64,000 nucleotides of DNA, taken from the IMG/VR virus record IMGVR_UViG_3300040771_000271, positions 62,001-126,000 of that record; one strand, given 5' to 3'. Within the stretch, counting starts at the first letter, position 1. Every line of letters starts with the position of its first letter. The stretch is from a virus. Below the pieces are notes generated by a model that searched no databases, was not told where the DNA came from, and saw only the letters and a list, made by a program, of their open reading frames with translations. Both the position numbers and the translations under genes were made by a program. Below are positions 1-64,000 of the stretch, piece by piece.

Positions 1-2103
1 GACATTGTTAATGCTCAACCCAATCAAGAAGAATTAGAAGAGTATGAAGAATATTTAGAAAAAATTAATAATAGCAAAAGAAAAGATAAAGATTTTGCTA
101 CAAGAGTAAACCCTAATTTTTCTTCAAATACTAAAGTTGAAATAGGTTTAACAAAAGAAGAACTTGTAAAATTTCAAAACTTAAATCTAAAACTTTCTCA
201 ATGGAGAATGCTTGACGGAGCAGTAAGTGGAGAAAGTGAAAGTATAGCGGATTTAATTGAAATATTAAATCAAATGAAAATTTCAATTGAACAAGAAGAC
301 ACTAAAAATAATATTACTAGTCAAGAATTTGTAACTATAAATGAGACAGATGAAGTACAAGCTTCTAACGATGTAACTCAAAATAGTTTCACTCAAGTTC
401 ATGATAATGTTACTGCTAAAATAGTAACTATAAATAAAGAAAATGCTGTAAGATTTAGTGATTTAAACATAGGAACAGTTATAGACAGATTACAAGTACT
501 ACCTATTATAATAACAGTAGATGGACAAAGTAGACAAGCTACAGAAGCCTTAGTACAAGAGTTTGGAAAAGTTAAAGGAACACAATTTAATTTTGGAGAA
601 GCAACATTTACTATAGAAGATAGAGGTAGAATATCTATAAAAGAAACTGATTACAACATTGTAAAAGAAACTTTAAATTTAATACCATTGTCTTCAAATT
701 TAACTTATAGCACTTACTCACCTGTATATCAAAAAGCAGGAGAAGAAGTAGTTCAAGTACCTTCCGATTTTACCCCATCATCTCCAATATCTTACAATCA
801 AGAAGCAAATTATGAAGTTTCAGAAGGCGAAAATGTAGAGTTAGAAGTTAGATTTGACGACCCATATAATGCATCATTAATAGAAGAGCTTAGAAAATCA
901 GGTAAAAAAATAAGTAAAGAGTTAGCTGAAAAAGTAGAAAAATCTTTAGTTATCTTTACAACTTTAAAAGGAGATCAAATTTCAGGATCTTTGAAAGCAA
1001 CTCATAGCACTATAGGAGAGGGAGTAACAGATAACAAATTCTTAGAAGTTAGAAAGAATGCATATTTAGCAGTTCTAGAAAATCTTAATAATGGTTCTAT
1101 AGGATTTAAGTTAAATTCAAAAGTACAAGTTAAAAATATAGTTTTAGGGTTTCCAAATATGAATACTCAACAAACAGATCAGGGTTATGAACCTCTAAAT
1201 GTAGGCTTTACAGAAGAAAGTCTAGGAGTGGTGGTAAATACAGGTTATGTTTTAAATGGTAAAAGCTTTCTTTCAAAAGATGAAAAAGGGGTAAGATTTG
1301 ATTTTACTACAAAATTGTCTAAAAAGAATAAAACTACTAAAATACCTGTAATTGTATTTGAGTACAAAGGTGTTAAAGTAGCATATCCTATAAGTTTAGT
1401 AACAACTACATTAGAAAAAAGTAGTGAGGTAGAGGATATATTTAATAATCAGCAGTTGTCTGAAGCGGAAAAAATAAAAAAAATTAACGCAAAACTTGTA
1501 GAGAATAACATAGAACCTAAACTATTTCAATTAACAAGCTTAGACCCTGTAAAACTAAGAAGTATTGCAGAAGCTATGAATAGTATTCAAGACTTTATAA
1601 ATGTTGAAACTTTGGCTGATAAAGATTATGATAAAAATTCACTAATATCTCAAGCACAAATAGCTATAAATTTAATATATAGACCTATAACTGCACCTAA
1701 ATTAGTTTTAGACTTTTCAAACTATTCAGGTGAAGGGTTTATAGCTCCAGAAGTAGAAGTTGTGGATGAAAGTGTAAATCAAGAAGTTGAAAAATACAAT
1801 AAGGAAATAGCTAAAATCTTAAAAAAACAGGAGACCATTGACAAAAAAATTGATAAAATAGAAAAGATATATCAAAGTCAAGTAAAGGTGTTGCAAAACA
1901 AAAGAGCAAAGGCTTCTGAGTATTATAGAATAGAGAAGTCTAGAGACTTAGCTTTAGCTAAATTAGACGCAGAAACTGAAATTCTTGACGATGAAATAGT
2001 TGAATTACAAAATAAAATAGACGATTTGATAGAGGGAGATGAAAATTACAATATCCCCGCAGAAGATTTGGAAGAAGTAGAAAATATAACAGATTGTGAT
2101 TAA
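1..2103 (+). CDS. large virion-associated protein, 5' end outside window
   Basis: The frame is open from base 1 without a stop, so the gene starts upstream of the window and at least 700 residues are visible; the first internal ATG at 208 is not a credible start. No catalytic motif is recognised. The visible part is acidic and repetitive, and roughly its last 100 residues form a charged heptad-rich coiled coil ending in an acidic tail. Size, strand and position before the tail genes suggest a particle-associated or ejected protein. That role is inference; the partial gene itself is certain. Confidence 0.8.
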   Translation, partial: DIVNAQPNQEELEEYEEYLEKINNSKRKDKDFATRVNPNFSSNTKVEIGLTKEELVKFQNLNLKLSQWRMLDGAVSGESESIADLIEILNQMKISIEQEDTKNNITSQEFVTINETDEVQASNDVTQNSFTQVHDNVTAKIVTINKENAVRFSDLNIGTVIDRLQVLPIIITVDGQSRQATEALVQEFGKVKGTQFNFGEATFTIEDRGRISIKETDYNIVKETLNLIPLSSNLTYSTYSPVYQKAGEEVVQVPSDFTPSSPISYNQEANYEVSEGENVELEVRFDDPYNASLIEELRKSGKKISKELAEKVEKSLVIFTTLKGDQISGSLKATHSTIGEGVTDNKFLEVRKNAYLAVLENLNNGSIGFKLNSKVQVKNIVLGFPNMNTQQTDQGYEPLNVGFTEESLGVVVNTGYVLNGKSFLSKDEKGVRFDFTTKLSKKNKTTKIPVIVFEYKGVKVAYPISLVTTTLEKSSEVEDIFNNQQLSEAEKIKKINAKLVENNIEPKLFQLTSLDPVKLRSIAEAMNSIQDFINVETLADKDYDKNSLISQAQIAINLIYRPITAPKLVLDFSNYSGEGFIAPEVEVVDESVNQEVEKYNKEIAKILKKQETIDKKIDKIEKIYQSQVKVLQNKRAKASEYYRIEKSRDLALAKLDAETEILDDEIVELQNKIDDLIEGDENYNIPAEDLEEVENITDCD

Positions 2104-2108
2104 TTAAT

Positions 2109-2139
2109 TTGCAACAGTTAAAAATTAATTATATATTTG
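2109..2139 (+). promoter_or_regulatory. Bacteroidota-type promoter
   Basis: TTG at 2109-2111 and TATATTTG at 2132-2139 are separated by exactly 20 bases, the spacing seen at the other promoters in this window. It lies in the 52-base gap before the gene at 2156. Confidence 0.8.
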
Positions 2140-2155
2140 TAAAAAATAGCAGTAG

Positions 2156-3589
2156 ATGAGTTGTATAGTAATATATGGAGATAATGGAAGTATAGTTGGG
2201 ACGCAAACTCCGAAAGAAGAAACGTCTAAATTATTTCCAGAAGTTCTAAATAAAGTAAGAAATGAGAAAAGAGCTGCTGATTTAGTAGCTCTTACTTATA
2301 CAGAAAAATTTGTAGAACAAGTTATATCACCTCTAAAAAGTAAATACAAAACAGCTATAAAAAGAAATTTAGATACTTTACAACCAAGTAACAGTATTAT
2401 AAACCTTTTACATAAGGGTAAAGAGTATTCTGCAGACATTAAAAACCTACTTTACAAAACAGTAGAAGTCAATGGATTTACTACTATACAAGCTTTTGTT
2501 AAAGCAGGAGAAGAAAATGTAATGTTAGGTAAAGTAAGAATGAAACCTTACAAAAATGGTTTAGCTATAGAGAGCACTAATTTAAGTACAGCTCAAGTTT
2601 ATAATCAGGGAAATATAGAAGGTTTACAAGGTAAAGGTATTGGTACAGAAATGTATAAATACGCAATATTAAAAGTTATTAGTCAAAACAAACCTTTCTA
2701 TTCAGATGCAAACCAAACACCTGCCGCAAACGGAGTGTGGGATAAGTTAAAGTCTACTAAAATTGTAAAAAGAGAAGATGGTAGGAATAAAATAGAAAGT
2801 ACTCCAAGCAGTCACTTCGATAGCAATGGGGAAGTTTTACCTCAAGTATTATTTAATTATTTAAGAGGGGAGCAAGCTAAAGGTAAAAAACTAAGTTTTG
2901 AGCAAAAACAAGATATAAAAAACTCACTATTATCTTTACCTTTTGAAGACTCTCAAGAAATGGCAGACGCTTTGGAAAAATCTTTCTATGATGAAAATGG
3001 AGAGTTTAAAGTCGAAGAAAAAAAGTTAAAAGATTTTTACACAAGTTATGAAATCTTAAACATAAAAACAGATAGAGAATTACAAAAAAGCATAAAAAAT
3101 ATAATTGAATCTCTAAGAAACATAGATGAAGTATTTACAAAAGAAACTTATTTTTCAAATGACTTTCTAGTAAAACGATCAACAATTAATAGTTTAGGAA
3201 AGCTTGTAAATAATAATCCTTTAGCAACAGAAAAAAACGTAATACAAGAATTAGGAGGGGTTAAAGATAGAGAAGAGTTCATAAGTAAAGCAGAATCTTT
3301 AGAATTACCACAAGTTTTAAAACAAGCTACAGTTGAATCTAAAGAAGTAGAAGCTCCAAAAAAAGAATTACCTAAAAAAATTGTAAAAGAAATTAGGATA
3401 ATTGAAGAAGAAGTATTACCTTTGCCAGAAGTAAGTAAATTAGAACTTATTAAGTTACCTTTAATATCTGTATCTGAAATAACAAACGCAAAAACTTCTA
3501 AAGATATGACAAGAATAAAATTAGCTCAAGAAAAGTTAAAAAAAGAGTGGCAAGATTTAGAAGAATTAAATAATTGCGCATGGAGTTAG
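2156..3589 (+). CDS. virion-associated protein with GNAT-like domain
   Basis: 477 aa, starting just after its own promoter. Residues 1-30 resemble the start of the 1848-aa protein at 13005 (MSCI, then a conserved TSxLF). Residues about 105-205 look like a GNAT N-acetyltransferase: beta-rich start, then the acetyl-CoA loop pattern LQGKGIGTEMYKYA around 157-170 and a following FYSDAN strand. The C-terminal half is helical and lysine/glutamate rich. GNAT enzymes transfer acetyl groups to amines; a virion protein with this fold could modify a host target after ejection. The domain call is moderate, the role is inference. The 3' end overlaps the next gene. Confidence 0.6.
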   Translation: MSCIVIYGDNGSIVGTQTPKEETSKLFPEVLNKVRNEKRAADLVALTYTEKFVEQVISPLKSKYKTAIKRNLDTLQPSNSIINLLHKGKEYSADIKNLLYKTVEVNGFTTIQAFVKAGEENVMLGKVRMKPYKNGLAIESTNLSTAQVYNQGNIEGLQGKGIGTEMYKYAILKVISQNKPFYSDANQTPAANGVWDKLKSTKIVKREDGRNKIESTPSSHFDSNGEVLPQVLFNYLRGEQAKGKKLSFEQKQDIKNSLLSLPFEDSQEMADALEKSFYDENGEFKVEEKKLKDFYTSYEILNIKTDRELQKSIKNIIESLRNIDEVFTKETYFSNDFLVKRSTINSLGKLVNNNPLATEKNVIQELGGVKDREEFISKAESLELPQVLKQATVESKEVEAPKKELPKKIVKEIRIIEEEVLPLPEVSKLELIKLPLISVSEITNAKTSKDMTRIKLAQEKLKKEWQDLEELNNCAWS

Positions 3590-3984
3590 ATGATTTTAAA
3601 CAAGCACTTGACGATAAAAGACATCAAGAGATACTGACATTACTTTCAAATACAAATACAGTAAATAAAGGTATAGTTGAAATAGTTGATGCTAACACAA
3701 AAACACTTGAAAAGTTTATAGAAAAACTTCAAGAGATAAATAAAGAAGTTCCTGCAGATATAATAGTAGAAGTCAATCAAGATTTAGTTATTAGAGAACT
3801 AGCAAAATTAACTCAAGAGTTTAAAACAAACCTTACAGAATTAAAAAATAATTTAAATAGTCCTGTAACTTTAGACGTAGAAGAATTAAAACCTCTCTTA
3901 AAAAAAGAAGAGCAAAAAAAGAATTGGGTTTTTGACATAAAAAGAGACACTCAAGGATTTATAGAAACAGTCACAGCAAGATAA
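3580..3984 (+). CDS. small helical structural protein
   Basis: 134 aa from the ATG at 3580, which overlaps the stop of the preceding gene by 10 bases; a TTG at 3574 is a less likely start. Almost entirely helical, ending in a short stretch with the pattern FDI-RD-GFI-VTAR, an ending I associate with small phage proteins encoded beside tail genes. Probably a tail-accessory or chaperone-like component; no enzymatic motif seen. Confidence 0.65.
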   Translation: MELDDFKQALDDKRHQEILTLLSNTNTVNKGIVEIVDANTKTLEKFIEKLQEINKEVPADIIVEVNQDLVIRELAKLTQEFKTNLTELKNNLNSPVTLDVEELKPLLKKEEQKKNWVFDIKRDTQGFIETVTAR

Positions 3985-3989
3985 AATAA

Positions 3990-6560
3990 TCTAAAACCAA
4001 TAACCTTATCGCAGCATTTACAGTAACTACGGCACAAAACATAGATCAAATTACAGGAAAAACTGGTGGTGATACCTATGCAATAAATGGAGGTACATTA
4101 ACTATAGATAATGACAGTAGAACAGGTTTAAACCAAACGACTTCTACAAGTTTAGGGAGTATAACTCTATCTGCTTCTTTGGGTGGAGTGGTAAATATTG
4201 ACGGTACTGCTATATGGATGATTCCGTTTACAGCAGGAACAGGAAACGTACCCGCATTTAATACAGTTATTAGTAATGGTTCTGGAAGTGGTAAATTAAT
4301 TGGAGTTCATGCTACACTTGCTTCGGCTTCTACGGCTTCGGGTGCTGTAATGCCCGCAACAGGCTTTTTAAGAGTTAAGCAAAAAACAGGAACGTACATA
4401 GCAGGAGCTTTAACAGGTATAGGAGCTACTGCAGGTGATGCAGGGCGTATTGGATGGATAGAAATCGTTGGTGACGAAGCAAGTACTATAAACGCTAACC
4501 GTTTAGGAGTTTATAATTCTAATGGTGCTTGGTATGAAGTAGGTACGACTTCGGGAGTTTCTAACCAAACTATGCAAATTCCTAACAACGGTTTGCAAAG
4601 ATATTGTGGTGGAGTTTACATAGAAAAAACTGTAGGTAGTAATGATTTTGAATTCTATCCGAATAACGGGACAAACACAACAACAGGTACAGAAGCTACT
4701 AGAGGAAAGCTAGTTTGGATTGACGCCACGGGACTTGTGAGAATAGGAAACTCTGGTGCTGCTACAAACGGCTTTACTCCAATAGCAGGGTTAAAAGTAG
4801 TTGTTGGGAATATATTTTTTGAGAATTGCACCGTTGCCGCAAGAACAGCGAACGTAATACCTAGTGCTACATTAGCTACAAGATATGATTTTACTACTAC
4901 AGGTGGAGGAGTTGTGAATATTACAAAATCAACCTACGCTTGGTATTTATCATGCGCTCAAGCTTATGCCGTAAATATTTCAGACTCTTCATTTATAGAC
5001 TCAATATTTCTATCAGAAATAGCAACCGCTATGACTTTTAGCAAAGTTGGAGTTGGGAACAAACCAACGACTCCATTACTTACATCACCACTAACAATGA
5101 CTTTTTGCTTTGCAGGAGGAACATTTACAGACTGTGTTTGGCAAAGAGTTTCTATGGCTGCTTCAGGTGCGCACACAAACACTTTATCAGATTGCTCAGG
5201 ATTTGATTTTGTAAGAGATAAAATAGTTGCGGGAGTTATTAGAGCAAATGCAACAACGTTTTCTGTAAATGCCACACGTATTAAAAATTGTACTTGGACG
5301 ACTCCTACGATTATACAAGGAGCTATGACATTTACTACTTGTGACAATATACAAATAACAAACACAATATACTGTGAAGCGATTTCGGGAACCACATTGG
5401 CAACTCAAGCAGGTTACGTATGGAGTTTAAGTACGAATACAATAAACTGTAAAATATCTGGATTAACAATGCCTGTTTTGAACACGCAACCTTTTACGGG
5501 ACTTTTGCAATTGACAACAGGTTGTTCAAATAACAAGCTTAGAAGTATCGGTACAAGAGCTGTGCCAATAAGTATGGGAACAGTAAATAACTGTGGTTTA
5601 ATTTACACAATAGTTTCAGCTTGTTTTGACACTAAAATTCAACGAGTTTACGTAAGTAACACAAGAACAGGTATTATGACAGGGGATAACTCTTCAAAAG
5701 GTCTTGTAGAAGAAAATGTATTTGGAGATTACGCAGATGCCGTCGACGTTATGGCGGTTCTGAACATGGAGCGTAAAGGAATGGGAGGTACGGGTGCATT
5801 AAGTGGACAAGTATCTGTTTATGGAACACATTGGTTAAATTGTTTTACTTCAGCAACAGCAGGTAGAATAGCGGTTCTTATGAACGAACCTACGGCAGAA
5901 ACAGCTACACAAGTTACACTAACAAATGGAGCAGCGTTCACTTCTGGGGGAAGTTTGTACATGCCTATTATTGGACATAAAGTGTTATTTGAAACTCCTA
6001 GTTACATAATTGGTCACAACTCCTTTACGAATACTGCTTTAATAATGGCAGGAGGAACAGCAACAAACTATACATATAGGTATCAAATAGATAAAGGAGC
6101 AGGTTTTGGAGCGTTCAGTGCAGTTTTAACAGCGACAACGTTAGCTACGGCGTTAAGCGGAGAAACAGCAATAAACCCTAGTGTAGGAATTAAATTAAGG
6201 TTAGAAATTACCACTTCTGTTACCAATGCAACCGCAATAACAAGTGTGTTTTTAACAACAGTAAGTTCAACAACTTCTCAAGATTTTCAATACCCTTTAG
6301 ATACATTTAAGCTAACGTTTAGTGGAATAGTTAACGGTTCAGACGTGGTTATACTGCAAGCAGGTACGGATACGGTTTTAGGACAAGTCGACCAAAATAG
6401 CGTAAGTACTTGGGATTACATTTATGAAACGCCAACCAACGTAGATATTTTTGTATCAAAAGCAGGATTTGTTCCATTTTACATTAGAAATTTTACACTA
6501 CAATCTTCAAACGCAACTTTACCAATAGCACAAATAATAGATAGAAATTATATAACTTAA
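3990..6560 (+). CDS. tail fibre / appendage protein, start codon unclear
   Basis: The uninterrupted frame runs from 3990 to 6560. The first conventional-looking start is a TTG at 4179, but the 63 codons before it read like protein (IDQITGKTGG, then a glycine/threonine-rich beta segment) and blend smoothly into the downstream part. Directly before 3990 is an in-frame TAA at 3987, and no ATG exists between. The product (793 aa from the TTG) is rich in Gly, Thr, Ser and Asn with short repeated strands, typical of a beta-helical tail fibre or tailspike-like protein. It may start at a non-AUG codon, or an ATG has been lost. The fibre role is inferred from composition and neighbours. Confidence 0.65.
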   Translation, partial: SKTNNLIAAFTVTTAQNIDQITGKTGGDTYAINGGTLTIDNDSRTGLNQTTSTSLGSITLSASLGGVVNIDGTAIWMIPFTAGTGNVPAFNTVISNGSGSGKLIGVHATLASASTASGAVMPATGFLRVKQKTGTYIAGALTGIGATAGDAGRIGWIEIVGDEASTINANRLGVYNSNGAWYEVGTTSGVSNQTMQIPNNGLQRYCGGVYIEKTVGSNDFEFYPNNGTNTTTGTEATRGKLVWIDATGLVRIGNSGAATNGFTPIAGLKVVVGNIFFENCTVAARTANVIPSATLATRYDFTTTGGGVVNITKSTYAWYLSCAQAYAVNISDSSFIDSIFLSEIATAMTFSKVGVGNKPTTPLLTSPLTMTFCFAGGTFTDCVWQRVSMAASGAHTNTLSDCSGFDFVRDKIVAGVIRANATTFSVNATRIKNCTWTTPTIIQGAMTFTTCDNIQITNTIYCEAISGTTLATQAGYVWSLSTNTINCKISGLTMPVLNTQPFTGLLQLTTGCSNNKLRSIGTRAVPISMGTVNNCGLIYTIVSACFDTKIQRVYVSNTRTGIMTGDNSSKGLVEENVFGDYADAVDVMAVLNMERKGMGGTGALSGQVSVYGTHWLNCFTSATAGRIAVLMNEPTAETATQVTLTNGAAFTSGGSLYMPIIGHKVLFETPSYIIGHNSFTNTALIMAGGTATNYTYRYQIDKGAGFGAFSAVLTATTLATALSGETAINPSVGIKLRLEITTSVTNATAITSVFLTTVSSTTSQDFQYPLDTFKLTFSGIVNGSDVVILQAGTDTVLGQVDQNSVSTWDYIYETPTNVDIFVSKAGFVPFYIRNFTLQSSNATLPIAQIIDRNYIT

Positions 6561-6562
6561 TA

Positions 6563-7216
6563 ATGGTAATATATAAAATTACAAATAAAACAAACAATAA
6601 ATCTTATATTGGGCAAACCATACAAAAAGTCGAGCAAAGATGGAGAGAGCATTGTAAGAAATCAAAGAAAAACGTATCAGCAATATCTTTTGCAATTCAA
6701 AAATATAAAAAAGAAAACTTTACTTTTGAGATAATTGATGAAAATATTATAGATATTGAAGATTTAAACAGGCTTGAAAAATATTACATAGAGTTATTAA
6801 ACACGATGAGCCCTAATGGTTATAATTTAACATGTGGAGGTTTAAACTATATTGTATCTGATACTACAAAACAAAAAATGCGTCTTGCTAATTTAGTTCA
6901 AAAACGTTCTGTGGAGACTATTAATGCAATAATAGCATCCAAAAAAAATTTAAAACTCTCTCAAAGTTCGATTTATAAGCAAAAATTAGGAAAATTGTTA
7001 CATAACTTATATGTAAACACTAAAAAAGGCGTTCGTTTTAATAAAAAAGACAATGCTTTTCAAGCTTTTATATATGTTGATGGTAAGATAAAAACTAAAA
7101 CCTTTACAATAAGTATTTTAGGAGGTATGGCTGAAAAATTAGCAGGAGAATGCAGAGTAGAATTTGAAAAAGAGACAATTGAATATTATAAAACAAAAAT
7201 AAATAAAAATGCCTAA
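6563..7216 (+). CDS. GIY-YIG homing endonuclease
   Basis: 217 aa. Residues 3-90 carry the GIY-YIG nuclease core: YKI at 4-6, SYIGQT at 14-19, the catalytic-type arginine in QRWREH around 26, and a glutamate-bearing helix near 68-75. Residues about 100-115 (SDTTKQKMRLAN) resemble a NUMOD3-like DNA-binding motif. It sits between two structural genes, 2 bases after the first and overlapping the second by 8, the usual placement of a free-standing homing endonuclease. Such enzymes nick or cut cognate DNA lacking the gene and spread by gene conversion. Confidence 0.85.
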   Translation: MVIYKITNKTNNKSYIGQTIQKVEQRWREHCKKSKKNVSAISFAIQKYKKENFTFEIIDENIIDIEDLNRLEKYYIELLNTMSPNGYNLTCGGLNYIVSDTTKQKMRLANLVQKRSVETINAIIASKKNLKLSQSSIYKQKLGKLLHNLYVNTKKGVRFNKKDNAFQAFIYVDGKIKTKTFTISILGGMAEKLAGECRVEFEKETIEYYKTKINKNA

Positions 7217-8561
7217 AATAATTAGCCCTTCGCAACTAAATGTTGGAACAGAATTAACAATTGACACAACAGCAAAAACATTTACTTTAAATGTAGCTGG
7301 AAATCTTGTAGCAAAAGATGGTGTATCTTTTCAAGCACTTTACTCAAAATTTATACAACTTTGGGAAACAACAGCCTATAATAAATTTGAATTTGGATTT
7401 TACGCCATTGATGCATTATCAGGACAATTCCAAATAGGTACAAATGGTCAAACATTTAACGGATGGAAACCATCTAATGATGCAACTAGACAAATGATTA
7501 GAGATGGTGGTTGGTCTGAATTTTCAGCTTCAGGTTCTTTACTTAGACAATATGTAGGTATTGTATCTTTGGGAGAAGTAAGTACAGGAGCTCAACTATA
7601 CTATCAAAAAATTTTAAATGGAACATCTTCTAATTTTACTTTTGTAGATGAAGTAAATGAAGGTATTCAAGTTTTTGGAGATATTACTAATGGTAATTTT
7701 GATAATCGTACTTTTTTTAAGGGGTATGTAAGAGAACAAGGTAAAAAGTATAAAGACTCTGTTCTTGCAGACACGGGTAAAACAAGTACAGGAGCTAATA
7801 TTGTAAATTTACTTCTATCTAATGAAGATGATTTAAAAATACAAGCTTCGGATGCGACAGTAATTGCTAACACACCTTACACCACGATTAATGTTGAATA
7901 TTTTGCAACAGACCAAAATAGAACAATTGGAGGAGTATCTTACCCTTTTAGAACTATTATTAATGGTGCAAATGCAACAGCAGAACAAATATATACTAAA
8001 ATACAGTATCTACTAAGACAATCAGGGGATATAGATAATGGAGTTGGATCAGTTACAGGTAAAACAGCAAGTTTGCTGTTAAACTTTGTCGGAGATACTT
8101 TAATAACTACAACAGGTGTTTATATTGATAACTACAACACTAACGATGTAAACAGACTTGTATTTAAAGATAAAAATGGAATAGAAAGAACTGAGCCTTT
8201 TACAGCAACAGGAACGTTAAACTTTAATTCTTTTCTTACATTAGGTGGTACAGGATATTACAGAATGTATTTTACAGATTTAGCAGGTGTCGCAGATTAC
8301 GGGTTGTCTGGAGCAATTACAGTTAATAACGCTTTAGGAGCAGGTATATTTGGAACTATTTCAAGCTCTTCAATACCTTTTAGTTTTGCTTATGATTCAA
8401 ATATACAAGGAGGTCGTACAGCAGCAACAGATGCACAAGTAACAGTAGTTGCAGGTAATGCAGGAAGTGCAAAACCAGTTGTAACAAATTATACTATAAC
8501 TAGAGCAACAGGTCAAGGTATCTCTTTAGTTGCAGAAAATGATCGTGCATTTTTAGCTTAA
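7209..8561 (+). CDS. structural (tail/appendage) protein
   Basis: 450 aa. Rich in beta-forming Thr, Ser, Asn and Gly with few charged clusters, no signal peptide and no enzyme motif. The order beta-rich protein, WSRYIEW-type protein, 85-aa protein seen here recurs in tail-appendage modules of many phages as I recall them. The ATG overlaps the end of the endonuclease gene in the pattern ATGCCTAA, suggesting the endonuclease inserted precisely between two already adjacent genes. Function within the tail is unknown. Confidence 0.65.
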   Translation: MPKIISPSQLNVGTELTIDTTAKTFTLNVAGNLVAKDGVSFQALYSKFIQLWETTAYNKFEFGFYAIDALSGQFQIGTNGQTFNGWKPSNDATRQMIRDGGWSEFSASGSLLRQYVGIVSLGEVSTGAQLYYQKILNGTSSNFTFVDEVNEGIQVFGDITNGNFDNRTFFKGYVREQGKKYKDSVLADTGKTSTGANIVNLLLSNEDDLKIQASDATVIANTPYTTINVEYFATDQNRTIGGVSYPFRTIINGANATAEQIYTKIQYLLRQSGDIDNGVGSVTGKTASLLLNFVGDTLITTTGVYIDNYNTNDVNRLVFKDKNGIERTEPFTATGTLNFNSFLTLGGTGYYRMYFTDLAGVADYGLSGAITVNNALGAGIFGTISSSSIPFSFAYDSNIQGGRTAATDAQVTVVAGNAGSAKPVVTNYTITRATGQGISLVAENDRAFLA

Positions 8562-8569
8562 AATAAATC

Positions 8570-8591
8570 AAGGGGTGTTAGCCCACCCCTT
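8570..8591 (+). terminator. intergenic hairpin, weak terminator
   Basis: AAGGGGTG and CACCCCTT form a perfect 8-bp stem with a 6-base loop, followed by TAATAAAA rather than a U-tract. It could attenuate transcription or protect a 3' end between two tail genes; as a classical terminator it is weak. Confidence 0.5.
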
Positions 8592-8607
8592 TAATAAAAC
8601 CAAATAA

Positions 8608-9912
8608 ATGGCGTATATCTTTAATGGAATAACTAAAATAATAACTTTTGATGTAAGCACAATAACTGTTGATGTTAGAGATTTGTGGAGCAGATATATT
8701 GAATGGTTATTAACTTCAGATAATTCTAAATACTTATTAGCTATGAGGAACGTTGGAGGAGACCCACTGCCAGGAGCTAAAGAATTAGGAATTAGTTATT
8801 TTATGATTAATGGTTGGAAAATAAAACCTTTTGAAGAAAGTCAAGTTTTAACAGTTAATGGTAATCTATATTCGGAAGATGGGTCAAGCCCTTACGCACC
8901 TGTTTTAGGAGCTTTTAATGTAACTATTTTAAGTTCAGTTTCAAATTTAGTAGATAGTACTGTACAACAATTACCTGAAATAGAGTACGCTTCTTACAAT
9001 GGAGGAGTTACTATAGATGCAGTAAATGGTACAAATAGTTCGACATATCCATTTGGAACACCTTTATACCCTTGTAAAACAACTTCAAATTCTTATGCTA
9101 TAAGACTTGCTAGGGGATTTAAGAAGATATATTTACGTAGTGATCTAAATTTAGTTGGAATTCCAGATGGGATACTTAATGGATTAGATATTATAGGAGA
9201 AACGGGAAATAGAAAATACACACTTACATTTAATAATGTACTAGTAACAGATTGTAAAGCTACTAACTTAGCAGTAACTGGTGTTTTTAAACAAGGGTCT
9301 ACAGCACAAGCTGTGGATTGTGAGATATACGATTCTGTGGACGTGGATTTAAGAGCAACTAACAGTAGTTTAAAATCAGGAGTTTATGCAAATACTAATC
9401 TCACAAATTGTATATTAGAGGGAGATATTAGTATAAAACCTGGAGGAAATATGAGTGGTACAGGCATTGTTTTTGAAGGAGATTTAACAACTATAAATAT
9501 GTTAAGTCAACCATCAACTGTTTCATTAGATGTAGATTCAGGATATTTTAAATTAAAAAATGCTATTGTAGGATCTCTAGCTGAATTTAATCTAAGAGGT
9601 GGGGAAGTAGAAATTGATACTACTTGTACAGGAGGAGAGTATTATTTAGAAGGATATGGAACTTTATATAATAATGGAACAATGACTGAAAAAGGTAATC
9701 ATTTACTAGCTTTAGAAACTATACCAATTAATGTTTGGAGTAATCAAAACGCCATAGATCAAACAACTAAAATAGATGAACTTCATAAAGTAGGAGGACT
9801 TGATTCAGAAAATCCAGCCACAACTACAGCTAATGAAATTTCAGTAGGAAGTATCACTATAGACATTACAGGAGACGGAGAAACTTCAACAACATTTACA
9901 AGAAATGATTAG
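8608..9912 (+). CDS. tail appendage protein with beta-helix-like C-terminus
   Basis: 434 aa. The first 110 residues (ITVDVRDLWSRYIEW, then LTSDNSKYL and INGWKIKP) match a head domain I recognise from tail-appendage proteins encoded in many phages and prophages, usually followed by a variable C-terminal part. Here the rest is a repetitive series of short strands compatible with a beta-helix. It overlaps the next gene by 8 bases. The likely site is the distal tail, perhaps as an adaptor for receptor-binding parts; that role is inference. Confidence 0.65.
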   Translation: MAYIFNGITKIITFDVSTITVDVRDLWSRYIEWLLTSDNSKYLLAMRNVGGDPLPGAKELGISYFMINGWKIKPFEESQVLTVNGNLYSEDGSSPYAPVLGAFNVTILSSVSNLVDSTVQQLPEIEYASYNGGVTIDAVNGTNSSTYPFGTPLYPCKTTSNSYAIRLARGFKKIYLRSDLNLVGIPDGILNGLDIIGETGNRKYTLTFNNVLVTDCKATNLAVTGVFKQGSTAQAVDCEIYDSVDVDLRATNSSLKSGVYANTNLTNCILEGDISIKPGGNMSGTGIVFEGDLTTINMLSQPSTVSLDVDSGYFKLKNAIVGSLAEFNLRGGEVEIDTTCTGGEYYLEGYGTLYNNGTMTEKGNHLLALETIPINVWSNQNAIDQTTKIDELHKVGGLDSENPATTTANEISVGSITIDITGDGETSTTFTRND

Positions 9913-10162
9913 TCCCATATCCATAGCCACAAGAGGTAGAATAAGTAAGAGTGTTAAAAAGGCTTTAACTTATTCTACTTTAGGTTTAATGGTTATTATG
10001 GCTCAGGGAATTCCTGTAAAACCAACTGTAATAAAAGGTTCTACCACTCACAGTAAAAAGTTTGTACAGAACATAGAAAAAAACATCTTATATGAAAAAA
10101 TAATTCGAGAAGATGATGAAATGTTAACAATGATAAAAATATTTTTACAATGTCAAAAATAA
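9905..10162 (+). CDS. small protein following the appendage gene
   Basis: 85 aa. Starts MISPISIATRGRISKSVKK, followed by one hydrophobic segment at about 22-37, then a basic tail. Short proteins of this kind commonly follow the WSRYIEW-type gene in phages. It overlaps both neighbours (8 and 13 bases), indicating translational coupling. Membrane association is possible; function unknown. Confidence 0.6.
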   Translation: MISPISIATRGRISKSVKKALTYSTLGLMVIMAQGIPVKPTVIKGSTTHSKKFVQNIEKNILYEKIIREDDEMLTMIKIFLQCQK

Positions 10163-12528
10163 AATGTTTTCAAGGAACATCTTTACAGGATGAATTTGAA
10201 TTAAAGGTATCTCAAGGTATAGAGGAGGCACAATCTGTAAAAGAAGTTATAACAGAACAAGCAAATAAAATAATTGATAAAGTTAATAGGTTAAGAGCAG
10301 AATTAGAACTACCTTTACTAGAAAAAATAATCTTAGAAATTCCAGAAATACTACAAAAAGAAACTGTTGTAGAGGAAGTTTTTGATAACGATTTAGATTC
10401 AGTCTATGAAAAAGCAAAACAAAATTCTGATTTTGAAAATTTTGTAGAAGTTATGTCTGATTTCAGAGATGGACATTCAGCACCAAGTAAAGATGAGGGG
10501 TTAACAAAAGAAAAGCTAGAAACAGGAGGTGACTTCTCATTAATGGAAGTAGCTAATGGATTCCATAACCAACCTTCTGATTATTTTGAGCCTAAAGTAG
10601 GGGCGAGATACTATGGTTATGACAACAACGAGGGTATGCAGTCTTTTACAGCTATAAGCAATGTAATAAGAGCTTTAAAAGCAGGTAAAGATAATGTAAC
10701 TATTACATCATATAGAGCTATCCCTTTAGACATTGATTTAGATAGTCTTAAAGATTATGATTGGGTGACTTTTTCAAAAGGGTACGCTGAAAATCATGGA
10801 GAAGCAAGATTTGGAGAGAAAACTTACAAAATAATTGAGCAAGAGGTAAAATTAAATGACTTATGGTGGGATGGTAATGACATAAACGAATGGGGATATG
10901 ATACAGGAAACACTAAAAAATATAGCAGAAGAGAGTTAAAAGATATACATGATAAAGTAAATGCATTACCTCAAGAAAATTTAAATAGTTCTTCAGAAAG
11001 TAAAACACTATTTGAAAAAATGCAAGAGTTTAAACGAATGTCCCAAATGAAAATAGAAGGTGATACTTTAACTGCTGTTAATCAAAATGACATAAGAGTA
11101 CAACTAGAACAGACTTTAAATTTAAGTGATAACCTTTCTATATCTTCTGACATAATTTACCTTAATGAATTAGGTCAAGATTTATACTATGAAAATATTG
11201 AAGATGTAAAAGAATTAATTAAAGAAATAGAGGTTAAATCTGCTAAACAAGGAGTTGATATAGTAGGGCTTTCAAGTAAAGTGTTTTCAAAAAGTAGGGA
11301 TGAAATATATGACCTTTTAGAAAGTCTAAACACATTGCTTTTAGAGCCTTCAGAGCAGTCTTTCAACGACTTCATAGGGCAACATCAAATAGTATTTGAA
11401 ACAGAAGTAATTCCTATAACAAAGGTTGAAGTAGTTTCTGAAAATAATTTAAATAAAAGCTTAATATCTCTAAAAACTAAACTTTCAGAGTACACTCTTT
11501 TTAATGATTTTGGATTATTAAAGGTATCAGAAAATATATATCAACAAATTGAAAAAGAAGATTTAGACACATTATATAATAAACTTTATGCTATTTCTCA
11601 ATACAATGAAAATATATTACCTAAAGAGGCATTTCCTTTAGCAAATCAAGCAGGAGAGCTAAATCTTGAAACTTTAAGAAATATTGAAAATAGAGAATTA
11701 ATAGTTGCCGACATAAAAAGATTTATAGAGAATGAAGTGTCAAAATTAGACGTACCCTCAGTATCTTTAGATAATACTGTTTTACAACAAATGGTTATTA
11801 ATAAATATGCTTTTGGACATCCTATGACTTTTAAAAAGAACGTAGATTTTCAAGAAGAGTTTAACAGTTTTGAAGCTTTTGATGGGAACGAAGAGTATTT
11901 AAAAACAGATTTTATAGCTGACTTCTATTCAGAATTTTTGCAAGAAAAAATAAAAGACAGTGAAAAATATAAAGAGTTCTATAGTAACTTTTCAATAAAT
12001 GAGAGAGGAATAGTACTTGTAAATGATGACGCAATAACAGTTCAGAAAATTAAGGACTATTTAGCCGAAAAAAACATTAAGCAAGCTAAAGATTTAGAGA
12101 ACTATTCATTATTAACAGACCAAATACCAAACTTAAAAACTTTAGAAAAACCTAGTTCCGATTACACTAGAGATTTCTATAGAACAAATTATATTAACAA
12201 CCCAATGAGTTTGGACAAAGTAAAGGGAGAATATAAGTTTATAACAGACACTACAATAGTAAAAAACAACAGTATAGATAATTTTATAAGAGTTAAAGAC
12301 AGAGTGTTTGAACTTGTAGATACAAAGGGGGGTAATAGTTTTTATGAAGAAGTTCCTGTAAACACATCTGAGTATAAAACTTTTAATGTATCTCAACCTG
12401 TTTTAAGTGTAAACTTAGACAACTATGGAGCAGAAAGATTAGATGAAGTTCCACCAGTAAAAATTGAAAAATACTACTCCAAAGCGGAGGAACAAAAAAT
12501 AAATGAAGAAAGTTTTGAATGTTTGTAA
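10150..12528 (+). CDS. large virion protein with predicted ADP-ribosyltransferase domain
   Basis: 792 aa. Residues about 135-255 resemble the ADP-ribosyltransferase domain of phage polyvalent proteins: an arginine in YRAIP (188-192), a TFSKGYA box (207-213) where ARTs carry the STS-like motif, and WWDGNDINEWGY (239-250) supplying a conserved acidic element. ARTs transfer ADP-ribose from NAD+ to protein or RNA. The remaining roughly 500 residues are helical without recognised motifs. A large protein encoded with tail genes and carrying an enzymatic domain suggests ejection with the DNA, like T4 Alt, but that comparison is functional only. Domain moderately supported; target and ejection are inference. 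Confidence 0.6.
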   Translation: MSKIKCFQGTSLQDEFELKVSQGIEEAQSVKEVITEQANKIIDKVNRLRAELELPLLEKIILEIPEILQKETVVEEVFDNDLDSVYEKAKQNSDFENFVEVMSDFRDGHSAPSKDEGLTKEKLETGGDFSLMEVANGFHNQPSDYFEPKVGARYYGYDNNEGMQSFTAISNVIRALKAGKDNVTITSYRAIPLDIDLDSLKDYDWVTFSKGYAENHGEARFGEKTYKIIEQEVKLNDLWWDGNDINEWGYDTGNTKKYSRRELKDIHDKVNALPQENLNSSSESKTLFEKMQEFKRMSQMKIEGDTLTAVNQNDIRVQLEQTLNLSDNLSISSDIIYLNELGQDLYYENIEDVKELIKEIEVKSAKQGVDIVGLSSKVFSKSRDEIYDLLESLNTLLLEPSEQSFNDFIGQHQIVFETEVIPITKVEVVSENNLNKSLISLKTKLSEYTLFNDFGLLKVSENIYQQIEKEDLDTLYNKLYAISQYNENILPKEAFPLANQAGELNLETLRNIENRELIVADIKRFIENEVSKLDVPSVSLDNTVLQQMVINKYAFGHPMTFKKNVDFQEEFNSFEAFDGNEEYLKTDFIADFYSEFLQEKIKDSEKYKEFYSNFSINERGIVLVNDDAITVQKIKDYLAEKNIKQAKDLENYSLLTDQIPNLKTLEKPSSDYTRDFYRTNYINNPMSLDKVKGEYKFITDTTIVKNNSIDNFIRVKDRVFELVDTKGGNSFYEEVPVNTSEYKTFNVSQPVLSVNLDNYGAERLDEVPPVKIEKYYSKAEEQKINEESFECL

Positions 12529-12545
12529 TTTTCTTTCTATATTTG
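12515..12545 (+). promoter_or_regulatory. Bacteroidota-type promoter
   Basis: TTG at 12515-12517 lies 20 bases before TATATTTG at 12538-12545. The -33 element is inside the end of the preceding gene. It feeds the genes at 12563 and 13005. Confidence 0.8.
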
Positions 12546-12562
12546 TAAAAAAATAAATATAT

Positions 12563-12997
12563 ATGGAAGAGCAATTAATAAGTTTCGAGACAGCTAAGGT
12601 AGCTAAAGAAAAAGGATTTAATATTGAATGTAAAAATAAATATGTAGAGACTTTAGAGCATACTCTTGAAATGGGCAGAGGCGGAGATTGTACTTTTGCC
12701 TATCAATCCCCAAGGGTACTTTCTAGTCGCAGTTATGATAAATGGGATATAATCCATTGTAATGCACCAACACAGTCTTTACTTCAAAAATGGTTGAGAG
12801 AGGTTCAGAATATTCATGTAAAATTACATTCTTCTAATACAGATATTTTTTCTTTTGAAATATACTTTATGATTTACAAAAATGTAGATTTAAATAAAAA
12901 AAACTTACAAAATCATAAGTATAGTAAAATAAATTATAGCACTTACGAAGAAGCTTTAGAAGCAGGATTACAAGTAGCATTAAAATTAATAAAATAA
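12563..12997 (+). CDS. conserved phage protein, function unknown
   Basis: 144 aa. Begins with ISFETAKVAKEKGF and contains the pattern APTQSLLQKWLREVQNIHV around residues 75-95. I recognise this as a small protein family common in phages and prophages of Bacteroidota, without known function. It has its own promoter and is followed after 7 bases by the giant virion gene. Confidence 0.7.
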   Translation: MEEQLISFETAKVAKEKGFNIECKNKYVETLEHTLEMGRGGDCTFAYQSPRVLSSRSYDKWDIIHCNAPTQSLLQKWLREVQNIHVKLHSSNTDIFSFEIYFMIYKNVDLNKKNLQNHKYSKINYSTYEEALEAGLQVALKLIK

Positions 12998-13004
12998 AAG
13001 ATAA

Positions 13005-16000
13005 ATGAGCTGTATACTAGAATATAATGCACAAAATAAAATAACAGGGGTAAAAGATGCAGAGGGTAAAACTTCTGCATTATTTAATTCTATAGTTTCC
13101 AACCCTCACTTGTCCGTTGAACAAGCAGTAGATATCTATAAAAACAGCTTCTCTAAAAAATTTAAAGGTGAGCAACTTCCAATAGAATATAGAAACGTTA
13201 ATGGAGAAGTATTTCAAAATTTTAAAGACGCTTTAGATAGCACCTCGTCAGGAGATATTCAAGGTTATAGTGGAGATAATTTAATGTTTTCTATAGACAG
13301 TGGTTCTAATCCTGAATCACTTTCTGGTTTTTTAAACTCTATGATTAAGGAAGATGTAATTTTAGGAGAGACTTTATTTGACAACGGACAAAAAGTAATT
13401 CAAGTTTCTGGAGCTTCGGAAGTTATGAGAGCTATAAAATCTCAACTTTTTCAAGATAGTTCTTATGGTTATATTGGAATTAATAAAATTAAGAGGTTGA
13501 GTAATGGTAATTTTATAATTCTTGAAGAGGGACAAAAAGAATTGCCAAAAGATTACAAAACTTTTGAAGAAGAGTTGAGTGCAGATCCTATGTATAGACC
13601 TTATGGAGATTCTAAAGTTATTCAAGACGAAGTAGAACTTCCCAATGAAGACAATCTAAAGGTTCAATTATTATCCTTACTTAATAAATTAGGGGTTAAA
13701 ACTATGGGTATTTCTGAATATATTTCAAAATATAATATTAAAAACGGAGTAGAGCCTACAGCACAAGCTTTAGTTGATATAGCTAATAGAGTAGTAGCTT
13801 TTCAAGGAGGTCAAATAGAGGTTGAAGATTTAACAGAAGAAACAGCTCACTTAATAGTTGAAGGTTGGAATTCAGAAGAAATAGAAAACTTACTTAGGAA
13901 TATACATAGAACAGAAGAGTGGGCGGAGTTAAGTGAAAATTATAGAGATATATATTCTAAAACTTATAGTGGAGAAGAGTTAGATAAAGTTTTAAGAAAA
14001 GAAATTTTAGGTAAAGTATTAAAAAACGCAATACAAAGTAATTTCCAAACAGAAAATAAAACAGAAACTCAACAAAACTTTATTGAGAGAGTTAGAAAAC
14101 TTTTTCAAAACTTTTTTACTAAAGTACAAGCTTTATTTAAACCTCAATATATTTCAGATCTACAAAGTTTTAATAACCAAGTAGTTCAATTATTACAGCA
14201 GGATGAGCTACAAAACTATTTATCAAACGAACAGTTATCAACTAGTAAGTTAACTTTATACAGTGTACCAAACAGCTCAAAAGACCCTATGGCACTACAA
14301 GTGGCTGTAGCTAAGAAAGCTATAGAGATATTAGAAATAACTCAAAACCAACTTTCAAAGGTTAGTGGAATTACTTCAAGTAAAGAGGCTGTTTTAAGAT
14401 TAAAACGAAATTTAGATGATATTGACGAACAAAATAAAATAGCATCCTTTGCAGGGATCACAGCTTCTGTAAAAACCCAAATTAAATATTTAAATAAAGC
14501 TTTAAAAAATAATGATAAAAGTAAACACCCTTTCTCAACAGAAGAGAATGTAGTTTACATGACATTATTAAACCAAATGAGACCTATACTAAGTGAAGTA
14601 GGAGGTTTACTAGAACTTTCAAAATACAATGATAGACTTATTAAGGCAGAAATAGATCAAGCTATAGTAGGTATTCAAGATTTATATGGAGAAGTTAGTA
14701 AAATTGACAATTATCAAGTACTTGAAAATCTAGTTGACGATTTAGCCATAAAACACAACTGGTCAGAAGATTCAAAAATTAATTATCTTAAAGTAGCTAA
14801 AGCAGCAAAGAAAGACACTAATTGGGCACATGCTTATTTTGGAAGTTTAAATCATGCTGAAAACCCTCTCTTAAATCTTTTTGGCGAAAACATTAAAAAA
14901 GTAACTTTACAGACTTACAGATACCATGCTAATCCAACAACAGATTTGTTATTAACCTTAGAATCTTTAGGTGTTAGTCAAAAAGAAGTAAACTCTTTAA
15001 GGAGAGGTAGTTTTTTAATAGATGAAGTAGACCACCAAAAAGTAGAAGATAAGGTAAATGAAATAGAACTTAAAGCTTACAATCAATTCTCTGGACAAGC
15101 TACTTTAGATATTAAAGAATATTTAATTAAAAAAAGAGAGGGAGTTTTACCAGATGTTCCAAACGATAAATTTCAAGAATATAGAGAAGAAGTTAAAGAC
15201 GAACTTAATCAGTATTTAGAGAGACCTTTTAAAGATGAATACTATACTAAAAAAGAAGCTCTTTACGAACAAGAAAATATTTCTTTAGAGACTAGAAAGT
15301 GGTTAAGTACTATATCTAGTGATGTAGCTTCAATATATCAAAGAGCTAAAGATGAAAGTGGAACTATAGTTTTAACAGAAGATTTAAAATTTAATTTAGA
15401 GCAAATAGCTAAAGAAAGAGCCTTTGCAAAAAGTCCTTACACAACAGATGGTAGTTATAAAAGAGGTCTTAGTGGAGTTATAGATTCTGAGGGTAATTTA
15501 GAAATAGTTATAGTTGGAGACACTTCAGAAGAAGCTTCAAGAGCTTATGAACTTGCAAAACTTGATAAAATTTTCTTGAAAGATCTGCAAGACAATAAAA
15601 AAGATAAACAAGGTATTCCAACTAAGTTTATAGAAGAAATAGAAAAATTAGAAGCCCAAGGAGATTTTAAAGGAGCTTTTGACTACTTGAAACTAAACTC
15701 TTATTTAGGGTTTAATAGAGAATTTTGGGATAGTTTGGGGGGTAAAGAAAGCTTAATGGACAGACTGTCAAATGTTGAAGGAGATAATCAGCAAAGAGCA
15801 GAAGAATTAATTTTTTCTATTAAAGAGTTACAAAGTAAGAGAAATAATATAATTAAAGGTAATAGAGTTTTAAACCAACCTTCAGAGACAGACGTAGAGA
15901 GAATGTCAACATCTGAAAAAGAATACATAAAAGAGTATACAGAGAAGTTACAACTGCTATATCAAGAAGCCTCAACATTTTTTAAGAAAGAAAAAAACGA

Positions 16001-18551
16001 GGAAGAAGTTGAAGAAACAACAGAGAATACAGTTAATCAAGCTTATAGAGATTCTTTAAAAGATTTAGGAATAAGAGGTATACAGGAACTTGATTTTATT
16101 AGAGAACATACAACTTCAAATGGCAAAGCAGACATAGATTCAGCTAAAACATTTGTAAATATGTTACTTAAAGGTCAATTGGTGAATATACCTAAAAAAT
16201 TTGAAAAACATTTTAGTTCTAACTACCCTAAAGATTTAGAGGAAAGACAAATAGCTGTTTATAAAGATTTAGTAAAATATTCTCAAACAAAATTATTACC
16301 CTACTACACTAAATTTTCACCTGTAGGTTATGACAGTTTAATTCAAGAACTAGGAGAAGGGACTAAAAAAGTTTCTCAACTATTACAGGAAGTTTCAAAT
16401 GGAGAATCTCCTTTAACTGTAACTCCAAATTATAGTTTCTTTGAAGCAGAGGAAAGAACAGATTTAAATGAGAAATACATTAAAAATTATGAAGGAGGAA
16501 GGTATCAATTTAAGGGAAATGATTTTAAAAGTTCAGAGTATGTAAATCTTTTTGCGCCAGATAAAAATAGAAACGCAACAAAAAATGAAAAACTATTTAA
16601 AGCTAGACAAGCCTTATTAGATTATCATAAAGAGTCCTTACAAGCAACAGACACTTTAAATCAACACAACTTATTTAAGCTACCTCAACAGAGTAAGTCA
16701 AGCCTTAGAAAAGTGGAAGCCTTTGCAAAACAACCTTCTTTTGGTAAAATTAGAGAGGGAATAAAAGATTCAGTAGGTTATAGAGAGGAAGACATAGCAA
16801 CAGGTGAAGTTATAGAGGGAAGCGAAAAGTTTAAGGTCCAAGATATGAAAATTATACCTAAATACGGCTTTAGAGATTTAGCCAATCAGGATGACTTATC
16901 AGATGAACTTCTAACAAGCTACAGTTGGATGCATGAGCAAGGTATGTTATATAGAGCAAGGAAAGAGCATATAGGACAAGCTTTAATGTTGCAAAGTTCT
17001 GTTTTGAATGATACTTATTCAAATAAAGAAGCTGCAGCTACAGCAACTTTAAAGATGTTTAATTCTCACATGGATGAAGCCTATTTTGGAGTTAAGGAAG
17101 ATATTGATTACAATATAAACTTTTTTAAGAATTACAATATAAATGTTTCAAAACTTTTAAGAATATTTTCAACATTTGTAAGATTTAGAAACTTAGGTTT
17201 TGCAGTTATTTCTCCAGCAACATCCTGGATAACAGCTCAAAGTCAGTTTTATTTGGAGAATAAAGTAGGAGAGCATGTAGATATGACCTCCACTAAGATG
17301 GCTAATAAAGAGTTTAGAAAGTTAGCAGGAAAAGCTATAGCAGAAACGGGCGAAATAAATTCAAAAGCAAGGTTAAATATACTATTGGAAAATTTCTTAG
17401 TTTATAATAAAGCAGAGAGATTGAAAAACTCATCCTTTGGAAAGGTTATGAGAAATATGGTAAAACTACCTTATGCTACACACTCTATGGGTAACTTTCC
17501 AGTTATTCCTAGAATAGCTTTAAGCGTAATGTATGATTACAGAATTGTAAATGGGAGTATTCAAAACTTTAACGAGTTTAAAAAAGCTAACCCAACATTA
17601 TCAAGTCTAGAGCTTAAAAACACTTGGAATGCAAATGAGCAAAATACCATGTATAATTTTATGCTTACAGATGATGGAAAGTTTAATTATGACAAAGCTA
17701 AAATGGAGGGCTTATTAAACAGATCTGGAGAAGACTTAGAAAAGTATTTAAAGCTTAAAAACGAAGCAATCTATCAAAGAATTAGTTATGCAGTTCAGAA
17801 TATAGATGGTCAAATGCCTGAAGAAGAGAAGAGCATTTCGGCTCGTAACCTATTTTTACAGTTACTTACCGTTCACAGATCCTTCATTCCGATAGCCACA
17901 GCAAGGAGATTTAAAAATAAACATACTTCTTTAATGTCAGGACAAGTTGAAGAAGGCTCTTACAGAACTTTAGGGAGATTTGTTAAAGGTTATTTTGAAC
18001 AGTTTACTAAGGACGACGTAAAGAATTTAGGTAAGGATATAAAAACCTATTGGGCAGAATTTACTCAAGATGATGTTAATGCTAAAATGAACATGCAACG
18101 TAATGGTAAAGATTTTATAATGTTAAACCTTATAGCAGGGTTAAGTATTTTACTAGCTAAATTAGCTGATGACGAAGAAAATAAAGACGTTTTTTTAATA
18201 CAGGCTGCAAATTATCTAATGCTCAGATTAACAAATGAAACGGCATCTGTAGGTGTAGCTTTACCAGCAACATATTACGAAGTTGTGGAATCAAGTTTTG
18301 TTGGCTTAAATGTTATCCCTGATGTATTAGCTGTAACAGATATCGGAAGCGATGAAATAGTTTCAAGTGGTAAATGGACTGGAGCTACAAAAAATCTTAG
18401 GTATTGGGGACGCAATACGGGATTGGTCAAGGAATATTTTAACCTCAAAAACGTGCAACGAGTAAAAGATCAATACATTTTAAATTCAGGTACATTTATG
18501 TATTTCACTCCAGCTTACCTATTATCAGAAGACAAGGAAGATAAGAAATAG
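13005..18551 (+). CDS. giant (1848 aa) virion-associated protein
   Basis: 1848 aa. The N-terminus (MSCILEY, then DAEGKTSALF) resembles that of the protein at 2156. A segment near residue 280 (LTEETAHLIVEGW) recalls a helix found in phage polyvalent proteins. Most of the chain is charged and helical. Around residues 1385-1420 a less polar stretch begins, and near residue 1705 lies one clear hydrophobic segment (LNLIAGLSILLAKLA) followed by a second, less polar region. Very long, mostly helical proteins with late hydrophobic segments are typical of internal virion or ejection proteins; none of this proves that role. It ends 21 bases before a strong terminator and is the last gene of the virion module. 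Confidence 0.7.
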   Translation: MSCILEYNAQNKITGVKDAEGKTSALFNSIVSNPHLSVEQAVDIYKNSFSKKFKGEQLPIEYRNVNGEVFQNFKDALDSTSSGDIQGYSGDNLMFSIDSGSNPESLSGFLNSMIKEDVILGETLFDNGQKVIQVSGASEVMRAIKSQLFQDSSYGYIGINKIKRLSNGNFIILEEGQKELPKDYKTFEEELSADPMYRPYGDSKVIQDEVELPNEDNLKVQLLSLLNKLGVKTMGISEYISKYNIKNGVEPTAQALVDIANRVVAFQGGQIEVEDLTEETAHLIVEGWNSEEIENLLRNIHRTEEWAELSENYRDIYSKTYSGEELDKVLRKEILGKVLKNAIQSNFQTENKTETQQNFIERVRKLFQNFFTKVQALFKPQYISDLQSFNNQVVQLLQQDELQNYLSNEQLSTSKLTLYSVPNSSKDPMALQVAVAKKAIEILEITQNQLSKVSGITSSKEAVLRLKRNLDDIDEQNKIASFAGITASVKTQIKYLNKALKNNDKSKHPFSTEENVVYMTLLNQMRPILSEVGGLLELSKYNDRLIKAEIDQAIVGIQDLYGEVSKIDNYQVLENLVDDLAIKHNWSEDSKINYLKVAKAAKKDTNWAHAYFGSLNHAENPLLNLFGENIKKVTLQTYRYHANPTTDLLLTLESLGVSQKEVNSLRRGSFLIDEVDHQKVEDKVNEIELKAYNQFSGQATLDIKEYLIKKREGVLPDVPNDKFQEYREEVKDELNQYLERPFKDEYYTKKEALYEQENISLETRKWLSTISSDVASIYQRAKDESGTIVLTEDLKFNLEQIAKERAFAKSPYTTDGSYKRGLSGVIDSEGNLEIVIVGDTSEEASRAYELAKLDKIFLKDLQDNKKDKQGIPTKFIEEIEKLEAQGDFKGAFDYLKLNSYLGFNREFWDSLGGKESLMDRLSNVEGDNQQRAEELIFSIKELQSKRNNIIKGNRVLNQPSETDVERMSTSEKEYIKEYTEKLQLLYQEASTFFKKEKNEEEVEETTENTVNQAYRDSLKDLGIRGIQELDFIREHTTSNGKADIDSAKTFVNMLLKGQLVNIPKKFEKHFSSNYPKDLEERQIAVYKDLVKYSQTKLLPYYTKFSPVGYDSLIQELGEGTKKVSQLLQEVSNGESPLTVTPNYSFFEAEERTDLNEKYIKNYEGGRYQFKGNDFKSSEYVNLFAPDKNRNATKNEKLFKARQALLDYHKESLQATDTLNQHNLFKLPQQSKSSLRKVEAFAKQPSFGKIREGIKDSVGYREEDIATGEVIEGSEKFKVQDMKIIPKYGFRDLANQDDLSDELLTSYSWMHEQGMLYRARKEHIGQALMLQSSVLNDTYSNKEAAATATLKMFNSHMDEAYFGVKEDIDYNINFFKNYNINVSKLLRIFSTFVRFRNLGFAVISPATSWITAQSQFYLENKVGEHVDMTSTKMANKEFRKLAGKAIAETGEINSKARLNILLENFLVYNKAERLKNSSFGKVMRNMVKLPYATHSMGNFPVIPRIALSVMYDYRIVNGSIQNFNEFKKANPTLSSLELKNTWNANEQNTMYNFMLTDDGKFNYDKAKMEGLLNRSGEDLEKYLKLKNEAIYQRISYAVQNIDGQMPEEEKSISARNLFLQLLTVHRSFIPIATARRFKNKHTSLMSGQVEEGSYRTLGRFVKGYFEQFTKDDVKNLGKDIKTYWAEFTQDDVNAKMNMQRNGKDFIMLNLIAGLSILLAKLADDEENKDVFLIQAANYLMLRLTNETASVGVALPATYYEVVESSFVGLNVIPDVLAVTDIGSDEIVSSGKWTGATKNLRYWGRNTGLVKEYFNLKNVQRVKDQYILNSGTFMYFTPAYLLSEDKEDKK

Positions 18552-18572
18552 AATTTAAATCTTAAAATAATT

Positions 18573-18613
18573 AGCCTGTAAAAAGCCTCTTTGGTAATTT
18601 ACAGGCTTTTTTC
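18573..18613 (+). terminator. intrinsic terminator closing the virion module
   Basis: AGCCTGTAAA (18573-18582) pairs perfectly with TTTACAGGCT (18598-18607); a run of T residues follows. A classical rho-independent terminator, 21 bases after the giant gene. Confidence 0.9.
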
Positions 18614-18644
18614 TTGTTTAATAGATTTATTATTGTTATCTTTG
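18614..18644 (+). promoter_or_regulatory. Bacteroidota-type promoter of the plus-strand accessory operon
   Basis: TTG at 18614-18616, 20 bases, then TATCTTTG at 18637-18644. It directly follows the terminator and precedes a roughly 40-base leader before the gene at 18694. The leader shares AAAGGCTGTTTT with the leader of the minus-strand promoter at 24365. Confidence 0.85.
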
Positions 18645-18693
18645 TGTTTGAAAAGGCTGTTTTAATTTTATTCCCGCCAAAAAAACTAAAAAT

Positions 18694-19284
18694 ATGAAAG
18701 AGACAATATTAAAGAAAGCTTGGAAAATAACTGCAAAAGACTTGTTTGAACCTTGGTATTATGACGAAATTATAGTTTTGGCAGAAACAAGAGGAGAAGC
18801 CAGAAGTAAAGGATTATCCGAATTAATATATCAAGGGGCAACTATAGATGCAATTCATAAGTATCAAGATAACGAAATTAAATATATAGATGTAATAGCA
18901 ACTCGAGATAAATATTCTGATGTAATACTATATGAAGGTAAAGAACTCAGACGTAGAGATTTAAAAAGCTATTTATGGTGTAAAGAAAGAGATGAAAGTG
19001 CAAGATTATTAACTATTTCTAATCCTCAAGATTTAGCTGTAGTTTACGCAGGTTGTTACGGACAATATTGGGGTGCAAATCATAGTGGCTATTCTTCAAA
19101 CATATCATTTGCAGGAAAGTATACCACAGAAGAAGCTTACAAAATTGTGAGAGGAAGTAGCTATGATAGACAAGAGGCAGTCAGACTTTTAGATATAAAA
19201 CAATTTAATTCAGAAATAGATTTAAAAATTTCCGCAAAAGAAACAGAAATAGAAAGATTAAAAACTTATAGACTCAATGGATAA
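18694..19284 (+). CDS. hypothetical protein
   Basis: 196 aa, soluble, mixed alpha/beta, first gene of the operon. Contains an aromatic and glycine-rich stretch near residues 118-133 (YAGCYGQYWGANHSGY) and ends in a helical region. No family recognised. The next gene starts inside its last codons. Confidence 0.6.
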   Translation: MKETILKKAWKITAKDLFEPWYYDEIIVLAETRGEARSKGLSELIYQGATIDAIHKYQDNEIKYIDVIATRDKYSDVILYEGKELRRRDLKSYLWCKERDESARLLTISNPQDLAVVYAGCYGQYWGANHSGYSSNISFAGKYTTEEAYKIVRGSSYDRQEAVRLLDIKQFNSEIDLKISAKETEIERLKTYRLNG

Positions 19285-19453
19285 ACAACAGATACAAAAA
19301 CTAAAAAGACTTGGTATAAATACTGATAAAACTACCATAGAAATATTTCAAGACTTAATCAACGTAGCTAGTCATTTATTTGATGAACTAGAAGTAAGAG
19401 AGAAAGAAAGATTTAAGATTGAGTTGTTTAGACACAAAAAACCAACTAATTAA
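19277..19453 (+). CDS. small hypothetical protein
   Basis: 58 aa, starting MDKQQIQKLKRLGI. The ATG lies 8 bases before the end of the previous gene and the stop is immediately followed by the next ATG at 19454, so it fits the operon exactly. Helical, strongly charged, no known motif. Confidence 0.65.
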   Translation: MDKQQIQKLKRLGINTDKTTIEIFQDLINVASHLFDELEVREKERFKIELFRHKKPTN

Positions 19454-19801
19454 ATGAAAAAATATAAAAACTACATCTTTGTAGAATTACCAAACAGTCA
19501 AGAAGGAGTTAATGCGGATACTTCAGATGGATATTTAACTTCCACAAGTGGTGAAAGAGTAAAACTACCACATAAAAATTATACTCTACTAGGAATAGCA
19601 GATGAATGTATAAACGCACCTTATGCTGAAGCATTTTCTAAGGATATTGTAAGTGAAGGTAAAAATAGACTATACATGGATTATGAGCTAGGGGAACATC
19701 ACTATGATTCAGCTAGTGACAGTTTTCAAACTTTGGCACGCAAATTAAATTTAAAACCAACAGATTATATTTTAAGAGATGAAAGTAGAGATAATATATG
19801 A
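19454..19801 (+). CDS. hypothetical protein
   Basis: 115 aa, predicted soluble, Tyr/Asp-rich; not recognised. Starts directly at the stop of the previous gene and overlaps the next start by 23 bases. Confidence 0.6.
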   Translation: MKKYKNYIFVELPNSQEGVNADTSDGYLTSTSGERVKLPHKNYTLLGIADECINAPYAEAFSKDIVSEGKNRLYMDYELGEHHYDSASDSFQTLARKLNLKPTDYILRDESRDNI

Positions 19802-19928
19802 AGCGAAGTGTAAACATTGTAAGTGGTTTGATTACCATTATAAAGGAAAAAGAAAACAACATAAATGTAACTTAACAGAAGAACCTTTAACTTTAAAAAG
19901 TAAAATCTGTGATAAATTTGAATTATAA
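19779..19928 (+). CDS. small Cys-rich (putative zinc-binding) protein
   Basis: 49 aa, starting MKVEIIYEAKCKHC. It has CxxC at residues 11-14, a second Cys at 30 after a His, and a last Cys near 44, a likely zinc ribbon. Overlaps the previous gene and shares TAATG with the next one, so the frame is well supported by coupling. Confidence 0.7.
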   Translation: MKVEIIYEAKCKHCKWFDYHYKGKRKQHKCNLTEEPLTLKSKICDKFEL

Positions 19929-20347
19929 TGACAGTAGAGTTAAAAAAGACAAAAGTGACTAAATCGATTGTAATGCAATCGTTAAGAGCCAAAGACGAAA
20001 GATATTATAATCACTTTAATTATGATGTCTTAGGGTGGTGCTTAATTAGTGGTAAAAGACCCGAAAGATTAATTTTACTGTATAACAGAATTAAAAATAA
20101 TATTCTTACTTTACCTTATACTAATAAACTCTCAGAAGATGAAATTACAAGTAGAGGTGAGCAAAGAGATGATGGAAAAGGAGGTTATATTTTTCCAATC
20201 ATTTACCGTTTAAATATCTACCTTCCTGATTTACATAAAAATAACTGTATTTTATGGAGTGATGATGAGAAAGAAGTAATTACTAAAAAAGATGAATTAC
20301 ACAATTTTTTAAGAGAAGTAGAAATTAAAGGGCAAATCTATTTATGA
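19928..20347 (+). CDS. hypothetical protein
   Basis: 139 aa, mixed charge, no motif recognised. Start overlaps the preceding stop (TAATG) and its stop overlaps the next ATG. Confidence 0.6.
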   Translation: MTVELKKTKVTKSIVMQSLRAKDERYYNHFNYDVLGWCLISGKRPERLILLYNRIKNNILTLPYTNKLSEDEITSRGEQRDDGKGGYIFPIIYRLNIYLPDLHKNNCILWSDDEKEVITKKDELHNFLREVEIKGQIYL

Positions 20348-20712
20348 GAACAGTTAGAATAGGAGTCTCAGGTTCACGTACAATCACAGATAAAGATTTT
20401 GTTTTTCAACAACTTGATTTTTATTTGAGCCGCCTTTTAAAAGATAACGAATGTATAATAGTTCACGGAGGAGCTAAAGGGTTTGATAGTTTATGTGAGC
20501 TATGGGCGCAAGAAAAAGGAATAAAGACAGAGATATATTTACCCGATTATAAAAATAATAATCCAAAAGTAGCACCTATCTTAAGAAATCAAACCATAGT
20601 AGATAACTCAGACTATTTTATAGCAATGCAACAGTACAACTCAAGAGGTACGCAAAACGCAATAAACAAAGCAATTAAAAGAGGATTACCAATTAAAATA
20701 ATTACTATATGA
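20344..20712 (+). CDS. SLOG/DUF2493-like nucleotide-binding protein
   Basis: 122 aa, a complete small Rossmann-type domain: VSGSRTI near residue 8, HGGAKGFD near 42-49, a conserved LRNQTIVDNSDYFIA segment and SRGTQNAI near residue 100. These are hallmarks of the SLOG fold (YspA/DUF2493 branch), thought to bind nucleotides or nucleotide-derived ligands. In phages such proteins occur in early operons with unknown roles. Fold well supported, ligand unknown. Confidence 0.8.
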   Translation: MRTVRIGVSGSRTITDKDFVFQQLDFYLSRLLKDNECIIVHGGAKGFDSLCELWAQEKGIKTEIYLPDYKNNNPKVAPILRNQTIVDNSDYFIAMQQYNSRGTQNAINKAIKRGLPIKIITI

Positions 20713-20996
20713 AAGTAAAATGCAAAGTTAGAGAAATAACAGAAAAAGAATTAGACTTAGAATACCCTTATTACTTATATTTTCAAGATGAGTTATGTCA
20801 AGATGAGCTTGTAAAAGTATATCCTAAATATCAAGTGATAGTTAAGTACGACTCTTTTGGTTTTAAAATTGAGTGTAACAGTAATACTTTTTACGAAGAG
20901 TATCAAATAATAAGTAATCTTACAAGTGAACAGCATTTTGATGAAGTATTTGAGGAAGCTTTACAACAACTAGTAAAAATAAAAGCAGAACTTTGA
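20709..20996 (+). CDS. hypothetical protein
   Basis: 95 aa, overlapping the previous stop by 4 bases. Acidic, Tyr-rich, not recognised. Confidence 0.6.
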   Translation: MKVKCKVREITEKELDLEYPYYLYFQDELCQDELVKVYPKYQVIVKYDSFGFKIECNSNTFYEEYQIISNLTSEQHFDEVFEEALQQLVKIKAEL

Positions 20997-21121
20997 AAGA
21001 AAAACCGCCACAAGAAAAAACTAAAACAGAGTGCTTTAAATATCACTACAAAAAATGGATACATAACGGATACATAGAAAATGAAAACAATAGCAACACA
21101 TTACGCAAAATACAGAAGTAG
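20993..21121 (+). CDS. possible small protein with TTG start
   Basis: 42 codons from a TTG that overlaps the previous stop, reading KEKPPQEKTKTECFKYHYKK, ending at a TAG inside the next gene. It fills an otherwise empty 84-base gap. Only the open frame and coupling support it. Confidence 0.3.
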   Translation: MKEKPPQEKTKTECFKYHYKKWIHNGYIENENNSNTLRKIQK

Positions 21122-21347
21122 AAGTATAGATGACGAGTCTTCCTTTAATGATTTTGAAGCAGGTTTTTTAGCCGCCAAAAAAGAATTCAATCGAATAGTA
21201 CTAGACAGTCTAAATAAGTACAAATCTGAGCTCTCTCAAGAACAAACTCCTAAACTAGGACGTACAGATAACTTTGAAAAACAAGTGTATTACAAAGCTT
21301 GTATAGAGGTATTATTAAAACTAAAAAATAAATTAAATAAGTTATGA
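21081..21347 (+). CDS. hypothetical protein
   Basis: 88 aa, helical, contains a FEAGF-AAK segment like those of other small phage helical proteins. Overlaps the next gene by 4 bases. Function unknown. Confidence 0.6.
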   Translation: MKTIATHYAKYRSRSIDDESSFNDFEAGFLAAKKEFNRIVLDSLNKYKSELSQEQTPKLGRTDNFEKQVYYKACIEVLLKLKNKLNKL

Positions 21348-21550
21348 GATGGACAAAAGTAAATGAAGAAGAATTTTATAACTTTTTAAAAGATAAAAAT
21401 TACAGGGTAGCGCAAGGTGTATGGTTTCACGCAACATTTTATATAGATGCAGAAACAAAAGAGAGAATTGCATTTAAAGAGACAAGTGGTTATAATATGG
21501 ACACAATATATGAAATAAAAAGAAACCCTCTAAAGACTAACAATCTCTAG
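21344..21550 (+). CDS. hypothetical protein, last gene of plus-strand operon
   Basis: 68 aa, not recognised. Its final codons lie inside the terminator hairpin and overlap the 3' end of the converging minus-strand gene by 21 bases. Confidence 0.55.
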   Translation: MRWTKVNEEEFYNFLKDKNYRVAQGVWFHATFYIDAETKERIAFKETSGYNMDTIYEIKRNPLKTNNL

Positions 21551-21560
21551 GGGGTTTTTT
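21523..21560. terminator. bidirectional terminator between converging operons
   Basis: AAACCC-CTA pairs with TAG-GGGTTT across a short loop, with T-run on the plus side and AT-rich sequence on the minus side. It sits where plus- and minus-strand operons meet and overlaps the ends of both coding regions. Confidence 0.75.
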
Positions 21561-21736
21561 AAATCAATAAGTAAATCATATCTCTCTCTTTTTAAGAGCT
21601 CTCTTTCTATGTCATCTTCAAATTGAATTGTATTTTGTAAGTTACCATGTTCATCTAAAAACTTCCAAGTCTTAAAATTTTCTAAAGATATTTCATCTAA
21701 AACCTTTTCTCTAATTTGTAAATATTCTATCTCCAT
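21530..21736 (-). CDS. hypothetical protein
   Basis: 68 aa, charged and helical, last gene of a leftward operon. Not recognised. Its 3' end lies in the shared terminator. Confidence 0.55.
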   Translation of the reverse strand: MEIEYLQIREKVLDEISLENFKTWKFLDEHGNLQNTIQFEDDIERELLKRERYDLLIDLKNPLEIVSL

Positions 21737-21737
21737 T

Positions 21738-22055
21738 TTACCTTAATTCTTCATTTATATTAATTAAAAGACACAAAGCAAACCAAAACAAATGTACTCT
21801 CCAAGCTATAAGGTTAAAAAGATGACCATCATAAAAATAATTAACTGTAAAATTAGGTACATTAGAAATAAAATCTGTAAATCCACCAAAAAGAATAGAA
21901 AGCAGAGTACCAATAAAAACAGCAGTTAAATAAGGTACTAATACAAGACTATAAAGTTTTAAGCTCCACAATAATACATTATTTATTTTTTCCCAAGGTA
22001 AATCTTTGTAAGGTTCAAATAATATTGACCCTATATTTTCAATTAATTTTTTCAT
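21738..22055 (-). CDS. membrane protein
   Basis: 105 aa with hydrophobic segments at about 27-55 and 75-97, likely inner-membrane. Preceded by an overlapping gene (4 bases). Could alter the host envelope; no family recognised. Confidence 0.6.
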   Translation of the reverse strand: MKKLIENIGSILFEPYKDLPWEKINNVLLWSLKLYSLVLVPYLTAVFIGTLLSILFGGFTDFISNVPNFTVNYFYDGHLFNLIAWRVHLFWFALCLLININEELR

Positions 22056-22279
22056 TTCAAATCATCTTTTAAGTCATACCATCCAATTACATTTTCTAGT
22101 TGAAAAGACTCCCAATCTTGCCACTCTTTTTTACAAGGAATATACGTAGCTTTGGCAAAGAAAGTGTAATTCCCAACTCTGTATTTAACTAAAAGAGGTT
22201 TGCTACAAATTACTTCTCTTTCATCGTAGTAAGTTAACCCGCTTCTATCAGTGGGTTTTGTTGTTTTCCATTTTATCAT
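22052..22279 (-). CDS. conserved small phage protein
   Basis: 75 aa taken from the ATG at 22279 (MIKWKTTKP), which follows the previous stop by 2 bases; an upstream start at 22309 would overlap that gene by 28 bases. The closing ENVIGWYDL pattern and basic start recall short phage proteins that often end ENVIAW. Function unknown. Confidence 0.6.
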   Translation of the reverse strand: MIKWKTTKPTDRSGLTYYDEREVICSKPLLVKYRVGNYTFFAKATYIPCKKEWQDWESFQLENVIGWYDLKDDLK

Positions 22280-22281
22280 AA

Positions 22282-22536
22282 TTAATAAGTTTTTATGTCT
22301 GCCGCCCAAAATAAATCATTTATATCACTTGAAGATAATTCATTTGAGAATTCAAATAACATGTCAAATTCCTGTTGCATAGCTTCTTCACTGTGAAGCC
22401 TTAACATCATCCAACCTGAATCTATTTCAAGTTTAAATAAAGTAGGATTTTGTTTTATAAGTAATAATTTACCTAAGAACTTTTTCTCGTTAAATCTTTT
22501 AGCCAGTTCTTTCCATTCATCTTTAGTAAAATTCAT
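22282..22536 (-). CDS. hypothetical protein
   Basis: 84 aa, soluble, acidic. Not recognised. Two bases separate it from the next gene, as is usual in this operon. Confidence 0.55.
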   Translation of the reverse strand: MNFTKDEWKELAKRFNEKKFLGKLLLIKQNPTLFKLEIDSGWMMLRLHSEEAMQQEFDMLFEFSNELSSSDINDLFWAADIKTY

Positions 22537-22538
22537 AA

Positions 22539-22766
22539 TTAATCTTTCACTTCAAAAGTTACAAAATCTACTCCAGCATCTTCTAATCTGTGTTCATTTC
22601 TAATTTTCCACAAAAAATAAGACTTAAAATCCTCCTCTAAATTATCAAGAACATTTTTAATATCTTCTTCTGATAAATTATAATAATTACTAATATGATT
22701 TACTTTAACTTTAAAATTTAGAGTAATATCATAATCCCTGTCTACTGCGTAATGTCTGTTTGCCAT
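22539..22766 (-). CDS. hypothetical protein
   Basis: 75 aa, with a beta strand (YDITLNFKVKV) followed by a helix. Resembles small phage proteins of unknown role. Confidence 0.55.
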   Translation of the reverse strand: MANRHYAVDRDYDITLNFKVKVNHISNYYNLSEEDIKNVLDNLEEDFKSYFLWKIRNEHRLEDAGVDFVTFEVKD

Positions 22767-22768
22767 TA

Positions 22769-23077
22769 TTATTTTATTTCATTTTTAGTATCTAAAACTA
22801 ACCAATAGTCTCCATCTCCAAAATCACTAGTAACTAAAGCTAATGTAATTTCTTCTCCTCTATGTATACCTCTTGTATCAGAGTGATAAATATCTCCTGT
22901 ATCTTCTAATATGTCTTCTTTGGTTTCTGCCCAATAAATACTATCATCATTTGAACAAGATTGCCAAAAATTATTAATATTAGATGTGTCAAGAGAATGA
23001 TTCTCTACGTATCCATCATAACCTACGTGTTTTCCAATCTTATTACAAATCTCGTCAAATTCTTCTATTAATTTCAT
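22769..23077 (-). CDS. hypothetical protein
   Basis: 102 aa, acidic, Trp/Tyr/Asp-rich near the C-terminus (DFGDGDYWLVLD). No motif recognised. Start overlaps the upstream gene's stop by 4 bases. Confidence 0.55.
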   Translation of the reverse strand: MKLIEEFDEICNKIGKHVGYDGYVENHSLDTSNINNFWQSCSNDDSIYWAETKEDILEDTGDIYHSDTRGIHRGEEITLALVTSDFGDGDYWLVLDTKNEIK

Positions 23078-23346
23078 AAATATAATTTTTTAAAGGTTTC
23101 CAAAGGTATTATAGATACAATATCATGGTCAGTATCTAAATGTTTATTTTTAAATACAGTTCCATCATTATTTCTAGTACCACTACCAAGTTGACCTTCA
23201 TTTAAAACTCCATCTAAACACAAATATTCTATTCTATGGTCATAATAATGTTCTTCAGGTAGTGGCTCTAAATATTTTAAAATAGCTCCATGTTTTGATA
23301 TTAAAATATCTCCTTTTTTACAAATGTTTAAATCTACTTTTTTCAT
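23074..23346 (-). CDS. hypothetical protein
   Basis: 90 aa, beta-rich: DILISKHGAILKYLEP then an HH-containing turn and DHDIVSIIPL. This reads like a small SH3-like or DUF-type barrel common in phages, but no family is assigned. Confidence 0.55.
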   Translation of the reverse strand: MKKVDLNICKKGDILISKHGAILKYLEPLPEEHYYDHRIEYLCLDGVLNEGQLGSGTRNNDGTVFKNKHLDTDHDIVSIIPLETFKKLYL

Positions 23347-23358
23347 AATTTTTATTTT

Positions 23359-23685
23359 TTAATATGCTGTTGTAGCTACTATATCAATAGATTTAGCTGT
23401 TTTTAAATATTCGGCAAAAGATTCTATAATTAAATATCCATTACAAAAATCTTCTTCTGTTAAATTTCCACTATAGTCATCATCAAAATCAGGCTCTTAT
23501 TCACTCACATCTAAAAGATAACTACTTTCTAATTCTTTTTTAGTTAATGCTTTAACAATAATATCTTCAAAATAATTTATCCCTGTGTGGTCGTAATAAA
23601 AATCTATTGCTTTATTAATGTTTGGAGCACATACCCAATCAGTTTCACCTCCTGGTATATTATGTTCAAATTTGTATATTTTCAT
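23359..23685 (-). pseudogene. small conserved gene interrupted by an in-frame TAA
   Basis: A 62-codon frame (starting MKIYKFEHNIPGGE) stops at TAA 23497-23499, but the same frame continues for 45 more codons (starting EPDFDDDYSGNL, ending IVATTAY) to a second TAA at 23359. The joined 108-residue product has a coherent layout, with a small beta-alpha N-terminal half followed by an acidic linker and a helix, and the second half has no start codon of its own nearby. A single-base nonsense change is the simplest reading; readthrough or a sequence error are alternatives. Confidence 0.6.
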
Positions 23686-23687
23686 AA

Positions 23688-23951
23688 TTAATAATTTCTA
23701 ACGAAGACGTGAAAAACTAAATAGTCCATAAAAACAGTATTTATAAATCTACTATTTTCTTCTACAATATTATGCCCTGTACCATATATGTAAACAGTTT
23801 GTTTTTTACTATAGTCTTCATCTTTATCAACTAAAACCCACATACAAAGAGTTTTTCCTTGAAAAGCAGCTGATAATATCATTGCACCTAAAGGAAGATT
23901 TAATTCTTGTTCATCTTCAACTTCTATAACGTATTTGTAAATTGTTTTCAT
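23688..23951 (-). CDS. small conserved protein
   Basis: 87 aa from the ATG at 23951 (MKTIYKYVIEV), chosen because it forms an ATGA overlap with the upstream stop; a longer frame would overlap that gene by 43 bases. The layout MKTIYKY, LPLGAMILS, LCMWVLVD, YIYGTGH is a short family I have met in phages and Bacteroidota, without known function. Confidence 0.65.
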   Translation of the reverse strand: MKTIYKYVIEVEDEQELNLPLGAMILSAAFQGKTLCMWVLVDKDEDYSKKQTVYIYGTGHNIVEENSRFINTVFMDYLVFHVFVRNY

Positions 23952-24139
23952 ATTATTTGTTTTAAATATTCTATAATATCTTTCAAACACTCTTGCTGAC
24001 CAAATAGTCTACTCTCTGTAAAAGAGTTCATAGCAAAAGGTATTTCAATACATTTTTCTAATTCGGTTATTAAATCATCTCTAAAATCGTAAGCAGATGT
24101 ATCAACACCTCCACCTAGTTCTATTCCTAATACTTTCAT
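23948..24139 (-). CDS. hypothetical protein
   Basis: 63 aa, soluble, acidic. Not recognised. Coupled to the next gene by ATGA. Confidence 0.5.
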   Translation of the reverse strand: MKVLGIELGGGVDTSAYDFRDDLITELEKCIEIPFAMNSFTESRLFGQQECLKDIIEYLKQII

Positions 24140-24144
24140 AATTT

Positions 24145-24303
24145 CTAATTTATTAAATCTAATACTATTTCTTCTTTTAACCTACCTGTACAAATAGCTA
24201 GTGCTTCGCTAATAGTAAAAGCATTAACATAATCTTCACTTAAAGTATCTGCATTTTTCAAATACTCTTTAGCATTATTTATCATCATTTTGTAATATTC
24301 CAT
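24145..24303 (-). CDS. small helical protein, first gene of operon
   Basis: 52 aa, starting MEYYKMMINNAKEYLKNADT, wholly helical and amphipathic. First gene after the promoter at 24365. Not recognised; supported by start, spacing and codon pattern. Confidence 0.6.
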   Translation of the reverse strand: MEYYKMMINNAKEYLKNADTLSEDYVNAFTISEALAICTGRLKEEIVLDLIN

Positions 24304-24364
24304 TTTTTATGTTTATTTTTTGCGCAAAAAAGAATAAAAACAGCCTTTTTACTTATTTGAAAAG

Positions 24365-24395
24365 CAAAGATAAACATAAAAAATGGTTTAAACAA
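24365..24395 (-). promoter_or_regulatory. Bacteroidota-type promoter
   Basis: On the minus strand TTG (24395-24393), 20 bases, TATCTTTG (24372-24365). Drives the leftward operon 24303-21530. The roughly 55-base leader contains GGCTGTTTTTATTC followed by a TTTTGCGCAAAA palindrome. Confidence 0.85.
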
Positions 24396-24430
24396 CAAAA
24401 ACCCTCACAAATTTTTGCAAGGGTTTAAAA
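24396..24430 (-). terminator. intrinsic terminator after the phosphoesterase gene
   Basis: Stem AAACCCT/AGGGTTT (24399-24405 with 24420-24426) with inner pairing GCAAA/TTTGT, followed on the minus strand by a T-rich run. It lies 4 bases after the stop at 24435 and overlaps the -33 element of the next promoter. Confidence 0.8.
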
Positions 24431-24434
24431 TAAT

Positions 24435-26021
24435 TTAAACTAAGGTAGTAAACTTACCATTAGTAATATGTATGTGAGAAGCTTTACCATTAGGATAAAT
24501 AACAACATTGGAGTGCAACCAAGCCGAACAACCCTTATTATAATTTAATCTTAACTTAGTTAAAGTACCTACAGACAATGACCCATCATATCGGTGAGGG
24601 ACATGACTATGTCCAACTACGCTCTTCATTGGCAAGTTTTTTAGTTGTATAGGAGAAGACCTGCTCCCATGTACACCAACGTGAGAGTGTATTCCCAGTT
24701 CAAAGCCTAAAACATTGTAAGACTCATCTAATCCTAAAGAGTACAAATGAGGTACATGATTATTTAAATAATAAGCTAATATACCTTTTGGAGCTAATCC
24801 TTTAACCACTACATTTGAAAATTCTAAATACAATTTTTTATTTTTAGTCTTACGCCAATCTTCACTTCGTAACCATCTATCAATAAATTCATTATGATTG
24901 GATTGCACGGATACAAAATTATATTGAGGATAGCTGTTCAACCATTCTACAATATTATCTAATTCTTTTTGTAAGCTCCAGGAACCGTCTTCTTCTCTCT
25001 CCAATAATATAAAAGGATCTCTTTGTTCGTGGTGAGAAACTGAATGCCCATTTCCTAAATCATGTAAGAATATATTTTCAGGCTTTAATAATTCTGCCAT
25101 TTTAAAAGAAGTTTTTACAGCTTTTTTATCCTCTTCGTGCAAGTGTAAGTCTCCAAATATTAAAGCAGGTACACCTTCACCACATTCACTAATTTCTCCA
25201 TTTTTCGCACAAAAAATTAAATCATAAAAATTACCTTTTTTATCTGCAACGATTTGTCTAATATGGAAATCTTTACCATCTACCTCTACAATTACAAAAC
25301 CTAATTGATGATGAAACTCACTTTTTTTACCAACTTTTGTATCTGTATAATTAGGTAAAGTACATGCTCCTGTTGTCACTAACAGTTTATTAGGATAACC
25401 TTCCATAACAGGTAAAGATTGAAGTTGTACGCGAGGATGACCCACAATACAACTTTCTACCCCTGTTATACCATTCATGCCTGATAAAGGAGTAGACGCA
25501 GTAGGCTGAATTTTAACATCTGAAAGAACAGCTAAATGTTGATGTAAGTTATGACGGTTAGCATCAAGATAAGGTAAAATAGAATTATCCCAAGTGTTTT
25601 TAATAGCTTTTTCTTTTGATTTTATAGCTCTGCTTGCAGATAGAGATGAAGGGTTAGAATATCGTCCAGCAATACATAAAATATCAGCATCAACATATTT
25701 AGCATAGGATTCTATATTTTTAAGAAATCCCTTATGAACAGCTGTATCTGATTGTGCCCAAGTAACTAAAAACCTTTTCTTTGTGTTATCATGTTGTTTA
25801 TTTTGCGCTTCTTTAAATACATCGGTATCTTCAATAACTTGTACGTTATTAGTTACTTTCATTTTCTGCATCTTATCTCGCATTTTACGCCCAATAGAAT
25901 CAGTGAAAAACTTTCCAAAATACTCACACATTAACCTAGCCGCAGGGGTTACATCACTTCCTTTTTCGACTAAATCCTTTACAAAATTAATCTCTTCTTC
26001 TGTATATTTCTTTTTACTCAT
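24435..26021 (-). CDS. calcineurin-like phosphoesterase, T5 A1-like
   Basis: 528 aa. Residues 1-60 look like a small helical DNA-binding domain. The C-terminal half has the metallophosphoesterase signature in order: GDLHLHEED (290-298), LHDLGNGHS (319-327), QSNHNEF (373-379), GIHSHVGVHG (443-452) and VGHSHVPHRYDG (469-480), giving Asp, His and Asn metal ligands. The combination of helical start, long central region and this nuclease-like core resembles phage T5 protein A1, needed for host DNA degradation and DNA transfer. Phosphoesterase is firm; the A1 link is by memory of layout. It is followed by its own terminator. Confidence 0.75.
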   Translation of the reverse strand: MSKKKYTEEEINFVKDLVEKGSDVTPAARLMCEYFGKFFTDSIGRKMRDKMQKMKVTNNVQVIEDTDVFKEAQNKQHDNTKKRFLVTWAQSDTAVHKGFLKNIESYAKYVDADILCIAGRYSNPSSLSASRAIKSKEKAIKNTWDNSILPYLDANRHNLHQHLAVLSDVKIQPTASTPLSGMNGITGVESCIVGHPRVQLQSLPVMEGYPNKLLVTTGACTLPNYTDTKVGKKSEFHHQLGFVIVEVDGKDFHIRQIVADKKGNFYDLIFCAKNGEISECGEGVPALIFGDLHLHEEDKKAVKTSFKMAELLKPENIFLHDLGNGHSVSHHEQRDPFILLEREEDGSWSLQKELDNIVEWLNSYPQYNFVSVQSNHNEFIDRWLRSEDWRKTKNKKLYLEFSNVVVKGLAPKGILAYYLNNHVPHLYSLGLDESYNVLGFELGIHSHVGVHGSRSSPIQLKNLPMKSVVGHSHVPHRYDGSLSVGTLTKLRLNYNKGCSAWLHSNVVIYPNGKASHIHITNGKFTTLV

Positions 26022-26024
26022 AAT

Positions 26025-26777
26025 TTAATCTGTTATTTCTACTTCGTAATTTATTAATGCTTGATAAACTTGCTCAGTTATTTGCCCATTCCATTTGTTA
26101 GCTAATTCTTTTGCTAAATTTTCTTTAAAAGTTTTGTAAACTTGAAAAGCCTTTAATTCTAATGTAAAATAGCCTAAATTTTTAATTTTTTTATTTACAT
26201 TACAACTTACCATAAATTTACCATCCTTATGTAAATATACACCTATTAGGTAATTTCCTCTTCTGCTCTTACCTTTTACAAAAAAGGAATTAACTTCTCT
26301 TGGTACAAAACAACAAGTTTCAGGACTGTAAATTTTATTTCCTTTAACTAGAATGTCTTTATCAAGGTGCCAACCTTGCATTGTTTCAGGGTTGTAGTTT
26401 TCTTCAAACCATTTAGCAAAGTTCTGAAAATTATACCATTCTTCACAAACACTTGCTTCCTTATAAGAGGTAAATTCTTTTTTATATATTTCACTACAAC
26501 CTCTTTCTAACATATTTCTCCAAGTTGTATAAGATTTAAAATGTTTACCACCGTCTTTTGTTTTATATTTACCAACACCTATAAATCCCACACTAAAAAT
26601 TAAGGGGTGGTAAGGGTTTTTAACTTTCCCTCTTACTAAATGACCATATTGAACAGTAAAAATATGACCACTATCAAGTTTTACATCTGTACCATGAATA
26701 CCTTTATAGTCTACAACCTTAACTTTATCTCCTTCAAGAGTTAGATATTCTTCACCTATTCTTTCTAGATTTTTCAT
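26025..26777 (-). CDS. HNH-family homing endonuclease (AP2-like DNA-binding tail)
   Basis: 250 aa from the ATG at 26777, which overlaps the upstream stop (ATGA). Central motif: SVCEEWYNFQNFAKWF, then GWHLDKDILVKGN and YSPETCCFVPREVN, a pattern I recognise from phage HNH-type homing endonucleases. After it, residues about 170-225 (GNYLIGVYLHKDGKFM) resemble an AP2-like three-strand DNA-binding domain. The last 27 residues recur as a relic at 50498-50590. It lies between two unrelated genes without disturbing them. Confidence 0.75.
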   Translation of the reverse strand: MKNLERIGEEYLTLEGDKVKVVDYKGIHGTDVKLDSGHIFTVQYGHLVRGKVKNPYHPLIFSVGFIGVGKYKTKDGGKHFKSYTTWRNMLERGCSEIYKKEFTSYKEASVCEEWYNFQNFAKWFEENYNPETMQGWHLDKDILVKGNKIYSPETCCFVPREVNSFFVKGKSRRGNYLIGVYLHKDGKFMVSCNVNKKIKNLGYFTLELKAFQVYKTFKENLAKELANKWNGQITEQVYQALINYEVEITD

Positions 26778-27394
26778 AACCACTTGTTTTTAAGTATTTT
26801 AGTCCAATAATCTACTGTTTCTTTTTTATCTCCTGAGTAAGATGTCCACTTACAAGGATAACGTTTAATACAATCATCTAAACGGGCTCTAACACTTAAC
26901 TTTTTATTTGTCTCACGAGAGTAAGTAAGCCAACATTCCCAAAAGCGATACATATCAACAGCTACAAAAGTTATGGCAATTTGATAACCAAAGAAAACAA
27001 AACTCCACATAGGACTCCATTCAAATCTATAGTTATCTCTTTCCCATTTCGTTTTCCATCCAAGTTGAACAAAGTCAAAACCTATTTTTTTAGGTTGCGC
27101 AAAAGAACCCTTTAATTTCTGTTCATACAATTCATCAAAAGTCCTAATTGTACGTTTATAAGTTTGCTCTCTTTCATTATACTCTCTAACTTCTTTAATT
27201 TCTTTTAAAGTAGCTTCTATAGCTTTTTTAGGAGTAGCTTTTTTCCATACACGAGGAAAGAAATAAGGTGTTCCTATGGCAACTTTACCAATATACACTA
27301 TTGGAATTGGCGGTCTAAAAGGTGAGAAGTATACAGACATCCACTCAAAGTATCTTAAAAACCAATATAATTTTGAATATTTGTACTTAATCAT
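26774..27394 (-). CDS. conserved phage protein, membrane-associated?
   Basis: 206 aa, unusually rich in Trp, Tyr, Phe and Lys. A hydrophobic segment near residues 130-147 (SFVFFGYQIAITFVAVDMY) may enter a membrane. The N-terminal GTPYFFPRVWKK pattern is familiar from Bacteroidota phages but has no function attached. Overlaps the downstream endonuclease by 4 bases. Confidence 0.6.
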   Translation of the reverse strand: MIKYKYSKLYWFLRYFEWMSVYFSPFRPPIPIVYIGKVAIGTPYFFPRVWKKATPKKAIEATLKEIKEVREYNEREQTYKRTIRTFDELYEQKLKGSFAQPKKIGFDFVQLGWKTKWERDNYRFEWSPMWSFVFFGYQIAITFVAVDMYRFWECWLTYSRETNKKLSVRARLDDCIKRYPCKWTSYSGDKKETVDYWTKILKNKWL

Positions 27395-27822
27395 TATATA
27401 ATCTTTTTATATATTAAATCCCTTTCTTCCCAAGAACTTTCTAAAAATTTTTTAGTTATTTCATCTAACATGCCTTGATGAACAAAGTCGAGACTATCAT
27501 TTAAAGTATCTTCATTGTCTACAACTTTATATCCACAGTCTTGTAGATGTTCAATCATTTCCTCATCTTCAATTTCGCCTAAAAAACTAAAAGAGTTTCT
27601 ACGACTTAATTCCCAAACTAGATCATCTACAGAAGCATCTTCAACAGTATCACAGTTGTCAAGATGAATTAAATCTAAATGATACTTCGCATATTTTTCA
27701 AGAACATCTGTATCTACTTCATCTAGAAAATCACTTACATCAACAACTATTTCCACATGACCATCTTCAAGTTCTTCTACATTATCAAAAACTTGCTTAC
27801 CAACCCATCTAATATCTTTCAT
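27394..27822 (-). CDS. acidic hypothetical protein
   Basis: 142 aa, very acidic (many Asp and Glu), possibly a nucleic-acid mimic or scaffold; no family recognised. Overlaps the neighbouring start by 1 base and the upstream gene by 4. Confidence 0.55.
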   Translation of the reverse strand: MKDIRWVGKQVFDNVEELEDGHVEIVVDVSDFLDEVDTDVLEKYAKYHLDLIHLDNCDTVEDASVDDLVWELSRRNSFSFLGEIEDEEMIEHLQDCGYKVVDNEDTLNDSLDFVHQGMLDEITKKFLESSWEERDLIYKKII

Positions 27823-27995
27823 AATCCTTCTATTTCTGATATAAAATCTCCAGAGTTTAGCCTCACTCTTTCTCTAATTAAATCAATAATCATATCTTGT
27901 GTAATTGTAAAAACATTTTCAATATCTCCTGCGTATTCAAATTCTTCATCAGACCAAGTATTGTTATCTAAATAATATCTTATTTTAATTTCCAT
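27819..27995 (-). CDS. small hypothetical protein
   Basis: 58 aa, starting MEIKIRYYLDNNTW. Ends in an ATGA overlap with the next gene, which supports the frame. Beta strand, then helix; not recognised. Confidence 0.6.
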   Translation of the reverse strand: MEIKIRYYLDNNTWSDEEFEYAGDIENVFTITQDMIIDLIRERVRLNSGDFISEIEGL

Positions 27996-27998
27996 AAT

Positions 27999-28184
27999 TT
28001 ACATTATATTTATTTTTAATTCTATTAAATCACTTGGTTTTGCCACTCTATACTTCTTTACATTATGCCAAGTAAAAGTATAAGGACAATCATCCATAAA
28101 TTCATACTCAATTTCAACCATAATATTAAAACCGAAGAGCCTCTTTTTAATATACCAATTTCCTGTTAATTTTACATCTGTCAT
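27999..28184 (-). CDS. small hypothetical protein
   Basis: 61 aa, beta-rich (NWYIKKRLFGFNIMVEIEYEF). Two-base spacing to the upstream gene. Not recognised. Confidence 0.5.
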   Translation of the reverse strand: MTDVKLTGNWYIKKRLFGFNIMVEIEYEFMDDCPYTFTWHNVKKYRVAKPSDLIELKINIM

Positions 28185-28186
28185 AA

Positions 28187-28375
28187 TTAATAACTTTCTA
28201 ATACTATTGTTTTAAAATCACGTTCTCTTTGCTCTAACTTAGCTTGTTCTAAAGTATCAAATGTCCCTAAGTGAATACAACAGTTCTCTACAAGTTGACT
28301 TCCAACCTCTCCAACATAAGTTAATGGATTAAAATACTTTCTTTCCAATTGAAATAAACTATATCCCATCTTCAT
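28187..28375 (-). CDS. small hypothetical protein
   Basis: 62 aa; the pattern HLGTFDTLEQAKLEQRER suggests a short beta-hairpin plus helix. Overlaps the upstream gene by 17 bases; an internal ATG at 28369 is also possible. Not recognised. Confidence 0.5.
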   Translation of the reverse strand: MKMGYSLFQLERKYFNPLTYVGEVGSQLVENCCIHLGTFDTLEQAKLEQRERDFKTIVLESY

Positions 28376-28592
28376 ATATTTCGAGCAGTTCTTCCGTTGT
28401 TTTACATGTAGGTATTAAGTCTCGCGTCCTGTATTTTCCATCCGAATATGTTAAAGTATTTTCCGCAACAAAAACTGAAAAAGAAACTGCAAATTCCCTA
28501 ACTATAAGAGAAGCAATAGTAACATCTGTTTCTGTATTATCATCTGATAAATGTCCTAATAAACAATGTCTTAATTTGTCTTCTAATTTCAT
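28359..28592 (-). CDS. small hypothetical protein
   Basis: 77 aa, mixed alpha/beta, no recognised motif. ATGA-type overlap with the upstream gene. Confidence 0.5.
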   Translation of the reverse strand: MKLEDKLRHCLLGHLSDDNTETDVTIASLIVREFAVSFSVFVAENTLTYSDGKYRTRDLIPTCKTTEELLEIYEDGI

Positions 28593-28810
28593 AATTTTTT
28601 TATTTTAATTTGATGATTAAAACTGTTTCCATTACCACTAGCCATCAAAGAATAATTTTCTTCAAAGGCATTTGTAACTTCACAATAACCTCCGTCTTGT
28701 AAAGTGATTTCTACTAATTCTTCCATTTGATTTTCTAACCAATCATTTAAAGTGAAAGTATTATCATGATGATATTCTTTTGTCTCCCAATAAAAAGTAC
28801 CTGTTTTCAT
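28589..28810 (-). CDS. small hypothetical protein
   Basis: 73 aa, acidic, not recognised. Overlaps the next gene by 4 bases. Confidence 0.5.
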   Translation of the reverse strand: MKTGTFYWETKEYHHDNTFTLNDWLENQMEELVEITLQDGGYCEVTNAFEENYSLMASGNGNSFNHQIKIKKL

Positions 28811-28813
28811 AAA

Positions 28814-28912
28814 TTATACTAATGTTGTTGCGCCAAAAATTACTAAACAAATAAAGAATATAATAATCCATATTGGCAATCCTTTATTACCCTCTTCTCC
28901 TACGTATGGCAT
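28814..28912 (-). CDS. single-pass membrane microprotein
   Basis: 32 aa: a polar start (MPYVGEEGNKG) followed by one transmembrane helix (LPIWIIIFFICLVIFGATTLV). First frame after the promoter at 28943 and 3 bases before the next gene. Composition strongly supports translation; function unknown. Confidence 0.55.
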   Translation of the reverse strand: MPYVGEEGNKGLPIWIIIFFICLVIFGATTLV

Positions 28913-28942
28913 AATTAAATCTCTTTTATATTAATAACTTTA

Positions 28943-28973
28943 CAAATATAACGCTTTCTAACTTCTTGTGCAA
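28943..28973 (-). promoter_or_regulatory. Bacteroidota-type promoter
   Basis: Minus strand TTG (28973-28971), 20 bases, TATATTTG (28950-28943). Feeds the leftward small-gene operon starting at 28912. Confidence 0.85.
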
Positions 28974-29047
28974 GTAAATCTGAATATTTTTTTATTTCTA
29001 ACTTTTTTTCTCGGCAAAGTAAAAAATACTTCTGTTTAAAATCCTTA

Positions 29048-30052
29048 CTATACATTATCAATAGGTATTGGGTTATTTTTTAACCAAGTCTCAAAATGCA
29101 ATCTATTAAAATCATTATTTGATTTTATAAACTGATTGTACTCACTTGGGAGGAGTTGTAAATTTGTATAATGATTTAACTTATAAATATCGTTTTCAGT
29201 TTTTGCTGAGCATAGGGGAATTATATGGTCTACATCTATACCCTTAGAATTTATTAAAAATCCATAATTATTATCTTCTAAGTGTAATTTTAAATTTTCC
29301 CAAGATGTCCCTAAAATCTCTGAAGTCTTAGACGATTTTTTATATCCCTTTGCTTTTATAAAACCTTTAACTCTTCTTCTAACATTATTACATAGATTAT
29401 CTAATTCTTTTGGTATTTTTCTTAACTTTTTAGATATTACTTCGTTACCACATTTAGGGCAACCACAATAATAATGGACATTAACTATTTGACTAAATTT
29501 TCCGTGTATTGGGCATATAATACTAATAATATCATCTGTTTTAGAGTCTTCCTCTATTTCATAAGTGTAAAAATCCCCATGTTTTTTAGTAAATAGATTT
29601 AAAATATGTACTTTACCAACTCTTCTACTTTTTCCTGCCTTTATTTTGCCACAATTAACACACCCACCTCCTTGTAGGTGTGTATTAACCAATTGTAAAA
29701 ATTCTCCATGTATAGGACATATAATTGTGATTTTATCGGAGTAATTTTTATATATGGTTTTATCATAGTTATAAAAATTATCATGTATTTTATGAGCTCT
29801 TTCTACTAAAAGCTCTTGTGTAAGAGTTAACCTATTCTCTATACAAGATTTTTTTCCACATTCCCAGCAACCTCTTCCTAATTTACAATGCTTTTGATAT
29901 TTTTGTTTAAATACTCCATGCTCTTTGCAGATTATTTTTAAAGGGATAGTATAATTAATATATTCAAGTAAGCTATAATCATATTTATTTCCGTGTATAG
30001 CCTTGGATTCCTCTATAGCTATCTTTGTATTAATAATCCGACTACTTCCCAT
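29048..30052 (-). CDS. HNH endonuclease with zinc-finger repeats
   Basis: 334 aa. Three copies of a Cys/His unit (CxxHGxFxQxxxxH then GCxxC) occupy residues about 35-210 and are likely zinc-bound DNA-binding modules. The C-terminal part has an HNH nuclease core: GIDVDHIIPL near residue 268 with HYTNLQLLPSEYNQF downstream. Layout and insertion between operons indicate a homing endonuclease. Its start overlaps the end of the ribbon-helix-helix gene, so the two are probably co-translated. Confidence 0.85.
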   Translation of the reverse strand: MGSSRIINTKIAIEESKAIHGNKYDYSLLEYINYTIPLKIICKEHGVFKQKYQKHCKLGRGCWECGKKSCIENRLTLTQELLVERAHKIHDNFYNYDKTIYKNYSDKITIICPIHGEFLQLVNTHLQGGGCVNCGKIKAGKSRRVGKVHILNLFTKKHGDFYTYEIEEDSKTDDIISIICPIHGKFSQIVNVHYYCGCPKCGNEVISKKLRKIPKELDNLCNNVRRRVKGFIKAKGYKKSSKTSEILGTSWENLKLHLEDNNYGFLINSKGIDVDHIIPLCSAKTENDIYKLNHYTNLQLLPSEYNQFIKSNNDFNRLHFETWLKNNPIPIDNV

Positions 30053-30179
30053 CTCTAACAGCTTTTTTAATTAGCATTCTAACTTGACCTGAAATAGAAA
30101 TAGCATTTGAATCTGCTAATTCTTTTAACTGATTTAATAATTCTTCATCAATTCTAATTTGTAATAATTCTTTTTTCAT
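30042..30179 (-). CDS. ribbon-helix-helix (Arc/CopG-like) DNA-binding protein
   Basis: 45 aa: LLQIRIDEELLNQLKELA (strand, then helix 1) and ISISGQVRMLIKKAV (helix 2), the complete ribbon-helix-helix fold, which works as a dimer on DNA. It precedes and overlaps the HNH endonuclease gene by 11 bases, so it may repress or guide that gene. Homology is convincing from pattern; the regulatory target is inference. Confidence 0.75.
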   Translation of the reverse strand: MKKELLQIRIDEELLNQLKELADSNAISISGQVRMLIKKAVRDGK

Positions 30180-30235
30180 TGTAATTAATTTTTAATATGT
30201 TTGTAATTACAATATACCAAATACCGTGCCAAAAT

Positions 30236-31147
30236 TTAATCCAATTCTAAAGGAGACAACATGCCTTTTCTTATAAAGCTTGTACCTGTTTTTGAATAAC
30301 CCCTTATGTCTTTTTGCATATACTTATTATTTGATATTAACTCACAAATTAAATTATCTGCATCTTCTAAGGAAAATCCGTAATAGGAACAAAAACCTCC
30401 AAAAATAGTTGCTATACTTCTTATTTTTGGATGTGCCCCGTCATCAATTCTGTCAACTAAGTATGTTATTTTATTTATTATTCTTTGTTTTACTTCATCA
30501 TCAATAGTGTTGGGAATTTCAAATTCTCCATGATAATTTTGAAAAGCATTTATTTTACCTCCTCGTCGAGTCCAAACTTCTGCATCCTCTCTAATCAATA
30601 TCTCTTTATCGTAAGACAAGAATAAAGGTAAACAACAGTTGAAATTAGCTGGGTCAAAACCCTCATATTGAGATAGATAGTAAGCCAAACCACAATAATA
30701 TTCTTTATAATTATCAATTGAAGTAGGTTTTTCTATACGAATTAAAAGTTTTAATCCTCTACCTGAAGGTGAAATCCAAGCAGCTATAACACATTTTAAA
30801 TTATTAAAGAGCCTTTCTTTCAATTCTTTTGCGTGGTCAATTTTATCAAACTCACAAATCATTACGGGATTAAAATCAACAACATTTGAATACGCTCTAC
30901 CTAAACCATCTAATTTAACAGACGGAACAAAAGAATATAGATTATTTTGCTTTAGAGAATCCTTAAGCTTTAAATCATTGTTTTTAGCTGCTTCTTTAAT
31001 CTCTTCAATAACTTTTACCGTAGATTCTTTTGGCTCTCTATGAACGTCTAAAAATTGCCTTAAAGTTAATTCTCCAAGAGGAGTAGCATCCCAAATTCGG
31101 GCAGGAAAAAACTGAAAAGACACTGAGTCAATAAAACTAACGCTCAT
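30236..31147 (-). CDS. VirE/BT4734-type primase-like protein
   Basis: 303 aa. Contains the AEP-like pattern of the BT4734/VirE N-terminal family: VDFNPVMICEFDKID near residues 88-102 (acidic metal site), CVIAAWISPSGRGLKLLIRIE near 128-148, and a third region near 165-190. It occurs in Bacteroidota mobile elements and phages beside replication genes and fits a primase for the family A polymerase and helicase encoded here. Shorter than a full primase-helicase. Overlaps the next gene by 11 bases. Catalytic role is inference. Confidence 0.7.
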   Translation of the reverse strand: MSVSFIDSVSFQFFPARIWDATPLGELTLRQFLDVHREPKESTVKVIEEIKEAAKNNDLKLKDSLKQNNLYSFVPSVKLDGLGRAYSNVVDFNPVMICEFDKIDHAKELKERLFNNLKCVIAAWISPSGRGLKLLIRIEKPTSIDNYKEYYCGLAYYLSQYEGFDPANFNCCLPLFLSYDKEILIREDAEVWTRRGGKINAFQNYHGEFEIPNTIDDEVKQRIINKITYLVDRIDDGAHPKIRSIATIFGGFCSYYGFSLEDADNLICELISNNKYMQKDIRGYSKTGTSFIRKGMLSPLELD

Positions 31148-31349
31148 GTAATTCCTCTACTATATAATCAACAAAAGTTTCATCTATAACATTTTGCAAA
31201 TCAATATTACTATCTTGAGCACAAATTGAAATAATCTCAATTTCAGCAAATTCCTCTGGGTCTAATTCAGTGGCGGGCATATATTTTCCATGTTCAACAT
31301 AACAAACAGTTAGTGAAACTCCATAAACTTCTATATCTTTAAATAGCAT
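31137..31349 (-). CDS. acidic small protein
   Basis: 70 aa, very acidic, mixed alpha/beta. Overlaps the start of the primase-like gene, suggesting coupling. Not recognised. Confidence 0.55.
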   Translation of the reverse strand: MLFKDIEVYGVSLTVCYVEHGKYMPATELDPEEFAEIEIISICAQDSNIDLQNVIDETFVDYIVEELHER

Positions 31350-31354
31350 AATTT

Positions 31355-31510
31355 TTATCTTTTATAATAATATTTACATTCTTTTTTCTCCTGATCATAA
31401 GGTGTTTCCACAAAATAACTTTGCCACATATCATCTGCAGGCGCAGTAAACCTGTAACACATTTCTTTTAGTGGGCAATTTTTCGGATTACACTTTGTTA
31501 TATCACTCAT
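31355..31510 (-). CDS. small Cys-rich protein
   Basis: 51 aa: TKCNPKNCPLKEMCYRFTAP near the start with three Cys, and a fourth Cys in ECKYYY. Likely a zinc-binding microprotein; the TAP-x-Q-YF layout is familiar from Bacteroidota phages. Overlaps the preceding gene's end by 8 bases. Confidence 0.65.
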   Translation of the reverse strand: MSDITKCNPKNCPLKEMCYRFTAPADDMWQSYFVETPYDQEKKECKYYYKR

Positions 31511-31904
31511 AGTTTAATGTATTTATATTAATTGCTAATCCGTTCTCTATTAATCCGTAAATATCGAAGTGCCATTCTAGTAGTTTATCAACTACTCTAT
31601 ATTCCCACTTATCTAAATCATATTTATTTAAATCTGAATAGTAAAAATCAAAATGACTAATTAATATTTTTCTAGGCACAAACTTTTCTCCATTTACTTC
31701 AATCTCTTTTGTAAGGTCTGAAAGTGGGCGTAGGATTGGTTTAAAGTACTCTAAATCCATAGGTAGTTTATCAGTTATTAAAAGTATTTGCCTCTTTTTT
31801 ATTTCTATTCCTAAAAATACTTCTTCGCCTTGCATATCATCTGTGCAATACCCTTTCAATCCATAAGGCAAATAAGGTGCTAAATGTTTTAATTCTAATT
31901 TCAT
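31503..31904 (-). CDS. conserved phage protein, unknown function
   Basis: 133 aa. Starts MKLELKHLAPYLPYGLK, a pattern I recognise from many Bacteroidota phages and prophages; usual size. Overlaps neighbours on both sides. Function unknown. Confidence 0.65.
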   Translation of the reverse strand: MKLELKHLAPYLPYGLKGYCTDDMQGEEVFLGIEIKKRQILLITDKLPMDLEYFKPILRPLSDLTKEIEVNGEKFVPRKILISHFDFYYSDLNKYDLDKWEYRVVDKLLEWHFDIYGLIENGLAININTLNYE

Positions 31905-32056
31905 AATTTAATTATTAGTCTTTTTCTAGTTTTTGCGCCCTCTTTAGATTTTGCTGAATAAAAAATAAGAAACAGCTTTGGCTCATCTAAATACTGAAAT
32001 CTAGGTTTAAAATAAATCTCTGTAAGCAGTACAAGTAATAATGTTAGTATAATCAT
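31901..32056 (-). CDS. small membrane protein
   Basis: 51 aa. N-terminal hydrophobic helix (IILTLLLVLLTEIYF), then a basic cytoplasmic-type tail. The stop overlaps the next start as ATGA. Confidence 0.55.
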   Translation of the reverse strand: MIILTLLLVLLTEIYFKPRFQYLDEPKLFLIFYSAKSKEGAKTRKRLIIKL

Positions 32057-32403
32057 AATTTATTTAAGTTAAGTAATTTTATTAAATCATATACTTTTTC
32101 TAAATCTTTAAAAGACAAACCTTTTAAACTATTTACAATTAAGTTATTTAGTCCAGGTTTGTTTAAATGTTCATTATAGGCATCTTCAGATTCAAAAGCT
32201 CTCCATTCTGACATAAAATTACCTCCATCACTTTTTCCATCCTCTAATGAAAACTTCTCTCTTTTTCCTACATAATTTTCTGTATCAACTTCAAACCATT
32301 TTCTACCTATCTTGTTTACAAATCCTTTATGTATAGGAGTAGAATATCTAGCACAGTTTCCAATACCTACTATTATTACTTCTTGATTTAATTTTATATT
32401 CAT
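32053..32403 (-). CDS. hypothetical protein
   Basis: 116 aa; the first 80 residues look like a beta barrel (VIIVGIG, IGRKWFEVD), the rest a helix. Not recognised. ATGA overlap with the next gene. Confidence 0.55.
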   Translation of the reverse strand: MNIKLNQEVIIVGIGNCARYSTPIHKGFVNKIGRKWFEVDTENYVGKREKFSLEDGKSDGGNFMSEWRAFESEDAYNEHLNKPGLNNLIVNSLKGLSFKDLEKVYDLIKLLNLNKL

Positions 32404-32654
32404 TTTAATAAATTTGTTAGTTCTTTAATTCTATATCTAAAGTAATTGTCAACTATACTTGTATCTTGTAACAGTAGTCTCTCCTCCTTTAACATTTCTA
32501 ATTTAGCTTCTATATTTTTATTTTTCGCCGAAAACAAAATTAAAAGAGAATTAATATCTTCTTCCATCTGCTCATGCACTAATTCTCTAGTACCATATAA
32601 AGCTACAGTATACCCTCTCTCAAATCTTTATTTAATTTTTTCTATTTCTCCCAT
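32400..32654 (-). pseudogene. helical protein gene interrupted by an early TAA
   Basis: An ATG at 32654 reads 8 codons (MGEIEKIK), then TAA at 32630-32628; the same frame continues for 75 more sense codons (starting RFERGYTVALYG) and ends in an ATGA overlap with the next gene. The downstream part is a coherent charged helical protein and matches operon spacing at both ends, so the gene seems intact apart from this one codon. Reinitiation at the internal ATG of MEEDINSL remains possible. Confidence 0.55.
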
Positions 32655-32911
32655 TATTCATCCTTTAATTCTCTGATAAAACCTTGCCCTACTGGAGTCC
32701 CCAACCATTGTATGACCCCTAAAACTATTTTTTCTTCCCTGTCAGTTAAACTATCTTTTGCTTCCATACAAGTTCCATCTTTTTGCCCAAAAACAATTAA
32801 GTCCGCATCTTCTAAATAGCCCTTATTAAATATTTCTAAAGCTTTAATCTCTGTAGCATAGTACTTATCTTCTTTATTCAGTCTATACTCTTTAAATCCA
32901 CTTGTTTTCAT
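32654..32911 (-). CDS. conserved phage protein
   Basis: 85 aa. Central EDADLIVFGQKDGTCMEAK and C-terminal QWLGTPVGQGFIREL; the latter pattern is familiar from small phage proteins of unknown role. First gene after the promoter at 32931. Confidence 0.6.
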   Translation of the reverse strand: MKTSGFKEYRLNKEDKYYATEIKALEIFNKGYLEDADLIVFGQKDGTCMEAKDSLTDREEKIVLGVIQWLGTPVGQGFIRELKDE

Positions 32912-32930
32912 AGTTTCTAGTTTTATTTTA

Positions 32931-32961
32931 CAAATATATACATTATTTTTTATTCCCGCAA
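32931..32961 (-). promoter_or_regulatory. Bacteroidota-type promoter, copy 1 of a repeated cassette
   Basis: Minus strand TTG (32961-32959), 20 bases, TATATTTG (32938-32931). The -33 region reads CTTGCGGGAATAAAA, and the surrounding roughly 50 bases recur at 37679 and 47719. Confidence 0.9.
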
Positions 32962-32983
32962 GAAAAACTTAATAAAAATAAAA

Positions 32984-33006
32984 AAGAGCCTAATTACTAG
33001 ACTCTT
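32984..33006 (-). terminator. intrinsic terminator after the DNA polymerase gene
   Basis: AAGAGCCTA (32984-32992) pairs with TAGACTCTT (32998-33006), with one G-U type pair, followed on the minus strand by TTTTTTA. It lies 10 bases after the stop of the polymerase gene and just upstream of the next promoter. Confidence 0.85.
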
Positions 33007-33015
33007 TGATATAAA

Positions 33016-34977
33016 TTAATGGACATTTCCATAAGATGTTGCAAACTCAGGTTCAGACTCAAATTTTATAGGTTGATTAAAGATTGCATTTACTTTATCC
33101 ATACTCTCTTTAATAACTCTTCTTGCCCAGTCTTCTTGCCCTTCGTTAATATAAAAAGATAATTCATCATGTATGTTCATTATAGGTTTAACTCCTGCTT
33201 GAATTAAAAACCATAAAAAAGTATCAAACACACAAGCTCCAAAGTTTTGATTTACAGCAGAAAAACGGATATGATCTGAAGTTAGTAGTAACCAAAGTTT
33301 TGTAAAAGGAGAATAAATCCAAGTTCTACCATCAACATCTTTTGTCTTTAAATCATTTGCAAATTTTTTAACACTCCAATTTAATTCCCAATAAGTGCTA
33401 TGTAAAGCTTTTGCATCTTTTTCAGGTATGTCTGCTGACTCTGCAATCTTTTTGTAAGATGCGCCATAAGTCGCTGAATAATTTGTAGTTTTGGCTGAAT
33501 GCCTAACTTTAGACAACCGTTTGAACTGTAACGATAATTCTTCTTCTGAGTACAACTTAAATGACTCAGGTAAATCTGACTGTTTTTTATCTTTAGTTTT
33601 ATACCACTTAAAAAACTCAATTTCATCGTCAGACATGAAACCTCCTAATTTAGCAATACGCAAGTGGGCATCGTATCCTGGAGTATTTAAAGTTTGAACA
33701 TAGTCTGGGTCGTAAGGAAATATACAACATTGCTTAGTTTTATCCTCTAAACTACTCAAATCCGCATTGACAAAAACCTTACCTTTTGGAGCGATTAATA
33801 CAGCCCTAACTAAATCACCATATTGAGAACCATTAGAGGGCAAATTAACTATGGGTTTATTATGTTTTACACGAAAGGTTTTTGCCATACCTGACCAACC
33901 TGCTTTAACATAACCATTAGTATCTACAGTGTCTCTAAATGCCTTTAAATATCCAGCCCTATGTTGAGCAACTGAAAGTCCATCAAGAGCCTCTAATTCA
34001 GGTACAGTTTTAATTAGTAATTTAATACTAGAGCATAACATTTTACTATCATCCCTTAACTGAGGAACTTTACCATTAGCTCCGTCTTTAAACAATTTAG
34101 GTTTCCAACCTTTTGAGAAAAGATAATCTTTCATTTGTTTAGTTGATTGGCAGTTTGGTTCAGACTCTGAAACTACTTCATTAATATCTCCAGAATAATC
34201 TTCAGGCAAGCTTAAATATTTAACCATATTTACCCACTTTTCTCCAACTACTGAAAGTTGACCATTAGCTTTAAATAAAGTTTTTGGTTTTTTTCTTATA
34301 GCTATATTTTTTATTTTAGGAAGTATAGAGTTTAATTCAATCTCTTTTTTACTTATAATATCTTCTAAGAATTCTAAATTTTTCTCACACATTTCTAGGT
34401 CAAGCTTTATCCTATTATTTTCTTGGATGTGTAGAAGTTCCATTTTAAAATTACATCTTGCAATGGGAGAATAAATTTCATCATCCGTTTCATATAACTC
34501 TCTAAGTAGGGTTAACTGTTTATCCCAAAGTATACAGTTTATTTGAACGTCTCTTTCACATCTTTCTTTAGCTTTATCATAGGTAAGATTTTCCCACTCT
34601 TCCTCACTAATTTTAACCTTCTCATACCCAAATTCAACACCATAATCTTCAAGCCCATGCTTCAGTCTATCATTAAATAGATAGTGACTTAAAGCTAATG
34701 AGTCAATAATCTTTGCTCTAAAATTAATATTAGGAAACATTATCTTAAGAGCAGGTAAGTCATAGGCAATAAAAAAATGACCAACAACAGTATTGTTAGG
34801 ATTTTCAAATATCTTAGCAATATCTTCTTCTCTATTTGTAGATTTAATATTCCACTTACCATCAGATTTCCACCCAACAGACATTACATGTAAATCTTCC
34901 TTAGACTTTAACTTATCTAAAAGACCTCTAGTTTCAATATCAATTACAAAAGCTCCATCTAAATTAAACTTACTCAT
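33016..34977 (-). CDS. polA: family A DNA polymerase with 3'-5' exonuclease domain
   Basis: 653 aa. Exonuclease: VIDIETRG (D13, E15), AYDLP (D73), and CERDVQIN (D143). Polymerase: motif A NADLSSLE with D406, motif B K496 through YSATYG, and motif C MNIHDELSF (HDE 603-605). The chain lacks a 5' nuclease, matching the T7-like phage type. Main replicative polymerase; in this layout it has its own terminator and overlaps the membrane-protein gene upstream by 8 bases. The gene symbol denotes family, not orthology to E. coli PolA. Confidence 0.95.
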   Translation of the reverse strand: MSKFNLDGAFVIDIETRGLLDKLKSKEDLHVMSVGWKSDGKWNIKSTNREEDIAKIFENPNNTVVGHFFIAYDLPALKIMFPNINFRAKIIDSLALSHYLFNDRLKHGLEDYGVEFGYEKVKISEEEWENLTYDKAKERCERDVQINCILWDKQLTLLRELYETDDEIYSPIARCNFKMELLHIQENNRIKLDLEMCEKNLEFLEDIISKKEIELNSILPKIKNIAIRKKPKTLFKANGQLSVVGEKWVNMVKYLSLPEDYSGDINEVVSESEPNCQSTKQMKDYLFSKGWKPKLFKDGANGKVPQLRDDSKMLCSSIKLLIKTVPELEALDGLSVAQHRAGYLKAFRDTVDTNGYVKAGWSGMAKTFRVKHNKPIVNLPSNGSQYGDLVRAVLIAPKGKVFVNADLSSLEDKTKQCCIFPYDPDYVQTLNTPGYDAHLRIAKLGGFMSDDEIEFFKWYKTKDKKQSDLPESFKLYSEEELSLQFKRLSKVRHSAKTTNYSATYGASYKKIAESADIPEKDAKALHSTYWELNWSVKKFANDLKTKDVDGRTWIYSPFTKLWLLLTSDHIRFSAVNQNFGACVFDTFLWFLIQAGVKPIMNIHDELSFYINEGQEDWARRVIKESMDKVNAIFNQPIKFESEPEFATSYGNVH

Positions 34978-35302
34978 TTATAAATAATTTATTAAATTCA
35001 GAAACTTCTCTTATATATTTATTACCTGCTTTGTCAGAATAGTTTACCGCTGTAACCCAACCTCTATTTTCAGGGTGCTTAAAAGAACAGTAATAATTAA
35101 AAGTGTAGGTGTTGCCTTTATAAGTGTATCTTTCTGGTTTTTTATTAAAGATATCTGAAAAATACCAAATTACATTTAAAGTACTTAGTATTCCTATACT
35201 CAATCCAATTACATAGTCGTTCAAAGTGAATAAACTAATAATCGAAAATATAAAACCTATAAAAAATAACATTACCTCTGTGTTTGTTGCCTTACTTTTC
35301 AT
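34970..35302 (-). CDS. membrane protein
   Basis: 110 aa with two hydrophobic helices at about 9-24 and 29-48, then a polar domain (RYTYKGNTYTFNYY). Overlaps the polymerase start. Function unknown. Confidence 0.6.
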   Translation of the reverse strand: MKSKATNTEVMLFFIGFIFSIISLFTLNDYVIGLSIGILSTLNVIWYFSDIFNKKPERYTYKGNTYTFNYYCSFKHPENRGWVTAVNYSDKAGNKYIREVSEFNKLFINE

Positions 35303-35438
35303 TTATCAATTTATTTACTGTTAACATATTTCTTTTTATAATCAACTTTGGTGCACAATCACTTATTTCAGAACACTTTTCCAAGTAACAAGTACAGTTA
35401 CCATTTTCGTTTAAGTTACATTCTTTTATCTCTTCCAT
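35292..35438 (-). CDS. small Cys-rich protein
   Basis: 48 aa with Cys at 7, 15, 17, 22 and 28 (CNLNENGNCTCYLEKCSE), a probable metal-binding knuckle. Its last 11 bases overlap the next gene. Confidence 0.6.
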   Translation of the reverse strand: MEEIKECNLNENGNCTCYLEKCSEISDCAPKLIIKRNMLTVNKLINEK

Positions 35439-35462
35439 CTGTTTTTATTTTTTTTGCTGAAA

Positions 35463-36152
35463 TTAAATCCAATTACTTGGCAGTTCTAAATTAAAATCTC
35501 TTTTTATATTTTTTATTGCGCCACAAGAAACAGCTTCAAAAAAGTCTATATGATTTTGACTTGAAGCCCCAACCATGCAATAACTTTTAATCTTAGGTAA
35601 ATTCTTGTAATTTTTCTTAGAGTTTTCTAAATCTTCTTGGAACATCTTTCTATATTTCTCTAAACCTTTTATATTGATAGTCCATACTCCTCTACTTTCA
35701 TCTATAAAAATATCCCACATCCAATCAATAATATTAATATCTTTAGGTTTATCCTTAAGTATATCATACATTAACCAAAAACATCCCCTATCGTCATCTA
35801 GGTATTTAGAATGAGTAATATACCAATAACTAGGTATCACATACTCTGTTAAGTAAAAGGTAAATAACTCTCCGTATAGTTGACGTTTTACATATTCTTC
35901 CTTTGAGCATTCAGTTTCTAAGGTAAATATTTGATGAACTACATCATGAAGCACAAATAGACTTTCTTCCATGTAACGCACATACTCATCTTTGTGATGT
36001 GGTTTATGACTTTTACCAATGTTTGTATAACCTGTCAACCATTTAGGATTCTGTTCTTCTGTAATTTCTATACCTGATTCTAATATAAATTTACCTATAT
36101 TATCCCATTGTATTGTTTTAGGAAGCCACTCTTCTATAAATTTTTCTAACAT
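35463..36152 (-). CDS. conserved hypothetical protein
   Basis: 229 aa, rich in Trp, Tyr, His. The HDVVHQIF segment near residue 69 and the following EY-YG pattern could form a metal site, but no family is recognised. Found in the replication region; function unknown. Confidence 0.55.
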   Translation of the reverse strand: MLEKFIEEWLPKTIQWDNIGKFILESGIEITEEQNPKWLTGYTNIGKSHKPHHKDEYVRYMEESLFVLHDVVHQIFTLETECSKEEYVKRQLYGELFTFYLTEYVIPSYWYITHSKYLDDDRGCFWLMYDILKDKPKDINIIDWMWDIFIDESRGVWTINIKGLEKYRKMFQEDLENSKKNYKNLPKIKSYCMVGASSQNHIDFFEAVSCGAIKNIKRDFNLELPSNWI

Positions 36153-36154
36153 AA

Positions 36155-36619
36155 TTAATTATTTTTATTAAAAGAACATCCCAATCTAAAAAATTTCTCA
36201 TACTCCCATACATAAGGGAATTGTAACTCTTTTAAGAATTTTATAATTTCCTCGTATTTTCCCACTCTTTTAAACTCTCTTTTGTCACTATCGTTTAATA
36301 ACCCCACTTTAAAATAATCTTTATAAACTTCATTAACTAAAAATTTATCTGTGATATACATAGAAACTTTAAAACTATTAAATTTTATACATGCTATTTC
36401 TATATTTGACATACTTTTTACGAAAGCTCCCAACAAATAAAATTCAATTAGTTTAGGGCTTTCTATAGCATTTATAAACTCTTGACAAACATCTTCCCAC
36501 TCTAGCTCATTATTCCTTAAAACTTCTTCATAGTTTAGTTTATATAACGTGTAAGCCATTGCGTTTAATATATCTTTATCTGTTATTTGTATAACATCCT
36601 TAAGAATTATTTGTGTCAT
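36155..36619 (-). CDS. hypothetical protein
   Basis: 154 aa, mostly helical, not recognised. Two bases before the downstream gene and ATGA-type overlap upstream. Confidence 0.55.
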   Translation of the reverse strand: MTQIILKDVIQITDKDILNAMAYTLYKLNYEEVLRNNELEWEDVCQEFINAIESPKLIEFYLLGAFVKSMSNIEIACIKFNSFKVSMYITDKFLVNEVYKDYFKVGLLNDSDKREFKRVGKYEEIIKFLKELQFPYVWEYEKFFRLGCSFNKNN

Positions 36620-36786
36620 TCTTCTACAAGTATTAAATCACTTTCCGCCAAAGGAAATAAACCACCAAAAATCTCTTCTCCTAATAAATCACCAACTTTA
36701 ACACATTGAGAGATACGGTTATAATCTTCAGTTTTAATAAAAAATACTTCTCCTATATTTATAGTTTTAAACCTTACTTCTTTCAT
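36616..36786 (-). CDS. small hypothetical protein
   Basis: 56 aa, starting MKEVRFKTINIGEVFFIKTE, a likely small beta barrel (YNRISQCVKVGDLLG). The stop overlaps the next ATG. Not recognised. Confidence 0.6.
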   Translation of the reverse strand: MKEVRFKTINIGEVFFIKTEDYNRISQCVKVGDLLGEEIFGGLFPLAESDLILVEE

Positions 36787-36788
36787 AG

Positions 36789-36962
36789 TTAAGTCTTTAT
36801 AGTTTTAGATTTACAACACTTTTTACACCTATAAACAAATTTTGTCATATGTGGCATTTTATCACTACTAGTTAAATACACATCTTTTTCTGTAAGCAAT
36901 TCCCAATTATGCTCACATCTGTAAGACTTATTCTCAATCCATTTTTTAATTAATTCCCACAT
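36789..36962 (-). CDS. small Cys/His-rich protein
   Basis: 57 aa. Cys16-His18 then CKKCC near residue 46: a probable zinc-binding fold. Spacing of 2 bases to the next gene supports it. Function unknown. Confidence 0.6.
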   Translation of the reverse strand: MWELIKKWIENKSYRCEHNWELLTEKDVYLTSSDKMPHMTKFVYRCKKCCKSKTIKT

Positions 36963-36968
36963 AATAAT

Positions 36969-37367
36969 TTATTTTAAAAATATTTTAAAACTTTTACCCT
37001 CGTCTTGTAATTGTATTTCTCCCGTTATATCTCCTCTTTTAATGTAAGCTCTACCTTCTCCATTAGGTGTATGATCTATTATTTCTAATTTATCTACTTT
37101 AAAGTTTCTAGCATACTCCTCCATCCATTCAGCTATCTTACTGTTAGTATCAGCATATACATCAAACTTATTGAAATGCTCTTCTTGCTTACTTTCTAGA
37201 AATTGTTTTGCTTTTTCTGTGTAGAGCTTTTCATTATTTCTAGCATATTCAAATCCTGCTTTAAATAACTTTTCTTCATTAGCAAGAGTTAATCTTTGCA
37301 TGTAAGCAGAACTTTGTATGGTTTCCACGTATTTATTCCAAGCTGTTTTATAATCCATGAGTCTCAT
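36969..37367 (-). CDS. helical hypothetical protein
   Basis: 132 aa, helical N-terminal two thirds, beta-rich C-terminal third. Not recognised. Overlaps the preceding gene by 20 bases. Confidence 0.55.
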   Translation of the reverse strand: MRLMDYKTAWNKYVETIQSSAYMQRLTLANEEKLFKAGFEYARNNEKLYTEKAKQFLESKQEEHFNKFDVYADTNSKIAEWMEEYARNFKVDKLEIIDHTPNGEGRAYIKRGDITGEIQLQDEGKSFKIFLK

Positions 37368-37662
37368 TTAATTCTTTTAACATATCTTTTTTCACATCTT
37401 CAGGCAACTTATTAAAGGCTTGCCTTATCAAACCATTACTGTCATACTCTTTAACTCTATAATAAAACATATCTTCTAAGACCCTTTCTAGTTGAGTTAA
37501 GTATTCATCACTTATATCATAGCCAAATCTTTGACTAAAATCTTTAGTGCCGTCCTCCTTTACTCCATAAATAGTTTCACTTATATGTTCTTCTATTCTT
37601 ACGTTATCTGCTTCTACTTTTAAATAAGCAGAACCATGATTTAATTTTAAACTTATCTCCAT
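37348..37662 (-). CDS. hypothetical protein
   Basis: 104 aa; beta-strand start (MEISLKLNHGSAYLKVEADN), helical end. First gene after the promoter at 37679. Not recognised. Confidence 0.55.
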   Translation of the reverse strand: MEISLKLNHGSAYLKVEADNVRIEEHISETIYGVKEDGTKDFSQRFGYDISDEYLTQLERVLEDMFYYRVKEYDSNGLIRQAFNKLPEDVKKDMLKELNETHGL

Positions 37663-37678
37663 AATTTTTTATTTTTTA

Positions 37679-37709
37679 CAAATATATGTATTATCTTTTA
37701 TTCCCGCAA
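37679..37709 (-). promoter_or_regulatory. Bacteroidota-type promoter, copy 2 of a repeated cassette
   Basis: Minus strand TTG (37709-37707), 20 bases, TATATTTG (37686-37679). Nearly identical over about 50 bases to the promoters at 32931 and 47719. Confidence 0.9.
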
Positions 37710-37729
37710 GAAAAACTTAATAAAAAAGT

Positions 37730-38848
37730 TTAAAACGGCTTATCATCTCCAAAAGCATCTTCCAAATAAAAGTTAGGAGTTACAGGTGGATAATTAAATA
37801 CAGGTGTTGAAGTAAAGTTTGGAGTAGGTAAAGATAAAGAATTATCCACAACAGATTGTTTCATTTTTTTAAGTTGATCCTCATTTAAATCTAAACGTTT
37901 AATAAATAAATCTTTCCAAGCATTATCTGACTCCCTAGTTTTTGTAACAAAAAAGAACAGATTCCCAACAGTAGAAAACGAAACTCTGTCATTTTTATCT
38001 TCTTCACCAAAAAACTCTGATAAATAGTCGTATCTATTAATATTAACTTTTAAATATTGGTCAATAGACTGTTTAAAAGGGTTAGTTATAATCACAATGT
38101 AAGATGCTAATTGCTCCATAAAGGACGAACCAAAAAGTAAAGAATTGGTAGGTATCATATCGTTAGATTTAACTTTTATTATAGCATTGTGAGAACGATT
38201 TAATTGAGATAAAAGAATAAAATATATATTTTTGAATTCTAATTTTAATAAGTTGACAAACTCAGAAATTCTTTCAAGAACAGACTGTTTATCAGAGCCT
38301 GAAAAAAGCAACAAGTGGTCAATTGAAAGAATTATAGCGTCTTTTGAGGTATTTAGTAAGCAAAACTCTTTAGTCATTTTGTAAAATTCTTCTGGAGTTA
38401 CAGGAGCTTGTACTACATATCTTCTGTTATCTTTTAAATTTTCATAATATTCTTTTACTTTTTTCGCTTCATCTTCATTAAAAGGTTCAAATAGAATATC
38501 TGATTTTTTCTTTCCTAGTAAAGTGTGAGTAGAACGAAGTAATTTATTTAACATCCTCATCTCCATACTAAATTCTAGACTAACAAAATTATCAGCAAAA
38601 AAGTTAACTTCTTTACTCATTATTTTTTCAATCATTCTATAAAGAGTTTCAGATTTACCTGAACTTGGAGCACCAGCTAATAAAACACAATCTCCTACTA
38701 ATAACCCACCAATATGGCAGTCTATCATTTCTTCTCCTGTCTTTAGTATTAACTTCTCTTTTTTCTGTATTTTATTTAATTCACAAAAAGCTTCTGTAGC
38801 TGCATCTCCTACTTTTCTTATTCTATTATCTAAGGTAATTTCTTGCAT
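37730..38848 (-). CDS. replicative DNA helicase, RecA/DnaB-type
   Basis: 372 aa. Walker A GAPSSGKS at 59-66, an EFSME segment near 92-96, Walker B AIILSIDH at 171-178, and the sensor SQLNRS at 214-219. This is the RecA-type ATPase core of the DnaB family with a very short N-terminal region, i.e. lacking the DnaB N-terminal domain. It unwinds DNA ahead of the polymerase. The proline-rich C-terminus may be an interaction tail. The next gene ends one base upstream. Confidence 0.85.
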   Translation of the reverse strand: MQEITLDNRIRKVGDAATEAFCELNKIQKKEKLILKTGEEMIDCHIGGLLVGDCVLLAGAPSSGKSETLYRMIEKIMSKEVNFFADNFVSLEFSMEMRMLNKLLRSTHTLLGKKKSDILFEPFNEDEAKKVKEYYENLKDNRRYVVQAPVTPEEFYKMTKEFCLLNTSKDAIILSIDHLLLFSGSDKQSVLERISEFVNLLKLEFKNIYFILLSQLNRSHNAIIKVKSNDMIPTNSLLFGSSFMEQLASYIVIITNPFKQSIDQYLKVNINRYDYLSEFFGEEDKNDRVSFSTVGNLFFFVTKTRESDNAWKDLFIKRLDLNEDQLKKMKQSVVDNSLSLPTPNFTSTPVFNYPPVTPNFYLEDAFGDDKPF

Positions 38849-39439
38849 TTAGTTGTTGTTTATTCTTGTGAAAGCATCTTCAAAAAATTCTTTTCTTTTT
38901 TCATAATATTGAAACAGTCGGCTTTGATAAATGTCAAACTTAGTTTCAAATAAATTAGCCCCCTTAAAAAATAAAAATTCAAGTTTTTGACTGTATTCTA
39001 TTTCTTTATCATCATTTATAAATGTTTGACAAAGAAAAGCTAGATGATTTTTACAAATACCTGAATTAGCCCTAAACTGAGCAATAAAATTTTTACATTT
39101 TCTTTTATTCCCAGCCTCTTTATCCATAGATTTATATACATTCTCCAACCAAGTAAACAGTTTAATATCATCTTCAGTTATACCTGCTGTAGTAATATCA
39201 TCAATCCAATCATTACCTACAGAAGATAAACGAACAGTATTATATTCATTTTCAGACTTGTTTTTAGCTTTTACAAATGTTATTAGGTTTGTCTCTTTAA
39301 ACTTGCTTAGAATGTCTTTAAAGTAGTATTCTATTATACCTGAATTATCTTCTGTTTTATTTGTTTTTGCCGCCAAAAGAAACATAAATTCATTTGGACT
39401 TATTCCTCTACCATTTAATAGTTTAAAATTTACATGCAT
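38849..39439 (-). CDS. putative replication accessory protein
   Basis: 196 aa, adjacent to the helicase gene in the same operon. The first 80 residues look like a winged-helix domain, and an acidic, helical C-terminal region follows. Position suggests a helicase loader or origin factor, but no diagnostic motif is visible, so this is inference from context. Confidence 0.5.
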   Translation of the reverse strand: MHVNFKLLNGRGISPNEFMFLLAAKTNKTEDNSGIIEYYFKDILSKFKETNLITFVKAKNKSENEYNTVRLSSVGNDWIDDITTAGITEDDIKLFTWLENVYKSMDKEAGNKRKCKNFIAQFRANSGICKNHLAFLCQTFINDDKEIEYSQKLEFLFFKGANLFETKFDIYQSRLFQYYEKRKEFFEDAFTRINNN

Positions 39440-40053
39440 AGTTCTACTTGATTAATAATATGTTTACCCATATCAGGATGAACACAATTTCTTAATATTT
39501 GACCTGGACAATGATTCCCTTTATAATACAAATTTCCTTCATACTGAATACCTAACCAGTCTTTTAAATGTTGAGTTTCAGCAACTGTACCTTTAGTTAT
39601 AAATCCTTTTATGTTTGGTAAATCAAAATCAGCTATTTCAAAATTACTCCAAATATAATGTCTACCTAAAGTTTTTGTAGGTGGAATTAAGGGTTCGTAG
39701 TAAGGCTTTACGTTTTCTACAATCCACTTACCTTTAAAGAAGTGTTGTAAAAATATAATCTCTTGATACAGACTCATGTCAGAGTACCTTCTCTTTTTAT
39801 GTCTAGTTGCTTTCATCATTTTACTATGAGTTTGGCAAGGAGGAGAACTCCAAATAATATCAAATTCATCATAATGGTCTAACAAGTATTGATGAGCATC
39901 TCCAACTATTAAAGTATCTTGAGGATACAATTTAACATAGACTGATGCAATATTAGGTTCAAGTTCAACAGAAACTACTTCATATAATTCGTCATCCCAT
40001 TTTTGCCTATTTCCACCTAATCCCGCATAAAGATTTAAAACTCGTTTTTTCAT
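39430..40053 (-). CDS. C5-cytosine DNA methyltransferase-like, short
   Basis: 207 aa. Motif I NLYAGLGGN near residue 7, VVSVELEP (motif II), DAHQYL (motif III), SSPPCQTHS with the PPCQ nucleophile near residue 72, and the ENV box in WIVENVKPYY near 113. The end is shorter than in full-length Dcm enzymes, with little room for a target-recognition domain, as in other short phage copies. It could protect phage DNA from restriction or serve regulation. Overlaps the gene at 38849 by 10 bases. Confidence 0.8.
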   Translation of the reverse strand: MKKRVLNLYAGLGGNRQKWDDELYEVVSVELEPNIASVYVKLYPQDTLIVGDAHQYLLDHYDEFDIIWSSPPCQTHSKMMKATRHKKRRYSDMSLYQEIIFLQHFFKGKWIVENVKPYYEPLIPPTKTLGRHYIWSNFEIADFDLPNIKGFITKGTVAETQHLKDWLGIQYEGNLYYKGNHCPGQILRNCVHPDMGKHIINQVELCM

Positions 40054-40056
40054 ACC

Positions 40057-40302
40057 TTACCCTATTAATTCGTCAACATTAATATTCCAATTATCTAATA
40101 TCTTTTGTATTTCAGAGAAACTTAATTCTATTCCATCAAACAAATCGTTATTATTGTCTTGATTTTCAAATTTCTGTTCTAATTTCTTTTTAAGCCGATT
40201 TATTTCCCACAAAGCGGTAACTAAATGGTTGGAAGCTAAACAGCGTTTTAACTGTAAAGCATCATCTGGACTGTCATTATCAAAAATTAATTTAGTTTTC
40301 AT
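40057..40302 (-). CDS. hypothetical protein
   Basis: 81 aa. Starts MKTKLIFDNDSPDDALQLKR, a pattern seen in small phage proteins of unknown role; rest helical. Overlaps the upstream gene by 4 bases. Confidence 0.6.
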   Translation of the reverse strand: MKTKLIFDNDSPDDALQLKRCLASNHLVTALWEINRLKKKLEQKFENQDNNNDLFDGIELSFSEIQKILDNWNINVDELIG

Positions 40303-40565
40303 GTTGTTGTTGCTTTTGTGATTAATTTTACTATTTCATCGTGTGCAGATTGGCTTATATTTTCCTGTTCTAAAATATCATTCAACATATCAAACATGTT
40401 TAGAGACTGTGAAATTAATACAGCGTTGGCTATCTCTTCTTCTTCATTGTCCCCACTTTGACCTCCAGAGCAATTAGCAATAGTAATTTCTCCACACTTA
40501 ATATTTCTTAACGCTCTAGGGTTAATGCTCCAATTACTTCTTTTACCTTTGAATTCTATTTTCAT
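40299..40565 (-). CDS. hypothetical protein
   Basis: 88 aa. A short beta N-terminus (RSNWSINPRALRNIKCGEI) and a helical C-terminus; not recognised. Confidence 0.55.
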   Translation of the reverse strand: MKIEFKGKRSNWSINPRALRNIKCGEITIANCSGGQSGDNEEEEIANAVLISQSLNMFDMLNDILEQENISQSAHDEIVKLITKATTT

Positions 40566-40654
40566 AACTTTTTATTTTTAAATACCCACCATTAACAGCT
40601 TTACTGAATTTTCATTCTTTATCGGGTCTTTCAAGGGTTCTGATGATGGGTTTT

Positions 40655-40694
40655 AAGATTTAACTTAGTACAACCCTTTTTTAGGTTAAATCTT
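40655..40694. repeat. perfect 10-bp inverted repeat in a gene gap
   Basis: AAGATTTAAC (40655-40664) and GTTAAATCTT (40685-40694) enclose a 20-base loop. No T-run follows on the minus strand. A second, wider imperfect pairing (ACCCATCA with TGGTGGGT) frames the neighbouring 40585-40655 stretch. Possibly a folded leader or mRNA-stability element. Confidence 0.55.
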
Positions 40695-40746
40695 CTTTAT
40701 ATAAAGGTTTTCCAGTAAAAGGGCAAAATTTTGCATGCACCATCAT
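40681..40746 (-). CDS. possible 21-residue microprotein
   Basis: MMVHAKFCPFTGKPLYKEDLT: the CPFTGKPL motif resembles a half zinc knuckle found in small phage proteins. It lies between the gene at 40756 and the hairpin. Evidence is only its motif and position. Confidence 0.4.
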   Translation of the reverse strand: MMVHAKFCPFTGKPLYKEDLT

Positions 40747-40755
40747 TTCTTTATA

Positions 40756-40938
40756 TTACTTAGAGTAGTTTTCACCTTTTTTAGTTCTATACATTGCGGG
40801 AATCATTAAATGACGACCCTCACTTCCAAAAAAGAAAGTTGATGCATTAAACCCAGCATCAGGATCATTGGTCTGTTCTTTTACTTGTTTTTCAATATCT
40901 TCAAGTGCAGTCCAATTTTCTAGTATTTTATTTTTCAT
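40756..40938 (-). CDS. small conserved protein
   Basis: 60 aa from the ATG at 40938 (MKNKILENWTALEDIEKQ). A start at 40986 is excluded because the promoter TACATTTG would lie inside the coding region. The GRHLMIPAMYR segment is a pattern familiar from phage proteins. Function unknown. Confidence 0.6.
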   Translation of the reverse strand: MKNKILENWTALEDIEKQVKEQTNDPDAGFNASTFFFGSEGRHLMIPAMYRTKKGENYSK

Positions 40939-40955
40939 ATTGTTTTTATTTTTTA

Positions 40956-40986
40956 CAAATGTATAACTAATTCTCGCCGAAAACAA
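40956..40986 (-). promoter_or_regulatory. Bacteroidota-type promoter
   Basis: Minus strand TTG (40986-40984), 20 bases, TACATTTG (40963-40956). It follows a terminator at 40994 and precedes the gene starting at 40938. Confidence 0.85.
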
Positions 40987-40993
40987 ATAAAAA

Positions 40994-41017
40994 AGGAGAA
41001 ACTTTTAAATCTCTCCT
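40994..41017 (-). terminator. intrinsic terminator
   Basis: AGGAGA (40994-40999) and TCTCCT (41012-41017) form a short stem overlapping the end of the upstream microprotein, followed on the minus strand by TTTTTTA. Confidence 0.7.
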
Positions 41018-41109
41018 ATTAAATAAGCAATAACTCTAAACACTAAGTAACACAACCCATATATAACCATGTAAGGTATAGATCCTAAAATAAAGTCTTT
41101 AAATTTCAT
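41005..41109 (-). CDS. small membrane protein
   Basis: 34 aa, almost entirely one hydrophobic helix (MVIYGLCYLVFRVIAYLIG). Its start overlaps the upstream stop and its end overlaps the terminator. Confidence 0.5.
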   Translation of the reverse strand: MKFKDFILGSIPYMVIYGLCYLVFRVIAYLIGEI

Positions 41110-41303
41110 AGCATATAATCTGTTATTTTTACAAGTTCTTCAGGTTTTGTATTTAAAAGGCTAATACCTTTTTGGTTAGTATATTTCTTCCAAAGTGTTA
41201 CATCAAACTCTAAATTCTTGGGTAAAGCTTCTATTTCTATAACTATCCAATTTCCTAAAAAATCGTATTGTAGCCCTAATATAGGGTCGTAATAGTAATT
41301 CAT
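41106..41303 (-). CDS. small hypothetical protein
   Basis: 65 aa, beta-rich (LQYDFLGNWIVIEIEAL), then TLWKKYTNQKG. Not recognised. Confidence 0.5.
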   Translation of the reverse strand: MNYYYDPILGLQYDFLGNWIVIEIEALPKNLEFDVTLWKKYTNQKGISLLNTKPEELVKITDYML

Positions 41304-41305
41304 AA

Positions 41306-41446
41306 TTAAGGTTTTAATTTATAAAATAGTACATATCCTTCAGAATGTGCACCTGCTGAAGCTATTGATATAATCTGACTAATTTGTATGTTACTGTGAA
41401 CCCAATCAGTTAAATCGTTTGCGTATTTAAAATGTTTTGTGTCCAT
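41306..41446 (-). CDS. small hypothetical protein
   Basis: 46 aa, starting MDTKHFKYANDLTDWV, a short helix then a strand pair (GYVLFYKLKP). Its ATG overlaps the upstream stop (TAATG), strong support for translation; the end is 2 bases from the next start. Confidence 0.6.
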   Translation of the reverse strand: MDTKHFKYANDLTDWVHSNIQISQIISIASAGAHSEGYVLFYKLKP

Positions 41447-41853
41447 TATAAAAACTGTTTAAGGTTAGGCTCTGAGAAATTTTTAGATTTTAGAATTTTA
41501 CCTATTGCTTTTTTAGTGTCTAATACCCCATTTTCTCCATTGATTATAGGTAAACCATTATCATCTAATTTGCTCATATTTGAACGTTGAACTTCTTCAA
41601 AGCATTTTTCTATTATGTTCTGCATTCCATGTTCTAAAATAGTTCCACATAGAATATAGAGCTGATCTGTAAGTGCATCAGCTACTTCTAGTAAATCATT
41701 ATTTTCAATAGCTTCTAAATATTCTTCATTCTCTTCCTTCATTAACTCAAAACGTAGATGAGCTGTGTCTTTGGTTATTAAAGTAGGGCTAGGCTCTATA
41801 TTCTGACCAAAAGCACTTTGGAAAGTTGCAACTTGTGTTAATTGTTTTTGCAT
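41446..41853 (-). CDS. MazG-like nucleotide pyrophosphohydrolase
   Basis: 135 aa. The all-alpha NTP-pyrophosphatase signature is visible: ELMKEENEEYLEA (ExxExxE) near residues 32-44, then DLLEVADALTDQLYIL (ExxD) near 53-68, which bind Mg2+ and the NTP. Such enzymes remove non-canonical or excess nucleotides (dUTP, ppGpp-like). Located beside ThyA and upstream of replication genes, consistent with pool control. Confidence 0.8.
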   Translation of the reverse strand: MQKQLTQVATFQSAFGQNIEPSPTLITKDTAHLRFELMKEENEEYLEAIENNDLLEVADALTDQLYILCGTILEHGMQNIIEKCFEEVQRSNMSKLDDNGLPIINGENGVLDTKKAIGKILKSKNFSEPNLKQFL

Positions 41854-41854
41854 T

Positions 41855-42085
41855 TTATTTAAAATTTTTTATTTTGTTAAAACTCTCTTGACTTAAAACT
41901 ATATCTGCAGTTCTTATTCCCTCCCCTTTTAGAATTTTCCAAGCGTATTTAATTCGGCGGAAAAGGGTTAAAGAAGGAAAATAATATTTAAAAACAGTCA
42001 AATAATATTCACTTTCATCTTCAAACTTATCTATTTTTAAAATCTCTCCTTGACATTCACATTGAATAAATAGTTCTTTTTTCAT
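41855..42085 (-). CDS. small hypothetical protein
   Basis: 76 aa; beta-rich start with one CxC, basic end. Overlaps the thymidylate-synthase-like gene by 4 bases. Not recognised. Confidence 0.5.
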   Translation of the reverse strand: MKKELFIQCECQGEILKIDKFEDESEYYLTVFKYYFPSLTLFRRIKYAWKILKGEGIRTADIVLSQESFNKIKNFK

Positions 42086-42987
42086 ATTGCAATTTCTAAT
42101 TTTTTTGTTAGTGCTTTAATATCTTCTAAATTAGTAAATTTAAAATCTTCAACTATATGAGAATAAAAATCTTTAGGTTCACAAATCAACTCTATTTTAG
42201 GCTGTAACTTTGTAGGCTTTCTTTTTAATACCTCTTTTGCCGAATCTAAATGTCTATCATATATGTGGCAGTTTTGAACTACATGTAACAATTTACCAAC
42301 TTCATGTTTAATACCTGTTTTAAATGTCAAGTGGTTACAGACCATCATAGCAAACATTACGTATTGAGCAGGATTTATAGAACTTGTGACAGCTAAGTCC
42401 ATTGACCTTTGCATTAAAGTTATATCAAGGTATCTTTTATTTACCTCAAACTTATCGTAATCTCTAACACTCCAAAACGTAAGTCCAGCACAAGGCTCTA
42501 AAGCTTTCGGGTCATCAATAACCTGTTGTTCTTGCCACAAACTAATTTTATGTCTTCTACCAAACGTATTTTCTTCTAAACCGTTTAACAGCTTATCAAC
42601 TAACTTATAACGTTTTACTGTGTCTCCGTAAGTTTTACCTATAGTATTTATATAACTTTCCCTACCTATCCCCGAAGCACAGAACTTTTCTCTCCAACTA
42701 AAATCTTTCCACCAACTATAGATACTTGAGTGCATTGCTTCTAAATAATTAACCTGTTTAATATAAATAGCTTCAATATCGTGAAAAGCCCCTTTTAAAG
42801 CAGTTGTTCTCAAAGTGTTAATAGGAAATTCTCCTTTACTAATATCGTATTGAAATACTTTTTGAGTTACAAACTTTGAATGTGCAGGCGTACCATCAGC
42901 CCAATGTGTTCTAGGATTTTTGTCCCACTGCCCTTCTTCAAGAATTTCATAAATTGTTTCCTTTAAGTATTTATCTGCTTTTATCAT
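42082..42987 (-). CDS. thyA: thymidylate synthase-like (ThyA) protein
   Basis: 301 aa from the ATG at 42987, which forms TAATG with the upstream stop. Catalytic-cysteine segment ALEPCAGLTFWSVRD with Cys166, then the phosphate-binding QRSMD (193-197), and the Asn of the dUMP-binding loop at N205 in SSINPAQY where most ThyA have PFN. The length and order match ThyA, which makes dTMP from dUMP with methylene-tetrahydrofolate. The altered loop could mean another pyrimidine (hydroxymethylase-type) substrate, but this is not established. Confidence 0.75.
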   Translation of the reverse strand: MIKADKYLKETIYEILEEGQWDKNPRTHWADGTPAHSKFVTQKVFQYDISKGEFPINTLRTTALKGAFHDIEAIYIKQVNYLEAMHSSIYSWWKDFSWREKFCASGIGRESYINTIGKTYGDTVKRYKLVDKLLNGLEENTFGRRHKISLWQEQQVIDDPKALEPCAGLTFWSVRDYDKFEVNKRYLDITLMQRSMDLAVTSSINPAQYVMFAMMVCNHLTFKTGIKHEVGKLLHVVQNCHIYDRHLDSAKEVLKRKPTKLQPKIELICEPKDFYSHIVEDFKFTNLEDIKALTKKLEIAI

Positions 42988-44339
42988 TACTTTTTTATTA
43001 AGCCACAAATATAGTGACTAAGATTATCAATTATATTTCCTTTCTTTGTTAAATCTAGATATTGTACTAAGAACAGATAAAAGTCTTCACTTACATTAAA
43101 ATTCTCATCTATAATTATACAATTATCAAATTTATCTGCTATAGCTTTTGAGCCTAATAATTTAGCTTTTTTAACTTCTACATCCAAATCAAAGTTGTAG
43201 TATTTTTTTATTTCCGCCGAAAAAGGACATATATATTCTACATCTTCAACTATAATAGCAGGCTCAGCATAAGGTTCAGGAACAGACTCAACAGTCACTT
43301 TACTTGAATATGACCATACATGATCTCCTATATTAGACAGAGTTTTTCCAGCAATTTTACAACCTTTCATGCTTTTTATCTTATCCATTAACCATGAATA
43401 AGAATTAACTTGACCAAACTCTTCTTGAACTTCAAAAGCTATCTTATGTAATAAATCAGAAGCTGCAGCATAAGTCCCTCTATCAGATAAAAATTCATTT
43501 TCAGAAACTTTAAAATCAGAAGTAATAATTTGTCTTAAAAATTCTTCATTTGAAGAATACATTATAGCATTACAAACACTACCTTCAACTTCATATACAT
43601 TAGACAAAATTCTTCTTTCATCTATAGTTCCTAATTTAACATTAAAAGCAAATCTACTTACTTTTTTTCTGTCTTCATAAACTAAGATGTTTTGTTTATA
43701 GATTCTTAAATAACCTTCAGGGTTTTCTAAAATCTCAACTTTATCTGAAACTTTAAAAAGAGGCTCTTTTTCGTTAATGTATAGATGCCTATCTTGCCAA
43801 ATATTATAAAAATCAGAGCCTTCTTCAAACTCTAACTCTACTACAGTTCCATATTTAAAAGTTAAATCTTTTTCTAGGCTGTAGTAACCTGCTTCATCAA
43901 TCATATTACTATAGATTTCCCTAAGTCCCATGTACAACTCCCAGTCAATACCTAGGGCTGTACTGAACCCTGTTTCTATGATTTCAGTATCTAAGTCACC
44001 TCCACCTAAATCTTCACAATGAACACTAAAAAAAGATTCTAGATTAACATCTTTATTAATTTGAATAAGCTCTTTCTCTTTACCTGTTTGTTCGCAACAA
44101 GCTACATATTTATTAAAGTTATAATAAGTCTTTCTTTCTCTATCAAAATTATCAGAGTAAGCAGAGTCTAAAACTTTAATTGACATGTCTACCTTATTTC
44201 GCAAAAATAAAGCTATGGCATGTTTTAATCCTGAACAATATCTGCCTAATTTAGTTTCATCATAGGCTTTTTCACTTCCTCCCATAGACATTAAATCTAT
44301 GTGTGATATTAAAGTGGGAGTATAAAAATATATTTTCAT
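42987..44339 (-). CDS. protein with GHKL-like ATPase motifs
   Basis: 450 aa. Residues near 30-55 read KLGRYCSGLKHAIALFLRN, similar to the G2 box of GHKL ATPases, and residues near 135-147 read LREIYSNMIDEAG, matching the ExxxNxxDxA N-box. The order is reversed relative to ordinary GHKL proteins, suggesting circular permutation. The C-terminal half is helical with no assigned family. It directly precedes the ThyA-like gene with a TAATG overlap. Nucleotide binding is plausible but inference; function unknown. Confidence 0.5.
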   Translation of the reverse strand: MKIYFYTPTLISHIDLMSMGGSEKAYDETKLGRYCSGLKHAIALFLRNKVDMSIKVLDSAYSDNFDRERKTYYNFNKYVACCEQTGKEKELIQINKDVNLESFFSVHCEDLGGGDLDTEIIETGFSTALGIDWELYMGLREIYSNMIDEAGYYSLEKDLTFKYGTVVELEFEEGSDFYNIWQDRHLYINEKEPLFKVSDKVEILENPEGYLRIYKQNILVYEDRKKVSRFAFNVKLGTIDERRILSNVYEVEGSVCNAIMYSSNEEFLRQIITSDFKVSENEFLSDRGTYAAASDLLHKIAFEVQEEFGQVNSYSWLMDKIKSMKGCKIAGKTLSNIGDHVWSYSSKVTVESVPEPYAEPAIIVEDVEYICPFSAEIKKYYNFDLDVEVKKAKLLGSKAIADKFDNCIIIDENFNVSEDFYLFLVQYLDLTKKGNIIDNLSHYICGLIKK

Positions 44340-44360
44340 ATTATTTAAATTTTAAAAAAT

Positions 44361-44387
44361 TCCCCTAAGAAAATATTTCAAAGGGGA
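44361..44387 (-). terminator. intrinsic terminator
   Basis: TCCCCT (44361-44366) pairs with AGGGGA (44382-44387), followed on the minus strand by ATTTTTTAAA. It separates the gene at 44400 from the GHKL-like gene. Confidence 0.75.
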
Positions 44388-44399
44388 GTGAACAACTAA

Positions 44400-44684
44400 T
44401 TACTTTAAATCTGTAAAATAAGCCTCTTCAAATTCGTCATACAAATCTAATAGCTTTCTCAAACCTTGTATTTTAGCAAACAACACTTCAACTACTGATT
44501 TGTCTAAAGGTACGTTTGAAGATAACCTTTCCTCTAAAGCTTCGTCTGCTTCATCCAAAGCATCTTCTAAATCTCTTTTAGCTTTACTTAATACTTTAGC
44601 ATCTTTTTTCAAAGTAGTTGTAACTACTGTTGCTACGTTTTTTTCTTCTGTCATTGCTGACTCTAATAATTGTTTTCTGTTCAT
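44400..44684 (-). CDS. small helical protein
   Basis: 94 aa, highly charged, likely a coiled coil (DLEDALDEADEALEERL). It stands alone between its promoter (44714) and a terminator. Not recognised. Confidence 0.6.
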   Translation of the reverse strand: MNRKQLLESAMTEEKNVATVVTTTLKKDAKVLSKAKRDLEDALDEADEALEERLSSNVPLDKSVVEVLFAKIQGLRKLLDLYDEFEEAYFTDLK

Positions 44685-44713
44685 CTTTATTGGTTTTTAT
44701 TAAATTTATTTTA

Positions 44714-44744
44714 CAAATGTATTACTTTTATTTTGATTGTGCAA
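44714..44744 (-). promoter_or_regulatory. Bacteroidota-type promoter
   Basis: Minus strand TTG (44744-44742), 20 bases, TACATTTG (44721-44714). Drives the 94-aa gene. Confidence 0.85.
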
Positions 44745-44750
44745 CTATTT

Positions 44751-45143
44751 TTAAAGTTTTATTTCAAATCTACCTTTCATTTTATCAATACTTTCTTGAG
44801 GTACATTGTGTTGATTAATTCCACCATGTCTGTTTTCAACAATTAAGGAATAAACTTTATAATCAAACTTTTCAGCCCAATCATAATACCACTGCATTTC
44901 CCATTCTTGAGTAAAAGTATTACTAACTATAATCTTAGTTTCTTTATTTACCATCCATTCCCCTACTTGGTTTTGACACCACGAATGAGCGTCTTTAACT
45001 TTTTCAGGTTTCCAATTATATATTCCATCTTTATTAATGTGATACATATCTGCTTCAACGTGTTTTCCACCTAAAGATTTAGCTAGAGTACTTTTACCAG
45101 CCCCAGGACAGCCTCTTAGGATATATAATTCTTTAGTTTTCAT
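44751..45143 (-). CDS. polynucleotide kinase-like P-loop kinase
   Basis: 130 aa from the ATG at 45143, which overlaps the phosphoesterase stop. P-loop RGCPGAGKSTLAKS at residues 10-23, a D-containing segment near 34, and the C-terminal NQHNVP...M..RFE pattern found in T4-type 5'-kinase domains. Probably phosphorylates 5'-OH RNA or DNA ends. It works with the phosphoesterase and ligase next to it to mend broken RNA. Confidence 0.75.
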   Translation of the reverse strand: MKTKELYILRGCPGAGKSTLAKSLGGKHVEADMYHINKDGIYNWKPEKVKDAHSWCQNQVGEWMVNKETKIIVSNTFTQEWEMQWYYDWAEKFDYKVYSLIVENRHGGINQHNVPQESIDKMKGRFEIKL

Positions 45144-45756
45144 GTCTTCCAATAATTAATTTATCTTTTAAAATATCTTTTACCTGTTCAAATGAAAATA
45201 TACTGTATTCTCCAAACATATTATAGTAAGAATCAATTCCAACATCCATAGATTTATATTTATGGATTTCTTTTACTACGTCGCTTTCATCTGCATGTAG
45301 ATGTCCGTGTAAACTAATAGAACCATCATCTTGATAATTCCAGTTAAACATGGGGTAATGAGAGCAACATATAATTTGCCCCTCTATATTTAATTCTAAA
45401 TAATAGCCAATATACAATAACTTGTCAAACTGACAATCCTTTTCTACCTTTTTTAATTTACCTATGTTACAGTGATTACCAAATAAGATGATTACATTCT
45501 CGCAAACAATATCACTTAAAAATCTAGCGTATTGTTTTTCAGCCATCATTGTATCTCCCAATAAAACTAACAAGTCATTCTTACCAACTTTAGCGTTAAT
45601 TTCATCAGTAATGTATTTATTCATCCACTCTAAATTTTGAAAATTGCGTCCAAAATCTATAACCGCTTGATGATCTAAATGTAAATCAGAACTGAAGAAA
45701 ATATTATTAATCTCTAAAGTTTGTTTTGGATAACTTGTTAGTATTTTAACTTTCAT
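45133..45756 (-). CDS. calcineurin-like metallophosphoesterase of the RNA-repair trio
   Basis: 207 aa. Motifs in order: SSDLHLDH (D24, H26), LLGDT, LFGNHC, CSHYPMF, HGHLH and DVGID. These are the full metal-ligand set of the family. In the context of a 5'-kinase and an RNA ligase it may remove 2',3'-cyclic or 3'-phosphate ends. Exact substrate unknown. Confidence 0.75.
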   Translation of the reverse strand: MKVKILTSYPKQTLEINNIFFSSDLHLDHQAVIDFGRNFQNLEWMNKYITDEINAKVGKNDLLVLLGDTMMAEKQYARFLSDIVCENVIILFGNHCNIGKLKKVEKDCQFDKLLYIGYYLELNIEGQIICCSHYPMFNWNYQDDGSISLHGHLHADESDVVKEIHKYKSMDVGIDSYYNMFGEYSIFSFEQVKDILKDKLIIGRHEN

Positions 45757-45759
45757 AAT

Positions 45760-47022
45760 TTATGATTCTTTTTCTTCTACTTCATTTTCTTGGTCATCAC
45801 TTTCCATCTTAATAAAATTTGGTGACTTCAATTTAAATATTTCATCAGTTTCTCTTATTCTAACACAAATACCTTCATCAATCTTACAATCACTGTAACT
45901 TTTGTTCAGATAAGTTTGTTGTAAATAGCCTAATAAACTGCTATCATCTACAACCATTTCTTTAATCTTACCTATAAAATACTCTTGAACATGATTTAAA
46001 CCATATTTTTCACAGTATTTTTTTACTTGTTCCCAAGAAAACTCTATAACATTACCATCAATTGAAGTTTGAGTGATTCTATAAATATGAATCCCGTACT
46101 CTTGATTGTAAGTAAATTTATCTCCTTGAATACCTTTACCTACTATTTCTGCATATATTGAAACTCCTTTTTCTACTGTATGTCCAATCTCTTTATAAGC
46201 TCTTGCCCAAATATCAGAAGTATAGTAGCTTGGATTTGGAGTTTCCCATTTGTTAGTTTGAGATTCAATCCCTTTAGGAAGTCTTCCTCTAGGTTTGCCA
46301 CTCGACCATATAATACCATATTCTGACGTTGGAGTTTCCGCACCAAAAAACTTAAAAACTTTTTCTTTAAAAGCCAACTGTTTATTTATTAAAACATTAG
46401 ATAATATTAAAGAAGAACCATGTAACTTTCTTGTTATAACTACTTCAGTTTCTTGTGTAAATTTATCTTGATGCTTTACAAAATGCTCTGTTTCATGGTG
46501 AAAACGAAACTGTGACTCTAAAATTAAGTCTTTAAGTTTATTTGTCTTTACTGTTTTTTGACCGCCTTGACTAGACTCCCTAACTGCAACAACATACTTC
46601 TCACAAATAGAAATACCATCAATATCTGTAAACTCATCTCCTAATTTTAACCAACTCACATTATTTAAAAAATAAAATAGACTATCTAAAGGAAGTAACA
46701 TACCATCTGATATAATACCTCTTAATTTTATACTTTTAACTCTAGACTGCTTAGAACTTATAAAACCACGTTTTGTGGTATCTAAATTGTTTTCTTCTTT
46801 ATCATACAAATTATTCATTTTACAATAATCAGCTGATAATTTTGTGCCACTACAAAAGTAAAGCATTTTAGACCCAACTTGTGTTGTTTTAGGTACGACA
46901 ACATTATTTCCATTTATCACTGTTCTAACAATCGCATCTGCTCCCTCAATAGGAAACAAATCTTTAATCTCTACTACTGAGCAAGCGTAATTTTTACTTC
47001 CCTCTTTAATTTCTAATTTCAT
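45760..47022 (-). CDS. RNA ligase, DRB0094-like
   Basis: 420 aa. The adenylated lysine lies in VITRKLHGSSL (K199, motif KxHG), with SIYAEIVGKG (motif III-like), EGICVRIRE (motif IV-like) and EIFKLKSPN (motif V). The N-terminal 110 residues (LFPIEGADAI, VVVPKTTQVG) match the extra domain of the DRB0094-type RNA ligases. The protein seals RNA nicks or ends using ATP. Beside a kinase and phosphatase this suggests an anti-anticodon-nuclease repair module. Confidence 0.8.
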   Translation of the reverse strand: MKLEIKEGSKNYACSVVEIKDLFPIEGADAIVRTVINGNNVVVPKTTQVGSKMLYFCSGTKLSADYCKMNNLYDKEENNLDTTKRGFISSKQSRVKSIKLRGIISDGMLLPLDSLFYFLNNVSWLKLGDEFTDIDGISICEKYVVAVRESSQGGQKTVKTNKLKDLILESQFRFHHETEHFVKHQDKFTQETEVVITRKLHGSSLILSNVLINKQLAFKEKVFKFFGAETPTSEYGIIWSSGKPRGRLPKGIESQTNKWETPNPSYYTSDIWARAYKEIGHTVEKGVSIYAEIVGKGIQGDKFTYNQEYGIHIYRITQTSIDGNVIEFSWEQVKKYCEKYGLNHVQEYFIGKIKEMVVDDSSLLGYLQQTYLNKSYSDCKIDEGICVRIRETDEIFKLKSPNFIKMESDDQENEVEEKES

Positions 47023-47027
47023 AGTTT

Positions 47028-47201
47028 TTAATATATAATTATTTTTTTCTTACTTGTTAAATACCACAACCCATTTTCCTCATAATATCTACATGGTTTT
47101 ACAGCTTTACATGTGTTATAGTTTGTATTTATTATTCTCTCTAATTCCTCTCTAGCTTCCGCTTCAGAATTAAAGGCTCTTTTTTCTTTTCTATCTTCCA
47201 T
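47028..47201 (-). CDS. small Cys-containing protein
   Basis: 57 aa. MEDRKEKRAFNSEAEAREEL is helical; the CKAVKPCRYYEENGLWYL segment carries two Cys. The gap to the ligase gene is 5 bases, the gap upstream 9. Not recognised. Confidence 0.6.
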   Translation of the reverse strand: MEDRKEKRAFNSEAEAREELERIINTNYNTCKAVKPCRYYEENGLWYLTSKKKIIIY

Positions 47202-47210
47202 TAGCTATCT

Positions 47211-47408
47211 TCATAATATCATTTTTAAATATTCTTCAACACTTTCTATGTCTTGGAATGGTGTGTTAATTAAGTCTTGTCCTATTGTTTTTCGACGAAA
47301 TAAAAAATTAAAATAATAAACTGATTTAACAATATAAAACTCAGGTAACTCATACTTATCTCCTAAACAACGATACAAAGGATGTATCTCAAATACTACC
47401 CGTTTCAT
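47211..47408 (-). CDS. small hypothetical protein
   Basis: 65 aa, mixed alpha/beta, overlapping the upstream gene by 4 bases. Not recognised. Confidence 0.5.
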   Translation of the reverse strand: MKRVVFEIHPLYRCLGDKYELPEFYIVKSVYYFNFLFRRKTIGQDLINTPFQDIESVEEYLKMIL

Positions 47409-47692
47409 TTATTTTTTACTATTTCTATTAATTTATTTAAACAAGTTATTTCAGATTCTTCGTAAGTATCCCAAGAGTCTTTACCCCACTTAAAGTATCT
47501 CATTTTCCAAATATACTTACCAGACTTATACCAGTCTCCTGTCTTAATTTCTTCATCAGAAGTAATATAAATGTTTTGGTTTTTAAAATGCTCACCACCA
47601 ATAGGTCTATCAGTTATAGTTAATTTATTGTTATCTACGTCTATAAATAACTTACTCGGTTTATCTGTTGGTAATAAAAATATATTCTTCAT
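47405..47692 (-). CDS. small hypothetical protein
   Basis: 95 aa, beta-rich (KLTITDRPIGGEHFKNQNIY). Familiar from Bacteroidota phages, with no known role. First gene after promoter copy 3. Confidence 0.55.
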   Translation of the reverse strand: MKNIFLLPTDKPSKLFIDVDNNKLTITDRPIGGEHFKNQNIYITSDEEIKTGDWYKSGKYIWKMRYFKWGKDSWDTYEESEITCLNKLIEIVKNK

Positions 47693-47718
47693 AGTGTTAT
47701 TGTTTTAAATTTCTTTTA

Positions 47719-47749
47719 CAAATATATGTATTATTTTCCATTCCCGCAA
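47719..47749 (-). promoter_or_regulatory. Bacteroidota-type promoter, copy 3 of a repeated cassette
   Basis: Minus strand TTG (47749-47747), 20 bases, TATATTTG (47726-47719), in the same roughly 50-base cassette as at 32931 and 37679. It lies just behind the nrdA terminator. Confidence 0.9.
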
Positions 47750-47771
47750 GAAAAACTTAATAAAAATAAAA

Positions 47772-47796
47772 AAGACCCACTTTTTAGGTGAGTCTT
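47772..47796 (-). terminator. intrinsic terminator after nrdA
   Basis: AAGACCCAC (47772-47780) pairs with GTGAGTCTT (47788-47796) with one G-U pair, followed on the minus strand by TTTTTTATTTTT. It ends the NrdBA transcript. Confidence 0.9.
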
Positions 47797-47820
47797 AGTC
47801 TTGTTGTTTATTTGTATAAT

Positions 47821-49479
47821 TTATCCAGCACAACTGTCACATTCTAGTATTGACTTTCTTGTAAAGTTTTGAGCCGCATTCTGATTCAATTGATAATACA
47901 AAGTTTTTACACCCATTTCATGTGCTTTTAAGTAGTAATCACTAACTTCTTTAGCAGATGTACCAAAAGGAATCATAGTATTAAATGAAATACCTTGGTC
48001 AATAAACTTTGTTCTAGTGGCATTTTGTATTAAAAGTTCCATAGGACTTACTTCAGGAAAAGTTTTAAAAACAGATCTTTCTATATCAGTTAAAAAACTT
48101 AAGTGTTGAACTGAACCATTATTGTTCTTAATACTTTCCCAAACATGTTCTGTGTTTTTACCTTTACTTTTTAATAACTCTTCTAAGAATACATTTTTTT
48201 GAGAGTGTTTTGATTTAGCTAAAGCCTTAATAAAGTAGTTACTATAAACGGGCTCTATACTTTGAGACCATTGTCCAACAATTTCACTACTTGAAGTGTT
48301 AGGAGCAATAGCATTTAAAGTGACATGTCTTCTCTTGTATTTATCATCTTTTAACATAGGAGCTTTCCCATATTCCAAAGCCATCTTTTCAGAAGCTTTA
48401 TAAGACATCTCTCTAAGCTTACCAAATATCTCTGTATTTTTAAACTTAGCTTCCATACTTTCTAAAGGAATCATATTCATCTGTAAGTAAGAGTGGTATC
48501 CACTAGCTCCAATACCAACTGCCATTTGATCCTTTGCAAATCTAACAGTTCGTTGCATTAAAGGATTGTCTTCATTTTTAGCTATAAAATCTAATAAAAA
48601 AGTATCTAAAAGATTAAGTAAAACTTCTACAGCATCTGTATCTTTCCACTCATCAAAGTGTACTAGATTCATAGCTCCAATACAACAGACAAAAGTGTTT
48701 TTATGATCATTATTTAAAAGTATCTCAGTACATAAATTACTGTTATTTACATACTTACCTAATTCTTTGTAAATATCAGGTCTGTTGTTATTAACATTGT
48801 CTTTAAACATTATATAAGGAAACCCTGTCTCAAACTTCTTCTTAATTATTTTAGCCCAAATATTCCTTTTATCAATATCTCCTTCTTTTAACTGTCTTAT
48901 CCATTCATCTCCTATTTTTACTGCAAAAGGCACTTCATGTATATCAGAAGTTTTATCTTTAATAGTCAAAAACTTATCAATGTCTGGGTGTTCAACATCT
49001 AAATAAGCTGCAAACTTACCTCTTCTACTTCTTTGACTAATCCAACTAGTCGTATCTTGAAGTCTTTTTACATATCTCATAACTCCATCAGCAAAACCTC
49101 CGCCCGTTATTGGTGCACCTTCTTTTCTAATGGCAGAAAGATCTCCTGAAGTCCCTCCTCCAATTTTTGACAGCATTCCAACTTCAGCGTCTGTAAATAA
49201 TAGCCCTTCTACAGAGTCCTCTGCATAGCTCCCAAAACAGGAAATCGCACTTTCTTTTTTATCTAAATAATTAGTTATACCTGGCGTAGGAAGTAAAAAC
49301 CAACCTCTTGATAAATAGTCTAAAAACTTTTCAGAATAACCTTTTTTATCTAAAATACCCTCTGCTTTATCCCCTATTTTTTTAAAGTGCTCTATTTCGT
49401 CTCCTTTTATGTACCCGTTTTGTAAGAATAATTTACTTTGTTCATTTAACCAATACCACTTTTCAAATTCTTTTTTCAT
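47821..49479 (-). CDS. nrdA: ribonucleotide reductase large subunit, compact
   Basis: 552 aa, short for the family (E. coli NrdA is about 760) and lacking the N-terminal ATP-cone. The catalytic parts are kept: C81 in SAISCFGS (redox Cys, cf. C225), NSNLCTEI with N248, C250 and E252 (radical site), C265/C266 (partner Cys), the KTLYY tyrosines near residue 521, and a C-terminal CDSC (547-550) for thioredoxin re-reduction. Converts NDPs to dNDPs with NrdB. Absence of the ATP-cone implies no allosteric shut-off by dATP through that domain, useful for a phage. Confidence 0.9.
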   Translation of the reverse strand: MKKEFEKWYWLNEQSKLFLQNGYIKGDEIEHFKKIGDKAEGILDKKGYSEKFLDYLSRGWFLLPTPGITNYLDKKESAISCFGSYAEDSVEGLLFTDAEVGMLSKIGGGTSGDLSAIRKEGAPITGGGFADGVMRYVKRLQDTTSWISQRSRRGKFAAYLDVEHPDIDKFLTIKDKTSDIHEVPFAVKIGDEWIRQLKEGDIDKRNIWAKIIKKKFETGFPYIMFKDNVNNNRPDIYKELGKYVNNSNLCTEILLNNDHKNTFVCCIGAMNLVHFDEWKDTDAVEVLLNLLDTFLLDFIAKNEDNPLMQRTVRFAKDQMAVGIGASGYHSYLQMNMIPLESMEAKFKNTEIFGKLREMSYKASEKMALEYGKAPMLKDDKYKRRHVTLNAIAPNTSSSEIVGQWSQSIEPVYSNYFIKALAKSKHSQKNVFLEELLKSKGKNTEHVWESIKNNNGSVQHLSFLTDIERSVFKTFPEVSPMELLIQNATRTKFIDQGISFNTMIPFGTSAKEVSDYYLKAHEMGVKTLYYQLNQNAAQNFTRKSILECDSCAG

Positions 49480-49494
49480 TTTTATTATTAATTT

Positions 49495-50478
49495 TTAAAA
49501 CAACGAATCAGCCGAAATATCTTGCTGACCTATTGTATAATTTGGAGATTGTACATCAAAAAAATCTACTCTTACATCTAAAATTCTTTCTTCTTCAAAC
49601 CATTTTGTAGATTCACCTAATTGATTTACATCTATTTCAAACATACTTTCTATACCTATAGCATTTAAAGCTTTATTAAAGCGGTCTTGAATAAACAACT
49701 CTACATCATTTTTAGATATAAAATCTAAGTCTTCGCCATCAAATATCCAATCTATAATCTTTAATTCTGCATCATAAGCTTTTTTACATGCTCTTCTAAT
49801 CTTATTATAGAAATCTTCATTAAACCATTCAGGGTATTCTTTCTTAATAATGTTGATAAGAGCCACACCAAACTGAAAATGCACATCTTCTTCTTTAGCT
49901 GTAGCCATGATGATATTGTCGATAGTTTTAAGTTTCTGTCTTTTTTGGCAAAAAGATTTAACAATATAGAACTGACTAAATAAAGAACACGACTCTATAA
50001 AAGAACTAAACAATAATAAATTTAATACATAATTTTCCCTTTTGTTCTCAGAAGCTCCTTTTATATACTTTGTAAGGTATTCTACCCTTCCTTCTATAAC
50101 AGGTTCTTTTAAAGCTTTTGCAAACTCATTTTCTAAACCTAATCTCGTAAGTAGCTCACTATAAGCTTCTTGGTGAATAATTTCATTCATAGCAAAGGTG
50201 TATCCTACCATATAAACTTCTGGTTTAGGTAAATTATCACCAACTTTACCCCAAAAAGTTTTAACAGAAACCTCAATTTGAGAGATAGCTAATAAGGCTC
50301 TTTTTATAACTCCTCGTTCTTTATCAGTTAATACATTGTGATAATCGCTTACATCTCTATCTAATCTTTCTCTGAATTCATCTACATACCATATAGTGCC
50401 TCGAATGGCGTTCATGTAGTGTAGTAATTCTGGATACTCATAGGGCTTAACTGCAACCCTCTTGTCAAAAATACTCAT
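49495..50478 (-). CDS. nrdB: ribonucleotide reductase small subunit
   Basis: 327 aa, normal family length. Di-iron ligands: E69, E99, H102, E162, E197 and H200, with the radical tyrosine Y106 in NEIIHQEAY. A C-terminal acidic tail (IGQQDISADSLF) mediates binding to NrdA. It is 15 bases upstream of nrdA. The gene itself is intact, although an endonuclease-gene relic sits just upstream (50498-50590). Confidence 0.95.
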   Translation of the reverse strand: MSIFDKRVAVKPYEYPELLHYMNAIRGTIWYVDEFRERLDRDVSDYHNVLTDKERGVIKRALLAISQIEVSVKTFWGKVGDNLPKPEVYMVGYTFAMNEIIHQEAYSELLTRLGLENEFAKALKEPVIEGRVEYLTKYIKGASENKRENYVLNLLLFSSFIESCSLFSQFYIVKSFCQKRQKLKTIDNIIMATAKEEDVHFQFGVALINIIKKEYPEWFNEDFYNKIRRACKKAYDAELKIIDWIFDGEDLDFISKNDVELFIQDRFNKALNAIGIESMFEIDVNQLGESTKWFEEERILDVRVDFFDVQSPNYTIGQQDISADSLF

Positions 50479-50497
50479 TTATTTAATTGTTTTATAG

Positions 50498-50590
50498 TTA
50501 TAAATTTGTTATGTCTACTTCGTAATTTATTAATGCTTGATAAACTTGGTCTGTTATCTTATCCTTCCAAATATTTGCTACTTCTTTTAT
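50498..50590 (-). pseudogene. relic of an HNH endonuclease gene C-terminus
   Basis: Minus-strand codons read KEVANIWKDKITD then QVYQALINYEV, DITNL and a stop. In 27 aligned positions about 20 match the last residues of the endonuclease at 26025 (identical QVYQALINYEV, then E/D-IT). No upstream part of that gene remains and the flanking frame is broken. A decayed copy left from homing at the nrdB locus. Confidence 0.75.
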
Positions 50591-50630
50591 GTGAGCTCTT
50601 TAATCTTTTCATATATTTTTGGTGGTAAAA

Positions 50631-50660
50631 AAATCCTCAACGAATTAACGTTGAGGATTT
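50631..50660 (-). terminator. strong intrinsic terminator
   Basis: Perfect 12-bp stem AAATCCTCAACG/CGTTGAGGATTT with a 6-base loop, followed by seven T on the minus strand. It ends a leftward transcript reaching it from 50815 or beyond, before nrdB. Confidence 0.85.
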
Positions 50661-50740
50661 GTATTTATTTGAACTCTCAGCACTCGTTAAAGTCTACTGT
50701 AATTCAGGTGTCTCGGACAACCTCTTATATAATGTTTTGT
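50661..50740 (-). ncRNA. structured intergenic RNA candidate before the terminator
   Basis: Directly 5' of the terminator (minus strand) lie AGGTTGTC-CGA-GACACCT (one bulge) and a CAGTA/TGCTG stem with a 12-base loop. The layout of folded element, terminator, gene resembles an attenuator or riboswitch, or a remnant of an intron with the nearby endonuclease relic. It does not match a tRNA. No family assigned. Confidence 0.4.
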
Positions 50741-50814
50741 AAAAGTACAATATTTATATTGAATTATAAAATAGATTATACTTTAGTTTTTAAATTAAAG
50801 TATGTCTAATTTTT

Positions 50815-51054
50815 TTATAAATCTTGATTACTAAACCATCTTAAAAATTTATTTGTAAAACTTATTTTTTTAAAAGGGTACCCAACGATTAAAAATAAAA
50901 TACCTACAATAAAATTACCAAAAGGAATAAACCACAGTATATTTAATTTTACATCTTTTTTAAGCCAATCATGCCAAATATATTGCATTCTAAAAGCATA
51001 TCGGCAAAGAAAAATAGAACCAATGTAAAATAATATTAAAATTGCTATTATCAT
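50815..51054 (-). CDS. membrane protein
   Basis: 79 aa with hydrophobic helices at about 2-17 and 38-59. Start and end spacing fit the operon. Unknown function. Confidence 0.55.
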   Translation of the reverse strand: MIIAILILFYIGSIFLCRYAFRMQYIWHDWLKKDVKLNILWFIPFGNFIVGILFLIVGYPFKKISFTNKFLRWFSNQDL

Positions 51055-51056
51055 AA

Positions 51057-51263
51057 TTAAAATATTTTATAGTTCCAATTTATTTTATCTAAAAAGTAAA
51101 CAAGTGCAATAATTAAGAATACAAGTTTACCACAAAATATCATCCAATATGAAAAACTTCTACCTATTGAATATTTTTCAAAACCTAACTTTTTAATGTT
51201 TATAAAAGCTTCTATTAATATCGCAATCATAATAATACCTAATACTAAATCTCCTAATGTCAT
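51057..51263 (-). CDS. membrane protein
   Basis: 68 aa, helices at about 4-20 and 38-58. Two-base spacing with its neighbours. Unknown function; possibly acts in the host envelope. Confidence 0.55.
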   Translation of the reverse strand: MTLGDLVLGIIMIAILIEAFINIKKLGFEKYSIGRSFSYWMIFCGKLVFLIIALVYFLDKINWNYKIF

Positions 51264-51265
51264 AA

Positions 51266-51595
51266 TTAAAATTGTTTAAAATTTCTATCTAAATCTTCTA
51301 TAATACTTAATAGTTTATCTTCCTTACTAATTATCTCTTCTAAAGTTTTACACTTATTTAAGGATTTTTCTACATAGTATCTTAAAGCTTGCGCTACTCT
51401 TGTATGGTATGTTTTACTTTCATATAAGTAGTCTTCTTTTTCTCCTGTTTTAATTGTTTTGCCGTTTTCTTTTACGGTTTTATCTCTTTGTCTTGTCTCT
51501 GAGAAAGTTAGGACTAATCCATAATCCCCATCTGAGGTTAAATCCCAATTAAGGTCTAACTCTATTTTACTTTTTTGTGTGAAAACTTTATTCAT
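51266..51595 (-). CDS. hypothetical protein
   Basis: 109 aa. The start (KIELDLNWDLTSDGDYGLVLTFSE) is beta-rich, the rest helical with a basic stretch (ETRQRDKTVKENGK). Possible nucleic-acid binder; not recognised. Confidence 0.5.
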   Translation of the reverse strand: MNKVFTQKSKIELDLNWDLTSDGDYGLVLTFSETRQRDKTVKENGKTIKTGEKEDYLYESKTYHTRVAQALRYYVEKSLNKCKTLEEIISKEDKLLSIIEDLDRNFKQF

Positions 51596-51600
51596 AATGT

Positions 51601-51819
51601 TTAATTTAAAATGTTAAAATATTTAGCCCAAAATAAAGATTGATAAAAAAGAGATACATAGACTCCCCAATAACCAACAAACTTTAACCATGTAGGAGTT
51701 TTAATAGTAAAGGCTTCTGTAAAAGTCTCTAAACTTTTTGTAAATAGTGTTGTATGTGATAGTAAGTATATTACTCCAAATACAAATGTAAAACTGAATA
51801 AGAATTCTGTTGTTGTCAT
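51601..51819 (-). CDS. membrane protein
   Basis: 72 aa, hydrophobic segments at about 4-23 and 45-65. First gene after the promoter at 51840. Confidence 0.55.
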   Translation of the reverse strand: MTTTEFLFSFTFVFGVIYLLSHTTLFTKSLETFTEAFTIKTPTWLKFVGYWGVYVSLFYQSLFWAKYFNILN

Positions 51820-51839
51820 AGTTTTAAGTTTTTGTTGTG

Positions 51840-51870
51840 CAAATATATAATATTAATTTTAATTCCGCAA
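51840..51870 (-). promoter_or_regulatory. Bacteroidota-type promoter
   Basis: Minus strand TTG (51870-51868), 20 bases, TATATTTG (51847-51840). Drives the membrane-protein operon toward nrdB. Confidence 0.85.
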
Positions 51871-51954
51871 ATAAAAAATAAAGAAACAGAAGATTTTATA
51901 ACTCTTTAAATTACCTCTCCTAAAATAGTATATCCGACTTATTCGCTTTGTCCT

Positions 51955-52040
51955 CTATAAAACCCCTCACGATTGGGTTTATCTGTTTCTTTAAAATACA
52001 ACTTACAAGACAGCTTCTCTTGTCAATCACTAGGTTGACA
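51955..52040 (-). ncRNA. folded DNA downstream of the HNH gene
   Basis: Three hairpins follow one another: AAACCC/GGGTTT (about 51960-51980), CAAGA/TCTTG (52006-52022) and TGTCAA/TTGACA (52021-52040, overlapping by two bases). No coding frame of interest. Together with the block at 52576-52725 it flanks the HNH gene on both sides; a candidate self-splicing element. Confidence 0.4.
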
Positions 52041-52067
52041 CCTCTTTTGCTGAGATATAAGACTGTT

Positions 52068-52562
52068 TTAACTATATTTTGCATTGTTTAGTATAAAGTG
52101 TAAAGTCCCTTTAGAGGATATTTCAAAGTTTTCCATTGTTTGTTTATAGCTTTTGCAATTTTTGTAAAAATCTTTTACTTCAGTAGCGTTGTACTTTCTC
52201 CATTTATCTGTAGCATTTAAAGAGTATTTTAATCTTTTTTCTGCTGGATTGTCATTTACATTTTCTTTTTGAGTACCTATTAAAATATTGTCCCAACTAC
52301 AATCTGTTTTTATGTTATTTTTATGTCTTACAACTGTATTTTTTTCAAATATTCTTTCTCCATACTTTTGATAGGCTTGTAATCTGTGCCAAGATATCGG
52401 GAAAGGTTCTCCAAACACCCTAGTTGAGAATATTGGATACCCATCATTATTTAGTATTCTTAATTCTATTAAATTAAATGGGGTTTGTAGTTTTACACCA
52501 CATGTACTTATCCTATATCCTAATTTGTATGCCTGTAATAAGGCTTCATTGCTTTTACTCAT
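52068..52562 (-). CDS. HNH endonuclease (HNH_3-type)
   Basis: 164 aa. HNH core: SWHRLQAYQKYG near residue 57 (first His), VVRHKNNIKTDCSWDN near residues 78-93 and ILIGTQKENVND. This order is typical of intron- or free-standing phage endonucleases. The C-terminal tail (WRKYNATEVKDFY) looks like a helix-turn-helix-like DNA-binding motif. It is embedded between two strongly folded non-coding blocks, which suggests an intron-borne gene. Confidence 0.85.
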   Translation of the reverse strand: MSKSNEALLQAYKLGYRISTCGVKLQTPFNLIELRILNNDGYPIFSTRVFGEPFPISWHRLQAYQKYGERIFEKNTVVRHKNNIKTDCSWDNILIGTQKENVNDNPAEKRLKYSLNATDKWRKYNATEVKDFYKNCKSYKQTMENFEISSKGTLHFILNNAKYS

Positions 52563-52575
52563 ATTTTAAAAATTT

Positions 52576-52725
52576 ACCGCGATTGTGCGGTCACTATATC
52601 ATAGTCCGAGGTAGCGTGCTGTTATTCAAATGAAAACAGCCTCGTTTCTTAAAACCTTGTAGCCTGACCTTTCAGGCAGTATATGTCGATATTAATTTCA
52701 CGTGTCGTTACATAGTACAAGGTTT
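52576..52725 (-). ncRNA. dense hairpin block upstream of the HNH gene
   Basis: Five pairings within 150 bases: ACCGC/GCGGT (52576-52591), ACTAT/ATAGT (52593-52605), CGAGG-CTGTT/AACAG-CCTCG (52606-52644), GCCTGA/TCAGGC (52662-52677) and an enclosing 10-bp AAACCTTGTA/TACAAGGTTT (52652-52661 with 52716-52725). The GC content is higher than in the genes. This is more structure than chance allows in such AT-rich DNA; a ribozyme, intron or regulatory RNA is likely, family not assigned. Confidence 0.5.
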
Positions 52726-52731
52726 ATATTT

Positions 52732-53160
52732 TTATTCTACTAAGTGCTGAAAAACTTCAACGATTTTTGTTTCAGAAACGGAGGGAATAGAAAAATCCAT
52801 TGTTCCTTTCATAGTAATAACAGTATTTTCATAGGCTTGTTTAGCGTTGTTTGCTTGAACTAGTATATATACATTTTGTCTTTTTTCCTTTCCAGAATCT
52901 TCGTCAAAAAACAGTAGTGAAACTTTCGACTTAAACCACTTATCAGTATCTTCAAAAGCAGTAATCTCTGAATAGTTGGTGAGTTTAATATTTACTACTT
53001 TAAAATCTTCTCCTACATAAATCTTCATTTGTTCATTAATATTGCTTTCTGCTTCACTAAATGATAAAGCACTAACTATGTAACTTTCTGTCACTACTTT
53101 GTTAACTCCTTGCTCGTCTGTTTTTCTAAATTTTACAGAACAATCGAAATATTTATTCAT
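52732..53160 (-). CDS. hypothetical protein
   Basis: 142 aa, apparently two similar halves of about 65 residues, each opening with the pattern (S/V)VKFRKTD..G or (S/K)VSLLFFDEDSGKE and followed by a helix (SEAESNINEQ / KQAYENTVIT). A duplicated small alpha/beta domain of unknown role, seen in other Bacteroidota phages. Confidence 0.6.
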   Translation of the reverse strand: MNKYFDCSVKFRKTDEQGVNKVVTESYIVSALSFSEAESNINEQMKIYVGEDFKVVNIKLTNYSEITAFEDTDKWFKSKVSLLFFDEDSGKEKRQNVYILVQANNAKQAYENTVITMKGTMDFSIPSVSETKIVEVFQHLVE

Positions 53161-53177
53161 ATTTATTGGTTTTTAAT

Positions 53178-53351
53178 TTATTTATTTTTAAATATATTTT
53201 TCTTACCTAGGAATTTTTGCTTAACTCCATTTCTATCTACACGCCTATTGAAAGCTCTCCTAGCATTTCTTTCAGTCTCACCATCTCCAAACTCTAATTT
53301 ATCCAGTTGGACAGCTTCATTCTGCATATCATGTCTCAAGTCTTCTTTCAT
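53178..53351 (-). CDS. small basic protein
   Basis: 57 aa. Starts MKEDLRHDMQNEAVQLDKLE, then an Arg-rich stretch (ERNARRAFNRRVDRNG) and a Lys-rich end: possible nucleic-acid binding. Not recognised. Confidence 0.55.
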   Translation of the reverse strand: MKEDLRHDMQNEAVQLDKLEFGDGETERNARRAFNRRVDRNGVKQKFLGKKNIFKNK

Positions 53352-53655
53352 AATTTTTATTTAATTTATTTTAAAAATAACACACATCCTTCAAGATAGG
53401 AATAAATATTTTCAGTATACTAACGTTGTCCATTGACATTCTACATACTTATTTATCTTACTCAACAAACTTAACACCTCTTGTAGTGTTGTAATAAATA
53501 GTTTTGTAAAGAGGTCATCCAGTGTTGTAGTGTGCCCCCTTATTTACACACCTTGTTGCAAAGCTTACGGTTATAATCAACTACGGGTTTGCGTTTTACT
53601 TTTACAAATTCTATTTACTATTTGTTTGCTTTTCTATGCGTGTTTTAAATTTAAT
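53352..53655. other. 304-base non-coding gap with inverted repeats
   Basis: No convincing open frame on either strand. It contains GTGTG/CACAC (about 53536-53558), an ACCTCTT/AAGAGGT pairing spanning about 53475-53517, and the near-direct repeat GTGTTGTA at two places (around 53484 and 53523). Function unknown; similar in character to the spacers at 56335-58260. Confidence 0.5.
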
Positions 53656-53781
53656 CTATTCTTCGTAATGGGTTACAGTTGTTTTTCCTGTTTCTGAATC
53701 ATAAGAACTGCTTCCTTGTACTTTTTCACTGTAAGTACTTGCATTGTTTCTACTGTAAAAATCTTTTGACACTTCTTTCAT
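53656..53781 (-). CDS. small hypothetical protein
   Basis: 41 aa, starting MKEVSKDFYSRNNASTYSEK, Ser/Thr-rich, directly after the promoter at 53813. Not recognised. Confidence 0.5.
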   Translation of the reverse strand: MKEVSKDFYSRNNASTYSEKVQGSSSYDSETGKTTVTHYEE

Positions 53782-53812
53782 TTTAATTTTTGTTTTAAAT
53801 TTATTTCTTTAA

Positions 53813-53843
53813 CAAATATACAACTAATGTTTTACTCTTGCAA
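53813..53843 (-). promoter_or_regulatory. Bacteroidota-type promoter
   Basis: Minus strand TTG (53843-53841), 20 bases, TATATTTG (53820-53813). Serves the 41-aa gene. Confidence 0.85.
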
Positions 53844-53855
53844 ATTTATTTCTAT

Positions 53856-54542
53856 TTATTTTGTAAAAAACTTATTGTAAACTTTATAATACTCGGATAT
53901 TTGTTCAGCTACTTCGTCAAACTTTTTTAAGAACTTTTCTGCACGCTCTGTAGAATATGGAGTTTCAATATATTTTACATCTCCTGTAAGCCTTAGTGGG
54001 TACTTTTCTTGCCCGTTTCCTTTTCTGTCCAAAAGTATAACTCTTGAGTTTATGATATTATGACCTTCCACCTCTCTTTGATAAGAGTAAAGTGTTGTCT
54101 GTTGATAGTCGTCACTACCATAATAAGAAACTTTTGAACTTACAGCTCCTGTCTTTAAATCTTCTACTACTAACCCATCTTGGTGAAAATATTCCCTATC
54201 TGAAAATCCTTGTATAACATACCAACCTCTGTCAACAACTATTTCAGATTCATATCTAGCATTTTCAGGTCTTTTTATAGAGTCAATAACAGAACGATCA
54301 AAATCAGTTAACCCTGTATCGGTTTTATCCTCAAAATATTGTCCACATTTTGAACCGTATGAAGTGAAAATATTTCCATCATTACTTAAACCTAAAAAAT
54401 AATTAGCAAACATTTCTCCTCTATACCCATCTTCTAAAAAACTATTATAAGCAGAATAACTTAACTTAGGCTTTCCTTTATGTTGAGGATAGTTTCCTTG
54501 ACCATCTTCATATATTTTTGGTAATATTTTATTTGATTGCAT
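53856..54542 (-). CDS. PD-(D/E)XK nuclease, RecB/Cas4-like
   Basis: 228 aa. LSYSAYNSFLED near residue 27, GSKCGQYFED near residue 63, then GFSDREYF (Asp near 113) and VVEDLKTGAVSSK (ExK-type catalytic pair near 126-131), and the QTTLYSYQ helix characteristic of RecB-family nucleases. An exonuclease for phage DNA processing or recombination. It overlaps the exonuclease gene upstream by 14 bases; the two probably act together. Confidence 0.8.
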   Translation of the reverse strand: MQSNKILPKIYEDGQGNYPQHKGKPKLSYSAYNSFLEDGYRGEMFANYFLGLSNDGNIFTSYGSKCGQYFEDKTDTGLTDFDRSVIDSIKRPENARYESEIVVDRGWYVIQGFSDREYFHQDGLVVEDLKTGAVSSKVSYYGSDDYQQTTLYSYQREVEGHNIINSRVILLDRKGNGQEKYPLRLTGDVKYIETPYSTERAEKFLKKFDEVAEQISEYYKVYNKFFTK

Positions 54543-55497
54543 CTAAAATTTCTTTAATTTCTTGTTTTTTTCTCACTTTAACTTCTACTTTATCTGACGC
54601 AAACATAGTGTTGTCAATATATAGACTAACTAATATATCTTCTAATATTAATTTCTCTTTTTTAGTCACTTTCTTTTTTGACAATAATTTTTCTAACTTT
54701 TCTTTTGTTTTAATATCTAAATTTGTAGCCTTGTAAATTTTTTCAAGAATTGGTAAATCTTCTGCAAAAGGCTGTACAGTTGTAGTTTGGTTCTTGTCAA
54801 TAAATACTTCAAATGGTTGTTCAAAACGCATTTTTTTAAATATATTAATTCCTGCAAAAACATCTTGTTTAACATAAGAATTAATTTTATCTAACCCATT
54901 ATTCCAATATTCATTTGAAACCATAGAGCCATCTAAATCTGTTTTAGGACTTGGTATATTAAAATGATAACACATTTCGTCTAAAGAAGTATTTGCATAA
55001 TGAGTGCCCTTAAAAATATCCATTAAGTCTAAGCATCTGTCTAAGTTCCATGATTTTTTCCCACTTGTCAAAAATCTATCAACTAAGTTTTCAGTTACAT
55101 TGAAATACCTCATGCCATTAACTGCAACCATTGGGAGGTCATATCCTAAAATATTTGCGCCACAAACATAATCAAAGGTATTTGCAATAGAGCAGAATTG
55201 TCTCAAAACGCTCTCTTCATCTCCTTCTAAAGCTTTTATGTGAACTTCTCCATCTTTAATAAAACCTACACCAACAGATACAATTTTAGTGTAACACATT
55301 TTTAATGCAGCTCTTTTATTATATTGTTCTACTACTTCATCATCAGGTAATAATTCATCTGTTTCTATGTTTCTAGTTTTCTTTTGAAACAATTCAAATT
55401 CCTTAGAGTTTATATCTAAATCCTTGTTACGCCTTACTACTTCTAAATCGAAGAATAAGACTTTTTCTTCATTGATTTTTTTAATTGTTTGATTCAT
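54529..55497 (-). CDS. DnaQ-like 3'-5' exonuclease
   Basis: 322 aa. DEDD motifs: LFFDLEVV near residue 15 (DxE), NILGYDLPMV near residue 116 (second Asp) and YVKQDVFAGI near residue 211 (third Asp). This layout matches the B-family polymerase-related exonuclease group common in phages. The C-terminal 90 residues are helical and Lys-rich. Likely trims DNA ends in recombination or repair, with the adjacent RecB-like nuclease. Confidence 0.8.
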   Translation of the reverse strand: MNQTIKKINEEKVLFFDLEVVRRNKDLDINSKEFELFQKKTRNIETDELLPDDEVVEQYNKRAALKMCYTKIVSVGVGFIKDGEVHIKALEGDEESVLRQFCSIANTFDYVCGANILGYDLPMVAVNGMRYFNVTENLVDRFLTSGKKSWNLDRCLDLMDIFKGTHYANTSLDEMCYHFNIPSPKTDLDGSMVSNEYWNNGLDKINSYVKQDVFAGINIFKKMRFEQPFEVFIDKNQTTTVQPFAEDLPILEKIYKATNLDIKTKEKLEKLLSKKKVTKKEKLILEDILVSLYIDNTMFASDKVEVKVRKKQEIKEILDAIK

Positions 55498-55654
55498 TGT
55501 TTTTTTCAGTTATTAATAAATACTTATATCCTTGTGCTCCGCTTTCTAATTCTATTTCTTTTATAGTTCCTTGAGCTACTAAGTTTTGAGTTTGTTCTAA
55601 ATCTTTTTGCGCCAAAATATTGAGTGTGGCTTCAAGATAAATTAATTTTTCCAT
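55481..55654 (-). CDS. small hypothetical protein
   Basis: 57 aa, starting MEKLIYLEATLNILAQKDLE, helix then beta hairpin (GYKYLLITEK). It overlaps the exonuclease start by 17 bases. Not recognised. Confidence 0.6.
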   Translation of the reverse strand: MEKLIYLEATLNILAQKDLEQTQNLVAQGTIKEIELESGAQGYKYLLITEKNNESNN

Positions 55655-55656
55655 AC

Positions 55657-55779
55657 CTATTTATTTTTGTTTTTTTTAACCCATTGCTCAAAATTTTCTT
55701 TTATAACTGTTTCGTTACGAGATATTGGCAACCTATTACCAGCTTGAAAAGCTCTTTCTAAATCTTTTTCAGTATACAT
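55657..55779 (-). CDS. small hypothetical protein
   Basis: 40 aa, starting MYTEKDLERAFQAGNRLPIS, helical; short proteins with this EKD-F-AG layout are common in Bacteroidota phages. First gene after the promoter at 55796. Confidence 0.6.
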   Translation of the reverse strand: MYTEKDLERAFQAGNRLPISRNETVIKENFEQWVKKNKNK

Positions 55780-55795
55780 ATTTATTAATTTTTTA

Positions 55796-55826
55796 CAAAT
55801 ATATTACTTTTTCGGCGAGATAAAAA
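55796..55826 (-). promoter_or_regulatory. Bacteroidota-type promoter, degenerate -33
   Basis: Minus strand TATATTTG (55803-55796) preceded by 20 bases and TTT instead of TTG. It stands before the run 55779-53856 (exonuclease and nuclease). Confidence 0.65.
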
Positions 55827-55838
55827 ATAAAACAGTCT

Positions 55839-56099
55839 TTATTTACTTAAAAACTTTTCAATTAATAACTTCTCTTCACTAATAGACTGTAACCTACTAT
55901 TAACATTACTTAAAAACAAACTATTAATATCTTCAAACATATTTAAACTCTCCTCTGTAGTTAAATCATTTAAAAGGTTATACAATATTGTTTCTTTCCT
56001 AGTCATTAACTCTCTTTCGTGATTTGACTGTTTTCTATTTTCTCTCCAACTTTTAATTCTTTGTGTCATAATTTTAAAATGGTATTGTATCAGCTTCAA
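55839..56099 (-). CDS. helical hypothetical protein
   Basis: 86 aa, basic N-terminus, helical throughout. Overlaps the upstream gene by 26 bases; an internal ATG at 56072 would remove the overlap. Not recognised. Confidence 0.5.
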   Translation of the reverse strand: MKLIQYHFKIMTQRIKSWRENRKQSNHERELMTRKETILYNLLNDLTTEESLNMFEDINSLFLSNVNSRLQSISEEKLLIEKFLSK

Positions 56100-56334
56100 C
56101 TATTTCTAATTTATAGTCTATACTTTTTGTTAAAAATTTTAATTTATTTATAGTTAGTTTTTGTCTTTGAATGTTATATACAATTGTCGCCTTAAAAACA
56201 TAAAAAGGAATTTCTTTTAAACCGTAAGACCTATTATCTTTTAAGTAAGGCAATTTATATAACTTTTTATCTTTCCATCCATAGTTTACATTTTTATATG
56301 TAAAACCGTATTTAAATTGTAATGTGGTAATCAT
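56074..56334 (-). CDS. small hypothetical protein
   Basis: 86 aa, with the pattern FKYGFTYKNVNYGWKDKKLYKLP: beta-rich start, then ATIVYNIQRQKLTINKL. This resembles small phage proteins of unknown role. Confidence 0.5.
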   Translation of the reverse strand: MITTLQFKYGFTYKNVNYGWKDKKLYKLPYLKDNRSYGLKEIPFYVFKATIVYNIQRQKLTINKLKFLTKSIDYKLEIVEADTIPF

Positions 56335-56397
56335 AGGACTTTATTTTAGTGTTGAGTTACCACATTAGTTACGTGTATGCACAAGTTACGGCAAATA
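56335..56397 (-). other. cassette-type spacer (E5)
   Basis: Directly after the stop of the gene at 56398, the minus strand reads GCCGTAACTTGTGCATACACGTAAC, with a short GTG-TAT-GCAC hairpin and two TAAC elements. It resembles the other spacers in this region but lacks a clear GTTAG partner. Confidence 0.4.
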
Positions 56398-56796
56398 CTA
56401 TGTTTTGTTTTCATAAGTCAATTCAGTTCCTGTGAGTGCGAAATATAAATTTTGTAGCTGATGAACTGTTTTTATTTTAATAAACTCAAATGATTCAAAC
56501 ATAAATTCCTCTACATCCTCATTACACATATGAATTTTTACATCTCCAAATTTAAAAGCTTTGCTCGCTTGTATTTCTTGTGGGTCAGAAGTAAAGTAGC
56601 TTTCTGCATTAAATTTGCGTAGCCATTCTTCTGTTAACGGTATTGGTTTAATATCTTCATATAAAATAATTACTCTACAAGGTCCAGAAGCAACTGCTCT
56701 TTTTTCTAATAACTCTAATATTTGTTCAGTTCTTGGTATTCCGCTTCCTAAGTCTAATCTTGAAATAAAATTCCCAATTCTTAATTCATTTTTCAT
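56398..56796 (-). CDS. conserved phage protein of cassette unit
   Basis: 132 aa. MKNELRIGNFI at the start, IKPIPLTEEWLRKF in the middle and HQLQNLYFALTGTELT near the end are the marks of a family I have often seen in Bacteroidota phages and integrated elements. No function known. Bordered on both sides by folded spacers. Confidence 0.7.
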   Translation of the reverse strand: MKNELRIGNFISRLDLGSGIPRTEQILELLEKRAVASGPCRVIILYEDIKPIPLTEEWLRKFNAESYFTSDPQEIQASKAFKFGDVKIHMCNEDVEEFMFESFEFIKIKTVHQLQNLYFALTGTELTYENKT

Positions 56797-56830
56797 AACA
56801 ATATTTTTAGTTTAATAATCCGTACTTGCC

Positions 56831-56915
56831 CTAACATACGCTTGTAGCTATATGCAGAAACTCCCTGCTTTTATTCACGATTGCGGTGGCATACAGCTAC
56901 AAGCTTTTCCGTTAG
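56831..56915 (-). repeat. attC-like folded spacer (E4)
   Basis: CTAAC (56831-56835), GCTTGTAGCTATATGC (56840-56855), a 33-base centre, GCATACAGCTACAAGC (56889-56904), GTTAG (56911-56915). The two 16-base arms pair with one mismatch; the CTAAC/GTTAG outer boxes pair, separated from the arms by unequal spacers. On the minus strand it begins 8 bases after a stop codon. This is the R''-L''-loop-L'-R' architecture of integron recombination sites. Confidence 0.6.
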
Positions 56916-56923
56916 TAGCAATG

Positions 56924-57172
56924 TTAGAAACCCTGTTGACGAAGACGATATTCTTTACAAAGCCTACAATATTTATTAAGGAAAATATGACCACATTCTT
57001 TTTCTTCTATTTCTTTTTGACTATCTTCTACTTTTTCGACTACTTTGTAGGTTTCATAATCTAAATTTGTCTCTTTAACTATCTTATTTTTTAAGCTAAA
57101 AATAAACACAGCTACTAACAGCACATAAGCGCAAGCAATTAATTGGGTATTGAATTTAAATTTTGTTTTCAT
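56924..57172 (-). CDS. membrane-anchored Cys protein of cassette unit
   Basis: 82 aa: one N-terminal transmembrane helix at about 8-26, a charged helical stem, and a Cys/His end (ECGHIFLNKYCRLCKEY), a probable zinc knuckle. Followed on the minus strand by spacer E4. Confidence 0.6.
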   Translation of the reverse strand: MKTKFKFNTQLIACAYVLLVAVFIFSLKNKIVKETNLDYETYKVVEKVEDSQKEIEEKECGHIFLNKYCRLCKEYRLRQQGF

Positions 57173-57184
57173 TTTGTTGTTATT

Positions 57185-57257
57185 TATAATTAATATAATT
57201 ATTGTTTTTTGTCAGCAATTGCCTTCGCCTATGTGCGAAACGTTACCAGTAATGCTA
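57185..57257 (-). other. cassette-type spacer (E3)
   Basis: Minus strand after the stop of the gene at 57255: ACTGGTAACGTTTCGC, ACATAG, GCGAAGGC, AATTGCTGAC. TTCGC/GCGAA forms a stem; the TAACG box comes first, the GTTAG-type box is absent or changed. Confidence 0.4.
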
Positions 57258-57479
57258 CAGTAGCGGTAAAATATAATCTGATTTATTGAAACATTCACTT
57301 ATGAATTTCGCATGTCTTAACGCTTCTGATTTTTCTGTAGTATCAATTATTTCATTACTTGTAGTTAAATATGGTATTCTTGCTATTTTATATTTTGCAC
57401 CTAAACTTGTGCCTATTATATTCCAAGCATTCTTTGATTCAGAATGAACAACCTTTGTATTTATATTTGGATTTTCCAT
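57255..57479 (-). CDS. conserved small protein of cassette unit
   Basis: 74 aa. TKVVHSESKNAWNIIG, GAKYKIARIPY and AKFISECFNKSDYI match a short family very common in Bacteroidota phages and plasmids; function unknown. Confidence 0.7.
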   Translation of the reverse strand: MENPNINTKVVHSESKNAWNIIGTSLGAKYKIARIPYLTTSNEIIDTTEKSEALRHAKFISECFNKSDYILPLL

Positions 57480-57482
57480 AGT

Positions 57483-57779
57483 TTATTTAGTAACATCATT
57501 AAAAAAATCAGGATAAATATTTTTTATCATTTCTTCAGCATCATCTTGCATTTTAGTCCCTTTAACAGCAATCCATAAAGCATTTGATAAATAAGATAAA
57601 TGATTAACACTGCCTCTTGTTAGTGGATTAATTAAACTTTTAAATTCATAATTAAGATTGAACATTTTACCCTCTTTTGTCTTATTAAATTTTGATAGCC
57701 AATCATCATGAGAAACACTACTGGTAACACCTGCTATACTCAATGCCTCGTTTTCGGTATTATTAACTTCTGTTTTCAT
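57483..57779 (-). CDS. hypothetical protein of cassette unit
   Basis: 98 aa, helical. Not recognised. Immediately precedes the 74-aa gene (3-base gap), so these two share one unit. Confidence 0.55.
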   Translation of the reverse strand: MKTEVNNTENEALSIAGVTSSVSHDDWLSKFNKTKEGKMFNLNYEFKSLINPLTRGSVNHLSYLSNALWIAVKGTKMQDDAEEMIKNIYPDFFNDVTK

Positions 57780-57861
57780 AAGTTCGTTTTTTTTAGTTAG
57801 AATAATTCGTTTTCATAAATCGGCACTAAGTATAGCACCATCCGTTAGGGATAACCGCCTA
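57780..57861 (-). other. cassette-type spacer (E2)
   Basis: Follows the stop of the gene at 57859. On the plus strand it contains CCGTTAGGGATAACCGCC, so the GTTAGGGATA box of the other spacers occurs here in reverse. ATCC-CTAAC-GGAT forms a small hairpin; a longer arm pair is not obvious. Confidence 0.4.
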
Positions 57862-58140
57862 TTGGAGTAGATTAAAATTACCGATAGACTCTCTTACATC
57901 TTTGTAATATGCTTTTTTATCGTGATTTAAGCACCTTGCATTGTAAGAATCACTACCTTGTTTATTATGAAGTTCTTCTCCTAGTTCCGTGAGTGCTGAA
58001 ACAACTTCATCCACTATCAAAAATGCTTTTCTTTTTAAATCTGTTTTAGCATAATTTGAACAATTTTCCCATAATGCTTTTGATATTTTACCGTTGTTGA
58101 CTTTTTCTAAAATCTCTTTTGCTTTTTCTAAATGTGTCAT
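57859..58140 (-). CDS. conserved small protein of cassette unit
   Basis: 93 aa, helical. MTHLEKAKEILEKV at the start, KRKAFLIVDEVVSAL in the middle and YYKDVRESIGNF at the end match a frequent small Bacteroidota phage family without known role. Confidence 0.7.
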   Translation of the reverse strand: MTHLEKAKEILEKVNNGKISKALWENCSNYAKTDLKRKAFLIVDEVVSALTELGEELHNKQGSDSYNARCLNHDKKAYYKDVRESIGNFNLLQ

Positions 58141-58180
58141 TTTTATAAATTTTGATTGATTAGTATTTCGTGGTATATCC

Positions 58181-58259
58181 CTAACACACGATAAGGTCTA
58201 TTTGCCGAATCTACCCGCCACAACCTATAACAGCTAGTAGCAAGGCTACGATTACGTTA
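58181..58259 (-). repeat. attC-like folded spacer (E1)
   Basis: Plus-strand CCCTAACACACG (CTAAC at 58181) to GTTAT at 58256-58260; on the minus strand TAACG follows the stop of the 75-aa gene and GTTAGGG closes the element. It shares CCCTAACAYACG with spacer E4. Inside are GTAGC-CTT-GCTAC and an ATAGGT/ACCTTAT pairing. Arms less perfect than in E4. Confidence 0.5.
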
Positions 58260-58484
58260 TTTATGATATTTAGATTTTGGTTTTTCAAAGTAATTTCCAT
58301 TTTTATCAGTAATAGTAATCAATGGCTCTATAACTTCATTTTTAAGCAACCATTCACTTCTCATTACATCTTTAATTTCGTGATTATTAGTCACTATTTC
58401 TATTCCTCTTTCTATTTCTTGCATTGATTTTGCTATTTGCGCTCCCATAGGAATATCTGCGCCTACAATTAATACTTTTTTCAT
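58257..58484 (-). CDS. hypothetical protein of cassette unit
   Basis: 75 aa. Starts MKKVLIVGADIPMGAQIAKSM, which reads like a glycine-rich nucleotide-binding start, but the protein is too short for a full domain. Followed by spacer E1. Confidence 0.55.
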   Translation of the reverse strand: MKKVLIVGADIPMGAQIAKSMQEIERGIEIVTNNHEIKDVMRSEWLLKNEVIEPLITITDKNGNYFEKPKSKYHK

Positions 58485-58493
58485 TCTTATCTT

Positions 58494-58664
58494 TTATAAA
58501 ATTTTATAAAATGTTTCTCCCTCTAAAATAATTTCTTCAATAATATTTCTGTTTATTAAATTGTAAGTGTCTATTTGAATTCTCCAAAACCAACAGGCTT
58601 TATCTGTTGATAGTGTTTTACCTTTATAGTTTTTTAAGGTGTTTATAACCTCTTGAATATCCAT
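58494..58664 (-). CDS. small hypothetical protein
   Basis: 56 aa, starting MDIQEVINTLKNYKGKTLST; CWFWRIQIDTYN follows. Two bases separate it from the upstream gene. Not recognised. Confidence 0.6.
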   Translation of the reverse strand: MDIQEVINTLKNYKGKTLSTDKACWFWRIQIDTYNLINRNIIEEIILEGETFYKIL

Positions 58665-58666
58665 AA

Positions 58667-59095
58667 TTATAATGTAATTTCATAACCTATCATAGCTGAA
58701 TTTGCACTATCATAAGAGAATATAAATTTTTTATATTGGACTTGCACCCCTACACTTCTATAAATATTTTGAGCTTCTTTTTTGCCGTTTATATTTTGTT
58801 CAAAATAAGTTGCACCTAATTTACCTGTAATTGTAATATCTTCAAAAGTAGCTCCAATTAAGAAAAACAGTGAAGGTGTTAGTTTGTCTTTTGCAATATG
58901 TTTATTTGGATGATCCATTCTTGTAGCTCTTTTAGCAACTTCTTTTGCGTCAGTTATAGAAACAGCAACTCCGTAATTTAAATCTCCCTTCATTTTAAAG
59001 TTTACTTCAAATGATTTGTAACCTACTAAGGTTGATACTGTATTTTGACTATACCCTAATAAAGGGAATAATAATATTATAATTAATTTTTTCAT
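58667..59095 (-). CDS. predicted outer-membrane or secreted beta-barrel protein
   Basis: 142 aa. The first 16 residues (MKKLIIILLFPLLGYS) are a clear signal peptide with the flavobacterial cleavage context YSQ. The mature part is made of alternating strands and ends in VQVQYKKFIFSYDSANSAMIGYEITL-type sequence, i.e. a strand with hydrophobic C-terminal residue typical of barrel proteins. A phage-encoded surface protein could block superinfection by masking a receptor; that role is inference. Confidence 0.65.
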   Translation of the reverse strand: MKKLIIILLFPLLGYSQNTVSTLVGYKSFEVNFKMKGDLNYGVAVSITDAKEVAKRATRMDHPNKHIAKDKLTPSLFFLIGATFEDITITGKLGATYFEQNINGKKEAQNIYRSVGVQVQYKKFIFSYDSANSAMIGYEITL

Positions 59096-59478
59096 TTTAA
59101 ATTTTCTTTTAGTTTAATTAAAACCTTTTTTAGGTGAGAATCATTTCCATAAACATTAATAAAACTACCTTGTATTTCTGTTGTTGTAAATAATGCTTTA
59201 GTTATGTAATTAGTTGAGAAAAACCTGGATTGACAAACTTCTAATATTTCTGGACAATTTTCTTCTGAAGTTAATAAACCACAAACCCAATCTGTTTTTC
59301 TCTTCTTTAAAAGTATGTAAGGGTGCTTAAATACTCCGTGCATAAGAACATCTCCTGCTTTATATTCAATAGGTTTTCTTTTTTCAGGATTTGCTGGTAA
59401 AACTGTTACCCAACTTAATAACTGTTCGTGATTATATTTTTTATCTTTTATTTTCTGTAAAAGTATATCCTTATCCAT
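59092..59478 (-). CDS. hypothetical protein
   Basis: 128 aa, beta-rich with helices, containing YKAGDVLMHGVFKHPYILLKK near residue 39. It overlaps the barrel-protein gene by 4 bases and may be coupled to it. Not recognised. Confidence 0.55.
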   Translation of the reverse strand: MDKDILLQKIKDKKYNHEQLLSWVTVLPANPEKRKPIEYKAGDVLMHGVFKHPYILLKKRKTDWVCGLLTSEENCPEILEVCQSRFFSTNYITKALFTTTEIQGSFINVYGNDSHLKKVLIKLKENLK

Positions 59479-59626
59479 TTTTTAAGCCTAAATAAATTCC
59501 TAAACATAACCATTCAAACTCCAATTCTCTTGAATTTATATTAATATTTAAAGCTGGGATAATTGCCCAAAACTGAAAATTTAATACAATATTAATATAG
59601 AAGTTTATTTCGTTAATGCTATTCAT
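59471..59626 (-). CDS. small hypothetical protein
   Basis: 51 aa, hydrophobic (INIVLNFQFWAIIPALNINI), perhaps membrane-associated. Its stop overlaps the next ATG region by 8 bases. Confidence 0.5.
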   Translation of the reverse strand: MNSINEINFYINIVLNFQFWAIIPALNININSRELEFEWLCLGIYLGLKNG

Positions 59627-59631
59627 AATAA

Positions 59632-59862
59632 TTAATTTAAATATTCATTCCCTTCTTCATCATAATATTCCTCCTCTACTTCCCATTCTGTCCAATAATA
59701 CACTTCATCATCAAAAGCTTCATCCATTGTATCATAACCTAATTGTTCACATTTATCTAAGGCATCTAATGATGAAGCACAATAAAAATCACCATCATTA
59801 AAACAATAACCTTCATTCATCCCCTTTCCCCTAACACTATCTTTTCTTGCAAACTTTTCCAT
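59632..59862 (-). CDS. small conserved acidic protein
   Basis: 76 aa. SVRGKGMNEGYCFNDGDFYC and AFDDEVYYWTEWE are marks of a frequent small phage family in Bacteroidota, strongly acidic at the end. Function unknown. Confidence 0.7.
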   Translation of the reverse strand: MEKFARKDSVRGKGMNEGYCFNDGDFYCASSLDALDKCEQLGYDTMDEAFDDEVYYWTEWEVEEEYYDEEGNEYLN

Positions 59863-59882
59863 AATATTAAATTTTAGTGTTT

Positions 59883-60062
59883 TTAATTTTCTCCCCTAAA
59901 TCCAAATAATAAATTAATTCCAAATAAACAAACTGTTGTTGAAACAGAATAATACATACATCTATCCAATCTATAAGTGTTTGCTTCAAAAATCCACGCA
60001 AAAAAGAATAAAACAGTGAAGAATATTGTTATAATAACTGATAATCTAAATAACTTCCTCAT
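59883..60062 (-). CDS. membrane protein
   Basis: 59 aa with two hydrophobic helices (SVIITIFFTVLFFFAWIF and STTVCLFGINLLFGF). Two bases from the upstream gene. Not recognised. Confidence 0.6.
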   Translation of the reverse strand: MRKLFRLSVIITIFFTVLFFFAWIFEANTYRLDRCMYYSVSTTVCLFGINLLFGFRGEN

Positions 60063-60064
60063 AA

Positions 60065-60289
60065 TTACTCTTGGTTAAATTCTACATTATCTTGACAGCC
60101 TTCATACCAAAAGTCTGGACAATCACTTAAATCCATTTCTTGCTCACAAAAACATTCAATACTTTCATCTTCTATTTCGTGTAAAAGTATATTCCCACAA
60201 TTACCACAAGTTACTACATTAAAACCTGCATTTTGCATAGCTTCTTGTATTCTAATTTGATTTTCTGCTAATTCTCTTTTAGTTTTCAT
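60065..60289 (-). CDS. small zinc-ribbon-like protein
   Basis: 74 aa. CGNCGNILL at about 28-36 and CFCEQ near residue 53 provide two pairs of Cys, with two more further on: a probable zinc ribbon. Acidic. Function unknown. Confidence 0.65.
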   Translation of the reverse strand: MKTKRELAENQIRIQEAMQNAGFNVVTCGNCGNILLHEIEDESIECFCEQEMDLSDCPDFWYEGCQDNVEFNQE

Positions 60290-60291
60290 AA

Positions 60292-60519
60292 TTAAATCTT
60301 TTTAAGTTGTTTTTCGGCGAAATAAATAACTAAATCTCTTTCCTTTTTAGATAAATTAGAAGTTCTATTATTAACTAAATCATATAATCTAAGTATTTCT
60401 GTTTTACTTAAATTTTCATATTTTCTATATGTTGGATTTTTCTTTAAACCTCCTCCAAAGTTTCTTAAATAAAACTGAATTTCTTCTGATTCCATTAGAG
60501 TATTCAAGTATGTATTCAT
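60292..60519 (-). CDS. small helical protein
   Basis: 75 aa, helical, starting MNTYLNTLMESEEIQFYLRN. Not recognised. Two bases to the next gene. Confidence 0.5.
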   Translation of the reverse strand: MNTYLNTLMESEEIQFYLRNFGGGLKKNPTYRKYENLSKTEILRLYDLVNNRTSNLSKKERDLVIYFAEKQLKKI

Positions 60520-60521
60520 AA

Positions 60522-60782
60522 CTATTCTTTATTTTTAATTCTGCAAAACTCTTCAATTGTATCGTAATACTCTAAATCAACTCCCCACTCAATATTTTCA
60601 TAATCTCTCATAAAAATATCAACCCACTCTTTTGCTAATTCATACATTGCACCTCTCCCTTGCTCTTTATATCGTTTTAATATTGTTGACCAAGCATCAT
60701 CACCTTTCCAAGCTGTTAAATGTTCTGATATAAATTCTACTATATCATAATGTACTTCTAGGTATTCTTCTAAGTTTTTCAT
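60522..60782 (-). CDS. small hypothetical protein
   Basis: 86 aa, helical; the pattern GRGAMYELAKEWVDIFMRDYE near residues 41-61 is familiar from small phage proteins. Function unknown. Confidence 0.6.
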   Translation of the reverse strand: MKNLEEYLEVHYDIVEFISEHLTAWKGDDAWSTILKRYKEQGRGAMYELAKEWVDIFMRDYENIEWGVDLEYYDTIEEFCRIKNKE

Positions 60783-60813
60783 AATTAAACCTTTTTAAAT
60801 TAAATAATAACGA

Positions 60814-60848
60814 GCGTATACATTCCTACCAATAATTCCTGTATACGC
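60814..60848. repeat. 9-bp perfect hairpin
   Basis: GCGTATACA (60814-60822) and TGTATACGC (60840-60848) with a 17-base loop; outside it AATAA and TTATT can extend the pairing. It lies between the GIY-YIG gene and the 86-aa gene; no T-run on either strand next to the stem. Similar in type to the cassette spacers. Confidence 0.55.
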
Positions 60849-60942
60849 CATTATTAATATGTATCTAGTTATTATAGTTTTCTAATTCTTTTTTGTTGCA
60901 CTTGTCAAAACCATAGTATTCGAGAAATAAATTTTGATTTAA

Positions 60943-61992
60943 TTATTTTGGAAAGAAATCTTCTAACCAATTATTTTTTCTAGCCCATCCAAAAGCTCCG
61001 CTCGAACCTATTTTAAATTTAAACCTATTTGTGTATTTTTTTGCCTCTGTTTTACAATTCTCGTAATTCCAATAATTTCTTGATTTTCTAGTATCTATCA
61101 TATGTGAACAAATTTCCTCCGCCCATCCTTTTGCAAAGGCTTTGCTGTAAATACTATTAGCTTCTTTTATAAATTGAGAACGTAAAGAGTATTTTAATGC
61201 TTTTTCATGGCATCTTTCTTTAGTCCAATAATTGTTAAGTTTTTTAAGTTCAACCATATGAGAACATACCAAACCTATCCATTTATTTTTTAAACACGCA
61301 TTATAAGCATTTTCATTGTTTAAAATAAATTCTTTTTTAGTAGTATATTTTAACGCCTCTAATCTACATATTTCAAAAGTCCATTTTATTTTTCCTCCTC
61401 CTAATCCCCCTGCTTTATTTTTATTAAGGATGCACTTACCTAATTTTTTATATTCTTCGACTATTAAATCCTCCAATTCGGAAGCGTCCTCTTTTGAATA
61501 AAGTGTATCACTGATTAACTCAAAAACAGGTTTACTGTTAGTTTCTAACATATGTTTATAAACTGAACTTTTTTCATCTGATAAATGGCTATTAAACCTC
61601 TTTTCAGGATTACACGTTAAACCAATATAAACACAATCATCATAAAAAATTGCCTTATAAATATACCTTTTTTGTATATTACCTAAAGGAATCATATGAC
61701 TACATATTTCTTCAAGCCATCCACTTCTATGTGCAACAACATAAGCAGAAGGGTTGTTTTCTTGAAAATCTTTCTTGTGTTTATACTTACTTGCTTCTTT
61801 CGCACAATTTTCTTTGTTCCAATACCTATTAGGTTTTCTACCTTCAACCATATGAGAACAAATCTCATTTAACCATCCTTTTTTATGAGCTATCCTATAA
61901 GCTTGTCCACAAGATTTTAAAAAGTCGATTTTTCTAGTGTATTTTATAGATTCCTGTTTACATAATTCTAAAGTCCATTCAAATTTTACCAT
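60943..61992 (-). CDS. GIY-YIG endonuclease inside a repeat protein
   Basis: 349 aa. Five copies of a roughly 40-residue unit (W-x-E-x-C then EA-KY, F, and GWL-EICSHM) cover residues 4-50, 57-100, 203-248, 256-300 and 306-348. Between copies 2 and 3, residues 111-195, lies a GIY-YIG core: YKAIFYDDCVYIGLT, then PEKRFNSH and a C-terminal glutamate helix. The units probably bind DNA and the core cuts it. An ordinary homing endonuclease function is likely. Confidence 0.8.
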   Translation of the reverse strand: MVKFEWTLELCKQESIKYTRKIDFLKSCGQAYRIAHKKGWLNEICSHMVEGRKPNRYWNKENCAKEASKYKHKKDFQENNPSAYVVAHRSGWLEEICSHMIPLGNIQKRYIYKAIFYDDCVYIGLTCNPEKRFNSHLSDEKSSVYKHMLETNSKPVFELISDTLYSKEDASELEDLIVEEYKKLGKCILNKNKAGGLGGGKIKWTFEICRLEALKYTTKKEFILNNENAYNACLKNKWIGLVCSHMVELKKLNNYWTKERCHEKALKYSLRSQFIKEANSIYSKAFAKGWAEEICSHMIDTRKSRNYWNYENCKTEAKKYTNRFKFKIGSSGAFGWARKNNWLEDFFPK

Positions 61993-62076
61993 TTTACAAT
62001 TAGTTTTATTAATATGGGTAAATATAATAAAACTTTTTTATATATGAAAACTAATTAATTTATATTAAATAATTTT

Positions 62077-62250
62077 TTATGTTGTTGCACTGTAATACCC
62101 GTAAACACTCATTTCATTTGTTAAATGGTTATAACTCGCAACTCTTGACTCATAACTGACTAAATCCGAGTAATGGTCGCCTTCACTATTTACGTATTCG
62201 TTTACGTGGTGTTTTGCTGTATTGTTTAAATAAAATGTTTTATGTGTCAT
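62077..62250 (-). CDS. small hypothetical protein
   Basis: 57 aa, starting MTHKTFYLNNTAKHHVNEYV, Tyr/Asn/His-rich. Spacing of 12 bases to the upstream gene. Not recognised. Confidence 0.55.
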   Translation of the reverse strand: MTHKTFYLNNTAKHHVNEYVNSEGDHYSDLVSYESRVASYNHLTNEMSVYGYYSATT

Positions 62251-62262
62251 AATTTTCTGTTT

Positions 62263-62433
62263 TTAAATGTTTCGTCTTTGTTCTTCATCGATAAGGTTTT
62301 CTCTCTCCTTATATAAAATCTCTATAAACTCCCTGCTTAAATACTGCTCGATATGTTTAAAATCGTCTTCTAAAAGATTTGTAATTCTATAAACAGAGTT
62401 TGTTGTTTCTAATAATTCTCTATCTATTTTCAT
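62263..62433 (-). CDS. small helical protein
   Basis: 56 aa, charged amphipathic helix (MKIDRELLETTNSVYRITNL, ILYKERENLIDEEQ). Not recognised. Confidence 0.55.
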   Translation of the reverse strand: MKIDRELLETTNSVYRITNLLEDDFKHIEQYLSREFIEILYKERENLIDEEQRRNI

Positions 62434-62443
62434 AATATTATTT

Positions 62444-63037
62444 TTAAATGGTTTCTCTAATAAACTCTGAATAAAATATATTTTCGTTACAAGTTTCTAA
62501 AAAATTTTCTTGATAGTCGTCTATCTCATCTTCAAAGATAAAAGTCAATACTGCTCCAATACTTTGTACATTATCTGTTGTGAAGTCTTCTAACCATTCT
62601 GAATAGTTATTAGCTGTACTGCTTGAAAAACCATCGTAAGAACTGTAATTGTCTTTTAAGAAACTGTTGAACTCTTCTTTATTTTCTTTTGCGAAATTTA
62701 AGATCTCATCTTTGTCATAGTCAACTGTCAATTCTACTTGGTCGGTTGCAAAATTGTAAAATCTAGGACTATACAACTCACCAACTTCAATTTTAATTGT
62801 GATACCTTCCGCTTCAATTTCTCCGCTTAAAAGATTATCTGCTTGATGCTGAATTTCTTTTGTATATTTTTCGTTGTCAAATCTATTCCAATAATCTTCC
62901 GCAGTCATATCAAAATCACCATTTTCAAAGTCCTCGTTAATTTGATAGTCATCAAACATATTTTCGGGTGACAAATAACTATCATACATACCAACTGAAA
63001 TGATAGGAAACAAGTTTGTGTTTATTGTAGTTTTCAT
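62444..63037 (-). CDS. acidic hypothetical protein
   Basis: 197 aa from the ATG at 63037 (MKTTINTNLFP); a longer frame to 63103 would overlap the upstream gene by 55 bases. Highly acidic, Tyr/Asn-rich, with a beta-rich centre. Could mimic DNA as some anti-restriction proteins do, but no family is recognised. Confidence 0.55.
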   Translation of the reverse strand: MKTTINTNLFPIISVGMYDSYLSPENMFDDYQINEDFENGDFDMTAEDYWNRFDNEKYTKEIQHQADNLLSGEIEAEGITIKIEVGELYSPRFYNFATDQVELTVDYDKDEILNFAKENKEEFNSFLKDNYSSYDGFSSSTANNYSEWLEDFTTDNVQSIGAVLTFIFEDEIDDYQENFLETCNENIFYSEFIRETI

Positions 63038-63048
63038 ATTTTTAGTTT

Positions 63049-63345
63049 TTAAGAATAGTATATTTGTAATTCTTTTGGGTTGTCTATTGATATTTGCATA
63101 CATTCAAAGATATAGCTTTGATTAACTTTGCTGTCAATATCATAATATAAATCTGCTATAGTAGTTGCTCCTGCATCATCTTTAAAGAATTTAAACCATA
63201 AACCTTTTAATGTTTTAGGATTTTTTCTTATCTCTTTGTCAATTTCTGTTAGTGCAAAGATTAACTCTCTCTTTTCTATTTTTTCCGCCAAAAAAGATTG
63301 AAATAAATCTACAACTGTTGAACGGTATTTTTTATAATTTCTCAT
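63049..63345 (-). CDS. hypothetical protein
   Basis: 98 aa, basic helical start, overlapping the upstream gene by 4 bases. Not recognised. Confidence 0.5.
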   Translation of the reverse strand: MRNYKKYRSTVVDLFQSFLAEKIEKRELIFALTEIDKEIRKNPKTLKGLWFKFFKDDAGATTIADLYYDIDSKVNQSYIFECMQISIDNPKELQIYYS

Positions 63346-63755
63346 CTGTATAAATATGTATTACCATTATAAACAACCTCTGAATAATCTTGTCTCATAT
63401 CGTATACAACGCCCTCCCAATTAATATTATTTCTAATTAAAGAGGGAACATCTTTTAAACCATAACAGTCTTCAACAAATTCCTCACAATAATCTTCAAA
63501 CTCATCTTCCTCAATCAAAGTTACTCCATACTCCCATTCTGAACCAATTTCATATTCTAATTTTTCAATATCTGTAATGGTTACTATCTCATCTAACCAC
63601 TCTTCTTTCCAACTCTCAATTTCTTCCTCTTCAAAACGAATATCTTCAAAGTTATCAGTCATATCTTCATATTGTGGAAACTCTTGTAAAAAACTATCTA
63701 AAATCTGTTGTTCTAAATCTTCTCTTTCTGTTTGTAATTCTCTAGTATCTAACAT
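63342..63755 (-). CDS. very acidic hypothetical protein
   Basis: 137 aa, dominated by Glu and Asp (FEDIRFEEEEIESWKEEW), predicted helical then beta. A DNA mimic is possible; no family recognised. First gene after the promoter at 63793. Confidence 0.55.
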   Translation of the reverse strand: MLDTRELQTEREDLEQQILDSFLQEFPQYEDMTDNFEDIRFEEEEIESWKEEWLDEIVTITDIEKLEYEIGSEWEYGVTLIEEDEFEDYCEEFVEDCYGLKDVPSLIRNNINWEGVVYDMRQDYSEVVYNGNTYLYR

Positions 63756-63792
63756 AGTATTATTTTTTAAGTGTTATAATTTATTTCTTGTA

Positions 63793-63823
63793 CAAATATA
63801 CAACTAATTATTGAATAAAAAAA
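63793..63823 (-). promoter_or_regulatory. probable Bacteroidota-type promoter, degenerate -33
   Basis: Minus strand TATATTTG (63800-63793) with TTT rather than TTG at the -33 place, 20 bases away. Precedes the gene at 63755. Confidence 0.6.
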
Positions 63824-63827
63824 TTAT

Positions 63828-64000
63828 TTAAGAGTATTTTTTAATTATTTTTTCGTGCATTTGAGAAACTGTTAAACCTATAAACGATACACTCTTACTT
63901 TTACCGTTCTTGCCTCCTAAACATTCTCTAATATCTAAGCGTATTCTATCACCTTTATTTAAAACACTTAAATTAAAGCTATCTATATAGTTTGATAGGT
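63828..64000 (-). CDS. partial gene, N-terminus beyond window end
   Basis: Only the last 56 codons are in the window, open to base 64000: SFNLSVLNKGDRIRLDIREC, GKSKSVSFIGLTVSQMHEKI. Beta-rich then helical. Similar small phage proteins are known to me only as conserved hypotheticals. Confidence 0.6.
   Translation of the reverse strand, partial: LSNYIDSFNLSVLNKGDRIRLDIRECLGGKNGKSKSVSFIGLTVSQMHEKIIKKYS

Follow-up and report, generated by a model that had tools for sequence, protein, structure and literature searches.

Does a run of small genes separated by folded spacers in a phage genome constitute an integron-type cassette array and, if so, which enzyme moves its units? Integrons are known mainly from Proteobacteria, as bacterial platforms. 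The locus that raises this question lies in a stretch of 64,000 nucleotides (hereafter the window), positions 62001-126000 of the 129,922-base viral record IMGVR_UViG_3300040771_000271 (G000), a 130-kb phage whose host group is Bacteroidota and whose PHROGs matches in the window include a virion structural protein, a DNA transfer protein, and ribonucleotide reductase. A first-pass annotation of the DNA had proposed attC-bounded cassettes, captured from host integrons or moved by a host integrase. We conclude, with a probability of about 0.87, that 56372-58260 is an integron-type cassette array without an integrase in a Bacteroidota phage, and that its units are moved at a TAAC(G) box by an enzyme supplied in trans.

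The region holds small genes on the minus strand. Much of the initial description of the spacers between them was accurate: all five share a TAAC(G) box after the stop codon, at a distance of at most about 15 bases from the upstream stop in 5/5; the spacer 56831-56915 possesses outer CTAAC and GTTAG boxes and two 16-base arms with one mismatch around a 33-base loop; and the sequence CCCTAACAYACG is truly common to this spacer and to 58181-58259. When the whole record was scanned mechanically for AAC..GTT boxes around complementary arms, the hairpin at 56831-56915 ranked first (score 23.2) and that at 57115-57246 second among all 129,922 bases.

Hairpins of the same anatomy recur in many viral loci that encode relatives of the cassette proteins. 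Their shared plan, about 128 nt long, comprises TAAC, a 5-nt spacer (GTTTT), a long arm, a loop, the returning arm, a 1-nt spacer, and GTTA. In an alignment of 15 such hairpins from other viral contigs, none from the window (alignment A3), 82.6% of the pairs in the proposed stem are standard, and covariation scores 0.499 versus 0.167 after shuffling. The attC covariance-model search proposed at first pass was run with a model of our own, R1, built on viral sites outside the window and applied to 3.1 kb with filters off (the default filters miss the window sites), and it returned matches far above background, at 66.3 and 42.3 bits (Table 1). The window sites comprise two that are firm, one that is probable (a short-loop outlier with other spacers), and one that is doubtful; the two strong and the one probable site lie within 1.1 kb, as in a cassette array or a cluster of attC sites without integrase (CALIN). 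Two further R1 sites occur beyond the window, one in G000 itself (C1:157-284, 49 bits) and one past its end, at 955-1085 of a twin contig (42.4 bits). Rfam yielded nothing at gathering score in the window, with chance miRNA matches only in the region, and in the folded sites there was no clear bias of G-T versus A-C mismatches that would bear on strand selection.

The limits of the sites had to be redrawn. Initially placed within the spacers, the two best-supported sites run on into the coding start of the next gene: 57115-57246(-) spans spacer 57173-57254 together with the first ~19 codons of gene 56924-57172, and 57724-57848(-) spans spacer 57780-57858 together with the start of gene 57483-57779. 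Spacer 58181-58259 is not convincing as a site, the stretch 58227-58260 reaching just 12.3 bits (E=0.12), and the TAACG there overlaps the stop codon of gene 58257-58484.

Table 1. Sites, units, and cassette genes of the array, in window coordinates; bits and E-values refer to R1
Feature	Position	Strand	Evidence or remark
Doubtful or degenerate site, start of U1	58227..58260	-	12.3 bits, E=0.12
Unit U1	58259 to 57848	-	one gene
U1 cassette gene, 93 aa	57859..58140	-	ORF; no confident family
attC-like site of U2	57724..57848	-	42.3 bits, E=1e-8; ATG of gene 57483-57779 in loop
Unit U2	57847 to 57246	-	two genes
U2 first gene, 98 aa	57483..57779	-	67% identity to a cassette protein in G149/G150; start codon within attC
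U2 second gene, 74 aa	57255..57479	-	phrog_38014, E=1e-25
attC-like site of U3	57115..57246	-	66.3 bits, E=2e-14; second-best hairpin of the phage; ATG of gene 56924-57172 in loop
Unit U3	57245 to 56915	-	one gene
U3 cassette gene, 82 aa	56924..57172	-	ORF overlapping site; start codon and ~19 codons within attC
Probable short-loop attC-like hairpin of U4	56831..56915	-	top-ranked hairpin in the phage; just 15.1 bits, E=0.026; spacers of 6 and 4 nt
Unit U4	56914 to 56388	-	one gene; attI-like end comes next
U4 cassette gene, 132 aa	56398..56796	-	phrog_10066, E=2e-19
attI-like end of array	56372..56388	-	CCGTAAC/TTGTGCATACACG within spacer 56335-56397

The last of the five spacers, 56335-56397, had been grouped with the attC-type spacers and is instead the attI-like end of the array. 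Scored with a matrix derived from 19 chromosomal attI sites, 56372-56388 reaches 12.7 bits, inside the training range of 8.7-21.2, and ranks 7 of the 5165 AAC positions in the phage. Judged by its sequence, it is probably a degenerate attI; clear attI sites are found in the chromosomal and phage arrays of its relatives.

An integrase beside the array, the mark of a complete integron, is absent from G000 and present in related phages and genomes. The absence of an integron integrase from the window, noted from the start, extends to any tyrosine recombinase or integrase in the window, the remainder of G000, and the first 12 kb of the twin contig, IMGVR_UViG_3300040770_000293, which is 100% identical to G000 over the compared stretches. 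Since G000 has no recombinase of its own, cassette movement must happen in trans. The twin (L182 1-5789) runs about 5.8 kb past the end of G000 and bears the additional site mentioned above, so that G000 is incomplete at that end. Separately, two segments of the window, 61215-61393 and 61809-61987, share about 69% identity and are possibly a tandemly duplicated gene segment.

No relative of G000 with an empty site turned up in the viral collection, and gain and loss of units are therefore demonstrated in other phages only. They are seen in a pair of phage contigs, G149 (locus L053; with terminase and portal genes) and G150 (L052), that are 99.92% identical over 10,519 bases outside the array. 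Their arrays consist of near-identical blocks with whole extra units in between, and 6/6 block junctions fall in TAAC(G) directly after a gene; the breakpoint comparison in related phages that had been suggested at first pass has in this way uncovered single-unit differences with junctions at the expected box. Both arrays terminate in TAAC/TACGTAATATACGC. Because the junctions lie just after a gene, the mobile unit in phages is a site plus the gene that follows it, and because the crossovers fall in TAAC(G) after the stop codon, the gene points the opposite way from that of a classical cassette. The notion of a cassette as a gene with a trailing attC, in which the cassette ends in attC, was accordingly dropped for phages, where the site comes first and the crossover box follows the stop. 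No recombinase gene was found on contig G149 or G150, so that the enzyme is either supplied in trans or encoded on an unassembled part of these phages. As to the content of the two arrays, the last cassette gene of G150 (L185 10544-11248) encodes a DNA methylase (PF01555), which fits the methyltransferase cassettes reported in phage CALINs, and a tRNA-gene-like sequence immediately precedes the first site in the array of G149 (L184, reverse complement ~8950-9005).

The cassette genes of the window connect it to these and other phage arrays. Pfam assigns no confident function to the window cassette proteins. The phrog_10066 family, represented in U4, is also found in the cassette arrays of other phages, where 8 viral loci fetched with it carry R1 sites, and the second gene of U2 has a 78% identical copy in a cassette of locus L003. 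The unit in G149/G150 that is homologous to U2 ends GATGTTGCTAAATAA/CATTACTGGTAACG; U2 has the same two ends as the G149 unit, enclosing in addition gene 57255-57479. In the simplest reading of these sequences, this gene would have been added inside an older cassette, between its stop codon and its CATTACTGGTAAC end. An attC swap between U2 and the G149 unit is not claimed, because the leaders may simply diverge fast.

The inverted arrangement of gene and site distinguishes phage from chromosomal units. In Bacteroidota chromosomes, the main ORF lies opposite the TAACG..GTTA strand in 67/77 complete units, the classical order of gene followed by attC, whereas on viral-classed contigs it lies on the site strand in 27/33. 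A second viral set gave 95 inverted units against 12, with 15 lacking an ORF (Fisher versus genomes p=1e-28, computed over related units that are not independent). R1 was trained on phage sites, and these orientation counts rest on ORFs and not on the model. With the ORF on the same strand as the site, attC comes to lie at the 5′ side of its gene; the canonical cassette, with attC at the 3′ end of the gene, is not the arrangement of the window or, in general, of phages, where the gene follows the site. In 50/95 inverted phage units, U2 and U3 of the window being of this kind, the ORF has its first start codon within attC, and translation would begin at this attC-borne codon. A start codon inside attC was also considered as a general rule and dropped: it occurs in 36/171 sites overall versus 9 in the control and is true of about half of the phage units only.

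What enzyme could act on such sites is suggested by the Bacteroidota genomes. R1 sites are present in 62/148 of them, in some as arrays that run along one strand for tens of kilobases (per-genome site counts are lower bounds, with 23 candidates scored per genome). The ends of these arrays carry a tyrosine recombinase of about 350 residues. Searched for with an alignment of four array-end recombinases (A5), this protein is encoded in 51 of the same 148 genomes and occurs together with sites in 41 (Fisher p=4e-12). It lies on the attI side in 19/19 contigs compared, beside a conserved NAAC/TNGTTTATATGCG that forms the last array boundary, that is, attI. The recombinase matches NF040815 (XerA/integron integrase) at 205-226 bits and scores 192-211 bits against TIGR02249 (integron integrase), under the 265-bit cutoff. 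Its alignment with a solved XerA proceeds in one stretch and with IntI4 in two; compared with the integron integrase of Shewanella phage M16-3, it is without insertions of ~23 and ~14 residues, and the IntI-specific insert before the C-terminal catalytic boxes, by which IntI is defined, is absent.

In most chromosomal arrays the recombinase is co-directional with the cassette genes. The chromosomal loci L195, L196, L197, and L198 present the classical layout, with canonical cassettes and a recombinase that diverges from the array. In four chromosomal loci a short recombinase is co-directional; these had been suspected to be of the phage type and turned out to have canonical cassette genes. A contig scan that used two recombinases as queries rested on poor patterns and yielded mostly Clostridium relatives. 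Between the last site and the recombinase of one large chromosomal array, the opposite strand of L131 ~5040-6000 (G058:C1 ~145040-146000) reads like a candidate reverse transcriptase.

A shorter version of the recombinase, of 267-287 residues, has relatives in 80 viral loci. Upstream sequence exceeds 1 kb in 64 of these viral loci; R1 sites occur in 39 of the 64, and 145/150 best sites lie upstream of the recombinase on the same strand, the other five belonging to a separate array in L246. That second array (415-2367), with five sites in the opposite direction, is situated upstream of the usual one. The distance from the last site to the recombinase has a median of 465 bases, and the viral recombinase is usually preceded by NTAAC/TACTATATGTA or a sequence close to it. 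Most contigs are metagenomic; terminase family phrog_2 is matched in 7/22 integrase-bearing ones, and single contigs carry terminase, tail sheath, and portal genes (G152) or portal and major head protein genes (G155). Cultured flavophages seem to have the system as well. Polaribacter phage Leef_1 has R1 sites at ~25983 and ~26594 (one at 39.9 bits, the second weaker) and an integrase at 28136-28999 preceded by an attI-like GCTAAC/GCCCCTATATACGC, and Cellulophaga phage phi18:3 has two sites (~14724, ~16345) near a tyrosine recombinase. Polaribacter phage P12002L gives hairpin-scan matches, yet no R1 match.

The reading that we favor is built on the sites, the array architecture, the unit-wise gain and loss in related phages, attI, the linkage of the recombinase, and the orientation, all observed here. 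Under the proposed mechanism, each unit would consist of an attC-like site, one or two genes, and TAAC, and would be inserted or removed at the TAAC(G) box (read as G^TTA on the opposite strand) by site-specific recombination, beside the attI-like end. The cognate enzyme would be an IntI/XerA-like tyrosine recombinase without the IntI insert, presumably acting on these very sites and on the folded single strand; related phages encode it just downstream of attI, and for G000 a host or a co-infecting phage would have to supply it. The phage attC, placed at the 5′ side of the gene and often containing the start codon, would form the 5′ leader and first codons of that gene.

The main competitor is that the array is a passive relic of a chromosomal integron piece, acquired by illegitimate or homologous recombination. 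The lack of an integrase in G000 and the degenerate state of both the U1 site and the attI-like end fit such an origin, which we nevertheless consider unlikely, as the genes are oriented as in phage arrays and not as in chromosomal ones, two of the window cassette genes belong to phage families with relatives in other phage arrays, and the integrase-less G149/G150 still exchange units. A role for the hairpins as transcription terminators, or as some other kind of RNA element lying between small genes, with no part in recombination, is very improbable: they are intergenic and fold well, and attC sites can serve as weak terminators (PMC9892861), but terminators would not account for invariant TAAC/GTTA boxes with a 5:1 spacer, unit junctions exactly in the box, an adjoining attI and recombinase, or two window sites that include coding sequence. 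Chance has a negligible probability. An AT-rich genome should contain some short boxes and hairpins, some hairpins elsewhere in the phage score fairly high (20.4 at C1:41734), and the U1 site is weak, but chance is refuted for 57115-57246 and 57724-57848 by the E-values of an independent model over 3.1 kb and opposed by 24 dinucleotide shuffles of the record that gave one match of at least 22 in total.

Within the cassette-array reading, the initial proposal of attC-bounded cassettes is well supported by R1 and by the unit junctions, and its order of gene and attC and its site limits are replaced. A recombinase in trans, from the host or a co-infecting phage, is still required for this phage. 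Uptake from host integrons is probably not how cassettes are chiefly acquired: numerous phages have their own integrase and attI, and their gene orientation is rare in chromosomal arrays, which points to a largely phage-specific cassette pool. It seems reasonably probable that Bacteroidota and their phages share an undescribed integron lineage, with an insert-less integrase and a 5:1-spacer attC, in which the phage branch keeps a separate pool of back-to-front cassettes whose recombination site also serves their own gene as 5′ leader and start-codon region. If so, each captured gene would bring its own start and land co-directional with the phage operon. On the present evidence, a type of integron common in Bacteroidota appears to have become a platform on which phages swap genes, cassettes having turned over recently between phages that are nearly identical. 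This offers a mechanism by which phages shuffle small accessory genes, as well as a testable case of a recombination site doubling as coding sequence. The system would probably escape detection tools that depend on the IntI insert or a canonical attC.

The closest precedents are the phage-borne attC clusters without integrase (CALINs) and phage integrons described by Qi 2023 (PMC9892861), including that of Polaribacter phage P12002L; in that study, IntI1 mediated recombination for 5/6 sites tested. The likeness lies in attC-type sites and cassettes carried by phages, often without an integrase and in one case by a Flavobacteriia phage. The site family considered here differs (TAACG, 5:1 spacer, ~128 nt; P12002L is without an R1 match), and the available portion of Qi 2023 (PMC9892861) contains no mention of gene inversion, a start codon in attC, a phage-specific integrase, or natural unit-wise turnover. 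For Bacteroidetes, IntegronFinder 2.0 names Salinibacter ruber as the complete integron found (PMC9024848), and Bacteroidota are without a model in the taxon-specific attC set of Ghaly 2021 (PMC8352920). A literature search, whose coverage stopped short of preprints and most subscription journals, turned up no account of sites of this type, of inverted cassettes in phages, or of arrays of this kind accompanied by an integrase that lacks the insert; all three appear undescribed.

With sedentary chromosomal integrons, the system shares the layout of attI, recombinase, and array, a folded attC with R boxes, the G^TTA crossover, and usually one gene per unit; it departs from them in a recombinase without the IntI insert and in a phage cassette gene that is inverted, with attC at its 5′ side. 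Reverse integrons, such as those of Treponema, provide another parallel, in that the integrase orientation is unlike that of class 1, and in most of the present chromosomal arrays the integrase gene runs in the same direction as the cassette genes. The canonical order of gene and attC within the cassette is, as far as is known, retained in reverse integrons, whereas in the phage arrays the gene itself is inverted. The recombinase resembles XerA in aligning with the solved structure in one stretch, and differs from XerA, XerC, and XerD in that, in Bacteroidota as well as in their phages, it neighbors attI and an array of attC sites. Taken as a whole, the system works as an integron cassette array but lacks two classical features, the orientation of the cassette gene and the IntI insert of the cognate enzyme.
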